Assembly: GCF_900167335.1 (NCBI RefSeq)
Contig: NZ_FUXI01000004.1
Span: forward strand, 1 to 64,000
From: Pilibacter termitis
GTDB taxonomy: Bacteria > Bacillota > Bacilli > Lactobacillales > Streptococcaceae
Reading direction: 5' to 3'
Length of the DNA: 64,000 nt
This document shows, one piece after another, positions 1 to 64,000 of the stretch. The position numbers and the translations under genes were made by a program. Under the pieces are notes generated by a model. That model searched no databases. It had not been told where the DNA came from and worked only from the letters and a program-made list of their open reading frames with translations. The stretch's first letter is position 1. Each line of letters begins with the position of its first letter.

Positions 1-200
1 CTTTGATAATCACGATGTGTTGATTTTCCAGAAAAAATACTTTCTACCAAGTAGACAAACAAGGTGTGATAAGGAATTCCTTTTTCCTTCTTCATATTAG
101 ACAAACGAGCAATCTTTTCAAATTCAAATCGCTGAAAACTTTTGGCAATTGAATGTTGAATAAATGACTTTTCTTGGTTGTTTCGTGTTATAATATTCAT
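1..200 (-). mobile_element. IS4-like transposase, N-terminal fragment
   Basis: A minus-strand reading frame opens with an ATG at 200-198 and stays open for 66 codons to the window edge. A Shine-Dalgarno-like AGGAG lies just upstream (around 212-217). The peptide begins MNIITRNNQEKSF and has a KKEKGIP block followed by a hydrophobic stretch and FSGKSTHRD. That arrangement recalls the N-terminal part of IS4-type DDE transposases of Firmicutes. The DDE catalytic residues would lie outside the window, so I cannot tell whether the gene is intact. I found no convincing terminal inverted repeat between 200 and 420. The family call rests on remembered resemblance only. Confidence 0.5.
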
Positions 201-425
201 GGCATGAACACTCCTTGATCGTTATGGTTTGGTACTTTAATTATATCAAGTTTTGAGTGTTTCATGCTTTTTTTATTCCCCTTGAATGTTGGTGAGGTAA
301 GGGGAAACGTGGGGTTTTGGTGTTTCAAGTTTTAGTAAAAAAGAAATAAACACTCCTATCAAAATTTGTTTCTTTATCTCTTTATACGTAATAACTAAAA
401 AAACTCCCCTGAATCTCAAAACCTC
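201..425. other. AT-rich intergenic stretch
   Basis: This stretch separates the transposase fragment from the rplK promoter. It is AT-rich. It probably contains the outer end of the insertion sequence, but no inverted repeat or target duplication could be identified. The small minus-strand open frame across 273-518 overlaps the ribosomal promoter and has no family resemblance, so I do not call it. Confidence 0.4.
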
Positions 426-454
426 TTGCACCCCCAAAAAAAATATGTTATAAT
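426..454 (+). promoter_or_regulatory. rplK-rplA promoter
   Basis: TTGCAC (426-431) and a perfect TATAAT (449-454) are separated by 17 bp. This is a strong sigma-A type promoter. It gives a leader of roughly 80 nt before the rplK start at 544. Confidence 0.85.
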
Positions 455-479
455 ATCCAAGCATGTCAAATGCAATAGA

Positions 480-536
480 ACTGTGGGAGGAGAAATTTTC
501 ATCTCCATTCAACCACACACGTAACTCAAGGAGGTA
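480..536 (+). promoter_or_regulatory. rplK leader, possible L1 autoregulatory site
   Basis: The leader contains GTGGGAGGAG (484-493) and a later CCACAC that can pair around an inner stem (GGAGA with TCTCC). A second GTGGGAGG...CCAC arrangement lies at 1022-1055 between rplK and rplA. In many bacteria the L11 operon is repressed by L1 binding an mRNA mimic of its 23S site. The placement fits such a site, but I cannot verify the L1-binding fold by eye. Confidence 0.35.
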
Positions 537-543
537 AAGAGTC

Positions 544-969
544 GTGGCAAAAAAAGTAGAAAAACTTGTTAAATTGCAAATTCCTGCGGGGAAAGCTACA
601 CCAGCTCCGCCAGTAGGTCCTGCGTTAGGTCAAGCAGGGATCAACATCATGGGCTTTACAAAAGAATTTAATGCCCGTACAGCAGACCAAGCTGGATTGA
701 TTATTCCAGTTGTGATTTCTGTATATGAAGATCGTTCATTTACATTCATCACAAAAACACCACCAGCTGCAGTATTATTGAAAAAAGCTGCAAAAGTGGA
801 AAAAGGTTCAGGAGAACCTAATAAGAAAAAAGTTGCAACAGTGACAAAAGCACAAGTGCAAGAAATCGCTGAGGCAAAAATGGCAGACTTGAACGCATCA
901 AGCGTTGAAAGTGCAATGCGTATGATTGAAGGTACTGCACGTAGTATGGGATTTGTTGTAGAAGGATAA
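544..969 (+). CDS. rplK: 50S ribosomal protein L11
   Basis: The 141-residue protein has the classic L11 N-terminus, with the proline-rich [14 protein letters not shown] block (about residues 22-35) and the C-terminal rRNA-binding helical domain. L11 forms the GTPase-associated stalk base with 23S rRNA and is needed for RelA-type stringent signalling. The gene starts with GTG at 544, preceded by AGGAGG at 530-535. It is co-transcribed with rplA from the promoter at 426-454. Length and sequence are normal for the family. Confidence 0.97.
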
Positions 970-1068
970 TCTTTTACTTGCCCAAATTCCCACGCGAAAG
1001 CAGAGGTGTAGTCATACACCATGTGGGAGGAAAAACCGTTAGACCACATTACTAGGAGGATTATTAAC

Positions 1069-1758
1069 ATGGCTAAAAAAAGCAAACAATTGCGTGCTGC
1101 TTTGGAAAAAGTAGACACAAAAAAAGTTTACACTGTTGATGAAGCAGTAGCTTTAGCAAAAGAAACAAACTTTGCAAAATTCGATGCAACAGTTGAAGTT
1201 GCATATCGTTTAAACGTAGACCCTAAGAAAGCTGACCAACAAATTCGTGGAGCTGTTGTACTTCCGAACGGAACTGGTAAAACTCAAAAAGTTTTGGTTT
1301 TCGCAAAAGGTGAAAAAGCAAAAGAAGCAGAAGCTGCTGGAGCTGATTACGTTGGTGACGAAGAAACTGTACAAAAAATTTCAGGTGGCTGGTTCGACTT
1401 TGATGTTGTAGTAGCGACTCCTGATATGATGGCAGTTGTTGGTCGTCTTGGACGTGTACTTGGACCAAAAGGTTTGATGCCAAACCCTAAAACAGGTACT
1501 GTTACAATGGACGTTACCAAAGCTGTTGAAGAAGTAAAAGCTGGTAAAGTGACTTACCGTGTAGACAAAGCTGGAAATATCCACGTGCCAATCGGAAAAG
1601 TTTCATTTGATAACGAAAAATTGGTTGAAAACTTTAAAACTATTCATGACGTAATGGTAAAAGCAAAACCATCAGCTGCAAAAGGAACTTATATCCAAAA
1701 CATCACTGTGACAACTACAATGGGTCCTGGTGTGAAAGTGGACGTAGCAAGTTTTTAA
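1069..1758 (+). CDS. rplA: 50S ribosomal protein L1
   Basis: The 229-residue protein begins [16 protein letters not shown] and carries the L1 signature [17 protein letters not shown], which contacts the 23S rRNA stalk. An in-frame upstream ATG at 1021 exists, but AGGAGG at 1053-1058 points to the ATG at 1069 and the resulting N-terminus matches the family. It lies about 100 nt downstream of rplK. L1 is a ribosomal protein and in many bacteria the translational repressor of this operon. A Rho-independent terminator follows. Confidence 0.97.
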
Positions 1759-1773
1759 TTTTTGATAATAGAA

Positions 1774-1803
1774 AGTCTCATGCCTTGTCATGAGGCTTTT
1801 TTT
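1774..1803 (+). terminator. Terminator after rplA
   Basis: CTCATG and CATGAG arms flank CCTTGT and are followed by GC and a T-run ending near 1803, about 16 nt after the rplA stop codon. Confidence 0.85.
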
Positions 1804-1817
1804 TGAGGCTGAGGGAT

Positions 1818-1867
1818 AAAAAAACGAATGTATCATCATAGAAACAGACAATACATTCGTTTTTTAG
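1818..1867. terminator. Bidirectional terminator
   Basis: AAAAAACGAATGTAT and ATACATTCGTTTTTT form a long stem with A and T runs on both sides. It lies between the convergent rplA and the minus-strand FabK-like gene and can serve both. Confidence 0.85.
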
Positions 1868-1884
1868 AAGTAAATTGTTCGTGC

Positions 1885-2946
1885 TTATCTATCAAACAAT
1901 TCATCAATCAATTTCTTAACAGTTGTAATCTCATTCACCCGATAAACGTTCGCACCTGCGAAAAGTAAGGCGTTTTCGGTATCGTGATTGACTGCCTTGA
2001 GCAGAAATTCTGAGATACAGTAAGGAATCGTTTTACGGTCGCAATGTTTGTAGCTCAAACAATTTCGGCATTTTTCGATTGGAATTGGCGTTTGTGTTTG
2101 AATGCGTTCGTAAAAACTGTTGTGAATCGCTCTTCCCGGCAATCCAACGGGTGACTTAATGATTTTTACGTCCTCTTCTTTTGCGTTAATATAACGCTCT
2201 TTAAAGTCGTCTGGAGCGTCACATTCTTCTGTTGCCACAAAACGAGTTGCCATTTGCACCCCGTCACACCCAAGTGAAAGGTAGTGCTGAATATCTTCCT
2301 GAGTAAAGACACCACCTGCAAAAATAACAGGTACTTTCTCTTTAAATGTTTCCGCATATTCTTTTACGATTTCAACGATTTTTTTGACTTCATTGTCCAT
2401 GTTTTCGATGGCACTTTGAATGTCATCTGCTTTAAAACCGAGATGTCCTCCGGCTTTTGGCCCTTCAATTACGACAAAGTCAGCAGTGCGGTTATAGCGT
2501 TTTGCCCAAGTTTTGAGAAGCACTTTAGCTCCTTTGGCACTTGAGACGATTGGTGCAATCTTTGTTTTGCTTCCTTCGACCAATTCGGGTAAATTTACAG
2601 GAAGACCTGCACCTGAAATGATAACATCTGCCCCGATTTCTACACAGCGTTGAACGATTTTTTCATATTGAAATTGAGCAACCATGATATTAAAGCCAAC
2701 AATTCCGCCTTTAGCGATACGTTTTGCTTCATCAAATTCCTCTTTGATTGCTTGCCAATTTGAACGAAGTGAATTTTTTTCAAAATCATCACGTCTGTAA
2801 CCGATTTGGGCGGTGGAAAGTATTCCAATGCCACCTTCTTTTGCAACAGTACCAGCAAGGCGAGAAAGAGAAATTCCAATCCCCATTCCTCCTTGAATAA
2901 GTGGTACTTTTGCTACTAAATCCTTGATAACTAACGGCTTAAACAT
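1885..2946 (-). CDS. FabK-like NAD(P)H-dependent flavin oxidoreductase
   Basis: This 353-residue TIM-barrel FMN enzyme belongs to the nitronate monooxygenase/FabK superfamily. Visible FMN-binding blocks are QGGMGIGIS near residue 20, GPKAGGHLG mid-protein and PVIFAGGVF further on. Unlike the 319-residue FabK in the same window, it has a C-terminal extension with four cysteines, C293-x2-C296-x5-C302-x7-C310. An SD-like AGGAGG sits just upstream of the ATG. The promoter on the minus strand (TTGACT 3074-3069, TATTAT 3051-3046, 17-bp spacer) has a FabT-type operator at its start site. It is therefore probably controlled with the fatty-acid genes. The substrate is not known from sequence. It could be a second enoyl reductase or a lipid- or nitronate-directed oxidase. 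Confidence 0.85.
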   Translation of the reverse strand: MFKPLVIKDLVAKVPLIQGGMGIGISLSRLAGTVAKEGGIGILSTAQIGYRRDDFEKNSLRSNWQAIKEEFDEAKRIAKGGIVGFNIMVAQFQYEKIVQRCVEIGADVIISGAGLPVNLPELVEGSKTKIAPIVSSAKGAKVLLKTWAKRYNRTADFVVIEGPKAGGHLGFKADDIQSAIENMDNEVKKIVEIVKEYAETFKEKVPVIFAGGVFTQEDIQHYLSLGCDGVQMATRFVATEECDAPDDFKERYINAKEEDVKIIKSPVGLPGRAIHNSFYERIQTQTPIPIEKCRNCLSYKHCDRKTIPYCISEFLLKAVNHDTENALLFAGANVYRVNEITTVKKLIDELFDR

Positions 2947-3023
2947 ATGCCCTCCTTGTATAGTTAGGAAAATTTTTTTCTGTATTATGGTGAAAAAATG
3001 TTTGAAAACAAAAGGTTAAAAAA

Positions 3024-3039
3024 CTTTGATATTCAAACT
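3024..3039. promoter_or_regulatory. FabT-type operator at FabK-like gene promoter
   Basis: Read on the minus strand the site is AGTTTGAATATCAAAG. It shares 15 consecutive bases with the operator at 3226 in front of fabT. It begins about 7 bp beyond the minus-strand -10 (3051-3046), so repressor binding would cover the transcription start. FabT of streptococci and enterococci binds TTTGA-N-TCAAA palindromes. That FabT binds here is inferred. Confidence 0.75.
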
Positions 3040-3045
3040 AATCTC

Positions 3046-3074
3046 ATAATAAAGAATCACAAGAAGAAAGTCAA
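3046..3074 (-). promoter_or_regulatory. Promoter of the FabK-like gene
   Basis: On the minus strand TTGACT (3074-3069) and TATTAT (3051-3046) are spaced by 17 bp. The start site would fall at the edge of the FabT-type operator at 3024-3039. Confidence 0.75.
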
Positions 3075-3199
3075 TGAAAAAATGTGTGGAAGGGAAAATC
3101 GTCTGAAATGGAAATGACTAAAAATAAATAAACAAGCGTGCTTTATTAGTGAAATTCTAACATAAAGCCCGTATAAAATTAAAAAAATGTATAAAAGGG

Positions 3200-3228
3200 T
3201 TGCACTTTGATTTATTTTCGTATATAGT
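3200..3228 (+). promoter_or_regulatory. fabT operon promoter
   Basis: TTGCAC (3200-3205) and TATAGT (3223-3228) are separated by 17 bp. The -10 overlaps the first of two FabT-type palindromes, consistent with autorepression. Confidence 0.85.
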
Positions 3229-3257
3229 TTGAATATCAAATCATTTGATGTTCAAAT
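3226..3257. promoter_or_regulatory. Tandem FabT operators
   Basis: Two adjacent palindromes, AGTTTGAATATCAAA (3226-3240) and ATTTGATGTTCAAAT (3243-3257), cover the -10 and the expected start site of fabT. They match the known FabT consensus of TTTGA and TCAAA half-sites. In relatives, FabT with acyl-ACP as corepressor binds such sites to shut down fatty-acid synthesis. Confidence 0.85.
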
Positions 3258-3292
3258 TATTTGATTACAGATGAAAAGTGGGAGTGAGAAAT

Positions 3293-3733
3293 TTGACAGT
3301 AGATGTAGAAACAATCAATGAATATCTTGTAAGTATTTTTAATGATATCTTGACGATTGAGGAAACGGAGCTTCAAAAATCTCAGTTCTCAGACATTTCG
3401 ATTAAGGAAATGCACACCATTGAAGTGATTGGTATGTATCGCAAGAAAACAAGCAGCGAAGTGGCAAAAGAACTCATGGTGACAGTTGGTACGCTGACTG
3501 TTGCGGTGAATAATTTGGTGAAAAAAGGCTATGTCGAGCGTATTCGTTCAGAAGACGACAGACGTGTAGTCAAACTTGGGCTGACACATAAAGGCAAACT
3601 CGTTTACCGCGTTCATCAATCCTTTCATCGAAGCATGGTGAAAAATATTCTCGGAGATATGAATGAGGTGGAAAGTGATGCGTTGTTAAAGGCATTAAAA
3701 AATCTTCACGAATATCTTGAAAGGTTTAAATGA
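3293..3733 (+). CDS. fabT: FabT, MarR-family repressor of fatty-acid genes
   Basis: The protein has about 146 residues and a winged-helix MarR domain. The DNA-reading region [31 protein letters not shown] and the wing [14 protein letters not shown] are typical of FabT. I prefer the TTG at 3293 (8 nt after GGGAG) because it gives the usual FabT N-terminus; a GTG at 3278 is in frame. The stop overlaps the fabH start (ATGA at 3730-3733). It is the first gene of the operon and is preceded by its own operators. In lactic acid bacteria FabT senses long-chain acyl-ACP. Confidence 0.93.
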
Positions 3734-4707
3734 AAATGCAATTTGGAAAGATTACACAGGTGGCACATTACGTGCCAGAAAAAATTGTGACAAATGATGA
3801 CTTATCCACTATGTTAGAAACAAGTGACGAATGGATTTCTACTCGTACAGGTATAAGACGTCGTCATATCGCAGTAAACGAAAATACCTCGGATTTATGT
3901 ATAGAGGTTGCCAAAAAGTTGTTAGAAAAGGCGGAAATAGATCCTTCCGAGCTTGATTTCGTTCTTGTTGCCACCATGACTCCAGACTTTGCAACGCCTT
4001 CAACGGCAAGTTTGGTGCAAGGAGCGATTGGAGCAACTCGTGCGTTGGCTTTTGATATTTCAGCTGCCTGCTCAGGATTTGTCTATGCTCTTACTGTTGC
4101 AGAGAAATTTATTCTTTCTGGCAGTAAGAAAGGGATAGTCATTGGTGGAGAATGTCTAAGCAAAATCGTTGATTGGCAAGACAGAACGACTGCCGTCCTG
4201 TTCGGTGACGGTGCAGGTGGTGTATTGCTTGAGGCGAATGATACGCAGCATATCTTGGCTGAAAATCTAAGAAGTGACGGTGTGCGTGGCAGAAGTTTAA
4301 CGGCAATGTGCATTAAGCCACAACTAGAATTTTCCTCTGGTTTTCAAAATGAGCCATATTTGAAAATGGACGGACGTGACATTTTTGATTTTGCAGTGCG
4401 TGATGTCCCGCAAAACATTCTTGAAACGCTTGAAAGAGCAAAATTAAGTGTTGAAGAAATTGATACATTTCTCTTACATCAAGCAAATATGAGAATTATT
4501 GACAAAATGGCACGAAAAGTAAAAGCGGAAAGAAGTAAGTTTCCAACCAATATGGATAAATATGGAAATACTTCTGCTGCAAGTATTCCAATTCTCCTTT
4601 CAGAAGAAGTGGAAAAAGGCAGAGTCATTCTTGGCTCAAATCAAAAATTGGTGCTAACAGGATTTGGCGGTGGATTGACATGGGGTACTCTTGTTGTCAC
4701 AGTTTAA
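3730..4707 (+). CDS. fabH: Beta-ketoacyl-ACP synthase III
   Basis: The 325-residue KAS III performs the first condensation, acetyl-CoA (or a branched primer) with malonyl-ACP. The catalytic triad is visible: C114 in AACSGF, H250 in LLHQANMRI and N280 in KYGNTSAAS. The ATG at 3730 overlaps the fabT stop and lies 6 nt after AAGG; ATG 3736 is an alternative. In relatives acpP follows fabH closely, but here two unrelated small genes intervene. Confidence 0.97.
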
Positions 4708-4745
4708 TCCTTGCATATAAAAAATATAAGGAGGAAATTAAAAAA

Positions 4746-5210
4746 ATGCAGAAAACAGGAATAAAATTGGCAGTATTGTCAATGAGTATTTCATTGTTAT
4801 TACCTAACGTAATGAGTGTTGCAAAAGCGGAAGAAGTACTTGAACAGGCAATCTATTATGTAGATGAAGGGAATAGTCCAATTCCAGAACTAAAGGAGGA
4901 AGATTATGTAGTTTCCAAAAAAGCTCGAGGAGTTAGTTGGGTAAAACAAGCTATTAAAGCTTTATTAAAGTCCAAAGGGCTTGTTGTTGAACTAGTTGAA
5001 ATTGCAGCTGGTAAAACAGCAGCAAAAAAAGTGGCGGCTAGTTATGCAAAAATTACTAAAGCAGTAGAACCTTTGTTAAAATGGGCTGATGTTCCAGTAA
5101 ATGCCGTAAAAGATGCTGTAATTAGAGGTTTAGTAAATGGTGGGATGAAACGAAGTGAAGCGGTAGAAATCGCACACTACATTAAAACTATTTTGGATTG
5201 GCTGATATAG
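4746..5210 (+). CDS. Secreted cationic protein of unknown function in the fab operon
   Basis: The 154-residue protein has a clear Sec signal peptide: charged MQKTGIK, a hydrophobic core to about residue 24 and a VAKA cleavage site near residue 28. The start is set by a strong AGGAGG at 4731-4736; an in-frame ATG at 4680 lies inside fabH. The mature part begins with an acidic stretch (about residues 29-52). It then becomes lysine-rich and amphipathic, with WVKQAIKALLKSKG and AAGKTAAKKVAASYAKITKA, and ends in a helical segment finishing in DWLI. No cysteines, LPXTG motif or enzyme motif is visible. The layout recalls secreted bacteriocin-like or toxin-like proteins, but I do not recognise a defined family. 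Its position between fabH and acpP is unusual, and it abuts the next gene by one base. Confidence 0.8.
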   Translation: MQKTGIKLAVLSMSISLLLPNVMSVAKAEEVLEQAIYYVDEGNSPIPELKEEDYVVSKKARGVSWVKQAIKALLKSKGLVVELVEIAAGKTAAKKVAASYAKITKAVEPLLKWADVPVNAVKDAVIRGLVNGGMKRSEAVEIAHYIKTILDWLI

Positions 5211-5211
5211 T

Positions 5212-5535
5212 ATGGATGAAATGAGACAAAGAGCAATATCGGAAATTGCGGAATATCTAGGACATACACTAGAAAGTCCGATTTCTTTATCATTACTATT
5301 TGTTGAACTAGGTTTATCAGAAATTGATTTTGAACAAATCCATCAGATTATCAATGAAATAATCAATCCACACTATAATAACGGTGAGTATGAGTTGCAA
5401 GATTTTGTAATTCAAATTAATAACTATCTAATGACTAAGGAAATCACTTTGAGTGAAATGGTGATTGTCGGTATGTTAAAAGGGTTTAGTAAGAGTTGGT
5501 TTCCAGAACTCTATACTTTTGCTCATACACTATAA
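5212..5535 (+). CDS. Small acidic ACP-like or immunity-like protein
   Basis: This 107-residue protein starts one base after the preceding stop codon and has no good Shine-Dalgarno sequence, so translational coupling is likely. It has no signal peptide and is acidic and helical. Residues of roughly 9-72 line up with the acpP product encoded next to it: a shared I-x-E-x-L-G near the start, then F-x-EL, then D-x-x-QI, and a final block where LQDFVIQINNYL matches [12 protein letters not shown]. At the phosphopantetheine position the DSLDL of AcpP reads SEIDF, so the acceptor serine is a glutamate. About 34 extra residues follow. It could be a non-carrier ACP paralogue. Equally it could be a four-helix immunity protein for the secreted neighbour, since both folds are small helical bundles. 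Confidence 0.7.
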   Translation: MDEMRQRAISEIAEYLGHTLESPISLSLLFVELGLSEIDFEQIHQIINEIINPHYNNGEYELQDFVIQINNYLMTKEITLSEMVIVGMLKGFSKSWFPELYTFAHTL

Positions 5536-5556
5536 AATTATTTGGAGGAATTACAC

Positions 5557-5778
5557 ATGACTTTTGACAAAATTAAAGAAATTATCGTTGAAGAATTAGG
5601 TAAAGACGAAGATGAAGTAAAATTGGAAACTACTTTTGATGAATTAGAAGCTGATTCATTAGATTTGTTCCAAATCATCAACGAAATCGAAGATGAATTT
5701 GACGTGAAAATCGAATCTGAAGACGGTTTGAAAACTGTAAAAGATTTAGTTGACTACGTTGACGGGCAATTAAAATAA
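5557..5778 (+). CDS. acpP: Acyl carrier protein
   Basis: The 73-residue acidic protein has the phosphopantetheine site EADSLDL with Ser34. It carries growing acyl chains between the Fab enzymes in the cytoplasm. The ATG at 5557 is chosen because GGAGG sits at 5544-5548; an upstream in-frame TTG at 5542 is not needed. A terminator-like hairpin follows, so the fabK part of the operon may have its own supply of transcript or depend on readthrough. Confidence 0.97.
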
Positions 5779-5787
5779 GCACGAGAA

Positions 5788-5876
5788 TAGCTGATTTTCG
5801 CAAATTTAGCCACTCTTTGCAGGGAATGTGTACCTGTATGAGCGTGTTGGATTGCGAAAATCGGCAGTTTTTTGTA
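5788..5876 (+). terminator. Terminator-like hairpin between acpP and fabK
   Basis: AGCTGATTTTCGCAA (around 5789-5803) pairs with TTGCGAAAATCGGCAG further down, and the 3' arm is followed by TTTTTT. The loop is about 45 nt. Strong pairing plus a T-run suggests at least partial termination, which would make acpP more abundant than the downstream enzymes. Confidence 0.6.
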
Positions 5877-5929
5877 AGTGAAAAGATGTGCTTGTAATTG
5901 TTTTTTGCATTTATTTTTCTTTATACTAA

Positions 5930-5962
5930 ATATTAAGGGATAGTTTAGAGGTGTCCTTAAAA
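5930..5962. repeat. Remnant of 157-bp MITE end
   Basis: AGTTTAGAGGTGTCC followed by TTAA resembles the right end of the 157-bp element (AGTTTTTAGAGGTGCCCT), and TTAAGGG occurs just before it. It may be a strongly deleted copy in the acpP-fabK gap. It is too short to be certain. Confidence 0.35.
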
Positions 5963-6016
5963 ACAAGCACTACATACAAATTACTCATTAGGGATTATAT
6001 TTAAGGAAGGTTTTTC

Positions 6017-6976
6017 ATGAAAACAAAAATTACAGAAATACTAAATATTGATTATCCGATTTTTCAAGGTGGTATGGCATGGATTGCAGATGCTGATTTA
6101 GCAGGAGCGGTAAGTCGTGCTGGAGGTCTTGGAATTATCGGTGGAGGAAATGCTCCAAAAGAAGTGGTTGTAGAACAAATTCGCAAAATTAAAGCGACAA
6201 CAGATAAACCTTTTGGGGTAAATATCATGCTCTTGTCGCCATTTGTGGACGATATAGTGGATGCAGTGATTGAAGAAGGGGTTAAAGTTGTAACGACTGG
6301 AGCGGGGAATCCGAGTAAATACATGGAACGCTTCAAAGAGGCGAATATCAAAGTAATGCCTGTTGTTCCAAGTGTTGCTTTAGCTAAACGCATGGAAAAA
6401 ATTGGAGCAGATGCGTTGATTGTTGAGGGCATGGAGGCAGGAGGTCATATCGGTAAACTTACGACAATGGCACTTTTGCCACAAGTTGTTGATGCAGTAG
6501 AAATTCCTGTTGTCGCAGCGGGTGGAATTGGTGACGGTCGTGGTGTGGCAGCGGCATTTATGCTAGGAGCTGAGGCAGTTCAGCTAGGGACACGTTTCCT
6601 TGTTGCAAAAGAAAACAATGTTCACCAAAATTATAAAGATAAAATTCTTGCTGCTCGTGATATTGATGCAATTGTCACAAGCCAACATTTCGGTCACGCC
6701 GTGCGTGCGTTGAAAAATAATTTGACAAGAGAATTTGACAAGCAAGAAAAACTTGCATTTCAGCAAGAAAATCCAGACTTGGAAATTTTCGAGGAGCTTG
6801 GTCGTGGTGCATTGAGAATTGCCGTAGTGGACGGAGATGTGAAAAATGGCTCTGTTATGGCAGGGCAAATTGCAGGAATGATTCACAAAGAGCAAACAGT
6901 CGAAGAAATTATCTTAGAGTTGATGAGCGAGGCAAAAGAAGTTGTTGCACGTCAGCAAGCGAGATTTAACGGATAA
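6017..6976 (+). CDS. fabK: Enoyl-ACP reductase II (FMN-dependent)
   Basis: The 319-residue FMN TIM-barrel enzyme reduces trans-2-enoyl-ACP with NAD(P)H. It begins ITEILNIDYPIFQGGMAWIA and shows the FabK blocks GAGNPSKY, EGMEAGGHIGKLTTM, PVVAAGGIGDGRG and AVQLGTRF. Its place between acpP and fabD matches streptococci and enterococci. No FabI gene is visible in the window. An AAGGAAGG SD lies just upstream. fabD follows after 9 nt. Confidence 0.97.
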   Translation: MKTKITEILNIDYPIFQGGMAWIADADLAGAVSRAGGLGIIGGGNAPKEVVVEQIRKIKATTDKPFGVNIMLLSPFVDDIVDAVIEEGVKVVTTGAGNPSKYMERFKEANIKVMPVVPSVALAKRMEKIGADALIVEGMEAGGHIGKLTTMALLPQVVDAVEIPVVAAGGIGDGRGVAAAFMLGAEAVQLGTRFLVAKENNVHQNYKDKILAARDIDAIVTSQHFGHAVRALKNNLTREFDKQEKLAFQQENPDLEIFEELGRGALRIAVVDGDVKNGSVMAGQIAGMIHKEQTVEEIILELMSEAKEVVARQQARFNG

Positions 6977-6985
6977 GAGGGGGAA

Positions 6986-7915
6986 ATGATGAAAACAGCA
7001 TTTCTATTTGCAGGTCAAGGTGCTCAGTATGTTGGCATGGCACATGATTTATATGAACAAGAGGAAATTGTCCGTCACACGTTTTTAGAAGCGAGTGAAG
7101 TGTTAGGTTATGACTTGGCAGAACTTGTTTTTCAAGAGGAAGAAAAACTTGGATTGACCGAATATACACAGCCTGCGATTTTGACAACTTCCACAGCAAT
7201 TACTCGCTTGCTTGCAACGCAAGGGATTCAAGCGGATATGGCGGCAGGACTTTCACTTGGCGAATATTCAGCACTTGTTGCAAGTGGAGCATTGGCATTT
7301 AAAGAGGCGGTTGCTCTTGTCGCAAAACGTGGGAAATATATGACAGAAGCTGCACCAGCAGGTAGTGGGAAAATGGTGGCAATCATGAACGCAGAGCGTA
7401 GTTTGATTGAAGAAGTTTGTCAAAAAGCAAGTGAATACGGCATTGTTAGTCCTGCAAATTATAACACGCCACAACAAATTGTTATCGGCGGTGAGGTTGC
7501 AGCAGTAGATGAGGCAGTTAAGCTCTTGCAAGAAAATGGCGTAAAACGCATGATTCCGCTCAACGTTTCAGGTCCATTCCACACGGCTTTGTTAAAGGGA
7601 GCATCTGAAAAACTTGCAGTTGCACTTGAAGAGGTCAATTTTTCAGATTTTGCGTTTCCAGTGATTTCAAACACGACAGCTGAAGTGTTTGCTAAGGAAG
7701 AAATCAAAGGACTTTTAACACGTCAAGTGATGGAAAGTGTTCGTTTTTATGATAGTATTGAAACAATGAAAACACTTGGCATGACGAATTTCATTGAAAT
7801 TGGTCCGGGAAAAGTGTTGAGTGGTTTTATGAAAAAAATCGACAAAACAATTACAGGTACTCGTGTTGAAGATAGGGAAACTTTATCTGAAACACTTGCC
7901 TTGATAAAGGGGTAA
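6986..7915 (+). CDS. fabD: Malonyl-CoA:ACP transacylase
   Basis: The 309-residue enzyme transfers malonyl from CoA to ACP. FAGQGAQ lies at residues 8-14, the nucleophile elbow is GLSLGEYS with Ser90, and the catalytic histidine is in SGPFHTALL near residue 199. Two ATGs stand in tandem (6986 and 6989) after GAGGGGG; either may be used. The gene is tightly packed between fabK and fabG. Confidence 0.97.
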   Translation: MMKTAFLFAGQGAQYVGMAHDLYEQEEIVRHTFLEASEVLGYDLAELVFQEEEKLGLTEYTQPAILTTSTAITRLLATQGIQADMAAGLSLGEYSALVASGALAFKEAVALVAKRGKYMTEAAPAGSGKMVAIMNAERSLIEEVCQKASEYGIVSPANYNTPQQIVIGGEVAAVDEAVKLLQENGVKRMIPLNVSGPFHTALLKGASEKLAVALEEVNFSDFAFPVISNTTAEVFAKEEIKGLLTRQVMESVRFYDSIETMKTLGMTNFIEIGPGKVLSGFMKKIDKTITGTRVEDRETLSETLALIKG

Positions 7916-7918
7916 ATT

Positions 7919-8656
7919 ATGACAATTAAAGGGAAAAATGTATTGATTACAGGTTCAACACGTGGAATTGGTCGCACGATGGCAGTTGAATTTGCCAAAG
8001 CAGGTGCAAATGTTGTGGTCAATGGTCGCTCGGAAATTTCAGAGGAATTTTTGAATGAGCTAACTTCATACGGTGTAAAAGCGATTGGAGTTTCAGGTGA
8101 TATTTCAGATTTTACTTCGGCAGGAGAGATGATTGCTCAAGCAGAAAGCGAACTTGGAGCGATTGATGTGTTAATTAATAACGCTGGAATTACGAATGAT
8201 AAACTACTTCTTCGCATGAGCCAAGAGGATTTTGAAAAAATTTTACAAATTAACCTAGTTGGAACGTTTAATATGACGCAACAAATGGTAAAATTAATGA
8301 TGAAGAGACGCAGTGGAGCAATTATTAATTTATCAAGTGTCGTTGGCTTAATTGGCAACGTTGGTCAAGCAAACTATGCTGCTAGTAAGGCAGGAGTTAT
8401 TGGCTTTACCAAATCAGTTGCTCGTGAGGTTGCCACAAGAGGCATTACGGTAAATGCAATTGCCCCCGGTTTCATCGAAACTGAGATGACAGCTGTTCTA
8501 TCTGAAAAAATCAAAGAACAAATGAACGCAACGATTCCGATGAAACGCTTTGGCACGACAGAAGATGTTGCAGAAGTAGCATTGTTTTTAGCACAAGCAA
8601 AATACATTACAGGTCAAGTGTTAAATGTTGACGGCGGTCTTGTAATGCAGGGATAG
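7919..8656 (+). CDS. fabG: 3-oxoacyl-ACP reductase
   Basis: The 245-residue short-chain dehydrogenase reduces 3-oxoacyl-ACP with NADPH. The cofactor motif TGSTRGIG is at residues 11-18, NNAG at 87-90 and the catalytic Ser140, Tyr153, Lys157 are present. It starts 3 nt after fabD, with the SD inside the fabD end (AAAGGGG). Confidence 0.97.
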   Translation: MTIKGKNVLITGSTRGIGRTMAVEFAKAGANVVVNGRSEISEEFLNELTSYGVKAIGVSGDISDFTSAGEMIAQAESELGAIDVLINNAGITNDKLLLRMSQEDFEKILQINLVGTFNMTQQMVKLMMKRRSGAIINLSSVVGLIGNVGQANYAASKAGVIGFTKSVAREVATRGITVNAIAPGFIETEMTAVLSEKIKEQMNATIPMKRFGTTEDVAEVALFLAQAKYITGQVLNVDGGLVMQG

Positions 8657-8701
8657 AAGTAGCGTTTTTGTTCAAAAATTATTTCAGACAAGGAGAAAAG
8701 C

Positions 8702-9934
8702 ATGAATCGAGTAGTGATTACAGGTTATGGTGTAACTTCACCTATTGGCAATACAGCAGAAGAGTTTTGGGAAAGTTTGGAGAAGGGAACTGTCGGAATT
8801 GATACAATTTCACGTTTTGATGCAACGGAGTCTGGTATTTCTGTTGCAGGAGAAATTAAAGATTTCCCTTTTGATAAATACTTTGTCAAAAAAGATGCTA
8901 AACGCATGGATATGTTCTCAATTTATGGCATTTATGCAGCACTTGAGGCGGTTGCAATGTCTGGATTAGACTTGGAAAATGAAGATATGAATCGCTTTGG
9001 TGTCATTGTTGGGAGCGGAATTGGAGGACTTCCAACCATTCAAGAGCAAATCACACGCATGAACAACAAAGGCATGAAACGTGTGGCACCGCTCTTTATC
9101 CCAATGGCAATTGCCAACATGGCAGCAGGAAATATTGCGTTGCGTTTAGGTGCCAAAGGCATTTGCACGTCTGTTGTAACAGCGTGTGCGAGTGCGACAA
9201 ATTCTATCGGTGAAGCGTTCCGCAGTATTAAACATGGATATAGTGATGTGATTGTCGCAGGTGGAGCGGAGGCTTCCATTTGTGAAATTGGGATTGCTGG
9301 TTTTGCCTCTCTTACAGCACTTAGTGCAACGGAAGACCCAAAACGTGCGAGTATTCCGTTTGACAAAGACAGAAATGGCTTTGTTATGGGAGAAGGAGCA
9401 GGGATTTTGGTGCTTGAAAGTTTGGAGCATGCTCAAAAGCGTGGAGCGAAAATTCTTGGCGAAGTGGTAGGGTACGGTGCAAATTGTGACGCATACCACA
9501 TGACAAGCCCTGAGCCAAACGGAAGTGGAGCAGCAAAAGCAATGCAATTGGCACTTGATGAGGCGGGCATTTCCCCAAGTGAAGTAGGCTACATCAACGC
9601 ACATGGCACAAGTACACAGGCAAATGAAAAAGGAGAAAGCAAAGCGATTGAAACAGTTTTTGGAGACGACAGCAACGTTTTAGTTTCTTCAACAAAATCT
9701 TTAACAGGACACTTGCTTGGAGCAGCAGGAGGAATTGAGGCGATTGCCACACTTGAGGCACTTCAACATCAATTTGTTCCAGTCAATGCTGGCACAACGG
9801 AACTTGGTGAAGATATTCATGTGAATGTTGTCCTAGAACATGGAGTGGAGCACACATTCGATTATGCGATCAGTAATTCTCTTGGTTTTGGTGGACACAA
9901 TGCAGTCATCTGCTTAAAGAAATGGAGTGAATAG
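8702..9934 (+). CDS. fabF: Beta-ketoacyl-ACP synthase II
   Basis: The 410-residue elongating condensing enzyme has the nucleophile Cys162 in VVTACASATNS and the two histidines in NAHGTST (about 302) and TGHLLGAAGG (about 339). The SD AAGGAG is at 8690-8695. It overlaps an alternative GTG for accB, indicating close coupling with the carboxylase genes. Confidence 0.97.
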   Translation: MNRVVITGYGVTSPIGNTAEEFWESLEKGTVGIDTISRFDATESGISVAGEIKDFPFDKYFVKKDAKRMDMFSIYGIYAALEAVAMSGLDLENEDMNRFGVIVGSGIGGLPTIQEQITRMNNKGMKRVAPLFIPMAIANMAAGNIALRLGAKGICTSVVTACASATNSIGEAFRSIKHGYSDVIVAGGAEASICEIGIAGFASLTALSATEDPKRASIPFDKDRNGFVMGEGAGILVLESLEHAQKRGAKILGEVVGYGANCDAYHMTSPEPNGSGAAKAMQLALDEAGISPSEVGYINAHGTSTQANEKGESKAIETVFGDDSNVLVSSTKSLTGHLLGAAGGIEAIATLEALQHQFVPVNAGTTELGEDIHVNVVLEHGVEHTFDYAISNSLGFGGHNAVICLKKWSE

Positions 9935-9935
9935 C

Positions 9936-10412
9936 ATGGACATTCATGGAGTAAAAGAAATCGTCGAGCAATTCGACAAATCAACCTTGCGAGAATTTGA
10001 CTTACGCAAAGGAGATTTTGAACTGTATCTTTCAAAAAACGAAAGCTACGGACGCAATTATGTAGCAGTGCCGCAAACACCTTTAGCAACACCGCAAGTA
10101 GCAGAAACACCAGTTGCCTCACCTGTGCCAGCGGAAACACCAAAAGCAGAAGTAGCTGAGGTAAAAGTAGAGGCTGAAGGTGAAGTTGTAACAAGTCCAA
10201 TCGTTGGTACAGTTTACTTGCAACCAGCACCAGACAAGCCAGCTTACGTGAAAGTGGGCGATACGGTTTCTGAGCATGATACAGTTTGTATTGTTGAGGC
10301 GATGAAAATGATGAATGAAATCCCAGCTGGAATTTCAGGAGTTGTAACAGAAATATTGGTTGAAAATGAACAAGTAGTCGGCATTGGAGATGCTTTGTTT
10401 AAAATTAAATAA
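9936..10412 (+). CDS. accB: Biotin carboxyl carrier protein of acetyl-CoA carboxylase
   Basis: The 158-residue protein has an N-terminal helical part, a proline/alanine/valine linker (about residues 45-80) and a C-terminal biotinyl domain. The biotinylated Lys124 is in EAMKMMNE. I use the ATG at 9936 because GGAG at 9924-9927 is correctly spaced; a GTG at 9927 is in frame. It partners with AccC, AccD and AccA encoded further down. Confidence 0.96.
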   Translation: MDIHGVKEIVEQFDKSTLREFDLRKGDFELYLSKNESYGRNYVAVPQTPLATPQVAETPVASPVPAETPKAEVAEVKVEAEGEVVTSPIVGTVYLQPAPDKPAYVKVGDTVSEHDTVCIVEAMKMMNEIPAGISGVVTEILVENEQVVGIGDALFKIK

Positions 10413-10430
10413 ATTTAGGAGGTCTATATC

Positions 10431-10859
10431 GTGAGTGTCATGGACATTAATCAAATCAAAGCGACGATTCCCCACCGCTATCCGTTTTTATTGATTGATA
10501 GAGTGGAAGAATTAGAAGTAGGTCGCAAGATTGTTGCAAAGAAAAATGTAACAGCAAATGAAGAATTTTTTAACGGACATTTTCCACAAGAGCCTGTTAT
10601 GCCGGGAGTATTGATTATCGAAGCTCTCGCACAGGCTGGTGCAGTGGCACTCTTAGGTATGGACGAGTTCAAAGGAAAAACAGCCTATTTTGGAGGAATT
10701 GATAAAGCAAAATTCCGCCAAAAAGTAGTACCGGGCGACACGCTAAGATTAGAAGTCGAAATCATAAAAGTGAAAAAAGTAGCAGGAATAGGAAAAGGAA
10801 TCGCCTATGTAGACAACAAAAAAGTAGCCGAAGCAGAACTAACGTTTATGATTGGATAA
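10431..10859 (+). CDS. fabZ: 3-hydroxyacyl-ACP dehydratase
   Basis: The 142-residue hot-dog-fold enzyme has the FabZ signature [11 protein letters not shown] at the N-terminus. The catalytic His50 is in NGHFPQ and Glu64 in [11 protein letters not shown]. It starts with GTG at 10431, 8 nt after AGGAGG (10417-10422); an internal ATG at 10440 is an alternative. About 700 bp of repeat DNA separates it from accC, where relatives have little or none. Confidence 0.96.
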
Positions 10860-11231
10860 AAGGTTGAAATGTGCGTTTAGAAGTTTGATACAATGAGGTA
10901 TGGCATTTATTTACTCGAAACGAAGTTTCGAGTGCCGTACCTCATAGTATCCAAACTTCTGCACATTGAAACTAGATTGGCTAAAAAGCGTAGAATTGCG
11001 TAAGGATTTTGATACAGTGAGCCGTGGCATTTATATACTTGAAACGAAGTTTCGAGTGCTGTACCTCATAGTATCCAAACTTCTGCACATTGAAACTAGA
11101 TTGGATAAAAAGCGTAGAATTGCGTAAGGATTTTGATACAGTGAGCCGTGGCATTTATATACTTGAAACGAAGTTTCAAGTGCCACTGCGAACAGTATCC
11201 AAAATCCTGCAATTCGTAACTAGACTGGCTA
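10860..11231 (+). repeat. Three tandem hairpin elements (array A)
   Basis: Three units of about 120-124 bp (about 10860-10983, 10984-11107, 11108-11231) each form a long imperfect hairpin capped by a GAAAC-GAA-GTTTC stem-loop. Units end in the ACTAGA(C/T)TGG(C/A)T block equivalent to CTAGACAAAG in other copies. The middle unit has the left arm of unit 3 and the right arm of unit 1, so its arms do not match. This is what a 124-bp tandem duplication between two hairpin loops would leave. Confidence 0.9.
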
Positions 11232-11350
11232 AAAAGCGTAGCTTTTCAGCGTAGCGAATACTTTTGCGTAGGAGGAGTTCAAGTCTACGAAGTAGACCGA
11301 GACGAAGTCTCGCTTTGAGCCATGCTCAAAGTGAACCCCGAGAAGCACTT
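11232..11350 (+). repeat. Truncated fourth unit and three small hairpins
   Basis: AAAAGCGTAGC begins a fourth unit that breaks off. Then come three short perfect hairpins in a row: GTCTACGAAGTAGAC, GAGACGAAGTCTC and CTTTGAGCCATGCTCAAAG. The first two share a CGAAG-like loop core. No coding potential is seen. The rest of the gap to about 11460 is AT-rich and featureless. Confidence 0.6.
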
Positions 11351-11466
11351 TTTAAATCGGGTCGAAAAAAAAGATCAAATATTTTTTGCATAGAAGATTT
11401 TACGTTTGAAATATAGCAACAGTCATTGCGTATGATTTCACAAAAAAACGAAAAACCTACCATTCC

Positions 11467-11472
11467 TTGACA
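11467..11472 (+). promoter_or_regulatory. Possible -35 of an accC promoter
   Basis: A perfect TTGACA lies 93 bp upstream of accC, but the best -10 at 16-18 bp spacing is poor. A separate accCDA promoter would make sense after the long repeat gap; the sequence only weakly supports it. Confidence 0.3.
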
Positions 11473-11525
11473 TCTATCTTACTAATAGAAAATAGCTCAG
11501 AATAATCGCTTTTTTTAAGTGAAAT

Positions 11526-11548
11526 ATTTATTGTCTTAGACAATAAAT
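11526..11548. promoter_or_regulatory. Palindrome abutting the accC Shine-Dalgarno
   Basis: Perfect 11-bp arms ATTTATTGTCT and AGACAATAAAT flank a single T. The palindrome ends one base before the accC ribosome-binding sequence TAGGAG. It could be an operator or an RNA hairpin that affects ribosome access. It does not match the FabT consensus. Confidence 0.6.
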
Positions 11549-11564
11549 CTAGGAGATGAAAGAT

Positions 11565-12935
11565 ATGTTCTCAAAAATTTTAATTGCCAATCGTGGTGAA
11601 ATTGCTATTCGAGTGATTCGTGCGGCACGTGAATTAGGAATTAAGACAGTCGCAGTGTACTCTCAGGCAGACAAAGAGGCACTTCACACACAAATGGCAG
11701 ATGAGGCAGTTTGTATTGGTCCAGCGAAAGCAACAGACTCTTATTTGAATGTCAACAACATTCTCTCTGCTGCGATTGCAACGAAAGCCGAAGCTATTCA
11801 TCCGGGTTTTGGATTTTTAAGTGAAAACTCAAAATTCGTGACCATGTGTGAGGAGTTAGGCATTAAATTTATCGGACCAAGTGCTGAAATTATGGACAAA
11901 ATGGGCGATAAAATCAACGCTCGTAAGGAAATGATTGAGGCGAAAGTTCCTGTTATCCCAGGAAGTGATGGCGAAGTAGAAACCGTTGAGGAGGCACTTG
12001 TCATTGCAGAAGAAATCGGTTATCCAGTTATGCTCAAAGCTAGTGCTGGTGGCGGTGGAAAAGGGATTCGTAAAGTAAAAACAAAAGAAGAATTGCCAAG
12101 TTTGTTTACCAATGCACAACAAGAGGCGAAAGCAGCATTTGGTAATGGGGCAATGTATATCGAAAAAGTCATCTATCCTGCACGTCACATTGAAGTGCAA
12201 ATTTTAGGTGACCAGCATGGCAATGTCATTCACTTGGGCGAACGTGACTGTTCACTTCAGCGAAACAACCAAAAAGTTTTGGAAGAATCTCCTTCTGTTG
12301 CGATTGGTTCAACCAAACGTGCAGAAATCGGTGAGGCAGCAAGACGTGCGGCAGCTCATGTCGGCTATGAAAACGCTGGAACGATTGAGTTTCTTTATAA
12401 AGACGGGGAATTTTATTTCATGGAAATGAATACTCGTGTGCAAGTGGAACATCCTGTAACCGAATATGTGACAGGTGTTGACATTGTCAAAGAACAAATC
12501 AAAATCGCCTACGGTGATGTTCTTCCGTACAAACAGGAAGAAATTGAGTTTCGTGGTCATGCGATAGAATGTCGTATCAACGCAGAAAATCCACAATTTA
12601 ATTTTGCCCCAAGCCCCGGCAAGATAGAGGAACTATTTTTGCCAAGTGGTGGACCGGGGTTGCGTGTTGATTCGGCAATGTATCAAGGATATACGATTCC
12701 TCATTTTTACGACTCGATGATTGCTAAAATTATCGTGCATGGGGAAAATCGTTTTGAGGCGTTGATGAAAATGCAACGAGCTTTGCTTGAATTTGAAGTA
12801 GAGGGCGTTGTCACGAATGCAGAATTTCAGCTGGATTTAATAGCAGACCAGTCAATTATCTCAGGAGATTATTCCACTGCTTATTTAATGGAAAATTTCC
12901 TGCCAAATTGGCAAGAGAAAAATAACTCTAAATAA
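11565..12935 (+). CDS. accC: Acetyl-CoA carboxylase biotin carboxylase subunit
   Basis: The 456-residue ATP-grasp enzyme carboxylates biotin on AccB. It begins MFSKILIANRGEIAIRVIRAA, has the glycine-rich KASAGGGGKGIRK ATP loop and the EMNTRVQVEHPVTE catalytic block. An ATG at 11556 is in frame, but it directly abuts AGGAG (11551-11555). The ATG at 11565 has normal spacing and gives the family N-terminus. Confidence 0.96.
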   Translation: MFSKILIANRGEIAIRVIRAARELGIKTVAVYSQADKEALHTQMADEAVCIGPAKATDSYLNVNNILSAAIATKAEAIHPGFGFLSENSKFVTMCEELGIKFIGPSAEIMDKMGDKINARKEMIEAKVPVIPGSDGEVETVEEALVIAEEIGYPVMLKASAGGGGKGIRKVKTKEELPSLFTNAQQEAKAAFGNGAMYIEKVIYPARHIEVQILGDQHGNVIHLGERDCSLQRNNQKVLEESPSVAIGSTKRAEIGEAARRAAAHVGYENAGTIEFLYKDGEFYFMEMNTRVQVEHPVTEYVTGVDIVKEQIKIAYGDVLPYKQEEIEFRGHAIECRINAENPQFNFAPSPGKIEELFLPSGGPGLRVDSAMYQGYTIPHFYDSMIAKIIVHGENRFEALMKMQRALLEFEVEGVVTNAEFQLDLIADQSIISGDYSTAYLMENFLPNWQEKNNSK

Positions 12936-12946
12936 AAGGGGACGGG

Positions 12947-13000
12947 TTAGGGCAAAACTCAAATTCATTTGATAACAAACGGAATTGGGTTTGCCCTATC
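12947..13000 (+). promoter_or_regulatory. Hairpin in the accC-accD gap
   Basis: AGGGCAAAACTCAAATTC and GAATTGGGTTTGCCCT form a long imperfect stem. No T-run follows, so it is more likely an mRNA processing or stability structure than a terminator. Confidence 0.45.
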
Positions 13001-13033
13001 GCTATCCTTTTGAAAAATATTGGAGGAAGTAGA

Positions 13034-13056
13034 ATGCTTGTTCATAATTGAACAAG
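13034..13056 (+). promoter_or_regulatory. Mini-ORF and hairpin before accD
   Basis: GGAGG at 13022-13026 is followed by ATG at 13034 and a five-codon frame (MLVHN, stop). The frame overlaps the perfect hairpin CTTGTTCA-TAAT-TGAACAAG (13037-13056). A second SD, AAGGGGG, then serves accD. The layout resembles a translated leader or a decayed gene start; no function can be assigned. Confidence 0.35.
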
Positions 13057-13083
13057 TAGAAAATGAAACAAGGGGGAACTATT

Positions 13084-13950
13084 GTGGCATTGTTCAAGAA
13101 AAAAGCAAAATACATTCGCATCAATCCGAATCGTGCATTAACGGAAAATCTGAATAAGAAAAAACCAGATGTACCAGAGGAAATGTTTGCTAAATGTCCA
13201 AGCTGTAAGCGAATGATTTACAATCGTGATTTAGGTGCTGAAAAAATTTGCCCAGATTGTCATTATAATTTTAGAATTACAGCATGGGAACGTTTGAGCT
13301 TGATTGTGGATGAAAAAAGTTTTGAGGAATGGGACAATGACTTGAAGTCAAAAGACCCTTTGAATTTCCCAGATTATCAAGAGAAATTGGCTAAAACGCA
13401 AAAAGTAACAGGTCTTGATGAGGCTGTTTTGACAGGAGTAGCGACAATTTCTGGAGAAAAAGTTGCCCTTGGCATTATGGATAGCAATTTTATCATGGGG
13501 TCAATGGGAACGATTGTTGGAGAAAAAATTACCCGTTTATTTGAAAAAGCTTGTAAACAAAGTTTGCCAGTTGTTCTTTTTACAGCGAGTGGAGGTGCTC
13601 GTATGCAAGAGGGAATTATGAGTTTGATGCAAATGGCAAAAATTTCCGCAGCGGTGAAAAGACATAGCGACTTGGGCAATTTATATATTTCTGTTTTAAC
13701 CGACCCAACAACAGGTGGGGTAACGGCAAGTTTTGCGATGGAAGGCGATATTATTCTAGCGGAACCTCAAGCATTAATTGGCTTTGCAGGACGCCGAGTA
13801 ATCGAGCAAACCATGAAAACCCAACTACCAGAGGATTTTCAAAAAGCTGAATTTTTACTTTCACATGGCTTTGTAGACACAATTGTGCCACGTATAGCAA
13901 TGAAAGAGCAATTATTTAAAATTTTATTGATTCATAAAAGAAATGAGTAA
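13084..13950 (+). CDS. accD: Acetyl-CoA carboxylase carboxyltransferase subunit beta
   Basis: The 288-residue protein has an N-terminal zinc ribbon (CPSC and CPDC, about residues 32-54) and a crotonase-like carboxyltransferase domain with [10 protein letters not shown]. Together with AccA it transfers carboxyl from biotin to acetyl-CoA. I place the start at GTG 13084, 7 nt after AAGGGGG, giving [13 protein letters not shown] as in relatives; the ATG at 13063 lies before that SD. Confidence 0.95.
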
Positions 13951-13979
13951 TTTGATAGGTAAGAGAGGAGTATGGGGAG

Positions 13980-14741
13980 ATGAGTAAATCAGCAAACGAA
14001 ATTGTATCTCTAGCACGCAATCAAGGAAGAATGACTGCACTTGAATACTTTGAAGAATTATTCGAGGATTTTATTGAATTGCATGGTGATAGACAATTTG
14101 CCGATGACAATGCGATTGTCGGCGGAATTGCCAAGCTAGAGGGAATGGCTGTAACAGTTATTGGTATTCAAAAAGGACGAGATTTGAATGAAAATTTACG
14201 TGTAAACTTTGGTCAACCACACCCTGAGGGGTATCGCAAAGCCTTGCGTTTGATGAAACAGGCAGAAAAATTCAAACGTCCAATTATCACATTTATCAAC
14301 ACTGCAGGGGCATTTTCTGGTCTTGGTGCAGAAGAACGTGGACAGGGTGAGGCGATTGCACGCAATTTATATGAAATGAGTGGCTTGCGTGTCCCGATTC
14401 TCTCGATTATTATCGGTGAAGGAGGCAGTGGTGGAGCATTGGCTTTAGCGATGGGAAATAAAGTTTGGATGCTTGAGCATACTATGTATGCAATTCTTTC
14501 GCCAGAAGGATTCGCCTCTATTCTTTGGAAAGATGGTAGCCGTTCGGCAGAGGCGGCAGAACTAATGAAAATTACTGCACCAGAGTTGTTGAAAATGGGG
14601 GTAATCGACAAAATTATTCCAGAAAACAGCGAGACGTGTGCAACATTGAAAAAGGAAATCATAAGAGAATTGCAATCACTAGCAACTCTTAGCGAAGAAG
14701 AATTAGTCACGCAACGGTATGAACGATTTAGAAAATTTTAG
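13980..14741 (+). CDS. accA: Acetyl-CoA carboxylase carboxyltransferase subunit alpha
   Basis: The 253-residue crotonase-fold protein has AccA hallmarks [26 protein letters not shown] and [25 protein letters not shown]. It is the last gene of the fatty-acid operon and is followed by a terminator. Confidence 0.96.
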
Positions 14742-14771
14742 AGCAGGTCTATTGCAGACTTGCTTTTTTTA
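14742..14771 (+). terminator. Terminator of the fatty-acid operon
   Basis: AGCAGGTCT and AGACTTGCT arms flank ATTGC and are followed by TTTTTT, starting at the accA stop codon. Confidence 0.88.
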
Positions 14772-14890
14772 TAGAAAACCTTGGAAACATTGACGAAAGT
14801 GTGAAAGTACGATTTCTCACTACACAATCATTTAATTTTTTGTTAAACTATTAAATAAGAACTATTTCGAAAAATAAAACAATATTTTGT

Positions 14891-15012
14891 AGCTAGACAA
14901 AGAAAAGCTACGAGGGGCGTTTTGAAGTCTGCAACAGTGAGCCACAGCATTTACCTGCTGGAAACGAAAGTTTCCAGTGCTGTTGCGAACAGTTGCCCCT
15001 CGTAGTTAGACA
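14891..15012 (+). repeat. Hairpin element B with relic of a second unit
   Basis: AGCTAGACAAAG at 14891-14902 is the 3' end of a lost unit. A unit then runs from 14903 to about 15012, with apical stem CTGGAAACGAAAGTTTCCAG. Its right outer arm is shortened. The element ends about 7 nt before the SD (AAAGGGG) of the ABC permease gene, in the same orientation. Confidence 0.85.
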
Positions 15013-15029
15013 GATAAAGGGGAAAACAA

Positions 15030-16181
15030 ATGAATTTATTAAAATTGGAATGGAAAACGCTTGTACGGTCGAAGTTTATTTTCATTGTGCCGAGCTTTTT
15101 TCTTATTATGTTTGGCTTACTGTTTCTTTTGAATATTCAAGACAATCATGAAGAAATCTGGCGAATGAAGAATGAGTTGAATCAATTGAACGCACAAGGT
15201 GAGATGGGCATTTCATTGAATGCCACGGAGGATATACGAAAAGACTTTGAGGAGAAAGCGAAAAAAAGGGAAGAGGCGTATCGTGATGTTGTGATTTCTG
15301 GTTTTCGCAAAGATAAGACGACTTATGTGAAAGATTACATCAAAGTGCTAGATTATTGGTTGGATATGATCCCAGATAGCGAAGCGGGAACAGAATTTAA
15401 AAAGGAAAAATTACTTTATGAGCAAATTGTAAAAAATAAAAACACTTTGATTTTTGAAAGTGCCAATTCAAACGATGATGAAAAACAAAAACCAACGTTA
15501 AATGCACTAAAACAAGGATTTTTCACCTTGTTGCCAACGCATTATATCATGCTTTTTCTTTCACTATTGATTGGTTTTCTCTTTTACCAAGCGGAAAAGA
15601 GTAAAAGTAAGGAACTCGTTGCGATGTTGCCTGTCGCAAATTGGAAGAAAAGTGTGCATAGACTTGTCTTTTTCTACGGTTATCTTTGTATTCCGTTTTT
15701 GATAATGTTAGGGTTGTTTTTCATTGTAAATAGTGCGTTTTATGGTATCGGTGAATGGAATTATCCAGTTGTAGTTTTGCAATCAAAAAAAGTGCCAATT
15801 TTGATGACACAAGCCGATTTTTTCAAGCAATTTCTAGTGCTGATACTGTTATTTTTCCTTTTCATCGTCTTGTTCAATTATATAATTGCCAGATGGACGA
15901 AACATATTGTGCCAATTTTCATTGGGAATATTTTGATATTCTTGTCGGAAAATGCTCCTTTTTTCCAAACGGAGCAAATGTTAGAAATTAGAAAATGGTT
16001 TGTCGGTTCATACGCCAACATTGCCAGAATTATTTTGCGACCAGAGGAGCGAGGAATGGTTGAGCTATCAATGAACGGCTTTTATCCAACGTTTTTACAG
16101 TCAATTGTTGTAATATGTCTAGCTATTTTTATCTGCCTAGCATTAATCGTTGTCACAGAATTTAGGAGGGTACGAGTATGA
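15030..16181 (+). CDS. ABC-2 type transporter permease
   Basis: The 383-residue membrane protein has one N-terminal membrane segment (about residues 15-32). A charged region of roughly 130 residues follows, then about five hydrophobic segments from residue 170 to the C-terminus. This is the plan of ABC-2 permeases with a large loop after the first helix. Its 3' end overlaps the ATPase gene by 4 nt (ATGA), so the two form one exporter. The substrate is unknown; bacteriocin/lantibiotic immunity or a lipid-type cargo are common for such pairs. Confidence 0.85.
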   Translation: MNLLKLEWKTLVRSKFIFIVPSFFLIMFGLLFLLNIQDNHEEIWRMKNELNQLNAQGEMGISLNATEDIRKDFEEKAKKREEAYRDVVISGFRKDKTTYVKDYIKVLDYWLDMIPDSEAGTEFKKEKLLYEQIVKNKNTLIFESANSNDDEKQKPTLNALKQGFFTLLPTHYIMLFLSLLIGFLFYQAEKSKSKELVAMLPVANWKKSVHRLVFFYGYLCIPFLIMLGLFFIVNSAFYGIGEWNYPVVVLQSKKVPILMTQADFFKQFLVLILLFFLFIVLFNYIIARWTKHIVPIFIGNILIFLSENAPFFQTEQMLEIRKWFVGSYANIARIILRPEERGMVELSMNGFYPTFLQSIVVICLAIFICLALIVVTEFRRVRV

Positions 16182-16870
16182 TGAATGTAAAAAGACTATC
16201 CTTTTCATACAAAAGTCAGTCCATTTTAGATGAAGTTTCATTTTCGTTGAAAAAAGGCGAGATTACGGGTTTAGTTGCTCCAAATGGTACGGGGAAAACG
16301 ACCTTGCTGAAACTTTTGGCGAATTTATTGCCGACAAAACAAGGGGAATTTTTGATTGACGGAGAAAATCAACGAGAAATGTCGTACAAAAAACGGATTT
16401 TCTTTTTAGAAAATGTCGAGGGACTGATGCGGGAGTTGAGTGTTTTGGATCATTTGAAGATGATTCAATCATTTTGGCAGAGTGAAGTGGAACTTTCTTG
16501 GGTATTGGAAAAATTTTCACTTGAGGACATTCAAAACAAGCCGATTCGCAAACTTTCTCTTGGGCAAAAGCAAAGCGTTCTTTTAATGCTTTATGTGATG
16601 AGTGATGCAGAAGTTTTGTTATTTGATGAACCAACCAACGCACTGGATCCAACAAATGTCCTTGTGATGAATGAAATGATGGATTATCTAAGAGAAAAAG
16701 GGAAAATCATTCTTTATTCTTCGCACAATCTGGAAAATTTAAAACTTTTAGCAGATCGAATTTTCTTTTTGAAAAACCAAAAAATCATTGAAATGGAAAA
16801 TGACGCCTCTATTTTCAACAGTTATCAAACGTTATTTGTTCAAGAAGAAAAAGTGAAAAAATGGACGTGA
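16178..16870 (+). CDS. ABC transporter ATP-binding protein
   Basis: The 230-residue ATPase has Walker A APNGTGKTT (about residues 34-42), a signature LSLGQKQ rather than canonical LSGGQ, and Walker B VLLFDEPTNALD. It partners with the overlapping permease. The LSLGQ variant is seen in several ABC-2 exporters of Firmicutes. Confidence 0.92.
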   Translation: MMNVKRLSFSYKSQSILDEVSFSLKKGEITGLVAPNGTGKTTLLKLLANLLPTKQGEFLIDGENQREMSYKKRIFFLENVEGLMRELSVLDHLKMIQSFWQSEVELSWVLEKFSLEDIQNKPIRKLSLGQKQSVLLMLYVMSDAEVLLFDEPTNALDPTNVLVMNEMMDYLREKGKIILYSSHNLENLKLLADRIFFLKNQKIIEMENDASIFNSYQTLFVQEEKVKKWT

Positions 16871-16909
16871 TGAAATTTGTAGCCTGCGATATTTTTTCCC
16901 ATTCCACAA

Positions 16910-16950
16910 AAGAGCGGATAGTTGTGAACTTGGGACTATCTGCTTTTTTG
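16910..16950 (+). terminator. Terminator after the ABC exporter genes
   Basis: AGCGGATAGTTG and GACTATCTGCT pair around a short loop and run into TTTTTT. Confidence 0.8.
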
Positions 16951-17065
16951 TTTGCTAATCTGCACTCTATTGCCATTATTTTTAAATATTTTTTATTCTT
17001 CCTTGTTTATTCTCCCCTATTTGTCAAAGAAAATGATAGAATAAAGAGAAAAGGATAGGCAGGAA

Positions 17066-17746
17066 GTGAAGAAAATGAATAGAGATTGGGAAAAATTTCT
17101 TGATCCGTATGTGCAAGCGGTAGGGGAATTGAAAGTAAAATTACGTGGTATTCGCAAGCAATACCGCAAACAAGGCGAGATTAGTCCAATAGAATTTGTG
17201 ACGGGACGTGTAAAACCAAAAGAAAGCATTGTGAAAAAATCTCAGCTGAGAGGCTTGAATATAGAGCGTGTTGACGAGGAAATGCAAGATATTGCAGGAC
17301 TTAGGATTATGGTACAATTTGTAGAAGACATTCAAACGGTTATCGAGCTTTTACGAAAACGAAAAGATTTCAAAATTATTCAAGAACGTGATTATATTAC
17401 CAATAAGAAAAAAAGTGGCTACCGTAGCTATCATGTGGTGATTGAATATCCGGTTCAGACGGTTTATGGAGAGAAGGTTATTCTTGCAGAAATCCAAATC
17501 CGAACGCTTGCGATGAATTTTTGGGCAACGATTGAACATTCTTTGAACTATAAATACAACGGTGAATTTCCCGAAGAATTAAAGAATCGTTTGGCACGTA
17601 CGGCTGAAATTGCGTATATGCTTGATGAAGAAATGAGCGAGATTCGTGAGGAAATTGTAGAAGCACAGAGAATTTATGATCCATACAATAAAAGTGAAAT
17701 TCGTGATGCACTAGGCAACGCAGATGATGATGATTTATTGCGATAG
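17066..17746 (+). CDS. relQ: Small alarmone synthetase RelQ-type GTP pyrophosphokinase
   Basis: The 226-residue protein is a stand-alone synthetase of the RelQ/YjbM type. It makes (p)ppGpp from ATP and GTP or GDP. The block DIAGLRIMVQF, the SGYRSYH motif, the conserved EIQIRT and WATIEHSLNYKY are visible, and no hydrolase or TGS/ACT domain is present. Start codons at 17066 or 17075 are both possible. It sits directly before nadK and rluD, a conserved trio in Firmicutes. Confidence 0.93.
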   Translation: MKKMNRDWEKFLDPYVQAVGELKVKLRGIRKQYRKQGEISPIEFVTGRVKPKESIVKKSQLRGLNIERVDEEMQDIAGLRIMVQFVEDIQTVIELLRKRKDFKIIQERDYITNKKKSGYRSYHVVIEYPVQTVYGEKVILAEIQIRTLAMNFWATIEHSLNYKYNGEFPEELKNRLARTAEIAYMLDEEMSEIREEIVEAQRIYDPYNKSEIRDALGNADDDDLLR

Positions 17747-17769
17747 TTTCTCACGAAAAAGAGGTGGAA

Positions 17770-18570
17770 ATGAAAGTAGCGATTGTAGCAAATAAAACAG
17801 AAAAAACACAAGGCGTACAAAAAGAAGTGGTGCGTTTGATTGAACAGTCGAAGAGTTTGACGATAGATGAACAAACGCCAGATATTGTGATTTCAATAGG
17901 TGGCGACGGTACGCTGTTAAAGGCGTTTCATCAATACAAACATCGCTTGAAAGAAGTGGAATTTGTTGGTGTGCATACAGGACACTTAGGGTTTTATGCA
18001 GATTGGCGAGATTTTGAGCTTGAGGAAATGGTCACAAGCCTTGAGACAAGAAGTGCAGAGAAAGTCAGCTATCCCTTGCTTGAGGTGGAAATTGAGTATT
18101 CTGACGGGAAGGAGTCGGAGCGTTTGATTGCTCTAAATGAGTCCACTGTTAGACGTGTTAGCTCAACGTTGGTGAGTGACGTGTATATTTCTGGCGAATT
18201 GTTTGAACGGTTTAGAGGGGACGGTTTGAGTGTTTCTACGCCTACCGGTTCAACAGCGTATAATAAATCTGTTGGAGGTGCGGTTATTCACCCGAGTATC
18301 AATGCAGTGCAACTTGCCGAAATCGCCAGTCTCAACAATCGAGTTTTCAGAACGCTTGGTAGTCCAATGGTGTTGAGTGTGCATGAAGATTTGACCATTG
18401 AGATGATTGAAAGTCCTGATGCGGTGGTGACAGTTGACCATTTGACGATTGACAGAACAGCGATTGCTCGTGTGCATTGCCGAGTGGCAAGTGAGCGAAT
18501 TGCCTTTGTTAGTGGGAAACACACGCATTTTTGGACAAGAGTGAAAGAGTCATTTATTGGAGTAGATTAA
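17770..18570 (+). CDS. nadK: NAD kinase
   Basis: The 266-residue enzyme phosphorylates NAD to NADP. The diagnostic GGDGT is at residues 44-48, with GVHTGHLGF and the NE-S/T motif LNESTV further on. The ATG at 17770 follows GAGGTGG; a GTG at 17764 is in frame but too close to the SD. Confidence 0.95.
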   Translation: MKVAIVANKTEKTQGVQKEVVRLIEQSKSLTIDEQTPDIVISIGGDGTLLKAFHQYKHRLKEVEFVGVHTGHLGFYADWRDFELEEMVTSLETRSAEKVSYPLLEVEIEYSDGKESERLIALNESTVRRVSSTLVSDVYISGELFERFRGDGLSVSTPTGSTAYNKSVGGAVIHPSINAVQLAEIASLNNRVFRTLGSPMVLSVHEDLTIEMIESPDAVVTVDHLTIDRTAIARVHCRVASERIAFVSGKHTHFWTRVKESFIGVD

Positions 18571-18573
18571 GCC

Positions 18574-18606
18574 TAAGAAGTGTGCTTGCGGGCATACTTC
18601 TTTTGC
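18574..18606 (+). terminator. Weak hairpin between nadK and rluD
   Basis: GAAGTGTGC and GCATACTTC form a stem with TTGCGG loop, followed by only TTTTG. It may be partial termination or an mRNA structure. Confidence 0.45.
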
Positions 18607-18629
18607 GAAGAAAAAGAAGAAGGTGAAGT

Positions 18630-19532
18630 ATGAAATTTTCATGGAAATATACGAAAGAAACACCGCAACTTTTACGAACGTTTATTCATGAACAAGGAAT
18701 AAGCAAACATTTGCTGGCAAAAATAAAGTTTCAAGGCGGAAAAATCGAAGTTGATGGAAGTGTTGTAAATGTTCTTTACAAAATCAAGAGTGGTGAGGAG
18801 TTGGTCATTACGATTCCAGATGAAAAGGAGCATGAAACACTTTTGACGGATGCGACACCGATTGAAATTGTCTACGAAGATGAGCATTTTTTAGTCGTCA
18901 ATAAACCAAGCAATGTCTCAAGTATTCCAGCACAGTACCACCCGAACGGCACAATGGCAAATCGGGTGAAACATTATTACAAAACAAAAAATTATCCAAA
19001 TCAAGTCATTCACGTGGTCACAAGGCTAGATAGAGATACGACAGGCGTCATGCTCTTTGCCAAACATGGTTTTGCTCATGCACTAATGGATAAGGAATTG
19101 CGTAATGGGCGAGTGGAAAAAGTGTACCAAGCACTTGTCTCAGGCGAAGTGGAAAGAATGAGTGAAAAAGGGAGTATTATTGCACCGATTGCTCGTGATG
19201 AAACCTCACTTTTGAAACGAAAAGTGTCGGAAAGTGGGAAATTCGCTCATACGGAGTATAAAGTAGAAAAGAAAACGGAGCAATTAGCATTAGTGAACAT
19301 TCGCTTACATACAGGGCGAACACATCAGATTCGTGTGCATTTTGAGCATATTGGCAACTCACTAATAGGTGATGAAATGTATCATGGACGCATGGATTTG
19401 GGAATAAAAAGGCAGGCACTTCATTGCTACAAGTTATCGTTTTTCCACCCTTTTTTAAAAAAAGAGTTGGTGATTGAGCAAGACTTAGCAGAGGATATGC
19501 AGGAAATTGTTCAAAAGATGTTTCCGAAATAA
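18630..19532 (+). CDS. RluD-type 23S rRNA pseudouridine synthase
   Basis: The 300-residue protein has an S4-like N-terminal part and a pseudouridine synthase domain. The catalytic Asp134 is in TRLDRDTTGVM. HTGRTHQIRVHF is the second conserved block. Synthases at this position after nadK in Firmicutes are annotated as RluD or YjbO. The exact target uridines cannot be read from sequence. Confidence 0.9.
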   Translation: MKFSWKYTKETPQLLRTFIHEQGISKHLLAKIKFQGGKIEVDGSVVNVLYKIKSGEELVITIPDEKEHETLLTDATPIEIVYEDEHFLVVNKPSNVSSIPAQYHPNGTMANRVKHYYKTKNYPNQVIHVVTRLDRDTTGVMLFAKHGFAHALMDKELRNGRVEKVYQALVSGEVERMSEKGSIIAPIARDETSLLKRKVSESGKFAHTEYKVEKKTEQLALVNIRLHTGRTHQIRVHFEHIGNSLIGDEMYHGRMDLGIKRQALHCYKLSFFHPFLKKELVIEQDLAEDMQEIVQKMFPK

Positions 19533-19551
19533 GGACAATAAGGAAAAAATA

Positions 19552-19579
19552 TTCAACATTCAATTATTTTTGTTATACT
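19552..19579 (+). promoter_or_regulatory. Candidate uvrC promoter
   Basis: TTCAAC (19552-19557) and an extended -10, TGTTATACT (19571-19579), lie 35 bp before uvrC with a 16-bp spacer. Confidence 0.55.
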
Positions 19580-19613
19580 GAAAAGAGAAATCACGAAAGA
19601 TAAGGAAAAGAAA

Positions 19614-21398
19614 ATGAATGAAAAAATAAAAGCCAAGTTAACTCTCCTGCCAGATTTGCCGGGGTGTTACTTGATGAAAGATAAAGACGGCGTGATTATT
19701 TATGTTGGGAAAGCGAAAATTTTGAAAAATCGTGTCCGAAGTTATTTTCGTGGCAGTCACGATACGAAAACAGAACGCTTGGTAAGCGAAATCGAAGATT
19801 TTGAAATTATCGTAACAGAAAGCAACATTGAGGCACTTTTGCTTGAAATTAATTTAATTAAGAAAAACTCGCCTAAATACAATATTATGCTAAAAGATGA
19901 TAAAAGTTATCCTTTTATCAAAATTACGAATGAAAAATACCCTCGTTTGTTGATAACGAGGAAGGTATTAAAGGATAATGCCGCCTATTTTGGACCTTAT
20001 CCAGACGTGGGTGCGGCAAATGAGACTAAGCGACTTTTGGATCGATTGTTTCCGCTCAGAAAGTGCAATATTTTGCCAAAAGAAGTTTGTTTGTATTATC
20101 ACATGAAACAATGCTTGGCTCCATGTGTATTTCCTGTAAAGGAACGTACGTATAAGGAAATGGTTGCTGAAATAAAAGCGTTTCTTTCTGGTGGGCATGA
20201 CAAAATTCAGCAGAAATTGACAAAAGAAATGCACATTGCGAGCGAAAACCTCGAATTTGAAAAGGCGGCGGAATTGCGAGATAAAATTTCTTCGATTGAA
20301 ACGCTGATGACGAACCAAAAAATGACCAACGCAGATATGAAAAATCGTGATGTGTTCGGCTATCACGTGGACAAGGGGTGGATGTGTGTCCAAGTGTTTT
20401 TCATTCGACAAGGGAAATTGATTGAGCGTGACGTGTCGATTTTTCCATTTTATGCCGATGAAGAAGATGATTTCCTGACATTTTTAGGACAATTTTATCA
20501 GGAAAATGAACATTTCATTCCAAGTGAAATTTACTTGCCAACCAATATAGACCTTGAATCTGCAAAAGAAATGCTAGGAACGAAAATTGTTCAGCCTAAG
20601 CGTAGTGAAAAGAAGAAACTTGTTGATTTGGCGATGAAAAATGCACGTGTTGCTTTGAGCGAGAAATTTTCATTGATTGAACGCAGGCAAGAGCGGACAA
20701 TTGGGGCGACAGAGGCATTGGGTGTGGCGATGAATATTCCGACCCCACGACGCATTGAGGCATTTGACAATTCCAATATTATGGGGACAAATCCAGTAAG
20801 TGCCATGGTGGTGTTTATTGACGGAAAGCCGATGAAAAAGGAATACCGCAAGTTTAAAATTAAAACCGTAACAGGTCCTGATGATTACGCTAGTATGCGT
20901 GAAGTGATTTATCGTAGATATTCTCGTGTGCTAAAGGAAAATTTACCTCTGCCTGATTTGATTTTGATTGACGGAGGAATAGGGCAAGTCAATGCAGCAA
21001 AAGAAGTGCTAGAAAATCAGCTAGGTGTCGACATTGTCATTGCAGGTCTTGCCAAAGACGACAAACATAAGACAAGCGAGCTGCTATTTGGCGAAACGCT
21101 TTCCCCTGTACCGCTCAAACGAAATTCTGACGAATTTTTCTTGCTACATCGCATACAAGACGAAGTTCATAGATTTGCGATAACCTTTCACCGTCAGCTT
21201 AGAAGCAAAACGAGCTTTTCTTCTCGTCTGGACGGCATTTCTGGACTAGGAAAAAAACGGAAAAAACTATTGATGACGACCTTTAAATCGCTAAAAAATA
21301 TTCGTGAGGCAAGTGTAGAAGACATTCGTGCAATTGGTATCCCGCAAGCAGTTGCAAAAAGCATTTTGGAAGTGTTAAATGATGAAGAAAAATCTTAG
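19614..21398 (+). CDS. uvrC: Excinuclease ABC subunit C
   Basis: The 594-residue nuclease makes both incisions in nucleotide excision repair with UvrA and UvrB. Visible parts are the N-terminal GIY-YIG domain ([19 protein letters not shown]), the UvrB-interaction UVR motif (about 200-235), the RNase H-like C-terminal nuclease ([18 protein letters not shown]) and a terminal helix-hairpin-helix. Length is normal. Confidence 0.97.
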
Positions 21399-21454
21399 GA
21401 TTTTTTTTGATGAATTTTAGGTTCAGTTAAGGTTTCTATTCTACAATAGAAAAT

Positions 21455-21530
21455 GTAAGGGATACAGCTACCCTTAATACGATTTTTTTCATTTTCTCCT
21501 CCGGCGACCGTATGGTCGCTTTTTTTGGCT
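21455..21530 (+). terminator. Terminator region after uvrC
   Basis: A first small stem (TAAGGG with CCCTTA, about 21457-21477) is followed by a strong one, GCGACC-GTAT-GGTCGC with TTTTTTT, ending near 21530. Confidence 0.85.
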
Positions 21531-21580
21531 TATTGTTCAACTCTACAAATTATTTTTCCATAACCCCCACCCCCCGACTA

Positions 21581-21589
21581 TGATATAAT
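21581..21589 (+). promoter_or_regulatory. Extended -10 promoter of rnc-smc operon
   Basis: TGATATAAT at 21581-21589 is a perfect extended -10. No good -35 is seen, which is common for this promoter class. The leader to rnc is about 80 nt. Confidence 0.65.
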
Positions 21590-21676
21590 ATGATTATCTA
21601 TACACTTGTGGAATATTTTTGTGAGCCGTGGGGCTGACAAAAGTTTTCGACGATGATTTTGAAAGGAAACGATGAA

Positions 21677-22360
21677 ATGAAGGAATTGCAAGATAAGCTG
21701 TTAAAGGAATTTGAGATTCAGTTTCAAGATGAAGCGATACTAAGTCAGGCTTTTACACACTCGAGTTATGTCAATGAACATCGAACGCTTGGTTTAGAGG
21801 ATAATGAGCGTTTGGAATTTTTGGGCGATGCAGTATTGGAATATTTGATTTCGGATTTTTTGTATAAGGAATACAGCGAATACCCTGAGGGGAAACTTTC
21901 TAAGTTGCGTAGTTCGATTGTCCGAGAGGAAAGTCTTTCGTATTTTGCGGTAGAATGTGGGTTTGATGAGCATATTTTACTCGGCAAAGGAGAAGAAATT
22001 TCTGGTGGTAGAAGTCGTCCTAGCTTACTTTGTGACTTGTTTGAGGCGTTTTTAGGTGCCTTAACTCTCGACCAAGGGCTTGATGTTAGCAAAAAATTTA
22101 TTCAAAATGTTATGGTAGAAAAAATTAAAGCGGGGATATTTCATCAAGAAATGGATTTTAAAACACGTTTGCAAGAAGAATTGCAACAAAATGGTGAAGT
22201 CTCTATTCGTTATGATTTGGTGGAAGAAATAGGTCCTGCACATGAGAAAATTTTCGTTATTGATGTGTATGCGGATGAGAAGAAAATTGGTTTTGGTAGT
22301 GGAAAGAGCAAAAAACAAGCGGAACAGGCAGCGGCAAGCAATGCACTTGAAAATCTTTAA
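21677..22360 (+). CDS. rnc: Ribonuclease III
   Basis: The 227-residue enzyme cleaves double-stranded RNA, including rRNA precursors. The RIII signature NERLEFLGDAVLEYL is near the N-terminus and a dsRNA-binding domain with GSGKSKKQAEQAAA is at the C-terminus. I use ATG 21677, which follows AAAGG; an in-frame ATG at 21653 precedes that SD. It heads an rnc-smc-HAD-ftsY cluster typical of Firmicutes. Confidence 0.96.
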   Translation: MKELQDKLLKEFEIQFQDEAILSQAFTHSSYVNEHRTLGLEDNERLEFLGDAVLEYLISDFLYKEYSEYPEGKLSKLRSSIVREESLSYFAVECGFDEHILLGKGEEISGGRSRPSLLCDLFEAFLGALTLDQGLDVSKKFIQNVMVEKIKAGIFHQEMDFKTRLQEELQQNGEVSIRYDLVEEIGPAHEKIFVIDVYADEKKIGFGSGKSKKQAEQAAASNALENL

Positions 22361-22420
22361 AAAAAGTGTGTTTTGTAGGAGCTAAGAGAAAATTTACCGT
22401 TAGATGAGAGAGGAATTATT

Positions 22421-25400
22421 TTGCATTTAAAAAGAATTGAAATGAAGGGTTTTAAATCCTTTGCAGATAAGACAATTATTGATTTTGAAAAAGGGGTAAC
22501 GGCTGTCGTTGGTCCCAATGGTAGTGGGAAAAGTAATATTACAGAGGCTCTGCGTTGGGTGCTTGGGGAAACGAGTGCGAAGAGCTTGCGTGGCGGGAAA
22601 ATGCCAGACATTATTTTTGCGGGAAGTGAAAATAGAAAAGCGTTGAATATTGCAGAAGTAACGGTTGTTTTAGACAATGGCGACAACTATTTTCAAATGG
22701 ATTTTACCGAAATTAGCGTTACAAGACGTATTTCCAGAAGTGGAGATAGTGATTATTTTATTAATAAAAAAGCAGCTCGCCTGAGAGATATTCAAGAGCT
22801 ATTTATGGACTCAGGACTTGGAAAAGAGAGTTTTTCGATTATTTCTCAAGGGAAAGTTGAAGCGATTTTTAACTCGAAACCTGAAGAACGTCGTGGAATT
22901 TTTGAAGAGGCGGCGGGAGTTTTAAAATATAAAACACGTAAAAAAGAGGCGGAGAAAAAATTATTTGAAACGGAAGATAATCTCAATCGCCTGCAAGACA
23001 TTTTGTACGAACTTGAAGAACAGCTTGAGCCACTCAAAGAGCAGAGTGAGGTTGCACAGACTTATGAGCATTTGAAAAAAGAATTGACGACACTTGACGT
23101 TGCTTTGACGGTTGCAGAAATCGAGGAGAATAAGGCGACTTTTGATGCGAAACAAAAAGAGTACGAGGAAATTCATCAGCAATATACGCAAAAAAACATA
23201 GAACTTCTTGAAAAAGAACGTCTTTTAGCGGAAAAACGTGTGGAGCGGAGTAGTTTGCAGGAGCAATTGGAAGGATTGCAAAGCCAATTTGTTGCGTTGA
23301 CGGAGGCTCATACGACTGCTCTTGGTGAAAAAAATGTCTTGGCGGAGCGGAGTAAGTATCAAGAAAAAAACGCACGTGAAATGGAAGAAAGTTTGAAAAA
23401 TGTGCAAGACGAAATTCACAAGGTAGCAAAAGAAATTGATACACTTGCAACAGAGATGAATGATATTGATGACGAACTTGCCGAATTTGAAGAAACAAGG
23501 GAAGAACTTGAAGAAAAAATTGAACAATTGAGCAAGTCCTCTAAAGAAATCGCAAGTGAATTGAGAACGCAAATTTTATCTTTGACGGAGCAAGAGGCGA
23601 CCATTCAAAATGATTTGAAATACCTTGAAGAACAATATCAAGTGCAAACGAAAAATAATGAGCAAAAAATATTAGAGTATGAGGCTTTAAAAGAAAAAAT
23701 TAGTAAAGCAAAACAAGAAATTGCCAAAGGTGAGGAAAATCTTTCAAGCAAGTCGAGAAATGTAGAAGAAATGCTTGAACAATTCAACGCACAAAAGCAA
23801 GAACAGAGTAAAGTGAAAAACGAATACGACTCGGCTCAACAAGCATTGTTTCGTAAAATGAATGAAATTTCTCAAGTGAAAGCACGTCTGAAAAGTTTGC
23901 GAGAGTTACAAGAAAATTATCAAGGCTATTATCAAGGAGTCAAAGCGATTTTGAAGAATCGGAAGGAACTCTCTGGAATTGTCGGAACGGTTGCTGAAAT
24001 CCTTGATGTACCAAAGGAATACGCTCTTGCAGTTGAAACGTCACTTGGTAGTGCGACACAAAATATTATTGTGGAAAATGAGGAAAATGCGAAAGTAGCC
24101 ATTCAATATTTGAGCAAAAATCGTTTAGGGCGTGCGACATTTTATCCGATAACTACGATAAAACCACGTCACATCAATGATGTACAGAAAAATAGTTTTA
24201 CTTCTCTTGACGGATTTATCGGCGTGGCAAGTGAGCTTGTGAAATGTGAGGAAAAAGTTCGTTCGATAGTGGATAATTTACTTGGACAAGTGTTGATTGC
24301 TCAGGATTTGGAGAGTGCAACACGTATTGCACGGACGATTCGTTTTCAATACCGAGTGGTTTCTCTTGACGGTGCAGTGATGAACCAAGGCGGTTCTATG
24401 ACAGGTGGGGCAAATAAAAGCGGCAATCGCTCGACACTTCTTTCACAAGTAAAAGAAATTGAAGAATTGTCAAATGAAGCAGAAATGCTCATGAGTGAAC
24501 AAGTAGAGCTTGAAAATGCCTTGAAATTTGCACAATCTCGATTGGAAGAGGAAAATGCACGTCTTGAGGAAGTACGAAATGCCGGTGAAGCGTTGCGTAT
24601 GGAGGAAGTTCATGCGAAAAATGATTATGATGCGATTGTTATGAAACTACAATCACTTGTGAAAAATCGTCATGCGTTTGAAGAAGAAACGAAGGAATTA
24701 AGTGCTTTTCTAAGTGATTACGAAGAACGTTCGCAGTCTGCTAGAGAAGATTTAGCTCTTGCTACGGCTGAAAAAATGCGTTTGACAAGTGAACTTGAAC
24801 ACGTTGAGGAAAATGCGAGCAAACAGCAAATTACACGTGAAGAAACATTGAACGCACTGCACAAATTGCTTGCGAAAATAGACGTATCGAACGAACGTTT
24901 GAGTTTTCTAACGAAAAGTTTGCAGGAAAAATCTACTCAGCAAAAATCCCTCAACGCTCAAAAATTTGAGTTGACCACTTTGCTGAAAAATATGGAAGAT
25001 ACGAGTAGTTCTCACCAATTGTCTGAGGAAGAAATCGCCAATAGAATTGAAGAATTGGCAGTTCGCAAAACGTCTCTTGAAGAAGAAATTGAGGAGAAAA
25101 AAATGGCTCATAGTGAAGTTTCTTCTCTCGTTGCACAAATGGACGAAGAGTTGACCGCTTTGAATAAAGAAAGCCAAACGCTACTGAGTCAGCAGTCTAA
25201 AGCGGAAGTTGAAAGCAACCGAGCAAGTCTGGCACTGGATAATTTCCTAGAATATTTGCAAGAAGAATATTTCATGACGTTTGAGGCTGCAAGAGAGGAT
25301 AGTGTCGCAGTTTCGGATAAAGCACAGACGAAAACGCAAGTGCGTGAATTGAAACGGCAAATTGAAAACCTAGGACCAGTCAACATGAGTGCCATTGAAC

Positions 25401-25996
25401 AATACAAACAAGTAGCTGAACGCTACGAGTTTTTGACGGAACAACAAAAAGATTTGTTAACGGCAAAACAAAGTTTATTTGATACAATGGATGAAATGGA
25501 TATTGAAGTGACGAAGCGTTTCAAGGAAACGTTTGAGGCAATTCGCAAACATTTCACAAAAACTTTCCCGAGTATGTTTGGTGGAGGGCGTGCAGATTTG
25601 ATTTTGTGTGACCCAGAGGATTTGCTCAATACAGGAATTGAAATTGAAGCACAGCCACCGGGGAAGAAAATGCAGAATTTAAGTCTGCTTTCTGGTGGAG
25701 AGCGAGCGTTGACTGCCATTGCGTTGCTATTTTCGATTATCCAAGTGCGACCTGTTCCGTTTTGCGTGCTTGATGAGGTGGAAGCGGCACTTGACGAGGC
25801 AAACGTAGCACGATTTGGGCATTATTTGGCACATTTTGAGGACGAAACGCAGTTTATCGTGGTTACTCACCGCAAAGGAACAATGGAGAGTGCCAATGTG
25901 TTGTATGGTGTCACCATGCAGGAGAGCGGCGTGTCGAAAATTGTTTCAGTAAGATTAGAAGACGTACATGAAAACGGAGGTTTTGAGGCGAAATGA
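22421..25996 (+). CDS. smc: Chromosome segregation protein SMC
   Basis: The 1191-residue SMC ATPase has Walker A GPNGSGKSN (31-39), a long coiled coil, a hinge around residues 500-680 (GIVGTVAEILDVP to GGSMTGGAN), a second coiled coil, and the C-terminal signature LLSGGERALTA with Walker B CVLDEVEAALDEANV. With ScpA and ScpB it compacts and segregates the chromosome. It starts with TTG at 22421, 7 nt after a GAGAGAGG SD. Its stop overlaps the next gene by 4 nt. Confidence 0.97.
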   Translation: MHLKRIEMKGFKSFADKTIIDFEKGVTAVVGPNGSGKSNITEALRWVLGETSAKSLRGGKMPDIIFAGSENRKALNIAEVTVVLDNGDNYFQMDFTEISVTRRISRSGDSDYFINKKAARLRDIQELFMDSGLGKESFSIISQGKVEAIFNSKPEERRGIFEEAAGVLKYKTRKKEAEKKLFETEDNLNRLQDILYELEEQLEPLKEQSEVAQTYEHLKKELTTLDVALTVAEIEENKATFDAKQKEYEEIHQQYTQKNIELLEKERLLAEKRVERSSLQEQLEGLQSQFVALTEAHTTALGEKNVLAERSKYQEKNAREMEESLKNVQDEIHKVAKEIDTLATEMNDIDDELAEFEETREELEEKIEQLSKSSKEIASELRTQILSLTEQEATIQNDLKYLEEQYQVQTKNNEQKILEYEALKEKISKAKQEIAKGEENLSSKSRNVEEMLEQFNAQKQEQSKVKNEYDSAQQALFRKMNEISQVKARLKSLRELQENYQGYYQGVKAILKNRKELSGIVGTVAEILDVPKEYALAVETSLGSATQNIIVENEENAKVAIQYLSKNRLGRATFYPITTIKPRHINDVQKNSFTSLDGFIGVASELVKCEEKVRSIVDNLLGQVLIAQDLESATRIARTIRFQYRVVSLDGAVMNQGGSMTGGANKSGNRSTLLSQVKEIEELSNEAEMLMSEQVELENALKFAQSRLEEENARLEEVRNAGEALRMEEVHAKNDYDAIVMKLQSLVKNRHAFEEETKELSAFLSDYEERSQSAREDLALATAEKMRLTSELEHVEENASKQQITREETLNALHKLLAKIDVSNERLSFLTKSLQEKSTQQKSLNAQKFELTTLLKNMEDTSSSHQLSEEEIANRIEELAVRKTSLEEEIEEKKMAHSEVSSLVAQMDEELTALNKESQTLLSQQSKAEVESNRASLALDNFLEYLQEEYFMTFEAAREDSVAVSDKAQTKTQVRELKRQIENLGPVNMSAIEQYKQVAERYEFLTEQQKDLLTAKQSLFDTMDEMDIEVTKRFKETFEAIRKHFTKTFPSMFGGGRADLILCDPEDLLNTGIEIEAQPPGKKMQNLSLLSGGERALTAIALLFSIIQVRPVPFCVLDEVEAALDEANVARFGHYLAHFEDETQFIVVTHRKGTMESANVLYGVTMQESGVSKIVSVRLEDVHENGGFEAK

Positions 25997-26799
25997 TACA
26001 ATTAATTGCGATAGATTTAGACGGCACATTGTTAAAAAATGACAAGACCATTTCTAAAGAAAATAAAAAAGTTTTGCGACTTGCCAAGGAAAAAGGTGTA
26101 AAAATCGTTATTACCACAGGTAGACCATTGAAAGCAATACATCACATTTTGGAAGAATTGAATTTGCTTGACGAGGGAGATTACTCTATTACGTTTAACG
26201 GTGGTTTAGTGCAAAAAAATGCCACAGGTGAAATTTTAGACAAGATAACTATGTCGCTTTCAAGTATTCAGGAAATTTATCAGGCACTTTTCTCACTTCA
26301 TTTGCCATGTGACGTGGTAAGCGACGGAGAAGTCTACCAACTTCCTAGTGATAGAATTTCACTTTACGAAGCAGCGACACCGTTTCTGAATTTCCATAAA
26401 GTGAAACCTGAAGAACTTCAAGAAACGACGATTTATAACAAAATCATTTGTGCAACAGAACCAGATTATTTAGATGAAAAAGCTGCCCAGTTGCCAAGTG
26501 TTATCCGTGAAAAGTATGAAGTGATAAAATCTCGTGATATTTTGCTTGAGTTTATGCCAAAAGGAGTGACGAAAGCCTATGGTATCGCACATTTAGCAGA
26601 GATTTTGGGCATTTCACAAAGTGAAATAATGGCAATTGGAGACGAGGAAAATGATTTGTCTATGATAGAATATGCAGGAGTTGGCGTAGCAATGGCGAAT
26701 GCTGTACCAATGATTCAATCGGCAGCAGATGTCATCACTCGTTCAAACGAAGATGACGGTGTTGCCCACATTATCAGTCAGTATTTGGAGGTAGAATAA
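25993..26799 (+). CDS. Cof-type HAD-IIB phosphatase
   Basis: The 268-residue protein has HAD motif I DLDGTLLKNDKT at residues 8-19, motif II TTGRP, and motif IV GDEENDLSMIEYAG. A C2-type cap lies between, as in Cof/YidA sugar-phosphate or nucleotide phosphatases. The specific substrate is unknown. It is translationally coupled to smc (ATGA overlap) and to ftsY. Confidence 0.9.
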   Translation: MIQLIAIDLDGTLLKNDKTISKENKKVLRLAKEKGVKIVITTGRPLKAIHHILEELNLLDEGDYSITFNGGLVQKNATGEILDKITMSLSSIQEIYQALFSLHLPCDVVSDGEVYQLPSDRISLYEAATPFLNFHKVKPEELQETTIYNKIICATEPDYLDEKAAQLPSVIREKYEVIKSRDILLEFMPKGVTKAYGIAHLAEILGISQSEIMAIGDEENDLSMIEYAGVGVAMANAVPMIQSAADVITRSNEDDGVAHIISQYLEVE

Positions 26800-27899
26800 T
26801 GGGATTATTTGACAAAGTAAAAGCAGCTTTTTCCAAACCAAAAGACTACGAGGCACCGCTTGATTTACTTGACGAAGAAGTAGAAGTGGAAAATGAAAAT
26901 GCTGAGTTATCAGAAGAAGTCGTCTTGCCACAAGAGGAGGAAGTCGTTCAAGAGGAAGTTTCGACACAAGAGCAATATACAAAAGGATTAGAGAAAACAC
27001 GCAAAAGTTTTGGTGAAAAACTCAATGAATTGTTTGCGAATTTCCGCACGGTTGACGAGGATTTCTTTGAGGAAGTCGAAGAATCGCTTATCGCAGCAGA
27101 TGTCGGTTTTGAAACTTCAATGAAAATCGCAGAAGAATTGCGAGATGAGGTGAAGTTGCAAAATGCCAAAAATAAATCGGTTGTCAAAAATGTTATCATT
27201 GAAAAAATGGTAAATCTCTATGAAGCCGAAGGTACAAATGAAAATAATAAAATTGCACTAGATGAAAATGGTTTGACTGTTATTTTATTTGTCGGTGTTA
27301 ATGGTGTCGGTAAGACCACTTCGATTGGAAAACTTGCCAATCAATACCGTGAGTCAGGGAAAAAAGTGTTGCTTGCAGCTGCGGATACATTTCGTGCAGG
27401 AGCGATTAATCAGCTTGCTGTCTGGGGTGAGCGTGCAGGCGTTGAAGTCGTAAGAGGTGTCGAGGGCGGAGACCCTGCGGCAGTCGTCTTTGATGCAATG
27501 GAGCGAGCGAAAGCAGAAAACGTAGATATTTTGCTTGTAGATACGGCAGGACGTTTACAAAATAAAGTCAATTTGATGAATGAATTGGACAAAATCAAAC
27601 GCATTATCCAAAAATCTTTACCGCACGCACCTCAAGAAGTTTTGCTCGTTTTAGACGCAACGACAGGACAGAATGCAATGGTACAGGCAAAAGAATTTAA
27701 AGCGACAACTGATGTAACAGGTCTTGTTCTTACCAAACTAGACGGAACAGCCAAAGGAGGAATTGTTCTTGCCATTCGCAATGAACTACACCTTCCTGTA
27801 AAATTTGTCGGTCTCGGCGAAGGAATTGCCGACTTGAAACCTTTCGATTCTGAAGAATTTGTAGTGGGGTTGTTTGGTGGATTGTTGGAGGTGGAATAA
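26799..27899 (+). CDS. ftsY: Signal recognition particle receptor FtsY
   Basis: The 366-residue GTPase docks SRP-ribosome complexes at the membrane. An acidic N-terminal region (about residues 20-65) precedes the NG domain with GVNGVGKTTSIGK, AADTFRAGAINQL, DTAGRLQNK and TKLDGTAKGG. It shares one base with the stop of the phosphatase gene and ends the operon. Confidence 0.97.
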   Translation: MGLFDKVKAAFSKPKDYEAPLDLLDEEVEVENENAELSEEVVLPQEEEVVQEEVSTQEQYTKGLEKTRKSFGEKLNELFANFRTVDEDFFEEVEESLIAADVGFETSMKIAEELRDEVKLQNAKNKSVVKNVIIEKMVNLYEAEGTNENNKIALDENGLTVILFVGVNGVGKTTSIGKLANQYRESGKKVLLAAADTFRAGAINQLAVWGERAGVEVVRGVEGGDPAAVVFDAMERAKAENVDILLVDTAGRLQNKVNLMNELDKIKRIIQKSLPHAPQEVLLVLDATTGQNAMVQAKEFKATTDVTGLVLTKLDGTAKGGIVLAIRNELHLPVKFVGLGEGIADLKPFDSEEFVVGLFGGLLEVE

Positions 27900-27950
27900 A
27901 GAGGCTGGGGCGAAATCTAAAATCTAGCCTAAATGGAACAATATAGAAAT

Positions 27951-28010
27951 AGAAAAATCGCATGAAATCAACATTTGTGAAAATGAAATTTCTGCGATTT
28001 TTTCTTTTTG
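27951..28010. terminator. Bidirectional terminator between ftsY and the AAA ATPase gene
   Basis: AAAAATCGCA and TGCGATTTTTTC arms flank an AT-rich loop with further pairing. A and T runs face both convergent genes. Confidence 0.75.
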
Positions 28011-28026
28011 CACTACCTTTTTCTTC

Positions 28027-28752
28027 TCATTCAAACAAATTCCTCAAAACCCCGTCTGCACGATTGATCATCATCTCCGTAATTTGATAGGCACTCGTCT
28101 CCTTGAGATTTACTGCTCGCACGTTTTCCTCTTCAAATGAGTAAATCGTGCTATTTGGCATACTTGCCAAAATCGGCGAGTGGGTGGCGATGATAAATTG
28201 TGCTTTAGTGTTGATGAGGCGATTCATCTCAGACATCATGGCGAGTTGATTTTGTGGGGAAAGTGCTGCCTCTGGTTCATCAAGTAAATACAATCCCCCC
28301 TCACGAAAACGGTGATTCATTAAAGAAAAAAACGACTCTCCGTGACTCATTTTATGCAAATTTCCACCGTACTGGTGAGCGTAACGTTCAGATTCTCCGC
28401 CATAAATAGTTTCAAGATAACTTGCCATATTGTAAAAACTTTCCGCACGCAAGAAAAATGTATCTTGTGGTTGAAGGAAATTCCATTGAATTGTTAAAAA
28501 ATCAGCAAGTGAAGAATGAGTTTGCCTTGTTTGAAAATTAAAATTCCGCCCACCACCTTCAGCGTTCATTCCACTTTTCACCGCAATCGCCTCAAGTAAA
28601 GTCGATTTCCCACTTCCATTTTCCCCCATGAAAAAAGTAATCGGGCAGTCAAACGAAAGGGAATGTAAATTTTTCAGTGCAGGAATAGAAGAAAAATACT
28701 CATTTTCAGGCAAATCATCTATGGAAATTTTTTGGATATGACCGAAATACAT
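28027..28752 (-). CDS. AAA-family ATPase (SMC/ABC-like head)
   Basis: The 241-residue protein has Walker A MGENGSGKST near residue 45, a signature-like KMSHGESFF and Walker B GLYLLDEPEAALSP, ending with an ATHSPILAS switch. This is the single-domain AAA_15/AAA_21 plan found in many stand-alone proteins and in some defence pairs. No nuclease or partner gene adjoins it here. Cellular role unknown. Confidence 0.85.
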   Translation of the reverse strand: MYFGHIQKISIDDLPENEYFSSIPALKNLHSLSFDCPITFFMGENGSGKSTLLEAIAVKSGMNAEGGGRNFNFQTRQTHSSLADFLTIQWNFLQPQDTFFLRAESFYNMASYLETIYGGESERYAHQYGGNLHKMSHGESFFSLMNHRFREGGLYLLDEPEAALSPQNQLAMMSEMNRLINTKAQFIIATHSPILASMPNSTIYSFEEENVRAVNLKETSAYQITEMMINRADGVLRNLFE

Positions 28753-28883
28753 AATAGCCTCCTTAAAAAATGCTTATGCTTCATTCTATCAAGAAAAGGA
28801 AAAAAAGAAAATTAGATGTTTTCTTTTATAGCAATTTTGTATAAAATAGATGAAAAGAAAGAGAAATTAGCGGGGAAAGGGAA

Positions 28884-29198
28884 ATGATGAAGAAAAATAC
28901 TGGTCCAATCATTCAAGAGGAAATAGAATTAATTGGTTATATGATTGATTTGTACTATAAGAAAAATAAGGCGGATATTCCGAAAGAACGAATGGCGAAA
29001 TATGCGAAAAATCGTTTGGAATTTTGTCAATTTGGCGAGAGGAAAACAACGTGTAAAAAATGTCCAGTGCATTGCTATCAAGAAGTTTATCGCAACCAAA
29101 TGAAAAAAATCATGCGTTATTCAGGTCCAAGAATGTTAATTTATCACCCGATTTTGACTTTTCGTCATGAATTGCGAGGAGTTATGAGAAAATTATAA
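28884..29198 (+). CDS. YgbA_NO-type nitrous oxide-stimulated promoter family protein
   Basis: The 104-residue protein shows the family's four-cysteine block FCQFGERKTTCKKCPVHCY (C-x8-C-x2-C-x3-C), which suggests metal or Fe-S binding. An E. coli relative, YgbA, lies behind a nitric-oxide-responsive promoter. Two ATGs stand in tandem at 28884 and 28887 after GGGAAAGGG. It is a single gene followed by a terminator. Confidence 0.75.
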   Translation: MMKKNTGPIIQEEIELIGYMIDLYYKKNKADIPKERMAKYAKNRLEFCQFGERKTTCKKCPVHCYQEVYRNQMKKIMRYSGPRMLIYHPILTFRHELRGVMRKL

Positions 29199-29224
29199 GT
29201 GAAGTTCATCTTAAAATTCAAGCA

Positions 29225-29260
29225 GAACTGTATTTGCAAAGGGCAAGTACAGTTTTTTTG
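29225..29260 (+). terminator. Terminator after the YgbA_NO-type gene
   Basis: AACTGTA and TACAGTT pair around a GC-containing loop, followed by a T-run. Confidence 0.8.
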
Positions 29261-29300
29261 TAGTTTGTCGTCAGATTCAAAAAAAATTGCATAAAAATGT

Positions 29301-29328
29301 TTGACATTATTTTGAGTCATGATATACT
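29301..29328 (+). promoter_or_regulatory. Promoter of the PTS EIICBA gene
   Basis: TTGACA (29301-29306) and TATACT (29323-29328) with a 16-bp spacer. The predicted leader is about 470 nt, most of it hairpin elements. Confidence 0.8.
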
Positions 29329-29344
29329 AAGTATAAAGAAAAAA

Positions 29345-29358
29345 CGCAAACGTTTGCA
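29345..29358. promoter_or_regulatory. cre-like palindrome
   Basis: CGCAAACGTTTGCA, with the perfect palindrome GCAAACGTTTGC at 29346-29357, lies about 17 bp after the -10. It resembles a catabolite-responsive element bound by CcpA or a LacI/GntR-type sugar regulator. A roadblock position downstream of the start fits repression. Confidence 0.6.
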
Positions 29359-29376
29359 CAATCGTTGCATAAAAAG

Positions 29377-29745
29377 AAAAGCGAAGAGGAGCGTTCTGAA
29401 GTCTGCAACAGTGAACACTGTCGTTTATTTACTTGAAACGAAGTTTCAAGCGACATTGTGAACAGTTGCCAGACTTCAGCTCCTCGTAGCTAGACAAAGA
29501 AAAGCGAGCGGAGCGTTCTGAAGTATGTGGTAGTGAGCCGTGTCATTTACTTGCTCGAAACGTAAGTTTCGAGCGACACAGCGAACAGCCACCAGACTTC
29601 AGCCCCTCATAGCTAGACAAAGAAAAGCGGAGAGGCGCGTTCTGAAGTCTGTGGTAGTGAGCTTTGTCGTTTACTTGCTCGAAACGTAAGTTTCGAGCGA
29701 CACAGCGAACAGCCACCAGACTTCAGCCCCTCGCAGCTAGACAAA
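29377..29745 (+). repeat. Three tandem hairpin elements (array C)
   Basis: Three 123-bp units (29377-29499, 29500-29622, 29623-29745) start AAAAGCG and end CTAGACAAAG. Apical stems are CTTGAAACGAAGTTTCAAG in unit 1 and CTCGAAACGTAAGTTTCGAG in units 2 and 3. They fill the leader between the ptsG-like promoter and gene, in the same orientation. Confidence 0.92.
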
Positions 29746-29807
29746 AAAAGGAAAAAGGAAAGAAGTGCAACAAATTTCAGCACTTCAAAGTAAAAAGGAG
29801 GAACATC

Positions 29808-31979
29808 ATGAAGAAAATTTTTAGTTTTGAATTTTGGCAGAAATTCGGAAAAGCATTGATGGTTGTAATCGCTGTAATGCCAGCGGCAGGTTTGATGATT
29901 AGCTTGGGGAAATCAATTCCGCTAATTAATCCAGAACTCACACCACTTGTTACAACAGGAGGTGTAATCGAAAATATCGGTTGGGCAATTATTGGGAATT
30001 TGCATATTCTTTTTGCCTTGGCAATCGGTGGTTCATGGGCGAAAGAAAAAGCAGGAGGAGCATTTGCCGCAGGAATTTCATTCATTTTGATTAACCGTAT
30101 CACAGGAGCAATTTTCGGTGTAACCAATGATATGCTTGGTGATGAGAAGGCATTTACGCATACGCTTTTAGGCACGAAAATTATGGTCAAAGGATTTTTC
30201 ACCAGCGTACTAGAAGCTCCAGCGTTGAACATGGGAGTGTTTGTCGGAATTATCGCTGGATTTATTGGAGCAATGGCATTCAATAAATACTACAATTTCC
30301 GTAAATTACCAGATGCGTTGAGCTTTTTCAACGGCAAACGTTTTGTACCATTTGTTGTGATCCTTTGGTCGTTAATTGCCTCACTTTTACTTGCAATTAT
30401 TTGGCCATACATTCAAGCGGGAATTAACAATTTCGGTCTTTGGATTGCACAATCACAAAAAACAGCACCAATTTTGGCACCATTCCTTTACGGAACACTT
30501 GAGCGTTTGCTCTTGCCATTTGGTTTACACCATATGTTGACGATTCCAATCAACTACACACAGCTTGGTGGCACATACGAAATCTTATCCGGTGCTCAAG
30601 CGGGAACAAAAGTATTTGGGCAAGACCCTTTATGGCTTGCATGGGCAACAGATTTGGCAAACCTTAATACACAAGGCACTCATTCTCAATATTTAGAAGT
30701 GCTTTCTGGTTGGACACCTGCACGTTTCAAAGTAGGGCAAATGATTGGTGCAAGTGGTATTTTAATGGGTATGGCAGCGGCAATGTATCGCAATGTAGAT
30801 GCGGATAAAAAACATAACTACAAATCAATGTTCTTCTCAGCTGCTCTTGCTGTATTTTTAACAGGGGTAACAGAGCCGTTAGAGTTTATGTTTATGTTTG
30901 CAGCAATTCCGCTTTACGTGATTTATGCGTTAATCCAAGGTTGTGCGTTTGCAATGGCGGATATTGTCAACTTGCGTGTACATTCTTTCGGAGATATTGA
31001 GCTTTTAACACGTACTCCACTTGCGATGAAAGCAGGACTTGGTGGCGATTTGCTCAATTTTGTCATTGTGACAATTGTCTTTGGTGTTCTAACGTATTTC
31101 TTGATGAGTTTCCTTATCAAAAAATTCGATTTTGCTACTCCGGGACGCAATGGGAACTATGATTTAGATACAGCAGAAGAAACTTCTGGTAATGGTGCAG
31201 TTGCCAAAGACCAACAAGTAATTGATATTATCAATCTTTTAGGTGGCAAGGAAAATATTCAAGATGTAGACGCGTGTATGACACGACTTCGTGTAACGGT
31301 AAAAGATACAGCAAAAGTCGGAAGTGATGAGCTTTGGAAACGTGCAGGAGCAATGGGATTAATTCACAAAGACAATGGTGTACAAGCAGTTTACGGACCA
31401 AAAGCAGACGTATTGAAATCAGACATTCAAGATTTACTTGAAAGTGGAGCGGAAATTCCAGCATCTAACTTTGAAAATTTGCAAGCTGAAAACAAAACAG
31501 TGAAGAAAAAAGAAGAAATACAAGAAGAAACATTGTTCTCAGTAGTAGACGGTGAAGTGATACCAATGGAAAAAGTCGCAGACCCAGTCTTTTCACAAAA
31601 AATGATGGGTGACGGTTTTGCAATAGAGCCAACAAATACAGAAATTTACTCTCCTGTTGCCAAAGGAGTGGTGACAAGTGTCTTTCCAACCAATCACGCT
31701 CTTGGCATCAAAACACCGCAAGGAGTGGAAGTTTTAGTGCATATTGGACTAGATACAGTAGAAATTGGCAAATCAGCGTTTGAAATGTTTGTAAGCGAGG
31801 GCGAAGAAGTGAATGAAAATACTTTGCTTGCTCGAGCTGATTTTGAAAAAATTGAACAAGCGGGCAAAGGAAAAACCGTGATTGTTGCTTTGACAAATAT
31901 GGATAACGTAGAAGAATTTGATTTACAAAAAACGGGTGTTCAAACAGCGAAAACCGCTGTGGCAAGCATGAAGGCATAG
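29808..31979 (+). CDS. ptsG: PTS glucose-type transporter, fused EIICBA
   Basis: The 723-residue protein has an EIIC membrane domain (about 1-430, starting FWQKFGKALMVVIAVMPAAGLM). EIIB follows with the phosphocysteine in VDACMTRLRVTVKD, then an acidic linker and EIIA with the phosphohistidine in VLVHIGLDTVEIG. It takes up and phosphorylates a hexose at the membrane. Glucose is likely by resemblance to streptococcal PtsG, but maltose- or glucosamine-type relatives look similar. The start is ATG 29808 after AAGGAGG; the frame stays open upstream through the repeats only by chance. Confidence 0.85.
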   Translation: MKKIFSFEFWQKFGKALMVVIAVMPAAGLMISLGKSIPLINPELTPLVTTGGVIENIGWAIIGNLHILFALAIGGSWAKEKAGGAFAAGISFILINRITGAIFGVTNDMLGDEKAFTHTLLGTKIMVKGFFTSVLEAPALNMGVFVGIIAGFIGAMAFNKYYNFRKLPDALSFFNGKRFVPFVVILWSLIASLLLAIIWPYIQAGINNFGLWIAQSQKTAPILAPFLYGTLERLLLPFGLHHMLTIPINYTQLGGTYEILSGAQAGTKVFGQDPLWLAWATDLANLNTQGTHSQYLEVLSGWTPARFKVGQMIGASGILMGMAAAMYRNVDADKKHNYKSMFFSAALAVFLTGVTEPLEFMFMFAAIPLYVIYALIQGCAFAMADIVNLRVHSFGDIELLTRTPLAMKAGLGGDLLNFVIVTIVFGVLTYFLMSFLIKKFDFATPGRNGNYDLDTAEETSGNGAVAKDQQVIDIINLLGGKENIQDVDACMTRLRVTVKDTAKVGSDELWKRAGAMGLIHKDNGVQAVYGPKADVLKSDIQDLLESGAEIPASNFENLQAENKTVKKKEEIQEETLFSVVDGEVIPMEKVADPVFSQKMMGDGFAIEPTNTEIYSPVAKGVVTSVFPTNHALGIKTPQGVEVLVHIGLDTVEIGKSAFEMFVSEGEEVNENTLLARADFEKIEQAGKGKTVIVALTNMDNVEEFDLQKTGVQTAKTAVASMKA

Positions 31980-31985
31980 TAACGA

Positions 31986-32020
31986 TTGAGGTTGGGAGTT
32001 TTTTTCTCCTGACCTCAAAT
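31986..32020 (+). terminator. Intercistronic hairpin after ptsG
   Basis: GAGGTTGGGAG and CTCCTGACCTC flank TTTTTTT. No T-run follows on the 3' side, so it may mark processing rather than a full stop. Confidence 0.5.
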
Positions 32021-32038
32021 GATTATTGAGGGGAACGC

Positions 32039-32851
32039 ATGAAAGTACTAACATTAAACACGCATAGTTGGATGGAAGAAGATCCACTTGTGAAATTAGA
32101 AATTTTAGCACAATTTATTATCGAAAAAGATTGTGATCTTATCGCTTTGCAAGAAGTCAATCAGCTGATGAGCGAAAGTGTTGTGTCGCACGAATTTTAC
32201 AAAGCACCTGAAAATAGCGTTGAACTGAAAAAAGACAACTTTGCCTGTTTATTGGTAGAACGTTTGCGAGAATTGGGCGTGAATTATTCATTTTCTTGGC
32301 AATCCAATCATATTGGCTATGACAAATATGATGAAGGTGTGGCGATTTTGAGTAAGTTTAAAATAGAAGAAATCACGACAATTGAGGTGTCAAAAGCACG
32401 GAGTTATGACGATTTTCACACGAGAAATATTTTAGGGGTGAAAGTGAAAACGAAAGAGCAAATGTTTCATATATTTAGCACACATTATTCATGGTGGGAA
32501 GATTTTGTTTATGAGTGGGAGAGGACAAGGCAGTATTTAGCGACATTGGAGGAAGCATTTATACTTTGCGGAGATTTTAACAATCCTGCCAATGTGGAAA
32601 ATGAAGGGTACGACTACTTGATGACTTCCATGCCGAAACTTCAAGACTCATTTTTATCAGCAAAAATTGTTAACGGTGAGTTTACCGTGGAAAAAGAAAT
32701 TGACGGTTGGAGTGGCAACAAGAGCGGACTGAGGATTGACTATTGTTTTTGTTCGGAAAAATGGCGAGTAAAAAAACACGAAGTGGTCTTTAATGGTAAA
32801 AATCAAGCAGTAATAAGCGACCATTTTGGTATTTTAGTGGAAATTGAATAA
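32039..32851 (+). CDS. Endonuclease/exonuclease/phosphatase-family protein
   Basis: The 270-residue protein has the EEP fold motifs: LTLNTHSW at the N-terminus, IALQEVNQ (metal-binding Glu), CGDFNNPA mid-protein and SDHFGILVEIE with the catalytic Asp-His at the C-terminus. No signal peptide is seen, so it acts in the cytoplasm. Relatives often lie next to glucose PTS genes. The substrate (nucleic acid, sugar phosphate or lipid) is undetermined. Confidence 0.85.
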   Translation: MKVLTLNTHSWMEEDPLVKLEILAQFIIEKDCDLIALQEVNQLMSESVVSHEFYKAPENSVELKKDNFACLLVERLRELGVNYSFSWQSNHIGYDKYDEGVAILSKFKIEEITTIEVSKARSYDDFHTRNILGVKVKTKEQMFHIFSTHYSWWEDFVYEWERTRQYLATLEEAFILCGDFNNPANVENEGYDYLMTSMPKLQDSFLSAKIVNGEFTVEKEIDGWSGNKSGLRIDYCFCSEKWRVKKHEVVFNGKNQAVISDHFGILVEIE

Positions 32852-32856
32852 TTATA

Positions 32857-32893
32857 AACATGACGAGGAATGAAACTTCGTCATGTTTTTTTA
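32857..32893 (+). terminator. Terminator after EEP gene
   Basis: CATGACGA and TCGTCATG pair around GGAATGAAACT and are followed by TTTTTTT. Confidence 0.88.
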
Positions 32894-33002
32894 TGAGAAA
32901 TTCTAAAAACTTGAGTATTTTAGTTTCTTTTAAGTTTCGTTTTTTATAATCGTTTTATCAAATCATTTAGAGAACCTTTAATGCTGATTTTTAGAAAGTA
33001 GG

Positions 33003-33371
33003 AAAAGCGAAGCGGGGCGTTCAGGAGTTTGTCGTAGTGAGCCACAGCATTTATTTACTGGAAACGAAGTTTCCAGTGCTGTTGCGAACATCGACCCAAC
33101 TCCTGCCCCTCGCAGCTAGACAAAGAAAAGCGAGCGGGGCGTTTAGGGGATTGTCGCAGTGAGCAATGCCATTTACTTGCCTGAAGCAGAGCTTCAGGTG
33201 GTATTGCGAACAGCGACCAAGCCCCTGCCCCTCGCAGCTAGACAAAGAAAAGCGAAGAAGTGCGTTAAGGAGTTTGCAACAGTGAGCCGTGTCGTTTATT
33301 TACTCGAAACGCAAGTTTCGAGCGACACTGCGAACAGTTGCCAAACTCCTGCACTTCGTAGCTAGACAAAG
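33003..33371 (+). repeat. Three tandem hairpin elements (array D)
   Basis: Units 33003-33125, 33126-33247 and 33248-33371 start AAAAGCG and end CTAGACAAAG. Their apical stems are CTGGAAACGAAGTTTCCAG, CCTGAAGCAGAGCTTCAGG and CTCGAAACGCAAGTTTCGAG. All three differ in sequence yet pair. The last unit ends inside the SD of the VTC gene: its terminal AAAG is part of AAAGGAG. Confidence 0.93.
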
Positions 33372-33380
33372 GAGAATAAA

Positions 33381-34178
33381 ATGGCAAAAAAAGTACGAGT
33401 AAAAGAAGGACAGATTTTTGAACGGAAAGAGAAAAAATATGTTTTGACAAAGGAACAATTTGAGCAACTTGTAGCACATTTAACGCAGTATATGAGTTTT
33501 GACGATTATGGTGAGCATACTATTCATACGGTGTATTATGACACGACAGATTATGATGTGATACGTCATAGCGTTTCAAAACCTAGATTTAAAGAAAAGT
33601 TGAGATTGCGAAGTTATGGCAAAGCGACTTATGACGGCGAAGTATTTTTGGAATTAAAGAAAAAAGTTGCAGGTGTGACGTATAAAAGACGTGAGAAAAT
33701 GCCTTATTGCGAGGCGATCGAGTTTTTAAGCAAGCAAGGAAGTGAAAGAAAAACGCAAATTTTAAATGAAATTGGCTATCATCAACGACAATTTTCAGTA
33801 AAACCAGTTGTGTTGATTAGTTATGACCGTTTGGCGATGTATCACAAAAAGGATAGCGATTTTCGGATAACGTTTGACAAAAATATCCGATATAGTTTGA
33901 GCGAGTTTGATTTGACGAGGGCAGATGACATTGATCAAACAGCTTTGACGGATAGCGACACTGTTTTAATGGAAATTAAGATTTCTGATTCTTTTCCGTT
34001 AGAAATTTCACGGATACTGTCACTCCTTGACATTTATCAAGGGAAATTTACAAAATACGGCAATATTTATAAAAGTGCGATTGCACCAAATTATTATGAA
34101 GGGAAGTTAAAACAGATGAATACAAAGGAAATGACTAGACATACTAAAGAAAATGAGGTGATGAATTATGCTTTCTAG
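33381..34178 (+). CDS. VTC-domain protein
   Basis: The 265-residue protein has the tunnel-forming VTC/CYTH-type fold: FERKEKKYVL near the N-terminus, then basic and acidic strands RFKEKLRLRSYG and VFLELKKKVAGVTYKRRE, and DTVLMEIKI near the end. In yeast Vtc4 this domain polymerises polyphosphate from ATP. Bacterial members next to DUF4956 genes have no settled function. The SD is AAAGGAG at 33368-33374, formed partly by the hairpin element. The gene overlaps the next by 11 nt. Confidence 0.87.
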   Translation: MAKKVRVKEGQIFERKEKKYVLTKEQFEQLVAHLTQYMSFDDYGEHTIHTVYYDTTDYDVIRHSVSKPRFKEKLRLRSYGKATYDGEVFLELKKKVAGVTYKRREKMPYCEAIEFLSKQGSERKTQILNEIGYHQRQFSVKPVVLISYDRLAMYHKKDSDFRITFDKNIRYSLSEFDLTRADDIDQTALTDSDTVLMEIKISDSFPLEISRILSLLDIYQGKFTKYGNIYKSAIAPNYYEGKLKQMNTKEMTRHTKENEVMNYAF

Positions 34179-34848
34179 TATTTTGACAAGTACAACCAAT
34201 AATCTAACAATAAGTATCCCAACTCTTTTAATGACGATATTTTCTAGTTTAATAGCAGGCCTTATTATTGCAAGGGTGCATATGTACCGAAATGTTTACA
34301 GCAAGCATTTAATTTTCACCGTGGCACTTTTGCCTGTTTTGGTATCGGCGATTATCATGGTGGTAAATGGAAATCTTGGTGCAGGAATTACGGTTGCTGG
34401 TGCGTTTAGTCTTGTTCGTTTTCGTTCGGCTCCCGGAAATGCTCGAGAAATCACAACGGTGTTTTTCTCTATGGCAACAGGGCTTGCGATTGGAATGGGG
34501 TATATTGCGTATGCGTTTATTTTCCTTATTTGCGTGAGTTTGGCGATGATTGTTTACAGCAGAATCAATTTTGGCGAGGCGACAAGTCATGAAAAACAAG
34601 TGAAAATTACTTTGCCAGAATATACCGATTATAATTCTGAATTTGAACCAGTCATGAAAGAATTTACAAGCAGATACAAATTAGAAACCGTCAAAACAAC
34701 GAACTTAGGCTCATTGCTTGAGGCAACATTTATGGTAATCGAAAAAGAGCCATTACAACAAAAAGACTTTTTAGACAAACTAAGAGAAATCAACGGAAAC
34801 CTACCAATTGTTATTCAAAGTAGCAAGCATGGTATGAATGATTTATAA
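34168..34848 (+). CDS. DUF4956-family membrane protein
   Basis: The 226-residue protein has about four hydrophobic segments in the first 130 residues. Then comes a conserved basic loop GAFSLVRFRSAPGNAREITTVFFSMATGLAIGMG, and a soluble C-terminal domain. These features match DUF4956. It overlaps the VTC gene by 11 nt, so the two products probably form one membrane complex. The hairpin element E starts two bases after its stop codon. Confidence 0.85.
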   Translation: MLSSILTSTTNNLTISIPTLLMTIFSSLIAGLIIARVHMYRNVYSKHLIFTVALLPVLVSAIIMVVNGNLGAGITVAGAFSLVRFRSAPGNAREITTVFFSMATGLAIGMGYIAYAFIFLICVSLAMIVYSRINFGEATSHEKQVKITLPEYTDYNSEFEPVMKEFTSRYKLETVKTTNLGSLLEATFMVIEKEPLQQKDFLDKLREINGNLPIVIQSSKHGMNDL

Positions 34849-34849
34849 G

Positions 34850-34970
34850 AAAAGCGAGCGGGGCGTTTTGAAGTTTGCAATAGTGAGCCGTGCCGTTTAC
34901 TTGCTCGAAACGAGTTTCGAGCGGCACTGCGAACAGTTGCCAAACTCCTGCACTTCGTAGCTAGACAAAG
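34850..34970 (+). repeat. Hairpin element E
   Basis: A single 121-bp unit, starting AAAAGCG and ending CTAGACAAAG, with apical stem CTCGAAACGAGTTTCGAG. It fills the gap between the DUF4956 and beta-helix genes and stops 4 nt before the GGAG of the latter. Confidence 0.92.
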
Positions 34971-34985
34971 AAAAGGAGAATTTTC

Positions 34986-36281
34986 ATGAAGAACAAACAA
35001 ATAATTTTAATTTCTGTCATCGGTATTTTTGTTATAGGAATATTTGCAGGTACCTTTTTTCTGAAAAAAGAAAAAGAGAACACAGCGACAAATACCACAA
35101 GTTCTACAACACAATCACAGGAAACGAAACAAGAGGAGAGTGTCGCAAAAATTGAAACTACTGCACTTGAAAATGCAACAAACGTAGATTTATCGAAAAA
35201 CGCTACACTTTCGATTACACAGGCGGGAGTGTATAACATCACAGGAAAAACGAGTGAGGGGCAAATTACAGTCAACCTTGCCAATGATACAGACGAGGTG
35301 ACACTTGTACTAAACAATGCAGAAATTGCCAATTCTACAACGTCTCCTATTTCGATTTTAAATGGGAAAAACGTCACAATAGAAACAAAGACTGGCACAA
35401 CAAACACGATTACAGGTACAGGAAGTGATACGGAAAACACAGCTACAATTTACTCTAAAGATGATTTGGATTTTTCAGGAGACGGAGAGCTTGTTGTGAC
35501 TTCTGCAAACAATAATGCCATTCAATCAAAGAATGATTTAACATTCACAAGCGGAACGTATCAATTGACTGCAAAAAATGAGGCAATCAAAGGAAAAGAT
35601 AGCGTTACGTTTGACGGCGGTGTATTCAATTTGACCTCTGAAAGTCATGGTGTAAAAACGACCAATACTGAAGAGGCAAATAAAGGAGTGATTACAGTCA
35701 ATGGCGGAGAATTGAACATCAAAGCAAGCGAGGACGGACTTCACGCAACAACAAATGTCGTGATAAATAAAGGTGTAGTCACACTTGACGTGGAAGACGA
35801 CGGGATTCATGCTGACGGTGAATTAATTGTAAATAACGGTACGATTAATGTTAAAAACAGCTATGAGGGACTTGAGGCGAGCAATGTGCAAATTAAAGGC
35901 GGTGAAATTGAAGTCAACGCTCAAGATGACGGTATCAACGGTGCAGGTGGCAACGATACAGCGACAACGCAAGATCATTTTAGCAATAGCACAGGTGAAA
36001 TTACGATTTCAGGTGGAAAAATAGTGATAAAAGCAGGTCTTTCTGGAAGTGGCGACGGTGTAGATTCCAATGGCGATTTGACGATTTCAGCAGGAGAGGT
36101 AAAAGTTTACGATCCAGAAAATGCACGTGACTGGTCAGCGATTGATTTTGACGGAAATTATACGCAAAACGAGTCTGCAAGTGTAACGGAAATTTCATCA
36201 AGTGGCACAGAAACCGCAATTACCGAAGCAACTGCCGGACAAGGCGGAAAAGGAATGGGAGGAGGCATGGGAAGAAGGTAA
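34986..36281 (+). CDS. Cthe_2159-type carbohydrate-binding beta-helix protein
   Basis: The 431-residue exported protein has an N-terminal hydrophobic segment (about residues 5-25) without a lipobox cysteine, so it is probably membrane-anchored by its signal. A Thr/Ser/Gln linker follows. The rest is repeated short strands (LVVTSANNNAIQSKNDLTF, VTFDGGVFNLTSESHGVKT, VTLDVEDDGIHADGEL) of a right-handed beta-helix, ending in a Gly/Met tail. Relatives of Cthe_2159 bind acidic polysaccharide. With the VTC and DUF4956 genes it forms a recurring three-gene neighbourhood. Confidence 0.8.
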   Translation: MKNKQIILISVIGIFVIGIFAGTFFLKKEKENTATNTTSSTTQSQETKQEESVAKIETTALENATNVDLSKNATLSITQAGVYNITGKTSEGQITVNLANDTDEVTLVLNNAEIANSTTSPISILNGKNVTIETKTGTTNTITGTGSDTENTATIYSKDDLDFSGDGELVVTSANNNAIQSKNDLTFTSGTYQLTAKNEAIKGKDSVTFDGGVFNLTSESHGVKTTNTEEANKGVITVNGGELNIKASEDGLHATTNVVINKGVVTLDVEDDGIHADGELIVNNGTINVKNSYEGLEASNVQIKGGEIEVNAQDDGINGAGGNDTATTQDHFSNSTGEITISGGKIVIKAGLSGSGDGVDSNGDLTISAGEVKVYDPENARDWSAIDFDGNYTQNESASVTEISSSGTETAITEATAGQGGKGMGGGMGRR

Positions 36282-36285
36282 GAAA

Positions 36286-36328
36286 TAGCACACGGCTAAC
36301 TTCAATTTTGGAGTTGGCTGTTTTTTTA
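36286..36328 (+). terminator. Terminator after the beta-helix protein gene
   Basis: GGCTAACTTC and GAGTTGGCTG pair around AATTTTG and run into TTTTTTT. Confidence 0.85.
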
Positions 36329-36408
36329 GATTCTCTCTCAACCTCCCCTTGCCCCGCACTCATTTCCGTGTTATTCTTTTATAAACTAGATAAACGGTAG
36401 GGATTGTT

Positions 36409-37200
36409 ATGACATTAAAAGAAAATATTTCCATTCATTTTACAGAGCTTACGAAAACGGATAAAAAAATTACGAGTGGATTGATGAAATCTCCTGATAT
36501 TTTGATTGACCGTGCCATTCAAGATGCGGCAGTTGATTTAGAAGTATCGCCTTCGGCAATTATGCGTGCAGTTAAAAAACTTGGTTACAAAGGACTTGCA
36601 GATTTCAAAAATGCTCTTGAGGAGTACAAAGAGGATTTGTCAGATAATAAAAAAGAAGTGCAGGAAACACCCCTTTATCAGACGGTCATTGAGAGCTATC
36701 AATCCAATTTATTGGCAATTTCGGAATGTATTGGAGAAGAACAGCTTAAAAATATTGTAGAATTAGTGAAAAACTCCTCAACAACACGAGTGTTAGGGAT
36801 AGGGAGTTCTGGGTTGTCGGCAGAACATTTGGTTTACTCACTTCTTTATCAAGGGAGATATATTGAAGCTGTTACGAGTCGTACTAAAATTTTTTATCTT
36901 GGGAAATCCATACAAAAAAATGAGCTTTCTATTATTTATACGGTTTCTGGAAATTTATCCTTGTATAAGGAATTATTGCAGGAATCGAAAAATGTTGGTG
37001 CGAAAGTGATTATTTTTACGATGAGTCATGATGAAAGATTGGCAAAATATGCAGATGAATTGGTTATTTTGCCTTTGAACTTAGCAGACTTTTCAAGAGA
37101 GAATCATTTATCTCAACTAGACAATCGCTTTGCTTTCCTAGTGTTTTCGGAAATTTTAAGCAAATATATCGTTGAAGAAATGGAAATGAATAATGAATAG
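36409..37200 (+). CDS. RpiR/MurR-family transcriptional regulator
   Basis: The 263-residue protein has an N-terminal HTH_6 domain (about residues 1-77, with VSPSAIMRAVKKLGYKGLADFKNAL) and a C-terminal SIS domain that binds phosphosugars (TTRVLGIGSSGLSAEHLVY). It stands directly before two PTS permeases and a GH1 enzyme and is very probably their regulator. Shared 16-bp motifs at the two EIIC promoters are candidate operators. Confidence 0.9.
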   Translation: MTLKENISIHFTELTKTDKKITSGLMKSPDILIDRAIQDAAVDLEVSPSAIMRAVKKLGYKGLADFKNALEEYKEDLSDNKKEVQETPLYQTVIESYQSNLLAISECIGEEQLKNIVELVKNSSTTRVLGIGSSGLSAEHLVYSLLYQGRYIEAVTSRTKIFYLGKSIQKNELSIIYTVSGNLSLYKELLQESKNVGAKVIIFTMSHDERLAKYADELVILPLNLADFSRENHLSQLDNRFAFLVFSEILSKYIVEEMEMNNE

Positions 37201-37208
37201 AAAAAATG

Positions 37209-37250
37209 ATTGGAGCGACATCTTTACGGAAGACGTTCCAATTTTTTTGT
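37209..37250 (+). terminator. Terminator after the rpiR-type gene
   Basis: TTGGAGCGAC and GACGTTCCAA pair around a short loop, followed by TTTTTTT. Confidence 0.8.
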
Positions 37251-37253
37251 CCT

Positions 37254-37303
37254 TAAAATAAAATTTATTTTATTTTTAAATTTAGTATTGAAATTTATTT
37301 TAA
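37254..37303. promoter_or_regulatory. Candidate RpiR operators upstream of first EIIC gene
   Basis: A perfect 19-bp palindrome (TAAAATAAA-A-TTTATTTTA) is at 37254-37272. TTGAAATTTATTTTAA at 37288-37303 overlaps the -35. The latter matches 14 of 16 bases of the reverse complement of 39534-39549 at the second EIIC promoter. Binding by the adjacent RpiR protein is inferred. Confidence 0.6.
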
Positions 37304-37335
37304 AAAGTGATATGATTTTGCTGTAAACGATTACG
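37288..37335 (+). promoter_or_regulatory. Promoter and cre-like site of first EIIC gene
   Basis: TTGAAA (37288-37293) and TATGAT (37311-37316) are 17 bp apart. TGTAAACGATTACG (37322-37335) starts 6 bp after the -10 and matches the cre consensus except at the last base. Confidence 0.75.
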
Positions 37336-37367
37336 ATTAATTTTTAAGAAAACAGGAGGGTTTTATT

Positions 37368-38693
37368 ATGGAAACTCAAAAACAGGGAATCATGGAACGG
37401 TTCAGTCAACTTATGGAAAAACGTGTTGTACCAGTTGCGACAAAAATTTCCCACCAACGACATTTAGCTGCTTTGCGTGACGGATTGACCATTCTTATTC
37501 CGTTTACGGTTATCGGGGGGATTGCCCTTATGCTTGCCAATCCGCCAGTAGATTTAGCAACGATGAAAGGAAATAATATTTTCACTCAATTCATGATTGC
37601 TTGGAAACATTTCGCCGATGCACATAACGCAGTTTTAACCATTCCTTTTGATTTATCCATTGGTTTAATTTCTGTCTATGCAGTTTGTGGTGTTTCTTAC
37701 CGCTTGGCACAAAAGTATAAAATGGACGGATTTTCAAATGCTTTGACCGCTCTATTCACCTTCCTCTGCGTTGCAGCAATACCAGAGGTAATCAAAGAAA
37801 ATAAATATTTAACACTTTCAAAACTAGGCTCAGGCTCACTTTTTGCAGCGATTGTTATTGCACTTGTCGTTGTGGAAATCAATAGATTGCTTATTGAGCA
37901 TAATATCAAAATCCGTATGCCACAAGGGATTCCGCCAATGGTTGCGGCTCCGTTTGAAATTTTGATTCCAATGATTGTGAATATGCTTGTCTTTATTGGA
38001 GCAGATTTGATTTTGAAAAACACGTTGAACTTTGGATTTTCAGATGCAATTTTCCATGTGTTCCAACCATTTATCCATGCGACAAGTTCATTGCCGTCTA
38101 TGTTGCTCATTTGTGAATTAACGGTCGTGTTTTGGTTTTTCGGAGTTCACGGTGACAACATGGTTTCTTTTGTAACGACACCGATTTTTACTGGAAATTT
38201 GGTCGCAAATTTGGAAGCCTATCAAGATGGAAAAGCAGTTCCGAATACTGTTGCAGGGAATTTCACTTTTATTTTTGGCTTAGCAATTGCTTATTTGGCG
38301 ATATTGTTTGTGTTGAATACGGTGAATAAAAACAAACGTCTGCGTTCTTTGGGGAGAATGTCTATTCCGTCATCACTTTTTAATATCAACGAGCCACTCG
38401 TGTTCGGTGTACCAACAGTATTGAATGTTATGACTTTTATTCCAACATTGATTTGTGTGGCGATTAATATTGTTGTTGCTTATACTTTGACGGATATTGG
38501 TTTCATCGCTAGAACGTGCGTGTCGCTTCCGTGGACGTTGCCAGCACCATTGTATGCAATTTTATCCACAATGGACTGGAAAGCAGGAGTGGTCTGGGTT
38601 GCATTGTTTGCGATAAATGTGGTAGTATTTATTCCATTTATGCGTAGCTATGAAAAACAAGTTGAACAAGAGGAACAAGAAGCGTTAGCGTAG
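37368..38693 (+). CDS. PTS cellobiose-type EIIC permease (first copy)
   Basis: The 441-residue membrane protein is an EIIC of the lactose/cellobiose family. The conserved regions LRDGLTILIPFTVIGGIAL and SSLFNINEPLVFGVPTVLN are present, with about ten hydrophobic segments. The SD AGGAGG precedes the ATG at 37368. No EIIA or EIIB gene accompanies it in the window, so it must use partners encoded elsewhere. Confidence 0.92.
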   Translation: METQKQGIMERFSQLMEKRVVPVATKISHQRHLAALRDGLTILIPFTVIGGIALMLANPPVDLATMKGNNIFTQFMIAWKHFADAHNAVLTIPFDLSIGLISVYAVCGVSYRLAQKYKMDGFSNALTALFTFLCVAAIPEVIKENKYLTLSKLGSGSLFAAIVIALVVVEINRLLIEHNIKIRMPQGIPPMVAAPFEILIPMIVNMLVFIGADLILKNTLNFGFSDAIFHVFQPFIHATSSLPSMLLICELTVVFWFFGVHGDNMVSFVTTPIFTGNLVANLEAYQDGKAVPNTVAGNFTFIFGLAIAYLAILFVLNTVNKNKRLRSLGRMSIPSSLFNINEPLVFGVPTVLNVMTFIPTLICVAINIVVAYTLTDIGFIARTCVSLPWTLPAPLYAILSTMDWKAGVVWVALFAINVVVFIPFMRSYEKQVEQEEQEALA

Positions 38694-38704
38694 GAGGTGT
38701 TCAT

Positions 38705-39496
38705 GTGAATGTAAGAGATATAATGGAAAAACTTTCCCAAAAAGTGTCATGGGTAAATCCGTTGGAGACAAAAGACCGTTTGCTTTTTGGTAAGGAAACT
38801 CAAGAAGTAAAACGTGTGATTGTTACATGGGTGGCGTCTGTTGATATTATCAAAGAGGCAATAGAGAAAAAAGTGGATTTGATTATTACGCATGAAAATC
38901 CTTTCTATCTAGCCTCTACGAGTACACATCAAGTAGTCGAACGGTTGCAAAACGAAAAATACCAGTTGCTAGAAAAAGGAAACATTGCTGTGTATCGCTG
39001 TCATGATTTATGGGATTTATATCCTGAGATTGGCGTTCGTGATGTGTTTGCTAGTCAAATTCCAGTAGTATTTGCTCCTGCAAAAGAAACTTCTTTTTAC
39101 CGATATGGAGCAGCAGAAGGAAAAACAATGCGTGAAATCGCAACGTTTTTAGAGAAAGAACTTCTTCCATATGGTCAAACAGGCGTGGTGATGATTGGAG
39201 ATGAAAATAAACCAATTAAAACATTAGGTATTGGAACAGGTGCGATTACAAGTATTATCCAAATGATTGCTGACGGAGCAGATGCGTTTGTTGTGACAGA
39301 TGACGGAGTGAACAATTGGATAGACATTCAACTTGCACAAGATTTACATTTTCCCGTTTTAATGGTCAATCATTATGCAAGTGAGGCAAAAGGAATTGAA
39401 CAATTAGCGAGTTATCTTCAAGAAAAACTGCGAGAAATAGAGGTTTCTTACGTTCCGCAAAAGTATAGAATCAAATCCAGTAATAGACTAGACTAA
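38705..39496 (+). CDS. Nif3-like dinuclear metal-centre family protein
   Basis: The 263-residue protein has the NIF3/YqfO layout: THENPFY in the N-terminal half supplies a metal ligand, and NHYASEAKGIEQL near the C-terminus supplies His and Glu ligands. It starts with GTG 38705, 7 nt after AGGAGG, 11 bp behind the EIIC gene. Nif3 proteins form toroidal hexamers with two metal ions but lack a firmly known reaction. Placement between two PTS permeases suggests a role in sugar hydrolysis or detoxification in this pathway; that is inference. Confidence 0.82.
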   Translation: MNVRDIMEKLSQKVSWVNPLETKDRLLFGKETQEVKRVIVTWVASVDIIKEAIEKKVDLIITHENPFYLASTSTHQVVERLQNEKYQLLEKGNIAVYRCHDLWDLYPEIGVRDVFASQIPVVFAPAKETSFYRYGAAEGKTMREIATFLEKELLPYGQTGVVMIGDENKPIKTLGIGTGAITSIIQMIADGADAFVVTDDGVNNWIDIQLAQDLHFPVLMVNHYASEAKGIEQLASYLQEKLREIEVSYVPQKYRIKSSNRLD

Positions 39497-39533
39497 AAAA
39501 ATAAAAAAATATATTTTTTTATCAAAAAGACTA

Positions 39534-39581
39534 TTGAAATAAATTCCAAACCCTGTTATACTTCCTATGTAAACGAAAACA
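39534..39581 (+). promoter_or_regulatory. Promoter, RpiR-type motif and cre site of second EIIC gene
   Basis: TTGAAA (39534-39539) and TATACT (39557-39562) are 17 bp apart. The cre site TGTAAACGAAAACA (39568-39581) starts 6 bp after the -10. The 16-mer at 39534-39549 is the reverse-complement counterpart of the motif at 37288-37303. The layout is a copy of the first EIIC promoter. Confidence 0.8.
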
Positions 39582-39614
39582 AAACAAAATAAAACAGCAT
39601 AGGAGTGTAACAAA

Positions 39615-40904
39615 ATGAACGGATTTATGAATTTCTTATCAGAAAAGCTGCTTCCGATTGCAGCGAAAATTGGGCAGAACAAGTATTTGGTAGTGCTAAG
39701 AGATGCGTTTATGCTTAGTTTCCCACTTACAATGTTCGGGTCGTTGATTGTTGTGTTTAACAACTTGCCATTTTGGCCAGATGAATTAAAGGGACAATTT
39801 TCAACGCTTTTTGGTAATGGGCAAAGTGCTACAATGTCGATTATGACGGTCTTTGTTACTTTTGGGATTGGGTATTATTTTGCGAAAAATGAGCAAGTTG
39901 AGGCAGTGTTCTCAGGAGCGGTATCATTAGCATCTTTCTTAATTTTGACACCATTTTTCATGAAAGTAACCGCAGACAAAGTAGAAATTGAGGCGACAGG
40001 GTTGCTTTCGCTGGATCGTCTTGGTGCAAAAGGGATGTTCTTGGGAATTTTAGCAGCGTTTATTGCAGCGAAAATCTTTGTTGCGTTGACGAAAAAAGGA
40101 ATTGTCATCAAAATGCCTGATGGCGTGCCACCAGCGGTTTCAAAATCATTTTCGGCGTTAATCCCAGCGATTGCAACGATGTTAGTGTTTTTATTTATCA
40201 ACGCATTTATGGTAGGTGTGTGCAAAACAAACTTGCACGATGTGATTTACAATATTATCCAAAAACCGTTGACAGGTCTTGGAACAGGACTTCCTGCAAC
40301 GATTGTTGCGATTTTCTTTGTGCAATTCCTTTGGTTTTTCGGGCTACACGGGCAAATTATTGTCAATTCTGTATTTGAACCATTTTGGCAAACGAATATG
40401 CTAGACAATGCAGATTTGACAAAAGAAGGTGCGAATGCTCTTGCAAGTCATGGGCATATTGTGACAAAATCGTTTATGGATACGTTCACCGTAGGTCTTG
40501 GTGGGAGTGGTTCTACTTTGATTGTTGTCATTATTATGGCGTTTGTTTTGAAACAAAAACAATACAAAGAAGTAGGTCGTCTTGCTCTTGCACCGGGGAT
40601 TTTCAACGTAAATGAACCAGTTATTTTCGGTATGCCACTTGTGATGAACGCAACAATATTCATTCCTTGGATTTTGGCACCTGTACTCTCCGTTGTCATT
40701 GCGTATTTTGGTTTTGCCTCAGGCTTAGTGCCACTCACTACTGGAGCTCAAGTACCGTGGACAATGCCAATCTTTATTTCAGGATTTTTGGCAACGAACT
40801 CAATTATGGGGTCAATTTTACAACTTGTGCAAATTGTTGTAATCGGCATTATTTGGTTGCCGTTCTTGAAAATGATGGATGCGACAAAAATTGAAACAGA
40901 ATAA
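39615..40904 (+). CDS. PTS cellobiose-type EIIC permease (second copy)
   Basis: The 429-residue membrane protein is another lactose/cellobiose-family EIIC (LRDAFMLSFPLTMFGSLIV; GIFNVNEPVIFGMPLVMN). It differs substantially from the first EIIC, so the two are not a recent duplication. It lies 30 bp before the GH1 gene and probably imports the beta-glucoside that enzyme cleaves. EIIA and EIIB are absent here. Confidence 0.92.
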   Translation: MNGFMNFLSEKLLPIAAKIGQNKYLVVLRDAFMLSFPLTMFGSLIVVFNNLPFWPDELKGQFSTLFGNGQSATMSIMTVFVTFGIGYYFAKNEQVEAVFSGAVSLASFLILTPFFMKVTADKVEIEATGLLSLDRLGAKGMFLGILAAFIAAKIFVALTKKGIVIKMPDGVPPAVSKSFSALIPAIATMLVFLFINAFMVGVCKTNLHDVIYNIIQKPLTGLGTGLPATIVAIFFVQFLWFFGLHGQIIVNSVFEPFWQTNMLDNADLTKEGANALASHGHIVTKSFMDTFTVGLGGSGSTLIVVIIMAFVLKQKQYKEVGRLALAPGIFNVNEPVIFGMPLVMNATIFIPWILAPVLSVVIAYFGFASGLVPLTTGAQVPWTMPIFISGFLATNSIMGSILQLVQIVVIGIIWLPFLKMMDATKIETE

Positions 40905-40934
40905 GTAACGAAAGAAATAAGGGGGAATAGAAAT

Positions 40935-42344
40935 ATGCCGAAGTTAACATTTCCAGAAAATTTCTGGTGGGGGGCTGCAACGAGTGGCCCACAATCAGAG
41001 GGGAGATTTCATAAAAAACACGCAAATATGTTTGATTATTTTTATGAAATAAAACCCGAAGTGTTTTACAAACATCAAGGACCAGACACTGCAAGTAATT
41101 TTTACAATGATTACAAAGAAGATATTCGCTTGATGAAATCTGCTGGGTTAAAAGTTGTGCGTACTTCTATTCAATGGAGTCGTTTGATTGATGATTTGGA
41201 GAAGAATACGGTGAATGATGAAGCGGTGAAATTTTACAATGCCGTTATTGATGAATTTCTCGCTCAAGGAATTACACCGATGATGAATTTACATCATTTT
41301 GATTTGCCAGTGGAGTTGTATCATAAGTATGGCGGGTGGGAGTCAAAATATGTCGTAGACCTTTACGCAGGATTTGCCGAGCAATGTTTTAAACTTTTTG
41401 GCGACAGAGTGAAGTTTTGGTTTACGCACAATGAACCGCTTGTCGTGGTGGAAGGAGAATATCTTTTTGAATTTCACTATCCGCAAAAAGTGGACGGGCT
41501 TGCTGCGGTGCAAGTTGCTTATAATTTACAACTTGCCTCTAGTAAGGCGATTGCGAGTTATCGCTCACTTAACCTTGACGGAAAAATTGGTGTGATTTTG
41601 AATTTGACTCCGCCATATCCTGCAACGGATGAAAAAGAAGATGTACGTGCAAGTGAAATAGCAGATTTGTGGCTGAATCGCTTGTATATGGACGCTTCGG
41701 TTAAAGGAGAATTTCCTCAAGAATTAGTCGAAATTCTTGAGGGAGAGCAGGCTCTTTGGCAGGCAACGGAAGAAGAACTTGCCATTATCAAAAATAACAC
41801 GGTTGATTTGCTTGGGATTAATTTTTATCATCCAAACCGTGTCGAGCGACCAAAATATTCGCCAAACTCTCTAGCAGTGGACTTTATGCCAGATAAATTT
41901 TGGCGAGATTATGAAAAGGCGTCTGTTCGTATGAATGTAGACAAAGGCTGGGAAATTTATCCTCGTGCGGTTTACGATATTGCCAAAGATATACAGGAAA
42001 ATTATGGCAATATAGATTGGTTTATGTCGGAAAATGGTATGGGCGTATCAAATGAAGAACGTTATATGAACGCTAGTGGGGTAATTGAGGACGATTATCG
42101 TATTCAATTTATCAAAGAACATCTTTATTGGCTACATCAAGCAATGGAAGAAGGAAGTAACTGCTTAGGCTATCACCTTTGGACTCCGATTGATTGCTGG
42201 AGCTGGATGAATGCTTATCGTAATCGCTACGGTTTGATTTCGACAAACATTCATACGCAGGAAAAAACACTCAAAAAATCAGCCCACTGGTTCAAACAAC
42301 TTTCGGATACAAATGCGTTTGAGCTAGAGAAAATTCCAGATTGA
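40935..42344 (+). CDS. 6-phospho-beta-glucosidase, GH1
   Basis: The 469-residue (beta/alpha)8 enzyme begins FPENFWWGAATSGPQSEG. The acid/base Glu is in FTHNEPLVV and the nucleophile Glu in WFMSENGMGV. It cleaves phosphorylated beta-glucosides delivered by the PTS. A phospho-substrate is supported by the neighbouring EIIC genes and the C-terminal motif region. The SD AAGGGGG precedes ATG 40935. Confidence 0.92.
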   Translation: MPKLTFPENFWWGAATSGPQSEGRFHKKHANMFDYFYEIKPEVFYKHQGPDTASNFYNDYKEDIRLMKSAGLKVVRTSIQWSRLIDDLEKNTVNDEAVKFYNAVIDEFLAQGITPMMNLHHFDLPVELYHKYGGWESKYVVDLYAGFAEQCFKLFGDRVKFWFTHNEPLVVVEGEYLFEFHYPQKVDGLAAVQVAYNLQLASSKAIASYRSLNLDGKIGVILNLTPPYPATDEKEDVRASEIADLWLNRLYMDASVKGEFPQELVEILEGEQALWQATEEELAIIKNNTVDLLGINFYHPNRVERPKYSPNSLAVDFMPDKFWRDYEKASVRMNVDKGWEIYPRAVYDIAKDIQENYGNIDWFMSENGMGVSNEERYMNASGVIEDDYRIQFIKEHLYWLHQAMEEGSNCLGYHLWTPIDCWSWMNAYRNRYGLISTNIHTQEKTLKKSAHWFKQLSDTNAFELEKIPD

Positions 42345-42371
42345 TTTTAGAAGTATTTTTTAAATAAGAAG

Positions 42372-42404
42372 TAAAGAACTGTCTGTTTTGGGCAGTTCTT
42401 TTGC
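42372..42404 (+). terminator. Terminator after the GH1 gene
   Basis: AAGAACTGTC and GGCAGTTCTT pair around TGTTTTG and run into TTTTGC. Confidence 0.75.
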
Positions 42405-42494
42405 AATCAACTTGAAAAATTTCCACATTCCTAGTATGCTTATCAAGATGAATTTAGTAGGAAACTGCCTAAGTTTCTAAGAAAAGAGATGAAA

Positions 42495-43358
42495 ATGGAA
42501 AATTATTTAGTACGTGCAATCTATAAAGACAATTCAATTCGAGCATTTGCTTTAAAGGCGACAGATGTAATTGCTGAAGCTTGTATTCGTCATGAAACAT
42601 GGAGTGCCTCTTCGGTAGCGTTAGGGCGATTGATGCTGGGAACGGTGTTACTCGGGGCGAATTTGAAAGGAAATGATCGCATTACGGTAAAAATGCAAGG
42701 AAATGGCTCTGGTGGTGCGATTATTGCTGAGAGTAACGCTTGTGGCGATGTAAAAGGATACATCCAAAATCCGAATGTTGACATGAAAAAAACGTCAACA
42801 GGTGAAGTAATTGTTGTGCAAGCAACAGGAAATAAAGGTACGTTTTCAGTAATAAAAGATATGGGGCTAAAAACTGCTTATACTGGTCAAATTCCTTTTG
42901 TGACAGGTGAAATTGGTGAAGAGTTCACCTATTATTTGACAGAAAGCGAGCAAATTCCGTCAAGTGTCGGGGTGTCTGTCAAACTTGATGAGGAAGATAG
43001 AGTGCGTCAGGCAGGAGGTTTTTTGGTGCAAGTATTGCCAGATGCGAAAAGCGAAACGATTGCTCTCATCGAAAGACGACTGCAACAAATGCCTGCGATT
43101 TCTGAAATCTTGAAAAATGGAACTCCTGAAGATTTGCTCAATCATATTTTTGGCGAGGGTGATTATAAGACGTTTGACAAGGAAGAAATTCGTTTCCATT
43201 GCGATTGCTCTAAAGATAAATTTGCACGAGGACTGAAAAGTATCCAAAAAAGCGAGTTAGAAGAAATGATTGCTCAAGACCACGGTTGCGAGGCGGTTTG
43301 TCATTTTTGTAATGAAAAATATCAGTTTAGTGAAGAAGAGTTGAAAGAACTGCTGTGA
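42495..43358 (+). CDS. hslO: Redox-regulated chaperone Hsp33
   Basis: The 287-residue protein binds unfolding proteins when its four zinc-coordinating cysteines are oxidised. The two pairs are visible as HCDCS and CHFCN near the C-terminus. I prefer ATG 42495 (6 nt after AAAGAG) over ATG 42489, which abuts the SD. In many Lactobacillales hslO is followed directly by dusB; here an extra gene was present between them. Confidence 0.95.
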   Translation: MENYLVRAIYKDNSIRAFALKATDVIAEACIRHETWSASSVALGRLMLGTVLLGANLKGNDRITVKMQGNGSGGAIIAESNACGDVKGYIQNPNVDMKKTSTGEVIVVQATGNKGTFSVIKDMGLKTAYTGQIPFVTGEIGEEFTYYLTESEQIPSSVGVSVKLDEEDRVRQAGGFLVQVLPDAKSETIALIERRLQQMPAISEILKNGTPEDLLNHIFGEGDYKTFDKEEIRFHCDCSKDKFARGLKSIQKSELEEMIAQDHGCEAVCHFCNEKYQFSEEELKELL

Positions 43359-43372
43359 GGAGTGGTGTAAAA

Positions 43373-43894
43373 ATGTTCGGGCAATGTTTAAGGGCACCTC
43401 TAAAAACTCACACTTATCCTAAATTGCTAGTTTTCCGATTTTCTTTGTCAATCTCCTCAACCTATGAACCACATAGCTTTCGTCGATTTCCTCGAAAATC
43501 GAAAAACTAGCTAATTTAGTCTTAAGCGGAGTTTTTAGAGGTGCCCTTATGTGAAAAAGTTACTGTTGAAATTTTTGAAGAAAAAACGGAAGTATCTGTT
43601 TGTCATTGTTCAAGGTGTCGAAAATGGACGGCGGGACCGTTTTTCTCTATTTTTATTGGAAAGAAAGAGAATTTCAAACTTGTTGGAGAACAATTTTTGA
43701 AAACTTATCATTTTTCTTCAGAAAGCGAGCGTGCTTTTTGTAAAGAATGTGGTTCAGTCATTTATTGGAAAAATGAACAAGACGCTCAGTATTCATTTAA
43801 TGCAGAATTATTCCCAACACTTGTGAACGGCTATGAAATAAAGAAAGAATACTATTTAGAAAATAAACCTAACTACTATAACTTATCAAAATAA
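43373..43894 (+). pseudogene. GFA-family (CENP-V/GFA) gene interrupted by a MITE
   Basis: ATG 43373, after GAGGAG, opens MFGQCL. The 157-bp MITE at 43391-43547 then intervenes, and the frame resumes as CEKVTVEIF. Joining across one TA copy restores MFGQCLCEKVTVEIF, with the CxC zinc pair of the GFA family. Further on the gene has CHCSRCRKW and FCKECGSVIYW. A GTG at 43541, inside the MITE end, can start a 117-residue product that replaces the first cysteine by proline. That product would lack one zinc ligand and has no evident SD. The original enzyme type (glutathione-dependent formaldehyde-activating-like) is named by fold; the substrate is unknown. Confidence 0.88.
43391..43547. mobile_element. 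157-bp MITE, intact copy, TA target duplication
   Basis: The ends AGGGCACCTCTAAAAACTC and GAGTTTTTAGAGGTGCCCT are perfect 19-bp inverted repeats. TA lies at both flanks (43389-43390 and 43548-43549). No coding capacity. TA duplication and short size resemble elements moved in trans by IS630/Tc1-mariner transposases, such as the pneumococcal RUP. It is inserted in the GFA-family gene. Confidence 0.9.
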
Positions 43895-43906
43895 AGGAAG
43901 AATAAA

Positions 43907-44905
43907 ATGAATCAATCATGGAAAATAGGAAATGTAGAAATTCCTAATCGTATTGTCGTTGCACCAATGGCGGGAATTAGCAATGCAGCGTTTCGTGTCA
44001 CAAGTAAAGAATTTGGTGCAGGACTTGTGGTAATGGAAATGATAAGCGATAAAGGAATACAATTTCGCAATAAAAAAACCTTGAGTATGCTCGAAATCGA
44101 CAAGAGGGAACACCCGATTAGCGTGCAAATTTTCGGTGGTGAAAAAGATACGCTTGTGGAGGCGGCACGTTTTGTTGAGGAAAATACTGATGCGGATATT
44201 TTAGATATTAACATGGGTTGCCCTGTAAATAAGGTGATAAAAGCGGAGGCAGGTGCAAGGTGGTTGCTTGACCCAGAGAAAGTGTACGAAATGGTTCAAG
44301 CAGTTTCAAGTGCGGTCAATTTGCCTGTGACGGTCAAAATGCGAACAGGTTGGGACGAGGAGCATTTGCTTGCGGTTGAAAATGCATTGGCAGCGGAAAG
44401 TGCGGGGGCAAGTGCAATTGCCATGCACGGCAGAACTCGTATGCAGATGTATGAGGGAGTTGCCAATTGGGAAATTTTAAAGGAAGTTGCAAGTAAATTG
44501 ACCATTCCGTTTATGGGCAATGGCGATGTGAAAACGCCAGAAGATGCCAAAAGAATGTTAGAAGAAGTTGGAGCGGACGCAGTGATGATTGGACGAGCTG
44601 CACTAGGAAATCCTTGGATACTGACTCGCACCAAGCACTATCTTGAAACAGGAGAATTATTACCCGAGCCGAGCGTTCGTGAAAAAGTAGAAATTGCGAC
44701 ACTTCATTTGAACCGTTTGATTCGTATCAAAGGTGAAAAAATTGGTTCAAGAGAATTTCGTCAACACGCAGCTTACTACTTAAAAGGAGCACCACGTGCT
44801 GCAAAAACAAAAAATGCCATTAACCAAGCAGAAAACAAAGAAGAAATTTTAAAGATTTTAGGCGAATTTGTAGAAAAAGTGGAAAGTAGAAAGTTGGAGA
44901 GTTAA
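43907..44905 (+). CDS. dusB: tRNA-dihydrouridine synthase
   Basis: The 332-residue FMN TIM-barrel enzyme reduces uridines in the tRNA D-loop. APMAGISNAAFR, the catalytic-Cys block DINMGCPVNKV, MRTGWD and HGRTRMQMYEG are all present. The start is ATG 43907 after AAGGAAG. It follows hslO, as in relatives. Confidence 0.95.
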   Translation: MNQSWKIGNVEIPNRIVVAPMAGISNAAFRVTSKEFGAGLVVMEMISDKGIQFRNKKTLSMLEIDKREHPISVQIFGGEKDTLVEAARFVEENTDADILDINMGCPVNKVIKAEAGARWLLDPEKVYEMVQAVSSAVNLPVTVKMRTGWDEEHLLAVENALAAESAGASAIAMHGRTRMQMYEGVANWEILKEVASKLTIPFMGNGDVKTPEDAKRMLEEVGADAVMIGRAALGNPWILTRTKHYLETGELLPEPSVREKVEIATLHLNRLIRIKGEKIGSREFRQHAAYYLKGAPRAAKTKNAINQAENKEEILKILGEFVEKVESRKLES

Positions 44906-44926
44906 GAGGCTTTAAATAATTAAGAA

Positions 44927-44965
44927 AAAGAGTTGTCAACGAATCAGTCGACAACTCTTTTTAGA
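44927..44965. terminator. Terminator between dusB and flavodoxin gene
   Basis: AAAGAGTTGTC and GACAACTCTTT pair around AACGAATCAGTC, with a T-run on the plus side and an A-run on the other, so it can serve both convergent genes. Confidence 0.88.
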
Positions 44966-44971
44966 GATTTT

Positions 44972-45418
44972 TTAACCATTCACTTTTTCAGCTAAATTTT
45001 TCGCAAATTCCTCAAGTTTGACAATGTCATCATCTTCTGCGGCTAAATCTACTTTGACTACTTCAGTACCTTTTGTAGCCCCTGTTTTGGCAAATTGAGC
45101 GTCGAAGTCATCTACTGATTTACAAAATTCATCGTAGAAAGTGTCGCCACTACCGCATACACCGTAAATTTTTCCTGTCAAATCAACATCTGCTAAATCT
45201 TCGTAGAAATCAACGATTTCATCAGGCAATTCTCCGTCACCGTAAGTATAAGTTGCCACAACGCAAATGTCTGCATTTTCAAAATCACTTGCTTCAACCG
45301 CACTACATTCGTCAATCTCTACTTCTAAATCAAGATTTTCAAAAGCCTCTGCGACAATATCAGCGATTTCTTCTGTATTTCCAGTCATACTTGCATAAAC
45401 AATTTTTGCTAATGTCAT
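44972..45418 (-). CDS. Flavodoxin
   Basis: The 148-residue acidic protein has the FMN phosphate loop SMTGNTEEIA at residues 10-19, the aromatic TYTYGDGELPDE loop and CGSGDTFYDEFC. It carries electrons at low potential. The start is ATG at 45418, with GGAG upstream on the minus strand; the frame continues upstream into the repeat by chance. Hairpin element F abuts its SD. Confidence 0.93.
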   Translation of the reverse strand: MTLAKIVYASMTGNTEEIADIVAEAFENLDLEVEIDECSAVEASDFENADICVVATYTYGDGELPDEIVDFYEDLADVDLTGKIYGVCGSGDTFYDEFCKSVDDFDAQFAKTGATKGTEVVKVDLAAEDDDIVKLEEFAKNLAEKVNG

Positions 45419-45427
45419 GATACATTC

Positions 45428-45538
45428 TCCTTTGTCTAGCTGTGAGGGGCTGGAGTTGGGCAACTGTTCACAACAGTTAAGCAAGTAAATACTGTCACTC
45501 GCTGTTGCAAACTCCAAAACGCCCCTCTTCGCTTTTCT
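45428..45538 (-). repeat. Hairpin element F (minus orientation)
   Basis: Read on the minus strand it starts AAAAGCGAAGAGGGGCG and ends AGCTAGACAAAG, leading directly into the GGAG of the flavodoxin SD. The apical GAAAC hairpin is largely lost, but the outer arms (GGAGTTTGCAAC with its partner) still pair. Orientation follows the minus-strand gene. Confidence 0.9.
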
Positions 45539-45659
45539 TGTGTTTGAGTTCTTAAAGAACAATTTTTTTCTTTCAATGAAGATTATAACACATTACCTTT
45601 TGAATAAAAAAGCCAAGCGTGCTAAACTCTTAAAAGATGATTGTTCAGAAAGAACAAGG

Positions 45660-45665
45660 TATAAT
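45660..45665 (+). promoter_or_regulatory. Candidate -10 of map
   Basis: A perfect TATAAT at 45660-45665 lies about 97 bp upstream of map. A convincing -35 at 16-18 bp was not found. Confidence 0.4.
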
Positions 45666-45761
45666 ATTATCAGTCAGAAAAACTTTGAGCAAGCGAGTTT
45701 TGCTCATTGCCCGCTTGGACGTAGTAAAGCGAAAGAAACGAGAAGAAAGGGAAAAAAAGAA

Positions 45762-46541
45762 ATGATAACATTAAAAAGTGCAAGAGAAATTGAATTAATG
45801 GAAGAAAGTGGAAAAATTTTGGCAGGTGTGCATATTGGGTTGCGTGATTTAATTAAGCCGGGGATTGACATGTGGGAAATTGAAGAATTTGCCAAAGAAT
45901 ATATCACAAGTCGTGGAGCAATTCCTGCTCAAATCGGTTTTGAGGGATACGAATACGCAACGTGTGTTTCTATCAATGATGAAATTTGTCACGGTTTTCC
46001 TCGTCATCAAAAATTAAAAGAGGGGGATTTAATCAAAGTTGATATGTGCGTAGATTTGAACGGTGGCATTAGTGATTCTTGTTGGGCATATGCAGTTGGC
46101 AAGCCAAGTGAAGAGGTTGCTCGTTTAATGGAAGTAACGAAAAAATCGTTGTATCTCGGGATTGAGCAAGCTCAAGTTGGCAACCGTCTGGGAGACATTG
46201 GGCATGCGATTCAAAGTTATGCTGAGTCTTTCGGATATGGAGTCGTGCGTGATTTTGTAGGTCACGGCATAGGACCTACCATTCATGAGGCACCGATGAT
46301 TGCTCATTACGGTGAGGCAGGAAAAGGTCTTCGTTTAAAAGAGGGCATGGTCATTACGATTGAGCCAATGATTAATATCGGAAGTTGGGAGGCAGATATG
46401 GTATACAGCCAATCCAGTGGAAATATCAATCCAGCGGTAACACTTGACGGCACCCTTTCATGCCAATATGAACATAGCTTAGCAATCACAAAAGACGGTC
46501 CCAAAATTTTGACTTCTCAAGGAGAAGAAATGACCTATTAA
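45762..46541 (+). CDS. map: Type I methionine aminopeptidase
   Basis: The 259-residue metalloprotease removes initiator methionine. It has the pita-bread fold blocks CVSINDEICHGFP, DLIKVDMCVDLNGGISDSCW (two Asp ligands), GHGIGPTIHEAP (His) and ITIEPMIN (Glu). ATG 45762 follows AAAGGG; the frame is open upstream to 45540 without family resemblance. Confidence 0.95.
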   Translation: MITLKSAREIELMEESGKILAGVHIGLRDLIKPGIDMWEIEEFAKEYITSRGAIPAQIGFEGYEYATCVSINDEICHGFPRHQKLKEGDLIKVDMCVDLNGGISDSCWAYAVGKPSEEVARLMEVTKKSLYLGIEQAQVGNRLGDIGHAIQSYAESFGYGVVRDFVGHGIGPTIHEAPMIAHYGEAGKGLRLKEGMVITIEPMINIGSWEADMVYSQSSGNINPAVTLDGTLSCQYEHSLAITKDGPKILTSQGEEMTY

Positions 46542-46544
46542 AAA

Positions 46545-46602
46545 ACGAAGGGGAGTTTGCGACGTAGTGAACAGTTCCTACCTCGTAGTCAGCCAAAAAA
46601 GT
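46545..46602 (+). repeat. Degenerate hairpin element G
   Basis: AAACGAAGGGGAGTTTGCGACGTAGTGAACAG-like sequence followed by TACCTCGTAGTCAGCC matches the outer arms of the hairpin element, with the whole central part lost. It lies 16 bp before the yihY-like gene, same orientation. Confidence 0.6.
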
Positions 46603-46617
46603 CAAGAGGTGTGACTT

Positions 46618-47541
46618 ATGGAAAAAATTAAAGCACTTCTAAAGAAAATCCTAGAAAAAAGGACAGTTAAGAGTCTTTTTCTGCACATGAAAGAAAGTGA
46701 AATTGGACTTAGTTCAATTGCAGTTGCTTATTATTTATTGCTAAGTCTGTTTCCTTTTTTGATGACGGTGGGAAATATTATTCCTTATCTGAATTTGAAT
46801 AGCAATGAAACCATGCGGTATATGCGTGAAGTAGTGCCAAGTGACATTTTTGACAGCTTAGAGCCTGTCGTTTATGATTTATTGACCAATCGTTCGTCTG
46901 GGGTGCTAAGTATCTCTGCGATTGTCACACTTTGGGCAGCTTCGCAGGGGATTACAAGTTTGCAAAATGCAATGGACAAAGCATATGCAATTACACATCG
47001 AAGAAATGCCATTCTCACACGTATTTTAAGCGTAGTAATTTTAGTTATTCTCGTTTTGGCAGCTATAATGGGTGTCGGAGTACTCGGTTTTGGTGCAACG
47101 ATTTTTCATTTCTTAAAACGAGAGTTTCATTGGACGGATACAACGTTGCAAAGTTTGATTTCTACAACAAATATACTTGCAATAATAGGGGTGTTTTTGT
47201 TATTATGTTTGTTGTACCTAATTGTGCCGAATGTTGTGATTCCGAAGATTCGGTATGTGCTTGCAGGCAGTTTGTTTGCTACTGTGATGTGTTTTATTTT
47301 GTCGCAAGTGTTTGGCTTTTACGTTCAATATTTTGCGACACGTGTAAGTAGTTATCAAATGATTGGAACGGTCATTGTACTAATGCTCTGGCTTGTATTT
47401 TCCGCACGTATTTTGATAATGGGGTGTGTGATCAATTCTGTTGTGCAAGAATTAGCAACAGGTGAACACGCTAGAGAAAGAAGTAAAATGATTAGCAATT
47501 TGCTTAGGCAAAAAGTAGAAAATAAGATTGAGAGGGAATGA
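46618..47541 (+). CDS. YihY/BrkB-family membrane protein
   Basis: The 307-residue protein has six to seven hydrophobic segments and the family blocks SSIAVAYYLLLSLFPFLM and ALWAASQGITSLQNAMDKAY-like sequence. Older annotations call such proteins ribonuclease BN, which is not supported; the function is unknown. AGAGGTG precedes ATG 46618. It is followed after 6 nt by a small unknown gene, so the two are co-transcribed. Confidence 0.88.
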   Translation: MEKIKALLKKILEKRTVKSLFLHMKESEIGLSSIAVAYYLLLSLFPFLMTVGNIIPYLNLNSNETMRYMREVVPSDIFDSLEPVVYDLLTNRSSGVLSISAIVTLWAASQGITSLQNAMDKAYAITHRRNAILTRILSVVILVILVLAAIMGVGVLGFGATIFHFLKREFHWTDTTLQSLISTTNILAIIGVFLLLCLLYLIVPNVVIPKIRYVLAGSLFATVMCFILSQVFGFYVQYFATRVSSYQMIGTVIVLMLWLVFSARILIMGCVINSVVQELATGEHARERSKMISNLLRQKVENKIERE

Positions 47542-47547
47542 GGAAAA

Positions 47548-47982
47548 ATGAAAAAACAAGCAAATTTAGGTGTATTTATGAATAAAATTAACGGAATCGT
47601 AGGGCAAACGGAAGAAGTCGGAACTTCCATGCACCCAAGTTTTGAAATTATTCGTAAGGCGATTGATGAAGGTGTGGTAAGCGAATTATCAAGTGAAACA
47701 ATCAAGGAAGTGTACGAAGTGTTTTCAAAAGGTGTCACCACTTACCAAGAAAATGTCGAACAGATCAAAACATTAAAAGCACCCGTGAAATTAATGGGTA
47801 TCCAAAAGAAATTTGAAAGCTCGTATAAAAAGTACACTCAAGCGTGTGCAGATATGCTTGCCTCTGTTGCAGACGGAAAAGTAGATGTGGAAGCATTTAA
47901 CACGTCAGAAAAAGCACAAGAGGTGGCAACAGACGAAATTTCAAAATGTGTTTCGAGATTTGCAATGGCTTTGATGAGGTAA
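47548..47982 (+). CDS. Unknown soluble helical protein
   Basis: The 144-residue protein has no signal peptide or membrane segment and is predicted helical, with alternating charged and hydrophobic positions. It has two cysteines (CADMLAS and KCVSRFA). GAGGAAAA precedes ATG 47548, 6 nt after the YihY-type gene. I do not recognise a family. The co-location suggests a partner for the membrane protein upstream or the anchored coiled-coil protein downstream. Confidence 0.7.
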   Translation: MKKQANLGVFMNKINGIVGQTEEVGTSMHPSFEIIRKAIDEGVVSELSSETIKEVYEVFSKGVTTYQENVEQIKTLKAPVKLMGIQKKFESSYKKYTQACADMLASVADGKVDVEAFNTSEKAQEVATDEISKCVSRFAMALMR

Positions 47983-48022
47983 GGAGAAGGAATACAAAAA
48001 AAGTATGGTAAGGAGTATAGTT

Positions 48023-48832
48023 ATGTTGGAGTCAATATTGGAGATTACCGTTGTAGGTATTATTGTAGTGAGTGTGTTAAATGTTTTTGGTTATAGGAAA
48101 ACGATGAAAGAAAAACTAGAGGCACAAAAAGAAAAAGAAGAAACGAAAAAGGAATACAGTAAACTAAAAGCAAGAGAGGCAAAAATAGAAGAAAGACATG
48201 TAAAACTAAGTGAAAAAATGGGCGAGTTACAAGAGAAAATTACTCATCTTAATAAACAAGAACAATGGGTGAAAAAAGAAAAGCAAGAAATTAAGGAGTA
48301 TGATATAAAACGACAACAATTCCTTGATAATCGTGCAGAGCATAAAGAATATATGTTGTTTTTATTAGAAATCATGAACATATATAGAGCCAATCTCAGC
48401 GACGCGTTGTTTTCTGCAAGCCAAGAAACTTATAAAGAGCCATGTAGCTTTGAAGAAGTTGAAACAGCAGACCGTTATATTTTAGGGCCGTTTGATAGCG
48501 AGTATTATTTTACAGGGATTTCTTACGACCAGATTTCGTATATTAAAGAGAAAATAGCGTTATTAAAAAATAACATTTCTGTTGTGCAATTTAAGGAAAA
48601 ACTTTCCAAAGCAGAATTGAATAGGTATCATGATATTAACAATATGCTCGTGAAATTTTCTCGTTACGGAGACAATGGCGAGATGACTGCTGTAAAAGAT
48701 AAAAATAAAATGAACTCTTATCCGTTTTATGACACGGACAAAGAGCTATTTAAATTTGCCTTTTCAGAATTAAAGAAAACGCAAGAATATGTCAATCAAT
48801 TTTCAGAGATAAAAATTAATTTGCTAGACTAA
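48023..48832 (+). CDS. Membrane-anchored coiled-coil protein of unknown function
   Basis: The 269-residue protein has one N-terminal membrane segment (about residues 3-22, LESILEITVVGIIVVSVLNVF). A highly charged coiled coil follows to about residue 100 (repeated EKEETKKEYSKLKAREAKIEER-like heptads), then a globular C-terminal part with YFTGISYDQISYIKEKI. I choose ATG 48023, 7 nt after AAGGAG; ATG 48005 lies before that SD. No family recognised. Confidence 0.7.
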   Translation: MLESILEITVVGIIVVSVLNVFGYRKTMKEKLEAQKEKEETKKEYSKLKAREAKIEERHVKLSEKMGELQEKITHLNKQEQWVKKEKQEIKEYDIKRQQFLDNRAEHKEYMLFLLEIMNIYRANLSDALFSASQETYKEPCSFEEVETADRYILGPFDSEYYFTGISYDQISYIKEKIALLKNNISVVQFKEKLSKAELNRYHDINNMLVKFSRYGDNGEMTAVKDKNKMNSYPFYDTDKELFKFAFSELKKTQEYVNQFSEIKINLLD

Positions 48833-48839
48833 TTTCGTA

Positions 48840-48878
48840 ATAAAGTTCTATTGATTTTTTTAATAGAGCTTTTTTGTG
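48840..48878 (+). terminator. Terminator after coiled-coil protein gene
   Basis: AGTTCTATT and AATAGAGCT pair around GATTTTTTT and run into TTTTTTG. Confidence 0.8.
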
Positions 48879-48892
48879 ATAAAACTCTTTTA

Positions 48893-48914
48893 AGGATACC
48901 TCTAAAAAGCGAGG
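48893..48914 (+). repeat. Remnant of 157-bp MITE left end
   Basis: TAAGGATACCTCTAAAAA matches TA plus the MITE end AGGGCACCTCTAAAAA with two changes. No right end was found before ecfA1. Confidence 0.5.
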
Positions 48915-48988
48915 AAAATAAAATTCTATTTCATTACCTAGTTTTATGGTAAAATACGATTTGATACCAAAAAAAGCGAGGTGCGAGT

Positions 48989-49825
48989 ATGACACCAATT
49001 ATAGAATTAAAAAATATTTTTTACGAATATGTAGGAGAAGAAAATACACTTGCTCTGAATGATTTAAGCTATCAAATTTTTGAAGGTGAGTGGGTGGCGA
49101 TTATCGGGCATAATGGAAGTGGAAAAAGTACGCAGGCGAAAATTATTAACGGTCTTTTAGAGGCGAAAAGTGGGGAAGTCTTTATTGAAGGCGAACGATT
49201 AAGTGTGGAAAATGTTTGGGATTTACGTGCAAAAGTGGGCATGGTGTTTCAAAATCCAGACAATCAGTTTGTCGGCTCTACTGTCGAAGATGATGTAGCT
49301 TTTGGGCTTGAAAATCACGGGATTCCACGTGAAGAAATGCTTATTCGTGTGGAAAATGCTTTACGTGAAGTACGAATGGAAGAGTTCAAAACGAAAGAAC
49401 CCGCACGTCTTTCAGGTGGACAAAAACAACGAGTGGCAATTGCAGGCATTGTTGCACTCTCACCAAGTATCATTATTTTAGATGAGGCAACAAGTATGCT
49501 TGACCCTGAAGGAAGAAATGAAGTGATTTCGACCATTCAAAAAATTAAGCGAGAAAAAAATCTAACAGTTCTTTCAATTACGCATGATATTGATGAGGCA
49601 GCAAATGCCGATAGAATTTTGGTCATGAAACAAGGAAGATTAGTAGATGAAGGGACACCAGAGCAAATTTTTTCCAAAGGTGAACAATTAGTCGAACTAG
49701 GGCTTGAGCTACCTTTTGCCGAGCGGTTAAAACTTGCCTTGAAACAACGAGGTGTCCCAGTGCCAAGTGAATATATGAGCGAAGAAAGGCTGGTGGAATT
49801 TTGGATATCCAATTTGAAAAAGTAA
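48989..49825 (+). CDS. ecfA1: ECF transporter ATPase EcfA1
   Basis: The 278-residue ATPase has Walker [10 protein letters not shown] (about 41-49), Q-loop [11 protein letters not shown], signature [10 protein letters not shown] and Walker [16 protein letters not shown]. It powers energy-coupling-factor vitamin transporters with EcfA2 and EcfT. The 3' end overlaps ecfA2 by 25 nt. Confidence 0.96.
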
Positions 49826-50661
49826 GTTTTGAATATCAACCGAACACCCCTTTTGCTCAAAAAGCTCTTTGGGATATTGATTTGTCGGTGAAATCTGGTA
49901 GCTATACAGCAATTGTTGGGCATACTGGAAGTGGGAAATCAACGATTTTACAGCATTTGAATGCACTTGTCAAACCGACAGAAGGCAGAGTGTTAATTGG
50001 TGAGCGAGAAATCTTGCCAACGACCAATAATAAGAACCTCAAACCAATTCGTAAAAAAGTGGGGATTGTTTTTCAATTTCCAGAGGCACAGCTTTTTGAT
50101 GAAACGGTAGAAAAAGATATTTCCTTTGGACCGATGAATTTCGGCATTTCAGCAGAAGAGGCGGCAAAAATTGCTCGTGAGATGCTGGCACTTGTTGGTT
50201 TGCCAGAAGAAATTTTGCATAAATCACCGTTTGACCTCTCTGGCGGACAAATGCGACGTGTGGCGATTGCAGGTGTGTTGGCGATGCAACCAGAGGTGTT
50301 AGTGCTTGATGAACCAACGGCAGGGCTTGACCCGCAAGGTCGGAAAGAAATGATGGAAATGTTCAAAGAATTGCATGAAAAACACGGAATGACAATTGTT
50401 TTGGTAACACATTTGATGGATGACGTGACGAGTTTTGCTGATAAGGTGTACGTGCTAGAAAAGGGGCGTATCGTGAAAAGTGGTGTGCCAAGCGAAGTAT
50501 TCCAAAATGTCGAATGGTTGAATGAAAAGCATATCGGCGTGCCACAAGCAGCAGCATTTGCCAAAAAGCTAGAGCGTGCAGGAGTTCAGCTAGAGCGTTT
50601 GCCTATGACAACAGAGGAATTAGTCAACGCATTTTTTGAAAATCGAGGTGAGCATATATGA
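49801..50661 (+). CDS. ecfA2: ECF transporter ATPase EcfA2
   Basis: The 286-residue ATPase has Walker [24 protein letters not shown], signature [10 protein letters not shown] and Walker [16 protein letters not shown]. It begins with TTG at 49801 inside ecfA1, which gives the family N-terminus [13 protein letters not shown]. It overlaps ecfT by 4 nt. Confidence 0.96.
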
Positions 50662-51455
50662 TGGATAAATTGATTTTAGGGCGATTTATACCGGGAGATT
50701 CCGTGATTCATCGTTTAGATCCTCGAGCAAAATTGATTGCAACGTTTTATTTTATCATGATTATCTTCCTTGCAAACAATGCAATAACTTATGGTATATT
50801 GACGATTTTCACTTTGCTGGCAATTTTTCTAAGCGGACTAAGTTTTTCTTTCTTCTTAAAAGGTGTCAGACCCATGCTTTTCTTGATTTTGTTCACCGTT
50901 CTTTTGCAAATTTTCTTTACTACTGGAGGAAAAGAATTGTTTGCGATTGGACCTTTGAAAATTACAGAATTTGGGCTTGTCAATGCAGGATTTATTTTCA
51001 TGCGTTTTGTGTTGATTATCTTTATTTCAACGCTTATGACACTAAGTACCACACCGCTTTCTCTTAGTGATGCTCTGGAAAGTATACTTTCCCCGCTCAA
51101 TGCGATTAAATTTCCTGTTCATGAGATTAGCCTCATGCTCTCGATAGCTCTTCGATTTGTGCCAACGCTAATGGATGAAACGGAAAAAATTATGAACGCA
51201 CAACGTGCCAGAGGAGTTGATTTTTCTGAGGGAAGTCTAATTCAGAAAATGAAAGCTGTCGTGCCACTTCTTATTCCGCTTTTTGTCTCAAGTTTCAAGC
51301 GAGCAGAAGATTTGAGTGATGCCATGGAGGCACGTGGTTACCAAGGGGGAGAGGGTCGCACGAGATACCGCAAGCTAGATTGGGCAAAACGTGACAGTAT
51401 AAGTATCGGTGCAATGGCATTGCTAACGCTTTTTCTATTCTTGTTTAGAAGATAA
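50658..51455 (+). CDS. ecfT: ECF transporter transmembrane subunit EcfT
   Basis: The 265-residue membrane protein couples the two ATPases to interchangeable S components. The two Ala-Arg-Gly-type coupling motifs are seen as AQRARGVDF and [13 protein letters not shown] 50658 follows GAGGTG by 7 nt; ATG 50661 is an alternative. truA follows as in relatives. Confidence 0.96.
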
Positions 51456-51545
51456 AAAATTAAAGAATTTGATTCTTCATAAATATTTCAAAGAATAATG
51501 GTTTTTGTTCACAAAAATTTCATATATATAATGTATCATATTAAG

Positions 51546-51664
51546 TGTAGTAGGGAAACCTACTAACCCAACCAAACCCTTTTGTTCACTTCCCCAAAGT
51601 GAACAACCCAAAACTTTTTCATTAACTCCTAAAAAGAAAAGAGACTTCGGTCTCTTTTCTTTGG
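51546..51664 (+). terminator. Hairpins and terminator between ecfT and truA
   Basis: Three structures occur: AGTAGG-GAAA-CCTACT (51549-51564), TTGTTCACTT with AAGTGAACAA (51581-51606), and the terminator AAAAGAGAC-TTCG-GTCTCTTTTCTTT (51636-51662). The last, with its UUCG-type loop, is the strongest. truA may therefore have its own promoter. Confidence 0.8.
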
Positions 51665-51730
51665 CTTTCCGCCACTTTTTCTATTAAAATAAGAGTAATT
51701 CAAGATAAAACAAGAAGAGGAACAATCGAC

Positions 51731-52480
51731 ATGACAAGATATAAAGCGATTATCGCCTATGACGGCACCAATTTTTTCGGTTTTCAAAGGCAAAACGAAG
51801 GGCGAACCGTTCAACAAGAGCTAGAGAAAACTTTGACACGTTTAAATAGTGGTGTTGAGGTTACGGTTCATGGCAGTGGACGGACGGATTCTGGTGTTCA
51901 TGCTCTCGGACAAGTCATTCATTTTGACTTGAATGGCAAAAGGAGTGAGGAAAAACTCAGATTTGCCTTAGATACTCAATCGCCAAACGACATTTCTGTC
52001 AAAAGTGTCGAAGAAGTCTCAGAAAACTGGCACGCAAGATATGAAAAACACGAAAAAACCTATATTTTTCGATTGGATATTGGCAAAACAAGAAGTCCGT
52101 TTAAACGATATTATGCGAGTTTTTTTCCGTATCCGCTAGATTTTGAGAAAATGAATCAAGCGATTCAAAAACTCAAAGGAACACATGATTTTTCTGGTTT
52201 TACAGCAACAGGCACAAGTGTTGAGGATAAAGTGCGGACGATTTATGAGGCGAAAATGGAGCATTTTCCTGATGAAGAAGAACTTCTTTTCACTTTTCGT
52301 GGCAATGGATTTCTTTACAAGCAAATACGAAATATGGTAGGCACACTAATCAAAATCGGCAATGGCAAATTTGAAGTGGAGCGAATGGATGAAATTCTCC
52401 AATCAGGCGACAGAAATCTAGCAGGAGCCACGGCTCATCCAGAGGGACTTTATTTAAAAGAAGTACGCTACGTGCGTTAA
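51731..52480 (+). CDS. truA: tRNA pseudouridine(38-40) synthase
   Basis: The 249-residue enzyme modifies the tRNA anticodon arm. It has [12 protein letters not shown] at the N-terminus and the catalytic Asp in [27 protein letters not shown] and [15 protein letters not shown] are further family blocks. Confidence 0.96.
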
Positions 52481-52599
52481 AAACAGAACATTCCACAAAA
52501 AACAGTGTGCAAATTTTGGCAGACTGTTTTCTATTCTACCATTTTTGAGTTATAATATATGACGAACAAGCAAGTACTTGCTACTGATTCATTGACTTA

Positions 52600-52880
52600 A
52601 GGGCACCTCTAAAAACTCGCACTTATCCTAAATTGCTAGTTTTCCGATTTTCTTTGTCAATCTCCTCAACGACTGTCTAGCTACGAGGAGCTGAAGTCTG
52701 GCAACTGCTCACAATGTCGCTAGAAACTTACGTTTCTAGCAAATGAACGACAGTGTTCGCTGTTGCAGACTTCAAAACACTCCTCTTCGCTTTTCTATGA
52801 ACCACATAGCTTTCGTCGATTTCCTCGATAATCGAAAAACTAGCTAATTTAGTCTTAAGCGGAGTTTTTAGAGGTACCCT
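52600..52880. mobile_element. 157-bp MITE, second copy, split by a hairpin element
   Basis: Ends AGGGCACCTCTAAAAACTC (52600 onward) and GAGTTTTTAGAGGTACCCT (to 52880) are flanked by TA at 52598-52599 and 52881-52882. The 281-bp element equals the 157-bp copy at 43391 plus a 124-bp insertion at 52671-52794. Outside the insertion the two copies are nearly identical. It lies just upstream of the pdxK-like gene. Confidence 0.92.
52671..52794 (-). repeat. Hairpin element H, inserted in the MITE
   Basis: A complete unit in reverse orientation: on the minus strand it starts AAAAGCGAAGAGGAGTG and ends CTAGACAGTC. The apical stem is CTAGAAACGTAAGTTTCTAG. The MITE resumes exactly after it (CTCCTCAAC before, CTATGAACC after), with no base missing and no obvious target duplication. 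Confidence 0.93.
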
Positions 52881-52914
52881 TAACATTGAATTTACGAAAT
52901 GGAGGAAAGGGAAG

Positions 52915-53724
52915 TTGCCAAAAAAAATTATTACCATTGCAGGAAGTGATTCGCTCTCTGGTGGAGGTGTGCAAGCGGATTTGGCGACCTTTTCACAATA
53001 TGGATTATTCGCTTTTTCAGCTTTGACTTCGATTGTGACGGTGGTGGAAGACGATTTTGTTATTCATGAAATCACTTCAATGCTCCTCACTGAACAGTTA
53101 GAGACGATTTTTGCTTTTGAAAATATTTCTGCAATTAAAATCGGGTTGTTGCCAAATGTTGAAATCATTCGTTTAGTTGGTGAATATTTGAAAAATCATG
53201 CAAATATTCCAGTTATTTTAGATACCGTTATGGTATTCAAGGAAACAGGCACAGTTACACTTTCTGAAATCAAAGAAGCAATGATTGAGTATTTATTTCC
53301 ATTTGCCGAGATTGTCACGCCCAATCTTGAGGAGGCTAAAGTACTTTCGGGAATGGAAACAATTAATACCATTGAGGAAATGGAAGTTGCAGCGAGGAGG
53401 ATTCATGCTTTAGGCGTGAAAAACGTTGTCATCAAAGGTGGTGAAAGACTCGCAGGAGTTGATGCGTGCGACGTGCTGTTTGACGGCGAAGTGATGAGGG
53501 AGTTTCATGCGAAGAAACTCTCAGGGAATCGCAATAATGGTGCGGGTTGTACGTTTGCCTCAGCAATTGCGGCAAATATCGCACTTTCTAGGAGTATTTA
53601 TGACGCAGTGAGTGATGCCAAAGAGTTTGTTTATGAAGGGATTCAAAACGGCGTTGAGTTGACAAATGAGATAGGAAATGTCTGGCAAGGTGCTAGAAAT
53701 CATAAAAACGGAGGAATAACATGA
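52915..53724 (+). CDS. PfkB-type pyridoxine/hydroxymethylpyrimidine kinase
   Basis: The 269-residue ribokinase-fold enzyme has AGSDSLSGGGVQADL near the N-terminus and GNRNNGAGCTFASAIAAN with the catalytic Asp position replaced by Asn-Gly-Ala-Gly-Cys (GAGC anion hole). ThiD- and PdxK-type enzymes share this plan and phosphorylate HMP or pyridoxal/pyridoxine. It starts with TTG at 52915 after GGAAAGGGAAG. It overlaps an ECF S-component gene by 4 nt, so it probably phosphorylates the vitamin precursor that transporter brings in. Confidence 0.85.
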   Translation: MPKKIITIAGSDSLSGGGVQADLATFSQYGLFAFSALTSIVTVVEDDFVIHEITSMLLTEQLETIFAFENISAIKIGLLPNVEIIRLVGEYLKNHANIPVILDTVMVFKETGTVTLSEIKEAMIEYLFPFAEIVTPNLEEAKVLSGMETINTIEEMEVAARRIHALGVKNVVIKGGERLAGVDACDVLFDGEVMREFHAKKLSGNRNNGAGCTFASAIAANIALSRSIYDAVSDAKEFVYEGIQNGVELTNEIGNVWQGARNHKNGGIT

Positions 53725-54197
53725 AAACAAAAACAATCGTTCAAGTTGGTATTTTCACAGGACTTACAGTCGTTTTAGGCTTTGTTGTAAAAATTCCCAC
53801 AGGAAATGGATTAGTGACGTTAGCAGATATGAGTATTTTCGCCCTTTCCATGTTACTCGGGAAAAAACGAGGGTTTGCCATTGGAGCATTGAGCGGATTT
53901 TTGATTGATGTTCTATCAGGCTATTATCAGTGGTGCTTGATTAGCTTGCTTGTGCATGGCGTACAAGGCTATCTTGCAGGAAGTTTTAAAGGAAAATATC
54001 AGCCAGTTGGTGTGGCACTTGGTGCTATTTTTATGCTCGTTGGCTATTTTGTAGCAGAAACGTTAATGTTCAATATCGCATCAGGCTTTGCTGCTCTCTC
54101 TGGCAATGTAATGCAGGAAGTTGTCGGGATTCTTGGTGCTATACCAATTGTTCTAGCGTTTAAGAAAATGAATTTATTTCAAACGAAAGGCATCTAA
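53721..54197 (+). CDS. ECF transporter substrate-binding S component
   Basis: The 158-residue membrane protein has five to six hydrophobic segments and the S-component features [46 protein letters not shown]. Pairing with a pyridoxine/HMP kinase suggests a vitamin B6 or HMP precursor as ligand. The ecfA1A2T module that would energise it lies 2.3 kb upstream. Confidence 0.85.
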
Positions 54198-54199
54198 AA

Positions 54200-54772
54200 A
54201 TGGAAGTTTCAATGCAACAAATCAAACAAGATTTACAAGAAATTTTAGAGGATATTTTGGAACGCTCAGGTATACAAAAAGGAGAAATTTTCATTGTAGG
54301 TCTTTCAAGTAGTGAAGTGATCGGTGGCGTGATTGGGAAAAATTCTTCACGTGAAGTAGGGCAAGTGATTATTTCGCTGATTCATGAAGAATTAAAAAAA
54401 CGTGGGATTTATCTTGGAGTGCAAGGGTGTGAACATCTCAATCGTGCGATTTTGGTGGAGCGTGAGCTTGCAGAGAAAAAAGATTTAGAAATCGTAAGTG
54501 TCGTGCCAAGTTTGCACGCAGGCGGAAGTGGGCAAGTGGCAGCGTGGGAGTTAATGACTGATGCTGTTGAAGTAGAGCATATCGTGGCAAAAGCTGGGAT
54601 TGATATAGGTGATACTTCGATTGGTATGCACATCAAACACGTTCAAATTCCGCTTAGATCAATCAAACGAACGTTAGGGTATGCTCATGTGACAGCTTTA
54701 ACTAGCCGCCCGAAAAAAATTGGTGGAGAGCGTGCCGTTTATGAATGGGTGAGTGAAAATGAAAACAAGTAG
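54200..54772 (+). CDS. YwlG-like UPF0340/TIGR01440 family protein
   Basis: The 190-residue protein matches the YwlG family by [37 protein letters not shown] and [19 protein letters not shown]. Its function is unknown. It begins 2 nt after the S-component gene; ATG 54200 or 54212 may be used. The recurring pairing with B6-type ECF genes is not something I can confirm. Confidence 0.85.
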
Positions 54773-54974
54773 CAAACTCTATTTATCCGCACTATTTTTA
54801 GTTGTCTTGGCAGTTCTTTTGCCTTACTTATCCTTCTTGCCATTTTCTACGGTAACTTTGAACAAAGTGAGCTTTGTTCTCATTATTTTAGCCGTTATCA
54901 TTCTTGGGAAAGATTGGTGGACAAAAGGAATACCAAGTGAGAAAAATTCAGCGGATAGAGAGAATAGAAAATAA
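54759..54974 (+). CDS. Small two-helix membrane protein
   Basis: The 71-residue protein has two hydrophobic helices (about residues 6-24 and 31-50) and a charged C-terminal tail. Its start lies inside the 3' end of the YwlG-like gene; GGTGAG precedes ATG 54759 (GTG 54753 is in frame). Function unknown. Confidence 0.6.
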
Positions 54975-54988
54975 GAAAGAGGTGCAAA

Positions 54989-56356
54989 ATGTCGATTGTT
55001 CGTATTTGTAAGGATTCAATGGGGGAAGTAAAAGTTGCAGGAGACAAATTTTGGGGAGCTCAAACGCAACGAAGTTTGGAAAATTTCAAAATTGGTGAAG
55101 AAACGATGCCAATTCCGCTTATCGAAGCATTGGTTCGTGTGAAAGCAGCGGCAGCGAAAGCAAATGCTAAAACAGGGAAACTCTCAAAAGAGAGAGAAGA
55201 AAAAATCCTTTATGCCACAGACATGATTTTGAAGGAAAAAATGTACGATCAGTTTCCACTCGTCGTTTGGCAAACGGGAAGTGGGACGCAAACCAATATG
55301 AATGTCAATGAAGTCATCAGCTATATTGCAAACACCAAAGAGGGTGGCGAAATCGTTCACCCGAACGACCATGTGAATATGTCGCAATCAAGCAATGATG
55401 TGTTTCCAACGGCAATGCACGTAGCGTTTATTAATGAATGTTACTCAAAACTTTTTCCGTCATTAAAGAAAATGGCTAGTGTACTTGAGAAGTTGGAAAA
55501 AGAATATAATGGACTTGTAAAAATTGGTCGAACGCATTTGCAAGATGCGACACCAATTACTTTTGGTCAGGAAATCTCTGGCTGGAAAAACGGGATTCAT
55601 CAAGCTGGTGCGATGGTCGTCACAGCACTTAGGGAAATGGAAAAAATTGCTATCGGAGGTACTGCGGTAGGTACGGGAATAAACGCTACAAGCGAGTATA
55701 TAAAAGAGTTTATTGATGAGATTAGTGAAGACGTGGATTACTATTTTCGTGAGGATAGTAACAAATTCCACGCACTGACAAGTCTTGATGCAGAAGTGTT
55801 TCTTTCAGGAGCGTTAAAAGCGTTGGCGAGTAATCTGATGAAAATGGCAAACGACATTCGCTTGCTTGCAAGTGGCCCACGTTGCGGTTTTGGTGAAATT
55901 ACGATCCCGTCAAATGAACCGGGAAGTTCGATTATGCCGGGAAAAGTCAATCCAACACAATGCGAAGCGATAACCATGCTTGCCCTACAAGTTATTGGAA
56001 ATGATGCAACAATTTCCATGAGTGCAACTCAAGGGAATTTTGAGCTAAACGTCTTTATGCCTGTTGTGGCGTATAATCTACTACAATCAATCAAACTTTT
56101 AACAGACGGAATGGAAAATTTTACTGAAAAATGTTTGATTGGTTTAACTGCCAACGAAGAAAAAATGACAGAAAATCTTAACAACAGCTTAATGCTCGTT
56201 ACCGCATTAAACACGCATATCGGCTACGAAAATGGAGCGAAAATCGCCAAAAAAGCCTTTGAAGAGAACAAAACACTCAAAGAGGCAGCAATAGAATTAG
56301 GACTTGTAACAAGTGAAGAATACGACAAATGGGTCGTTCCAGAAGAAATGATATAA
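54989..56356 (+). CDS. fumC: Class II fumarate hydratase
   Basis: The 455-residue enzyme interconverts fumarate and malate. The blocks GSGTQTNMNVNEV, HPNDHVNMSQSSNDVFPTAMH and the superfamily signature GSSIMPGKVNPTQCE are present. AGAGGTG precedes ATG 54989. The malic enzyme gene follows, so fumarate can pass via malate to pyruvate. Confidence 0.95.
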   Translation: MSIVRICKDSMGEVKVAGDKFWGAQTQRSLENFKIGEETMPIPLIEALVRVKAAAAKANAKTGKLSKEREEKILYATDMILKEKMYDQFPLVVWQTGSGTQTNMNVNEVISYIANTKEGGEIVHPNDHVNMSQSSNDVFPTAMHVAFINECYSKLFPSLKKMASVLEKLEKEYNGLVKIGRTHLQDATPITFGQEISGWKNGIHQAGAMVVTALREMEKIAIGGTAVGTGINATSEYIKEFIDEISEDVDYYFREDSNKFHALTSLDAEVFLSGALKALASNLMKMANDIRLLASGPRCGFGEITIPSNEPGSSIMPGKVNPTQCEAITMLALQVIGNDATISMSATQGNFELNVFMPVVAYNLLQSIKLLTDGMENFTEKCLIGLTANEEKMTENLNNSLMLVTALNTHIGYENGAKIAKKAFEENKTLKEAAIELGLVTSEEYDKWVVPEEMI

Positions 56357-56459
56357 GAGGATTTCTTGAAAAAGTCGGCAAATCCAAAGTGTCTCATTGA
56401 ACACAAGAACAATAAAAAATCTCGAAAGAAAGATTCGTGAAATCGCAGAAGGGAGAAAT

Positions 56460-57620
56460 ATGTCTACAATCTATGAAAAAGCCTTAGCCCAACATAAAGA
56501 ATGGAAAGGAAAAATCAGCGTTTCATCAAAAGCACAAGTGCGAAATAAAGAAGACTTGTCGCTCGCTTACTCACCGGGAGTTGCACAGCCGAGTCGTGAA
56601 ATCGCCAAAGATAAAGAGAAAGCGTATGATTACACATGGAAAGGCAATGCTGTTGCAGTTGTAAGTGACGGAAGTGCCGTACTTGGCCTTGGAAATATTG
56701 GAGCAAGTGCAGCGATGCCTGTTATGGAGGGGAAAGCCTTGCTATTCAAGGAATTTGCCGACATTGATGCGGTACCTTTGTGTGTAAATTCACAAGATGA
56801 AACAGAAATTATCCGTTTTGTAGAAATGGTTTCTCCAAGTTTTGGGGGGATTAATCTGGAAGATATTTCAGCCCCACGTTGTGTGACGATTGAGCGAGCG
56901 TTGGTGGAAAAATTGGATATTCCAGTTTTTCATGATGACCAGCATGGAACAGCGATTGTTGTAGTGGCAGCTTTGATGAATGCGTTGAAGTTAGTCCAAA
57001 AAACGCCAGAAAACGTCCGAATCGTTGTCAGCGGTACTGGAGCAGCAGGAAGTGCGATTATAAAAATGCTCCACAATTTCGGTGTGAAAAATATTTTAGC
57101 GTTCAATAAAAACGGTCTTTTGGCGAAAGGTAATCAAAACGCTGAAAACTTTCTTGATGAAGAATTGCTTGAAATAACCAATCCAGAAAATCAAGAGTGT
57201 TCATTTGAACAAGCGTTCGTCAATGCAGATGTTTTTATCGGTGTATCAGCACCGAACATTGTCACTGAAAAAATGGTTGCCTCAATGAATGAAAAAGCGA
57301 TTGTCTTTGCAATGGCAAATCCCGAGCCAGAAATCGCTTATGAAAAAGCAATCAATGCAGGAGCTTACATTGTTGGTACAGGCAGAAGCGACTATCCGAA
57401 TCAGATCAATAATGTCCTCGCATTTCCGGGGCTTTTCCGTGGAGTGCTAGACAGCGGTGTGAGGAAAATTACCGAAGAAATGAAACTTGTCACAGCAAAA
57501 GCAATCGCCTCCCTCGTGGACGAGTGTGAACTTTCTCCTGAAAATATTATCCCGTCAGCATTTCATCCAGAAGTGGTCACGAGAATCTCAGAAGAAATTC
57601 AGAAATTGGTGAGAAAATAA
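56460..57620 (+). CDS. NAD(P)-dependent malic enzyme
   Basis: The 386-residue enzyme decarboxylates malate to pyruvate. It shows LSLAYSPGVAQPSREI, SDGSAVLGLGNIGASAAMPVMEGKA, FHDDQHGTAIVV and the nucleotide loop SGTGAAGSAI. ATG 56460 follows GAAGGGAG; the frame is open upstream to 56397, but that extension has no family resemblance. It lies about 100 bp behind fumC without a terminator, so they are probably one unit. Confidence 0.93.
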   Translation: MSTIYEKALAQHKEWKGKISVSSKAQVRNKEDLSLAYSPGVAQPSREIAKDKEKAYDYTWKGNAVAVVSDGSAVLGLGNIGASAAMPVMEGKALLFKEFADIDAVPLCVNSQDETEIIRFVEMVSPSFGGINLEDISAPRCVTIERALVEKLDIPVFHDDQHGTAIVVVAALMNALKLVQKTPENVRIVVSGTGAAGSAIIKMLHNFGVKNILAFNKNGLLAKGNQNAENFLDEELLEITNPENQECSFEQAFVNADVFIGVSAPNIVTEKMVASMNEKAIVFAMANPEPEIAYEKAINAGAYIVGTGRSDYPNQINNVLAFPGLFRGVLDSGVRKITEEMKLVTAKAIASLVDECELSPENIIPSAFHPEVVTRISEEIQKLVRK

Positions 57621-57631
57621 ACGAAAATTAA

Positions 57632-57662
57632 CACAGCATGGAAGATTCATGCTGTTTTTTTT
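57632..57662 (+). terminator. Terminator after the malic enzyme gene
   Basis: CAGCATG and CATGCTG pair around GAAGATT and are followed by TTTTTTTT. Confidence 0.9.
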
Positions 57663-57692
57663 GCTATGCCTAATTATGAAATCAAGGGAAAA

Positions 57693-58020
57693 CAAGTTTT
57701 TAGAGATGCCTATATATTTTTAAACATATGAAAATGAGTTATTTATTTGGAAAAATAGCAGGTAAAATAGGTGTTAATTTTAAGTTATCAAATTATTTTA
57801 TAATAAAACTAGATTTTTTGCATAAATACGTTTTCTTTTTTTGCAAAATAGTTTAATATAAATAATATTAAATCTACTATTTTTTGAAACAAGAGAATGA
57901 AATACTTTTTTGGGTGGGTGGTTTCATTTTTTCAGAAAACTTTGGGATTTAAAGTAGGTACCTCTAAAACTCGGATTAAGCCAAAACTAGCAATTTTGGG
58001 GAACGTGAGTTTTATGAGGG
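57693..58020. repeat. Degraded MITE ends upstream of the surface-protein gene
   Basis: GTTTTTAGAGATGCCTA (57693 region) resembles a MITE right end. Further on, GGTACCTCTAAAACTCGGATTAAG followed by AAAACTAGCAATTTT resembles the opposite end read in reverse, down to a degraded partner GAGTTTTATGAGGG near 58017. The copies are too decayed to delimit. The AT-rich sequence between holds a candidate promoter. Confidence 0.45.
57841..57868 (+). promoter_or_regulatory. Candidate promoter of the surface-protein gene
   Basis: TTGCAA (57841-57846) and TAATAT (57863-57868) are 16 bp apart, giving a leader of about 255 nt with a complex hairpin. Confidence 0.45.
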
Positions 58021-58037
58021 ATCCAGTACCATTGGGG

Positions 58038-58107
58038 TGTACTCAACCAAGCAATGAATCGGACAATGCTTGGCTATTTTCCATTTTTTGCTTGGTCGGT
58101 GAGTACA
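58038..58107 (+). promoter_or_regulatory. Competing hairpins in the surface-protein leader
   Basis: CCAAGCA at 58047-58053 can pair with TGCTTGG at 58067-58073 (short hairpin). It can instead pair with TTGCTTGG at 58088-58095, where the stem extends through TGTACTCA and TGAGTACA. The outer stem ends about 6 nt before the SD region (58114-58119). Two exclusive structures beside a ribosome-binding site suggest a regulatory switch. Confidence 0.45.
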
Positions 58108-58129
58108 AAAAAGAAAGGGTGTAAAGCAA

Positions 58130-61100
58130 ATGAAAACATTAAAAAAGGGTTTTGTTGAGCGGTTTGTGATTGTGTTACTTTTGCTATTTCCTTATTTTGC
58201 AACACTTGGCAATGTGGAAGTGGCTCAAGCGAGCGATTATGATGAGGCAACAATCAAAGGAACATTTGGAACGGCGGATTGGTATATTAAAAATGGCACG
58301 ACGGAACTTCATATTTTAGGTGGAGAATTTGGTGTAGCAGTAAATATCCAAAATGGTACAGGCAATACTCCAGATAGCCCTTGGTGGGAATGGGAAAGTG
58401 GAATTACCAAAATTATTTTTGATGAAAAAGTGATAGCGAACAAAAATTCTTCTTATTTGTTTAATGGATTGGCAACACTTACAAGTATCGAAGGGCTTGA
58501 TAAATTAGATACAAGCAAAGTTGAAGATATGAAAGGTATGTTTCGTGGGATTGCAGTAACCTCTTTAGATTTAAGCCAATTTGACACAAGAAATGTCAAA
58601 GAGATGACTGGTTTATTCAATTGGTGTAAGAACTTGAAAAATATAGATTTAAGCAGTTTTGACACCTCTAAAGTTACCAATATGGTTGGAATGTTTGCAG
58701 GTTGTAACAATTTAGAATCTATTACTTTCGGCGATCATTTTGATACGAGTAATGTAGTTGGTATGGTGAGTATGTTTCATGGATGTAATAGCCTAAAAAG
58801 TATTGACGTAAGCAAATTCGACACTTCTAACGTTATTGATATGGCAGTTATGTTTGCAGAGTGTAGTAGCTTGAAAAATCTCGACCTCACGAGTTTTGAT
58901 ACTTCAAACGTTGTTGATATGATGTCTATGTTTGCGGGTTGTTCAGTTTTGGAAACGTTAGATTTAAGTAGCTTTGATACAAGCAAAACTACGAACATGG
59001 CTTTTATGTTCCAACAAGATTTTGAGCTTACTTCTCTTAAACTTGGTAAAAATTTCAAAACAAATAACGTAACAAGAATGGAGTTGATGTTTGAGAAATG
59101 TAGAAAATTAGAAACGATAGACTTGAGCAGTTTTACTACTTCAAATGTAACGAATATGCAAGCAATGTTTAGTGGTTGTTGGCGTTTAAAAGAAATTGAT
59201 GTGAGTAATTTTAACACGTCAAATGTTCTTGATATGACGATGATGTTTTACGATTGTCAAAGTTTGGTAGATTTAGATGTTGCCAATTTCGATATTTCAA
59301 AGACGAATAATGTAAGAGCTATGTTTGAATCATGTAAAAACTTAAAATCTTTGAATATAAGTAATTTTGATGTGAGTCATACAGATTCTGGCAATATACT
59401 AAGCGGTTTACTTTCGCTAAGAAAACTCACGTTAGGAGCGAATGCCAGGCTAGTGGCGAACCAGTCAGGGTTGTTCGATATTTCTTTGCAAAATTATGGC
59501 GGTTATACTCCTGAAGCCTACACAGGCTCGTGGCAAAATATCGGCACAAGTACAGACGAAAACCGCCCAAATGGAAATTACGTTTTCACCTCTAATGAGC
59601 TAATGGCAAATTATAATGGAACTCAAGCAGGCACATATGTTTGGCAACCTAAGTATTACTCTGTTACTTGGAACGGAGTGCATGGAATATTCATTGGTGG
59701 AACAACGAGTGTTACGAATAATCAACTTCTCTATGGCGAAGCGACACCGACACCAGAGAATTTTACTCCGCCATTTAACTATGTATTTGACGGCTGGGAG
59801 CCAATGATAGAAAATACGGTCACAAAAGATATGGTTTATACAGCCAAATGGCAACATCGTATCAATGAGAGTGTGCAACCTTGGCAAGCGAAACGGATTA
59901 TTTCTTACCAATACGCTGACGGGACAAAAGCTGCTGAAACAGTCGAACAAACGCTCACTTTTACACGAAATTTGAAGAGTGATATGGTAGACGGAACGGT
60001 TTTAGAGGATTACTGGGACAAAGCAAGTGACAATTTTCCAGAAATCACAAGCCCAACGATTCCCAATTGGCAAGCGGATAAAGCAAAAGTACCAGCCAAG
60101 ACGATTACATGGCAAGAAGTTTTAGCCGTTCAAGATGCAATGTTTACAATAAAAGAAACGGTCATTTACGACCATGGCAAAAGTTCAGATGTTGATGAGA
60201 AAAATATCACAAGAACGATTCAATACAAGGACAAAGCCACAGGGAATACATTAGCACCTGACGAAGTACAAACTGTAACGTTCACAAGAGAGAAGACAAC
60301 AAATTTAGTGACAGGAGAGTTTCTTTATGGCTCGTGGAACGAGGTGACGCAAACTTTTTCTTCGAAAAATAGCCCGATTGTTGCAAATTACACAGCTGAA
60401 ACTCCGACAGTCGCTAGTCAAGTTGTAACACCAAATGATTTGGATACAACGGTGCAAGTCTACTACACCAAAAATGCAAACGTGACAGTAGATGAGGAAG
60501 TGAAAGAAATCACGAGAACAATTCAGTACAAGGATAAAGTGACGGGTGAAGAAAAAGCACCAGACGTACTGCAAAAAGTAAAATTCACACGGAATTGTAC
60601 AACAGATTTGAACACAGGAAACAAGACTTACGGAGCATGGAATGTTGCCGAACAAACATTTGCCACAGTGAAAAGTCCAGAAATAGCAGGCTGTACAGCG
60701 GACAAGTTAGTAGTGCCAAGCGAAACGGTGAAACCAGAGGATAAGGATATTCTTGTGACGGTAGAATATACACAAAACTCTAATGTCAAAATCGAAGAAG
60801 ATGTTAAGGAAATCACGAGAACGATTCAGTACAAGGACAAAGTGACAGGTGAAGAAAAAGCACCAGACGTACTGCAAAAAGTAAAATTCACACGAAATTG
60901 CACAACAGATTTGAACACAGGAAACAAGACTTACGGAGCATGGAATATTGCAGAACAAACATTTGCCACAGTGAAAAGTCCAGAAATAGTAGGTTATACA
61001 GCGGATAAGACAGTAGTGCCAAGCGAAACGGTGAAACCAGAAGATAAAGATATTCTTGTGACGGTAGAGTACACACAAAACCCTAACGTCAAAATCGAAG

Positions 61101-62416
61101 AAGATGTTAAAGAAATCACGAGAACGATTGAGTACAAGGATAAAGTGACAGGTGAAGAAAAAGCACCAGACGTACTGCAAAAAGTAAAATTCACACGAAA
61201 TTGCACAACAGATTTGAACACAGGAAACAAGATTTACGGAGCATGGAATATTGCAGAACAAACATTTGCCACAGTGAAAAGTCCAGAAATAGCAGGTTAT
61301 ACAGCGGACAAGTTAGATGTGCCAAGCGAAACGGTGAAACCAGAGGATAAGGATATTCTTGTGACGGTAGAATATACAAAAAACCCTAATGTCAAAATCG
61401 AAGAAGATGTTAAAGAAATCACGAGAACGATTGAGTACAAGGAAAAATCGACAGGCAAGCAATTAGCTGATAATAGCGTTCAAACGCTAAAATTCACAAG
61501 GGATAAAATAACCGATTTGGCAACGGAAGAGGTGAAGTTTGGAGCATGGAATGTTGCAGAACAAACATTTGCCACAGTGAAAAGTCCAGAAATAGCAGGT
61601 TATACAGCGGACAAGTTAGTTGTGCCAAGCGAAACGGTGAAACCAGAAGATAAGGATATTCTTGTGACGGTAGAATATACACAAAACCCGAATGTCAAAA
61701 TCGAAGAAGATATTAAGGAAATCACGAGAACAATTCAGTACAAGGACAAAGCGACAGGTAAGGAACTAGCAAATACAGTTGTTCAAACGCTAAAATTCAC
61801 AAGATATAAAATAACAGATTTGACAACAGGAGAGGTGAAATTTGGAGCATGGAATATTGCCGAACAAACATTTACCACAGTGAAAAGCCCAGAAATAGCA
61901 GGTTATACAGCGGATAAGACAGTAATACCAAGTGAAACGGTGAAACCAGAGGATAAGGATATTACTCTAACTGTTTACTACGTAAAAACTCCGTTAGTCG
62001 ATACGCAAATTCCTGCACCGGTAATTATTCGTTACGTCGATGAAACAGGGAAGTCATTGCTCAAAGACAAGGTAATTACAGGAAAATTGAACGAGAAATT
62101 TACCGAAAAAGCTCCGAGTATTTTAGGGTATAAGCTGAAAAGTAGTGAGAGTGCCGTTGAATTTACGATTACTACGAAGGAGCAGACGATTATCTTTGTG
62201 TATGAAAGTACAAACGCTCAATTGCCAACGACCTATGAGCCGACAACGAGTTCCACTACGACAACAAGTGTGAATAACAACACAACGACCTCCACCAGTA
62301 AAACATTGCCAAGCACCAATGAGGCAAAAGGAAATATTTGGAGTATGCTGGGTATGTGCATTATTTCTCTAGTTGTAGGGGTGTTTGTAAAACGTAAAAA
62401 AGCAAGAGTAATTTAA
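58130..62416 (+). CDS. Cell-wall-anchored surface protein with BspA-type LRRs, Mub and MucBP modules
   Basis: The 1428-residue protein has a signal peptide (to about residue 35). About ten BspA/DUF285-type repeats follow (about 110-430; FDTSNVxxMxxMFxxCxxL pattern), then an InlB B-repeat-like module (about 509-575, YSVTWNG to YTAKWQ). Seven Mub_B2-like modules of about 100 residues follow (about 585-1290), then a MucBP-type domain (about 1291-1365, VIIRYVDETGKSL), a Thr/Ser-rich stretch, the sortase signal LPSTN at 1393-1397, a hydrophobic helix and KRKK. The sorting motif ends in N instead of G. It is probably an adhesin for host glycoprotein or another surface. Modules R1-R3 contain cysteines, rare in such proteins. 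Confidence 0.93.
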   Translation: MKTLKKGFVERFVIVLLLLFPYFATLGNVEVAQASDYDEATIKGTFGTADWYIKNGTTELHILGGEFGVAVNIQNGTGNTPDSPWWEWESGITKIIFDEKVIANKNSSYLFNGLATLTSIEGLDKLDTSKVEDMKGMFRGIAVTSLDLSQFDTRNVKEMTGLFNWCKNLKNIDLSSFDTSKVTNMVGMFAGCNNLESITFGDHFDTSNVVGMVSMFHGCNSLKSIDVSKFDTSNVIDMAVMFAECSSLKNLDLTSFDTSNVVDMMSMFAGCSVLETLDLSSFDTSKTTNMAFMFQQDFELTSLKLGKNFKTNNVTRMELMFEKCRKLETIDLSSFTTSNVTNMQAMFSGCWRLKEIDVSNFNTSNVLDMTMMFYDCQSLVDLDVANFDISKTNNVRAMFESCKNLKSLNISNFDVSHTDSGNILSGLLSLRKLTLGANARLVANQSGLFDISLQNYGGYTPEAYTGSWQNIGTSTDENRPNGNYVFTSNELMANYNGTQAGTYVWQPKYYSVTWNGVHGIFIGGTTSVTNNQLLYGEATPTPENFTPPFNYVFDGWEPMIENTVTKDMVYTAKWQHRINESVQPWQAKRIISYQYADGTKAAETVEQTLTFTRNLKSDMVDGTVLEDYWDKASDNFPEITSPTIPNWQADKAKVPAKTITWQEVLAVQDAMFTIKETVIYDHGKSSDVDEKNITRTIQYKDKATGNTLAPDEVQTVTFTREKTTNLVTGEFLYGSWNEVTQTFSSKNSPIVANYTAETPTVASQVVTPNDLDTTVQVYYTKNANVTVDEEVKEITRTIQYKDKVTGEEKAPDVLQKVKFTRNCTTDLNTGNKTYGAWNVAEQTFATVKSPEIAGCTADKLVVPSETVKPEDKDILVTVEYTQNSNVKIEEDVKEITRTIQYKDKVTGEEKAPDVLQKVKFTRNCTTDLNTGNKTYGAWNIAEQTFATVKSPEIVGYTADKTVVPSETVKPEDKDILVTVEYTQNPNVKIEEDVKEITRTIEYKDKVTGEEKAPDVLQKVKFTRNCTTDLNTGNKIYGAWNIAEQTFATVKSPEIAGYTADKLDVPSETVKPEDKDILVTVEYTKNPNVKIEEDVKEITRTIEYKEKSTGKQLADNSVQTLKFTRDKITDLATEEVKFGAWNVAEQTFATVKSPEIAGYTADKLVVPSETVKPEDKDILVTVEYTQNPNVKIEEDIKEITRTIQYKDKATGKELANTVVQTLKFTRYKITDLTTGEVKFGAWNIAEQTFTTVKSPEIAGYTADKTVIPSETVKPEDKDITLTVYYVKTPLVDTQIPAPVIIRYVDETGKSLLKDKVITGKLNEKFTEKAPSILGYKLKSSESAVEFTITTKEQTIIFVYESTNAQLPTTYEPTTSSTTTTSVNNNTTTSTSKTLPSTNEAKGNIWSMLGMCIISLVVGVFVKRKKARVI
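60200..61998 (+). repeat. Tandem 303-bp repeats encoding Mub_B2-like modules
   Basis: Units start at 60200 (divergent, 300 bp), 60500, 60803, 61106, 61409 and 61712. The units at 60500-61711 are each exactly 303 bp. The first three of these are almost identical. The fourth has a 5' half like the fifth and a 3' half like the first three, a mosaic produced by recombination or gene conversion. Copy number may vary between strains. Confidence 0.93.
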
Positions 62417-62470
62417 GTCGAAAATGAAGAATAGGGAAAATAGAACCTTCGATTTTTCATCAAATTTCCC

Positions 62471-62499
62471 TTGCTTTTCCAAAAAAACTCCGCTATAAT
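62471..62499 (+). promoter_or_regulatory. trpS promoter
   Basis: TTGCTT (62471-62476) and a perfect TATAAT (62494-62499) are 17 bp apart, leading into the T-box leader. Confidence 0.75.
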
Positions 62500-62519
62500 G
62501 AGAAAAAATATGAAGCAAA

Positions 62520-62776
62520 AAAAGAGAAGTAGCAAGATAATTTTTCAAAAGAGAGCAAATGGGTGGTGTGAATTTGTGGGAAATGTTTTGTGAATGGACT
62601 TTTAAGTTAGCTATATAGAGGAAAAAAAGTATTCTATATCGTTTACTCCTGCGTTACAAGGAGTTTCCTTATTATGAGGAAAATGAGTGAGAAAAGGTAA
62701 CTTTTCTCAAACGAAAAGGTGGCACCGTAAATTTTACCCTTGAGCATGTATTTTGATGTTCAAGGGTTTCTTTTTA
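62520..62776 (+). promoter_or_regulatory. Tryptophan T-box riboswitch
   Basis: The leader begins with a GAGAAGTAG...AGAGAG region typical of Stem I. A TGG specifier triplet in GAATGGAC lies at 62595-62597, and the T-box sequence AAAAGGTGGCACCG at 62714-62727. The terminator CCCTTGAGCAT with its partner ATGTTCAAGGG and a T-run follows (62738-62775). Uncharged tRNA-Trp should pair with the specifier and the GGTGGCACC bulge, favour the antiterminator and allow trpS expression. Confidence 0.9.
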
Positions 62777-62813
62777 TGGGGATTTCTAAAAAATCAATTT
62801 GAGGAGGAAAAAT

Positions 62814-63842
62814 ATGACAAGCAAAAAAATCGTACTAACAGGTGATCGTCCAACAGGAAAATTACATATTGGGCATTATGTAGGGAGTTTAAAAAACAGA
62901 GTTTTAATGCAAAACGCAGGGGATTATGAAATGTTCGTGATGATTGCCGATCAGCAAGCGTTGACCGATCATGCACGTGAACCAGAAAAAATTCGCCAAA
63001 GTGTAACGGAAGTGACACTTGATTATTTGGCGGCAGGTTTAAATCCTGAGAAAACAACGATTTTCATTCAATCGCAAATTCCAGAATTGGCGGAGCTTAC
63101 GATGTATTATATGAATCTTGTTTCTGTTGCAAGGCTCCATAGAAATCCAACCGTTAAAACAGAAATAGACCAAAAAGGGTTTGGTGAGGGCGTACCTGCG
63201 GGATTTTTTGTTTACCCAGTTAGCCAAGCGAGTGATATTACAGCGTTTAAAGCGGATTTGGTGCCAGTAGGAGCAGACCAAAAACCAATGATTGAACAAA
63301 CAAGGGAAATTGTGCGAAGTTTTAATAACGCATATAATACGGATGTTTTAGTTGAGCCAGACGGTATTTACCCAGAAAATGAAAAATCAGGTAGACTTCC
63401 GGGGTTGGACGGGAATGCAAAAATGAGCAAGTCGCTGAATAACGGTATTTATCTAGCAGATGATTTTGACACCGTTCGTCAAAAAGTGATGAGTATGTAT
63501 ACTGACCCAGATCATATTCGCATTGAAGATGCAGGGAAAATCGAGGGGAATATGGTGTTTCATTATCTGGATGTTTTCGGTACAGAAAAACACGCTGAGG
63601 AAATTCAGGCGATGAAAGAGCATTATCAGCGTGGCGGGCTTGGCGATGTGAAAACGAAACGCTATTTACTAGAAGTTTTAGAAGAAGAACTTCGTCCAAT
63701 TCGTGAAAAAAGGCTAGAACTCGCCAAAGATTTAGGTGAAGTGGAACGCATTTTGAAAGCGGGAAGCCAAAAAGCTCAACAAGTCGCAGCTCAAACATTA
63801 AGTGACGTAAAACGTGCAATGGGCTTGGATTATTTTGGATAA
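62814..63842 (+). CDS. trpS: Tryptophanyl-tRNA synthetase
   Basis: The 342-residue class I synthetase has [12 protein letters not shown] with HIGH at 18-21 and KMSKS at 203-207. The ATG at 62814 follows GAGGAGG at 62801-62807; a TTG at 62799 lies within or before that SD. Control by the T-box directly upstream supports tryptophan as amino acid. Confidence 0.95.
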
Positions 63843-63849
63843 TTCGCTA

Positions 63850-63903
63850 CTATAAAAAGTCTAGGATATAATGAAATCTATCAGTATATCTTAGGCTTTT
63901 TGC
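63850..63903 (+). terminator. Terminator after trpS
   Basis: AAAAGTCTAGGATATA and TATATCTTAGGCTTTTT form a long stem around ATGAAATCTATCAG and end in a T-run. Confidence 0.85.
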
Positions 63904-63925
63904 TTTGTTTTTTAGATTTTTTCAT

Positions 63926-63963
63926 TGAGAATCATTCTCATTTAGAAGAAGTTATGATATAAT
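63926..63963 (+). promoter_or_regulatory. Fur-like operator and promoter of a gene beyond the window
   Basis: TGAGAATCATTCTCA (63926-63940) is a perfect 7-1-7 palindrome of the Fur/PerR/Zur class. An extended -10, TGATATAAT, is at 63955-63963, and the operator covers the expected -35 position. Metal- or peroxide-dependent repression of the next gene is likely. Confidence 0.75.
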
Positions 63964-63985
63964 AAAAAGGTACTTACAACAAAAG

Positions 63986-64000
63986 AAAAGCGTAGTGGGG
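63986..64000 (+). repeat. Start of another hairpin element (I)
   Basis: AAAAGCGTAGTGGGG matches the first bases of the hairpin family and runs off the window. It lies about 22 bp after the -10 above, i.e. in the leader of the next gene. Confidence 0.75.

Follow-up and report, generated by a model that had tools for sequence, protein, structure and literature searches.

In the fatty-acid operon of Pilibacter termitis, two adjacent genes between fabH and acpP, here called ORF1 and ORF2, quite probably constitute a cassette for a bacteriocin and its immunity protein, which entered the operon at the start of acpP and now uses the acpP leader. The window, that is, the whole stretch of DNA analyzed, comprises the first 64,000 nucleotides of contig NZ_FUXI01000004.1. 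Our computations show that the pairing of the two genes is conserved, that they diverge congruently, that they are spread on plasmids and at scattered chromosomal sites, that ORF2 is retained without ORF1, and that the pair is placed within the operon. From this pattern we infer that ORF1 is toxic and that ORF2 confers immunity. The features discussed below are as follows.

3228..3256, plus strand: TTTGANNNTCAAA, a FabT-like palindrome, in two exact copies upstream of fabT; another copy lies at 3025-3037
3293..3733, plus strand: fabT, with which the transcription unit presumably begins, named by conserved gene order; we take its product to belong to the FabT family
3730..4707, plus strand: fabH, the upstream neighbor of ORF1
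4708..4745, plus strand: fabH-ORF1 gap, similar to the fabH-acpP leader of congener G001
4746..5210, plus strand: ORF1, 154 aa, proposed Sec-exported bacteriocin precursor (signal peptide about 1-28, variable stretch about 29-61, six-helix domain about 62-153)
5212..5535, plus strand: ORF2, 107 aa, all-helical, proposed cognate cytoplasmic immunity protein
5536..5556, plus strand: ORF2-acpP gap, containing the current ribosome-binding site of acpP, GGAGGAATTA
5557..5778, plus strand: acpP, the downstream neighbor of ORF2

The genes fabH, ORF1, ORF2, and acpP lie on the same strand with intergenic spacings of 38, 1, and 21 bases, and a reading of the sequence places ribosome-binding sites before both ORF1 and ORF2. 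FabH was found in 53 of the 58 genomes searched, and 30 loci, from 30 of those 53 genomes, were read. The stop-to-start distance between fabH and acpP is 849 bp here versus 26-251 bp (median 60) in all 29 other loci, confirming the initial annotation's statement that relatives have little or nothing at this position. With the site empty in 29 of 29 other fabH loci, the pair cannot be universally conserved housekeeping genes of the operon.

The only congener in the survey, G001, has a fabH-acpP gap of 41 bp and lacks the pair. Its leader, GTTGCATATATAAAAATTTATAGGAGGAAGTTGAA, resembles the sequence that precedes ORF1 here, CCTTGCATATAAAAAATATAAGGAGGAAATTAAAAAA. Because a G001-like leader is kept in front of ORF1, we place the insertion of the pair at the start of acpP and conclude that ORF1 uses the former ribosome-binding site of acpP. 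The simplest reading is thus that ORF1 inherited this site on insertion and that acpP now appears to rely on a new one, GGAGGAATTA. The motif GGAGGAA occurs in both the fabH-ORF1 and the ORF2-acpP gaps; it is expected of any strong ribosome-binding site and therefore says little about the mechanism of insertion.

The proposal that the pair was acquired is upheld by its absence from the congener and 28 other loci, together with the clean insertion at the start of acpP. The codon argument originally offered for acquisition fared less well. A richness in AGA codons had been noted, and we rejected it as a sign of acquisition on the arginine codon counts: AGA or AGG accounts for one of three arginine codons in ORF1, two of two in ORF2, and 8 of 16 in fabH. 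As for AT-ending codons, GC3 is somewhat low in ORF1 (0.219) and ORF2 (0.250) compared with 0.27-0.34 in the fab and acc genes of this window except fabT (0.388), but rplK also has a low value, 0.232. As codon usage sets the pair apart by no more than a slightly low GC3, the case for acquisition rests on distribution and site, not on composition.

Elsewhere in the operon, between fabZ and accC (window positions 10884-11241), a unit of ~124 bp is repeated 2.9 times in tandem with an 89% match. It gave 54 matches at E ≤ 0.001, three of them the array itself, on many contigs of the same genome at 70-100% identity, and is a dispersed repeat family.

We also considered how the pair might be transcribed. 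The exact palindrome TTTGANNNTCAAA, which we presume to be the FabT box, occurs three times in the 64-kb window (positions 3025, 3228, and 3244), always upstream of fabT, against 0.63 expected; 2 of 100 shuffles matched this number. When one mismatch was allowed, the number of occurrences equaled that expected by chance. Between fabH and acpP, we found no exact copy of the palindrome and no convincing promoter or terminator, the counts being near those of shuffled sequence. Cotranscription of ORF1 and ORF2 with fabT, fabH, and acpP, and hence putative control by FabT, is plausible from this arrangement. A second enoyl-reductase-like gene, presumably of the FabK/nitronate monooxygenase type, lies upstream of fabT on the minus strand (window positions 1885-2946), with the FabT-like palindrome at 3025 before it.

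The N terminus of ORF1 reads, by inspection only, as a Sec-type signal peptide (MQKTGIK / LAVLSMSISLLLP / AKA-EE). The C-terminal domain carries a net charge of +7 over 93 residues, and the acidic stretch before it, to about residue 61, carries −5. In an AlphaFold model based on a 14-row alignment, residues 1-42 have low confidence and six helices occupy residues 63-153; block averages of pLDDT are 82-94 from residue 71 onward, that is, over the conserved C-terminal domain. The mean hydrophobic moment of the six predicted helices is 0.445 versus a shuffle mean of 0.256, a value reached by 2 of 2000 shuffles. The description of ORF1 as a signal-peptide protein with amphipathic helices is thus borne out by inspection and by the shuffles. 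Across 14 family members, the stretch preceding the domain has a net charge of −1 to −5 in 12 and of +2 in the other two, and the net charge of the C-terminal domain ranges from −1 to +11, so that the domain is not cationic in all of them. Because of this variation, the acidic stretch followed by a cationic domain is to be regarded as a tendency only. An arginine near position 61 is common, not universal. ORF1 itself is cysteine-free, and 12 of the 14 members have no cysteine in the domain, the remaining two having one each. Fifteen residues are invariant across the family, and all of them are present in this ORF1.

Two groups of described bacteriocins offer points of comparison. According to a review, dysgalacticin is a plasmid-encoded, Sec-exported protein of 220 aa with an adjacent immunity gene, dysI, whose product is membrane-associated; its target is a sugar PTS, and streptococcin A-M57 is likewise a plasmid-encoded bacteriocin (PMC8308785). 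By these descriptions, ORF1-ORF2 resembles dysgalacticin in the plasmid carriage of its relatives, in predicted Sec export, and in the adjacent putative immunity gene; the same descriptions set it apart, as ORF1 is smaller and ORF2 is predicted to be soluble, whereas DysI is membrane-associated. EntV (enterocin O16, EF1097) of Enterococcus faecalis is processed by a protease that removes the pro-half and requires a disulfide between two cysteines; its external faces are negative in the N-terminal and positive in the C-terminal part, and the C-terminal half is the active part (PMC9562342). ORF1 is like EntV in the size of the pre-pro-protein, its signal peptide, its predicted all-helical structure, and its negative N-terminal and positive C-terminal parts, but it lacks the cysteine pair and has no PDB match by profile. 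As the required cysteines are missing, ORF1 is not of the EntV type. The YGNGV motif, described for class IIa (pediocin-like) bacteriocins near the mature N terminus, is also absent from ORF1.

Searches of the window proteins against Pfam, NCBIfam, PHROGs, PADLOC, and PDB sequences gave no usable match; no Pfam or NCBIfam family covers either ORF, and the sequence searches matched no characterized bacteriocin or immunity protein. Weak matches to AbiJ_NTD3 (E 0.022) and, for ORF2, to phrog_18877 (function unassigned, E 0.0021), as well as matches of ribosomal protein S17 models to 2 of 17 ORF2 relatives (E 0.0005), were treated as chance, because they were far below curated cutoffs, where these were shown, or concerned unrelated families. 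Profile searches against the PDB gave no match that we trusted; the best were those of the distant ORF1 profile to a chain H12 (E 7e-4, 51 of 109 chain residues) and of ORF2 to hemoglobin (E 0.008). Foldseek comparison of the ORF1 and ORF2 models with the PDB returned no match with E ≤ 0.001; EntV and class IIa immunity proteins were not noticed among the matches listed, which does not imply their exclusion. Open-access literature searches retrieved no paper on the ORF1/ORF2 family or on a bacteriocin in a fab operon. The family is widespread and apparently undescribed.

ORF2 has a net charge of −11 and a pI of 4.5, and its predicted structure consists of six helices with a mean pLDDT of 92.7. 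The phosphopantetheine site of acyl carrier proteins (ACPs) is marked by a DSL motif. ORF2 has no such motif, and hhalign gave a probability of 0.7% in a profile comparison with nine ACPs; the suggestion that it is an ACP-like partner was therefore rejected.

The relatives of the pair are found in many genera, and for this reason the two frames are not chance ORFs. By tblastn, ORF1 was found on 15 of 72,556 plasmid records: 12 from Streptococcus suis (4285 bp in every row listed) and one each from Clostridioides difficile, Enterococcus cecorum, and Staphylococcus epidermidis. In all four plasmids read (one of the 12 from S. suis and the other three), a gene of 306-363 nt directly follows ORF1. 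The gene table of the 4285-bp S. suis plasmid holds only mob, rep, and the ORF1-ORF2 pair; in the S. epidermidis plasmid, a frame change splits ORF1. No phage record searched has ORF1.

A single-query ORF1 scan of genome contigs gave no match, and a scan with a six-row ORF1 alignment gave 16 chromosomal or metagenome-assembled genome (MAG) loci. These belong to Clostridium sp. E02 (two), Galliscardovia ingluviei, an actinobacterium (two), Atopobacter, Leuconostoc (two), three Staphylococcus species (four), and MAGs assigned to Paenibacillaceae, Peptococcaceae (two), Mediterraneibacter, and Ca. Harrysmithimonas. The ORF1 profile A1 matches 13 of 395 genomes of the order to which P. termitis belongs, several of them weakly, and the single ORF1 protein matches 2 of 146 relatives, its own genome included. 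All 16 of these loci carry a match to the ORF2 profile immediately after ORF1 or what remains of it; 15 of them contributed to that profile, and L030, L001, and L003 are independent of it. Flanking genes vary from locus to locus, and the sites are unrelated; the neighbors that precede the pairs include what are presumably uvrA, serS, and YitT-type genes. This distribution is that of a mobile cassette.

Two loci show further arrangements. At L029 (4597-5103), a second, distant ORF1-like secreted gene follows an intact pair (profile E 5e-4), which suggests stacked bacteriocin genes. At L086 (98-1866), in a genome of the host's family, an ORF2 homologue follows two other genes, one for a secreted protein of 334 aa and one of 98 aa with hydrophobic stretches. 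None of the L086 genes reached the cutoff of any Pfam family, and the locus possibly represents another bacteriocin with stacked immunity genes.

The pairing was assessed class-wide in 398 genomes: 17 of them contain the 20 places that match the ORF2 profile, and 21 contain the 25 that match the ORF1 profile. Without the place in the window itself, 19 ORF2 places remain; five have an intact ORF1 before them, 11 have an intact ORF2 with ORF1 broken or absent, and three are unscorable. A broken ORF1 precedes an intact ORF2 at seven further loci (L004, L010, L012, L014, L033, L034, and L035), and L086 has ORF2 without ORF1. The nonredundant tally of close relatives is 19 intact pairs (in one of which, L030, ORF2 is truncated by the end of the sequence stretch), 19 intact ORF2 genes with ORF1 broken or missing, and no intact ORF1 without ORF2.

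Working from locus tables, we classed each gene by hand as intact, broken, or absent, after which duplicates, i.e. the same locus or an identical ORF2, were removed (L005, L007, L008, L091, L095, L110-L115, L124, L130, L132, and L133). The tally drops L105 (contig edge), L102 (stops in ORF2), L106 and L011/L125 (both genes broken), L116/L131 (ORF1 broken, ORF2 absent), and L087 (weak partial ORF2 match). Distant ORF1 types stand outside it (L002, L006, L009, L013, L016, L019, and those of L117-L129 not mentioned above). The single genus g97 supplies many of the orphan ORF2s, one of its genomes sharing an identical ORF2 with S. simiae, and the number of independent events is therefore lower than 19.

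Two orphan ORF2s, L010 and L035, compare with a dN/dS of 0.16, a value that fits selection on ORF2 after the loss of ORF1, provided that the loss predates their split. In L025, ORF2 is a fused tandem duplicate. Persisting without ORF1 is how an immunity gene would behave, and this is the main reason for our confidence in the bacteriocin-immunity reading. Together, the conserved pairing, the orphan ORF2s, and plasmid carriage support the toxin/immunity form that had been proposed from the layout.

Across 15 pairs, sequence identity averages 0.488 for the ORF1 C-terminal domain and 0.298 for ORF2, and the two sets of values are correlated, with a Mantel r of 0.85 that none of 9999 permutations reached. 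Co-inheritance alone would also give such a correlation, so it shows that the genes travel jointly and not that their products are in contact. In a genome of another family of the order (G416, L088:7784-10148), a lone fabH stands two genes ahead of an orphan ORF2. We considered this single case as another association with fab genes but set it aside as a likely coincidence, the gene not being in the fab operon.

In the class-wide search, other families of the class yielded more distant secreted proteins of the ORF1 type, with E values of about 1e-7 to 1e-12, and different small genes follow most of them. The close and distant ORF1 profiles match each other with 99.4% probability (E 3e-21). The distant types at L013, L019, and L016 lie near a helix-turn-helix gene and have no recognizable partner; the gene at L013 is intact and full-length with a signal-like start, and L019 is a profile match only. 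At L126, the partner is short and unrelated.

Pfam reported DUF1878, below its cutoff (E about 0.1), for 2 of 10 distant partners scanned. We built a profile, A9, from 8 of the 13 distant partners seen, with rows chosen by hand; L122, L123, L126, L128, and L006 were excluded because they differed in length or looked dissimilar on inspection. The corresponding profile of distant ORF1 proteins, A10, comprises 10 sequences and leaves out L125, L127, and L129 (broken, partial, or weak). A9 matched both DUF1878 (94.3%, 101 columns) and the ORF2 family (94.4%, 87 columns), and its controls (reversed and 60 column-shuffled profiles) reached at most 1.3%. Compared directly, ORF2 and DUF1878 gave 0.6%, below the shuffle maximum of 3.9%, and a direct sequence relation was rejected. 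Because the direct comparison fails, what connects ORF2 to DUF1878 is the bridge profile A9, together with context. None of 17 ORF2 family members matched PF08963 at E ≤ 1, and DUF1878 had no match in the Pilibacter genome itself.

The solved member of DUF1878 is Bacillus subtilis YhaI (PDB entry 1sed). This entry is the best fold match of ORF2, with a Foldseek TM of 0.53 and an E of 0.8, which is not significant alone; VIA-align gave a Z of 7.3 over 94 residues (rmsd 3.6), a Z that, according to the tool, can be common. Independently, we fetched DUF1878 places irrespective of their neighbors: an ORF1-like gene lies directly upstream in 3 of 19 and in none of the remaining 16. The three are L079 and L080, from one genus and 96% identical, and L081, in which the ORF1-like gene is a remnant. 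The upstream protein of L079/L080 matched the distant ORF1 profile with 92.7% and the close one with 77.8%. ORF2 is like YhaI in size, has it as its best fold match, and may be linked to it through the distant partners, but it differs in lacking a PF08963 match, and most DUF1878 places (16 of 19) have no ORF1-like neighbor. Some DUF1878 genes adjoin what we take to be an hpr/scoC-like gene, and their products may serve another role.

A wider proposal, which we hold tentatively and consider rather doubtful as a whole, is that of an undescribed superfamily of Sec-exported helical bacteriocins in Bacillota and Galliscardovia, with immunity proteins of the DUF1878 fold and, in this genome, with capture of the acpP leader under FabT. 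On this view, DUF1878 proteins would act, or would once have acted, in immunity to bacteriocins, and FabT, the fatty-acid sensor, would couple production of the bacteriocin to the synthesis of membrane lipids.

As for mechanism, the sequence of ORF1 suggests that it would be exported by Sec and cut by signal peptidase after Ala-28. A second cut near Arg-61, proposed because an acidic stretch precedes the cationic domain, might free a compact cationic six-helix domain of ~93 residues. By analogy with EntV and dysgalacticin, this domain would act on the membrane of related Gram-positive bacteria and kill them, whether by inserting into it directly or, as dysgalacticin does, by way of a receptor that is a membrane protein. 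ORF2 would remain in the cytoplasm and shield the producer, probably by binding the toxin or the receptor from inside.

Other readings of the pair must be weighed against this one. A secreted, helical ORF1 with an intracellular partner could also describe a colonization, adhesion, or signaling protein and its cytoplasmic regulator or chaperone. We regard this as improbable, as purifying selection on ORF2 after ORF1 loss, the tandem duplication of ORF2, and small plasmids for which no further cargo is listed fit immunity better. Still less likely is a domesticated pair in fatty-acid or envelope homeostasis, co-regulated by FabT, for example with ORF1 as a lipid-binding secreted protein. Its position between fabH and acpP behind the former acpP leader, and the FabT-like boxes upstream, would suit such a role, but relatives occupy unrelated sites, plasmids included, and ORF2 is not ACP-like; moreover, the 15 family-invariant residues are all kept here, so there is no sign of an altered role.

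The two-gene layout and the small plasmids would also be expected of an addiction (toxin-antitoxin) module of the plasmid type, the main job of which is to retain the DNA that carries it. The signal peptide of ORF1, the second place of ORF2, and the frequency of orphan ORF2s argue against it, and we give it very little weight. The bacteriocin-immunity reading, in turn, agrees with the usual traits of such modules, namely a small secreted protein followed by a small partner gene and kept with it as a pair. Counting against it are the searches that matched neither a characterized bacteriocin or immunity protein by sequence nor a PDB structure by Foldseek at E ≤ 0.001, the members whose C-terminal domain is not cationic, and the distant ORF1-like loci with no recognizable partner or an unrelated one. 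In our view, ORF1 and ORF2 form a genuine mobile module of two genes whose evolutionary signature is that of a bacteriocin and its immunity protein, precisely inserted in a core lipid operon in one lineage.

If the bacteriocin-immunity reading is true, it would give a function to two groups that are without one, the ORF1 family and ORF2, possibly with DUF1878. Bacillota would be a source of many testable antibacterial proteins that are unmodified and easily expressed. Earlier exposure to the toxin could be read from the orphan ORF2s, many of which belong to one genus, and P. termitis would provide a natural case of an interbacterial weapon wired into a fatty-acid synthesis operon through a precise insertion at a ribosome-binding site.

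Follow-up and report, generated by a model that had tools for sequence, protein, structure and literature searches.

A probable two-layer, BOX-like modular repeat in Pilibacter termitis, with an IS5-type MITE outside and a hairpin module inside

We lean towards reading the repeat at 52600 as one copy of a BOX-like modular repeat with two layers, an IS5-type MITE outside and an exchangeable hairpin module inside. It lies in a 64,000 bp stretch of DNA (hereafter the window) from Pilibacter termitis, a member of the Streptococcaceae whose draft genome (G000) comprises 2.79 Mb in 59 contigs and is 98.7% complete. The outer and inner layers can be distinguished within this one genome and, because a single site is occupied differently in dozens of copies, it should be possible to measure how fast and how precisely modules are exchanged. 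The MITE features of the window are as follows.

43388..43550, minus strand: short MITE, hairpin site empty, 155 bp core at 43392-43546, flanks TTAA/TTAT
52597..52883, minus strand: composite (long) MITE with its TTAA/TTAA 4 bp duplication, core at 52601-52879
52601..52670, minus strand: ArmB, 70 bp, 99% identity to the ArmB reference
52671..52794, minus strand: hairpin unit of type H3, 124 bp, with a non-standard GTC right junction at 52671-52673
52795..52879, minus strand: ArmA, 85 bp, outer end an IS5-like terminal repeat GGGTACCTCTAAAAACTC, 98% identity to the ArmA reference
57957..57997, plus strand: ArmA-like MITE end (fragment), 79% identity

When the 155 bp core at 43392-43546 is compared with the 279 bp core at 52601-52879, the arms match at 99% and 98% (three differences), and in the longer copy they are split by exactly 124 bp (52671-52794), between CTCCTCAAC and CTATGAACC. 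An earlier note on this DNA had given the two lengths as 157 and 281 bp; its arithmetic (281 = 157 + 124) holds, with one base added on each side of each core. It had also recognized the extra 124 bp as a hairpin unit in reverse orientation, and this was confirmed: the insert is 93% identical to 29375-29496 across the whole unit and has a predicted fold of -56.2 kcal/mol (z = -7.7, 0/200 shuffles). Its right junction reads GTC instead of AG, and no AG is visible there. The short MITE at 43388-43550 breaks the 5' end of a GFA-domain gene (PF04828), and reading across its 4 bp duplication brings an ATG in frame with the GFA domain. A locus in another Streptococcaceae MAG (L061), considered as an empty counterpart of the 52600 site, was rejected; its upstream neighbour differs and it therefore carries no empty-site information for 52600. 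Elsewhere in the window, 58130-62416 encodes a 1428 aa protein with at least six 303 nt repeats (60269-62083) and Muc_B2 and MucBP domains.

The outer layer is an ordinary DDE-type element with IS5-family ends. Its arms are inverted repeats of each other, the 155 bp core matching itself at 71-76% over the whole element (fold z = -12.8), and it has the terminal inverted repeats, small size and short target-site duplication of a MITE of the IS5 family. Duplications of 4 bp flank 26/32 short copies (shuffled mean 7.7) and 26/29 long copies (shuffled mean 5.0), so that identical 4 bp flanks are found at 52 of the 61 copies overall (shuffled mean about 13 in all), most of them TTAA, ATAT, TAAA, ATAA or TTAT. 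The sole DDE_Tnp_1 gene found (L083) belongs to the IS5 family (NF033580, 142.5 bits against a cut-off of 110; PF13340 and PF01609). It is decayed, with a stop codon, and adjoins ends of the MITE's own family, which show 74% identity over ArmA 1-55 and no clear right end; an intact IS5 mobiliser was not found in the genome stretches searched. An IS5-family transposase would have moved the MITE in trans, leaving the 4 bp duplications, and the L083 transposase, or an intact copy since lost, may have been responsible. Comparison of the MITE and the hairpin with phage and plasmid collections gave no match. The earlier note had set the absence of a visible target duplication against ordinary DDE transposition. 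This contrast applies to the hairpin alone, because short and long MITEs alike carry 4 bp duplications.

MITE end sequences with three or fewer mismatches occur approximately 270 times in the genome (0 for a reversed control pattern), corresponding to approximately 136 elements if every end is paired, and there are more than 100 matches to the hairpin unit. A search with the central junction identified 48 places that read empty, 43 of them letter-perfect and without remnant, while a search with the filled junction identified 29 places, approximately 25 of which are genuine by context. The 59 sampled copies with both arms divide into 30 empty and 29 filled with 1, 2, 3, 4 or 7 units; these counts rest on sampled stretches, and the short copies are biased in being the best BLAST hits to one copy. 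In all 29 filled copies, ArmA, unit(s) and ArmB follow in that order on one strand, with a single hairpin position, identical to the base, and a single orientation. Filled junctions usually read CATAG/AAAAGCG...CTAGACA/AG/GTTGAGG and empty ones CATAG/GTTGAGG, so a 2 bp AG repeat is indistinguishable from an element end.

Several variant forms were also observed. One copy (L098) is a partial internal deletion. Mini forms of approximately 70 bp consist of the two MITE ends only (L034 681-750, L078 173-243 and L083 1993-2064). At L071 204-542 and L084 225-563, the apical part of a hairpin unit is split by an inverted-repeat insert of a different kind and of approximately 60 bp. The composite MITE at L093 226-787 has three unit matches, two of which are halves of one interrupted unit, and is located immediately 5' of a TPP riboswitch (RF00059, 62 bits).

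Hairpins and arms have decoupled histories. Among 20 single-hairpin MITEs, distances in ArmA follow those in ArmB (Mantel r = 0.64, p = 5e-5); for arms against hairpin the value is -0.13 (p = 0.88). L064 and L085 have identical arms and hairpins that differ at 21/122 positions, while L095 and L099 have identical hairpins and arms that differ at 17/149. Four copies with identical arms carry no unit (L005), one unit each of two different types (L064 and L085) and two units (L038). Short and long forms are both present in several arm subfamilies, and short/long status is scattered on the arm tree, slightly less than at random (at least 15 changes; shuffled mean 19.6, with 5/300 shuffles as low). 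Hairpins have therefore passed from one MITE background to another a whole module at a time. Arm columns that track hairpin type were not found, even 10-16 bp from the hairpin, in a weak test with 18 copies. As judged from these sequences, the hairpins did move relative to the MITEs, either by homologous recombination among copies or by repeated insertion of the module.

The 52600 copy had been taken as proof that the hairpin moved after the MITE had inserted. One copy cannot prove a local nested insertion, because at least 29 sampled MITEs hold hairpins at exactly this site and in this orientation, and recombination among copies can supply one with no fresh insertion; what survives of the claim is a separate history and a probable late gain. 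On the arm tree, this copy clusters with seven copies (SH-aLRT 84), none of which is filled in the sample; by arm sequence its nearest relative, one difference away, is empty. As its closest arm relatives are mostly empty, gain here is likelier than loss elsewhere, and the hairpin of the 52600 copy was probably acquired once the MITE lineage had already diversified. This clade, which is weakly supported and whose empty copies were picked by similarity to the 43388 copy, is all that polarises gain against loss, and it does so weakly. L040 also has the GTC junction, although its ArmB and the ArmB of the 52600 copy already differ no more than 11 bp from it.

Outside MITEs, the hairpin was sampled at 34 stand-alone sites with 1 to 9 units each and unrelated flanks. 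Those in the window are as follows.

10867..11250, plus strand: stand-alone array of three hairpin units, divergent subtype
14901..14997, plus strand: stand-alone hairpin unit, 5' of the start codon at 15030
29375..29744, plus strand: stand-alone array of three hairpin units
33001..33369, plus strand: stand-alone array of three hairpin units, the last running into the Shine-Dalgarno of the gene at 33381
34848..34968, plus strand: stand-alone hairpin unit, flanked by the stop at 34848 and the gene at 34986
45432..45536, minus strand: stand-alone hairpin unit, leader of a reverse-strand gene

At 12 of the 23 stand-alone sites with clean flanks, a start codon with a Shine-Dalgarno-like sequence lies within 60 nt of the right end; the same test on the other side gave 0/23. 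The left boundary is AG at most stand-alone sites, as it is at the MITE junction, and no shared insertion target longer than AG/AGG was found across hairpin sites. Unit subtypes alternate in some stand-alone arrays (L043 2438-3118, L050 883-1619 and L056 1251-1748), and orders such as H3-H2-H3-H2 and H2-H1-H2-H1 look like duplication in pairs.

An alignment of 50 units supports a 40-pair stem in which 96.6% of cells are paired. Thirty of the 40 pairs have changed on both sides (331 such cells versus 98 in shuffles, 0/500), and slid controls of the alignment collapse. On the hairpin strand, G-U pairs outnumber A-C mismatches 49 to 22. This asymmetry (14 to 3 by locus, p = 0.013; 16 to 6 by pair column, p = 0.052) hints that the hairpin strand may function as RNA or single-stranded DNA, and it is only a hint because related units count repeatedly in such tests. 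Rfam 15 gave no gathering-score match to the repeat in the window, and in five composite-MITE loci the repeat was unmatched to an E-value of 1. The hairpin looks like an undescribed family of structured repeats that crosses genera and lies in gene leaders, with a possible effect on expression there.

Two covariance models (R1 and R2) detected the hairpin in 11/335 Streptococcaceae genomes from six genus groups; because some R1 hits went into the building of R2, a match of R2 to the genomes concerned is expected by construction, and the genomes that gave no hit at 1e-6, 324 in number, serve as the control. The homologues have the common core GTTTATT(T/A)ACTT...GAAGTT. Two sister species (G019 and G026) have the hairpin in tandem arrays, and their orthologous loci differ in the number of units (3 versus 2 at one, and 2 versus 0 full units at two sites). 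The "empty" sites of G026 were considered as a pre-insertion state and rejected: they are array contractions in which a partial unit of approximately 35 bp is left. Arrays of both species terminate in such a unit (L147 and L162; L149 and L172), and recombination can therefore remove every full unit while the partial copy stays. In a further genome (G031), homology between copies that are 89-97% identical is limited to 124-144 bp at unrelated sites, and six copies share a block of approximately 124-132 bp between unrelated flanks and carry a 13 bp terminal inverted repeat, TGTTTCATAACCC. These copies are the strongest indication that members of this hairpin family can disperse independently. 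Four of the six (L128, L133, L139, L144, L153 and L154) have TA on both sides, and at least two lie directly after a TATAAT-like box. No R1 or R2 match was found in G001, a 59% complete genome of the same genus as P. termitis with 72-78% DNA identity; its orthologue of the 45432..45536 leader has no hairpin, and it has diverged too far for a target duplication to be readable there.

In the two-layer explanation, the inner layer is a separate hairpin module of 122-124 bp at one fixed site, the apex of the folded MITE, where it is present in 0 to 7 head-to-tail copies and always in one orientation. The module would have first entered this site by insertion and would since have varied in number and type more rapidly than the arms, by exchange of whole modules between copies and by unequal recombination within arrays. 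The decoupled histories and the copy-number differences between sister species are observed; recombination is the agent that we propose for them. The 52600 copy would be one such long form, and its probable source is an empty copy belonging to the same arm lineage. Recombination among the hundred or so copies is preferred to repeated insertion because it accounts parsimoniously for the single site and orientation. The main point against it is that gene conversion should carry neighbouring arm alleles with it, and the 18-copy test, weak as it is, detected none. That absence of hitchhiking fits the proposal that the hairpin is itself an active mobile unit, repeatedly and precisely inserted at the MITE centre and in front of A/G-rich, Shine-Dalgarno-like sites by a mobiliser yet to be identified, with at most a 2 bp AG repeat as its trace. 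The unrelated flanks of the 34 stand-alone sites, the G031 copies (whose homology is limited to the block itself), the recurrent AG left boundary and the hairpin-free G001 leader agree with such activity. It would, however, require strong specificity for one base and one orientation where the shared target is only AG/AGG, the genome has no Y1 transposase (the family covered by the mobiliser search), and the two G026 sites proved to be contractions. We consider it unlikely, though a serious contender. Quite doubtful, in our estimate, is the broader claim that the hairpin represents a new Streptococcaceae family of gene-free mobile structured nucleic-acid module, acting at the RNA or single-strand level without a known hairpin transposase and entering the fixed apex of an unrelated MITE and Shine-Dalgarno-proximal sites with single-base precision.

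If instead the MITE arose with its hairpin, the short copies would be the products of many precise deletions, an origin that the earlier note had named as one that would refute its reading. The mixture of short and long forms in several arm subfamilies (15 changes on the arm tree), the partial internal deletion at L098 and the precise array contraction in G026 are compatible with this. Yet 43/48 empty junctions are perfect, whereas the deletions that were observed are either ragged or retain part of a unit; a precise deletion would have no direct repeat to use other than the 2 bp AG, and hairpin types that ignore arm types would go unexplained. An ancestral long form is thus improbable. The mechanism suggested in the earlier note, by which a RAYT or IS200/IS605 Y1 transposase moves a REP-like hairpin, draws on the resemblance of tandem arrays and units with asymmetric ends to REP/BIME and on the lack of a clear target duplication at 52600. 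A profile search for such a transposase (PF01797, Y1_Tnp) gave 0 matches in the 98.7% complete draft, in which one missed gene is possible, and was positive in 5/14 control genomes. The hairpin unit is also several times the length of a REP. We regard this mechanism as very improbable.

Known repeats share parts of this organization. REP/BIME sequences with RAYT are dispersed hairpins, sometimes in tandem, as here, but their units are short and they depend on a Y1 transposase, none of which was detected in this genome. RUP of S. pneumoniae is a simple 107 bp element with IS630-Spn1-like ends and without inner modules (PMC3049150); like the present MITE it is small and present in high copy number, and its ends resemble those of a resident IS, as those of the present MITE may, although of another IS family. 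BrickBuilt of Porphyromonas gingivalis is likewise a MITE holding a tandem array, placed between a "leader" and a "tail", with inverted-repeat ends and intergenic locations, but its unit is a 23 nt minisatellite and its host is unrelated; its abstract describes no free-standing array or module exchange, both of which are present here (PMC4596501). Beyond BrickBuilt and BOX, our literature search found nothing on the same repeat. BOX homology was suspected from a similar layout (a bulge and then an apical hairpin) and was not confirmed; the best overlap of R2 on a BOX-bearing contig was at chance level (E-value: 0.65, 22 nt). Membership in BOX is not claimed because a test for sequence homology of the hairpin was negative. 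BOX elements became known decades ago, and we know of no clear account of how their inner modules enter and change. Unlike BOX, in which boxB is approximately 45 bp, the repeat described here has an inner module of 122-124 bp with its own covarying stem, inner modules that are widespread as stand-alone arrays, and ends that appear to match an IS5-family element with 4 bp duplications. The BOX elements of S. pneumoniae and the BOX-type repeats of S. suis have an A-Bn-C layout, with approximately 125 copies per genome, a unit number that varies between relatives and a small number of lone modules, and in S. suis the same boxB modules are found between two different outer-module pairs (PMC3049150). 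The repeat of P. termitis similarly has inverted-repeat terminal modules around variable tandem inner modules (0, 1, 2, 3, 4 or 7), a folded inner module that hardly interacts with the outer ones, and a host in the Streptococcaceae. Pneumococcal BOX is the closest known architecture, and the element works in the manner of BOX.
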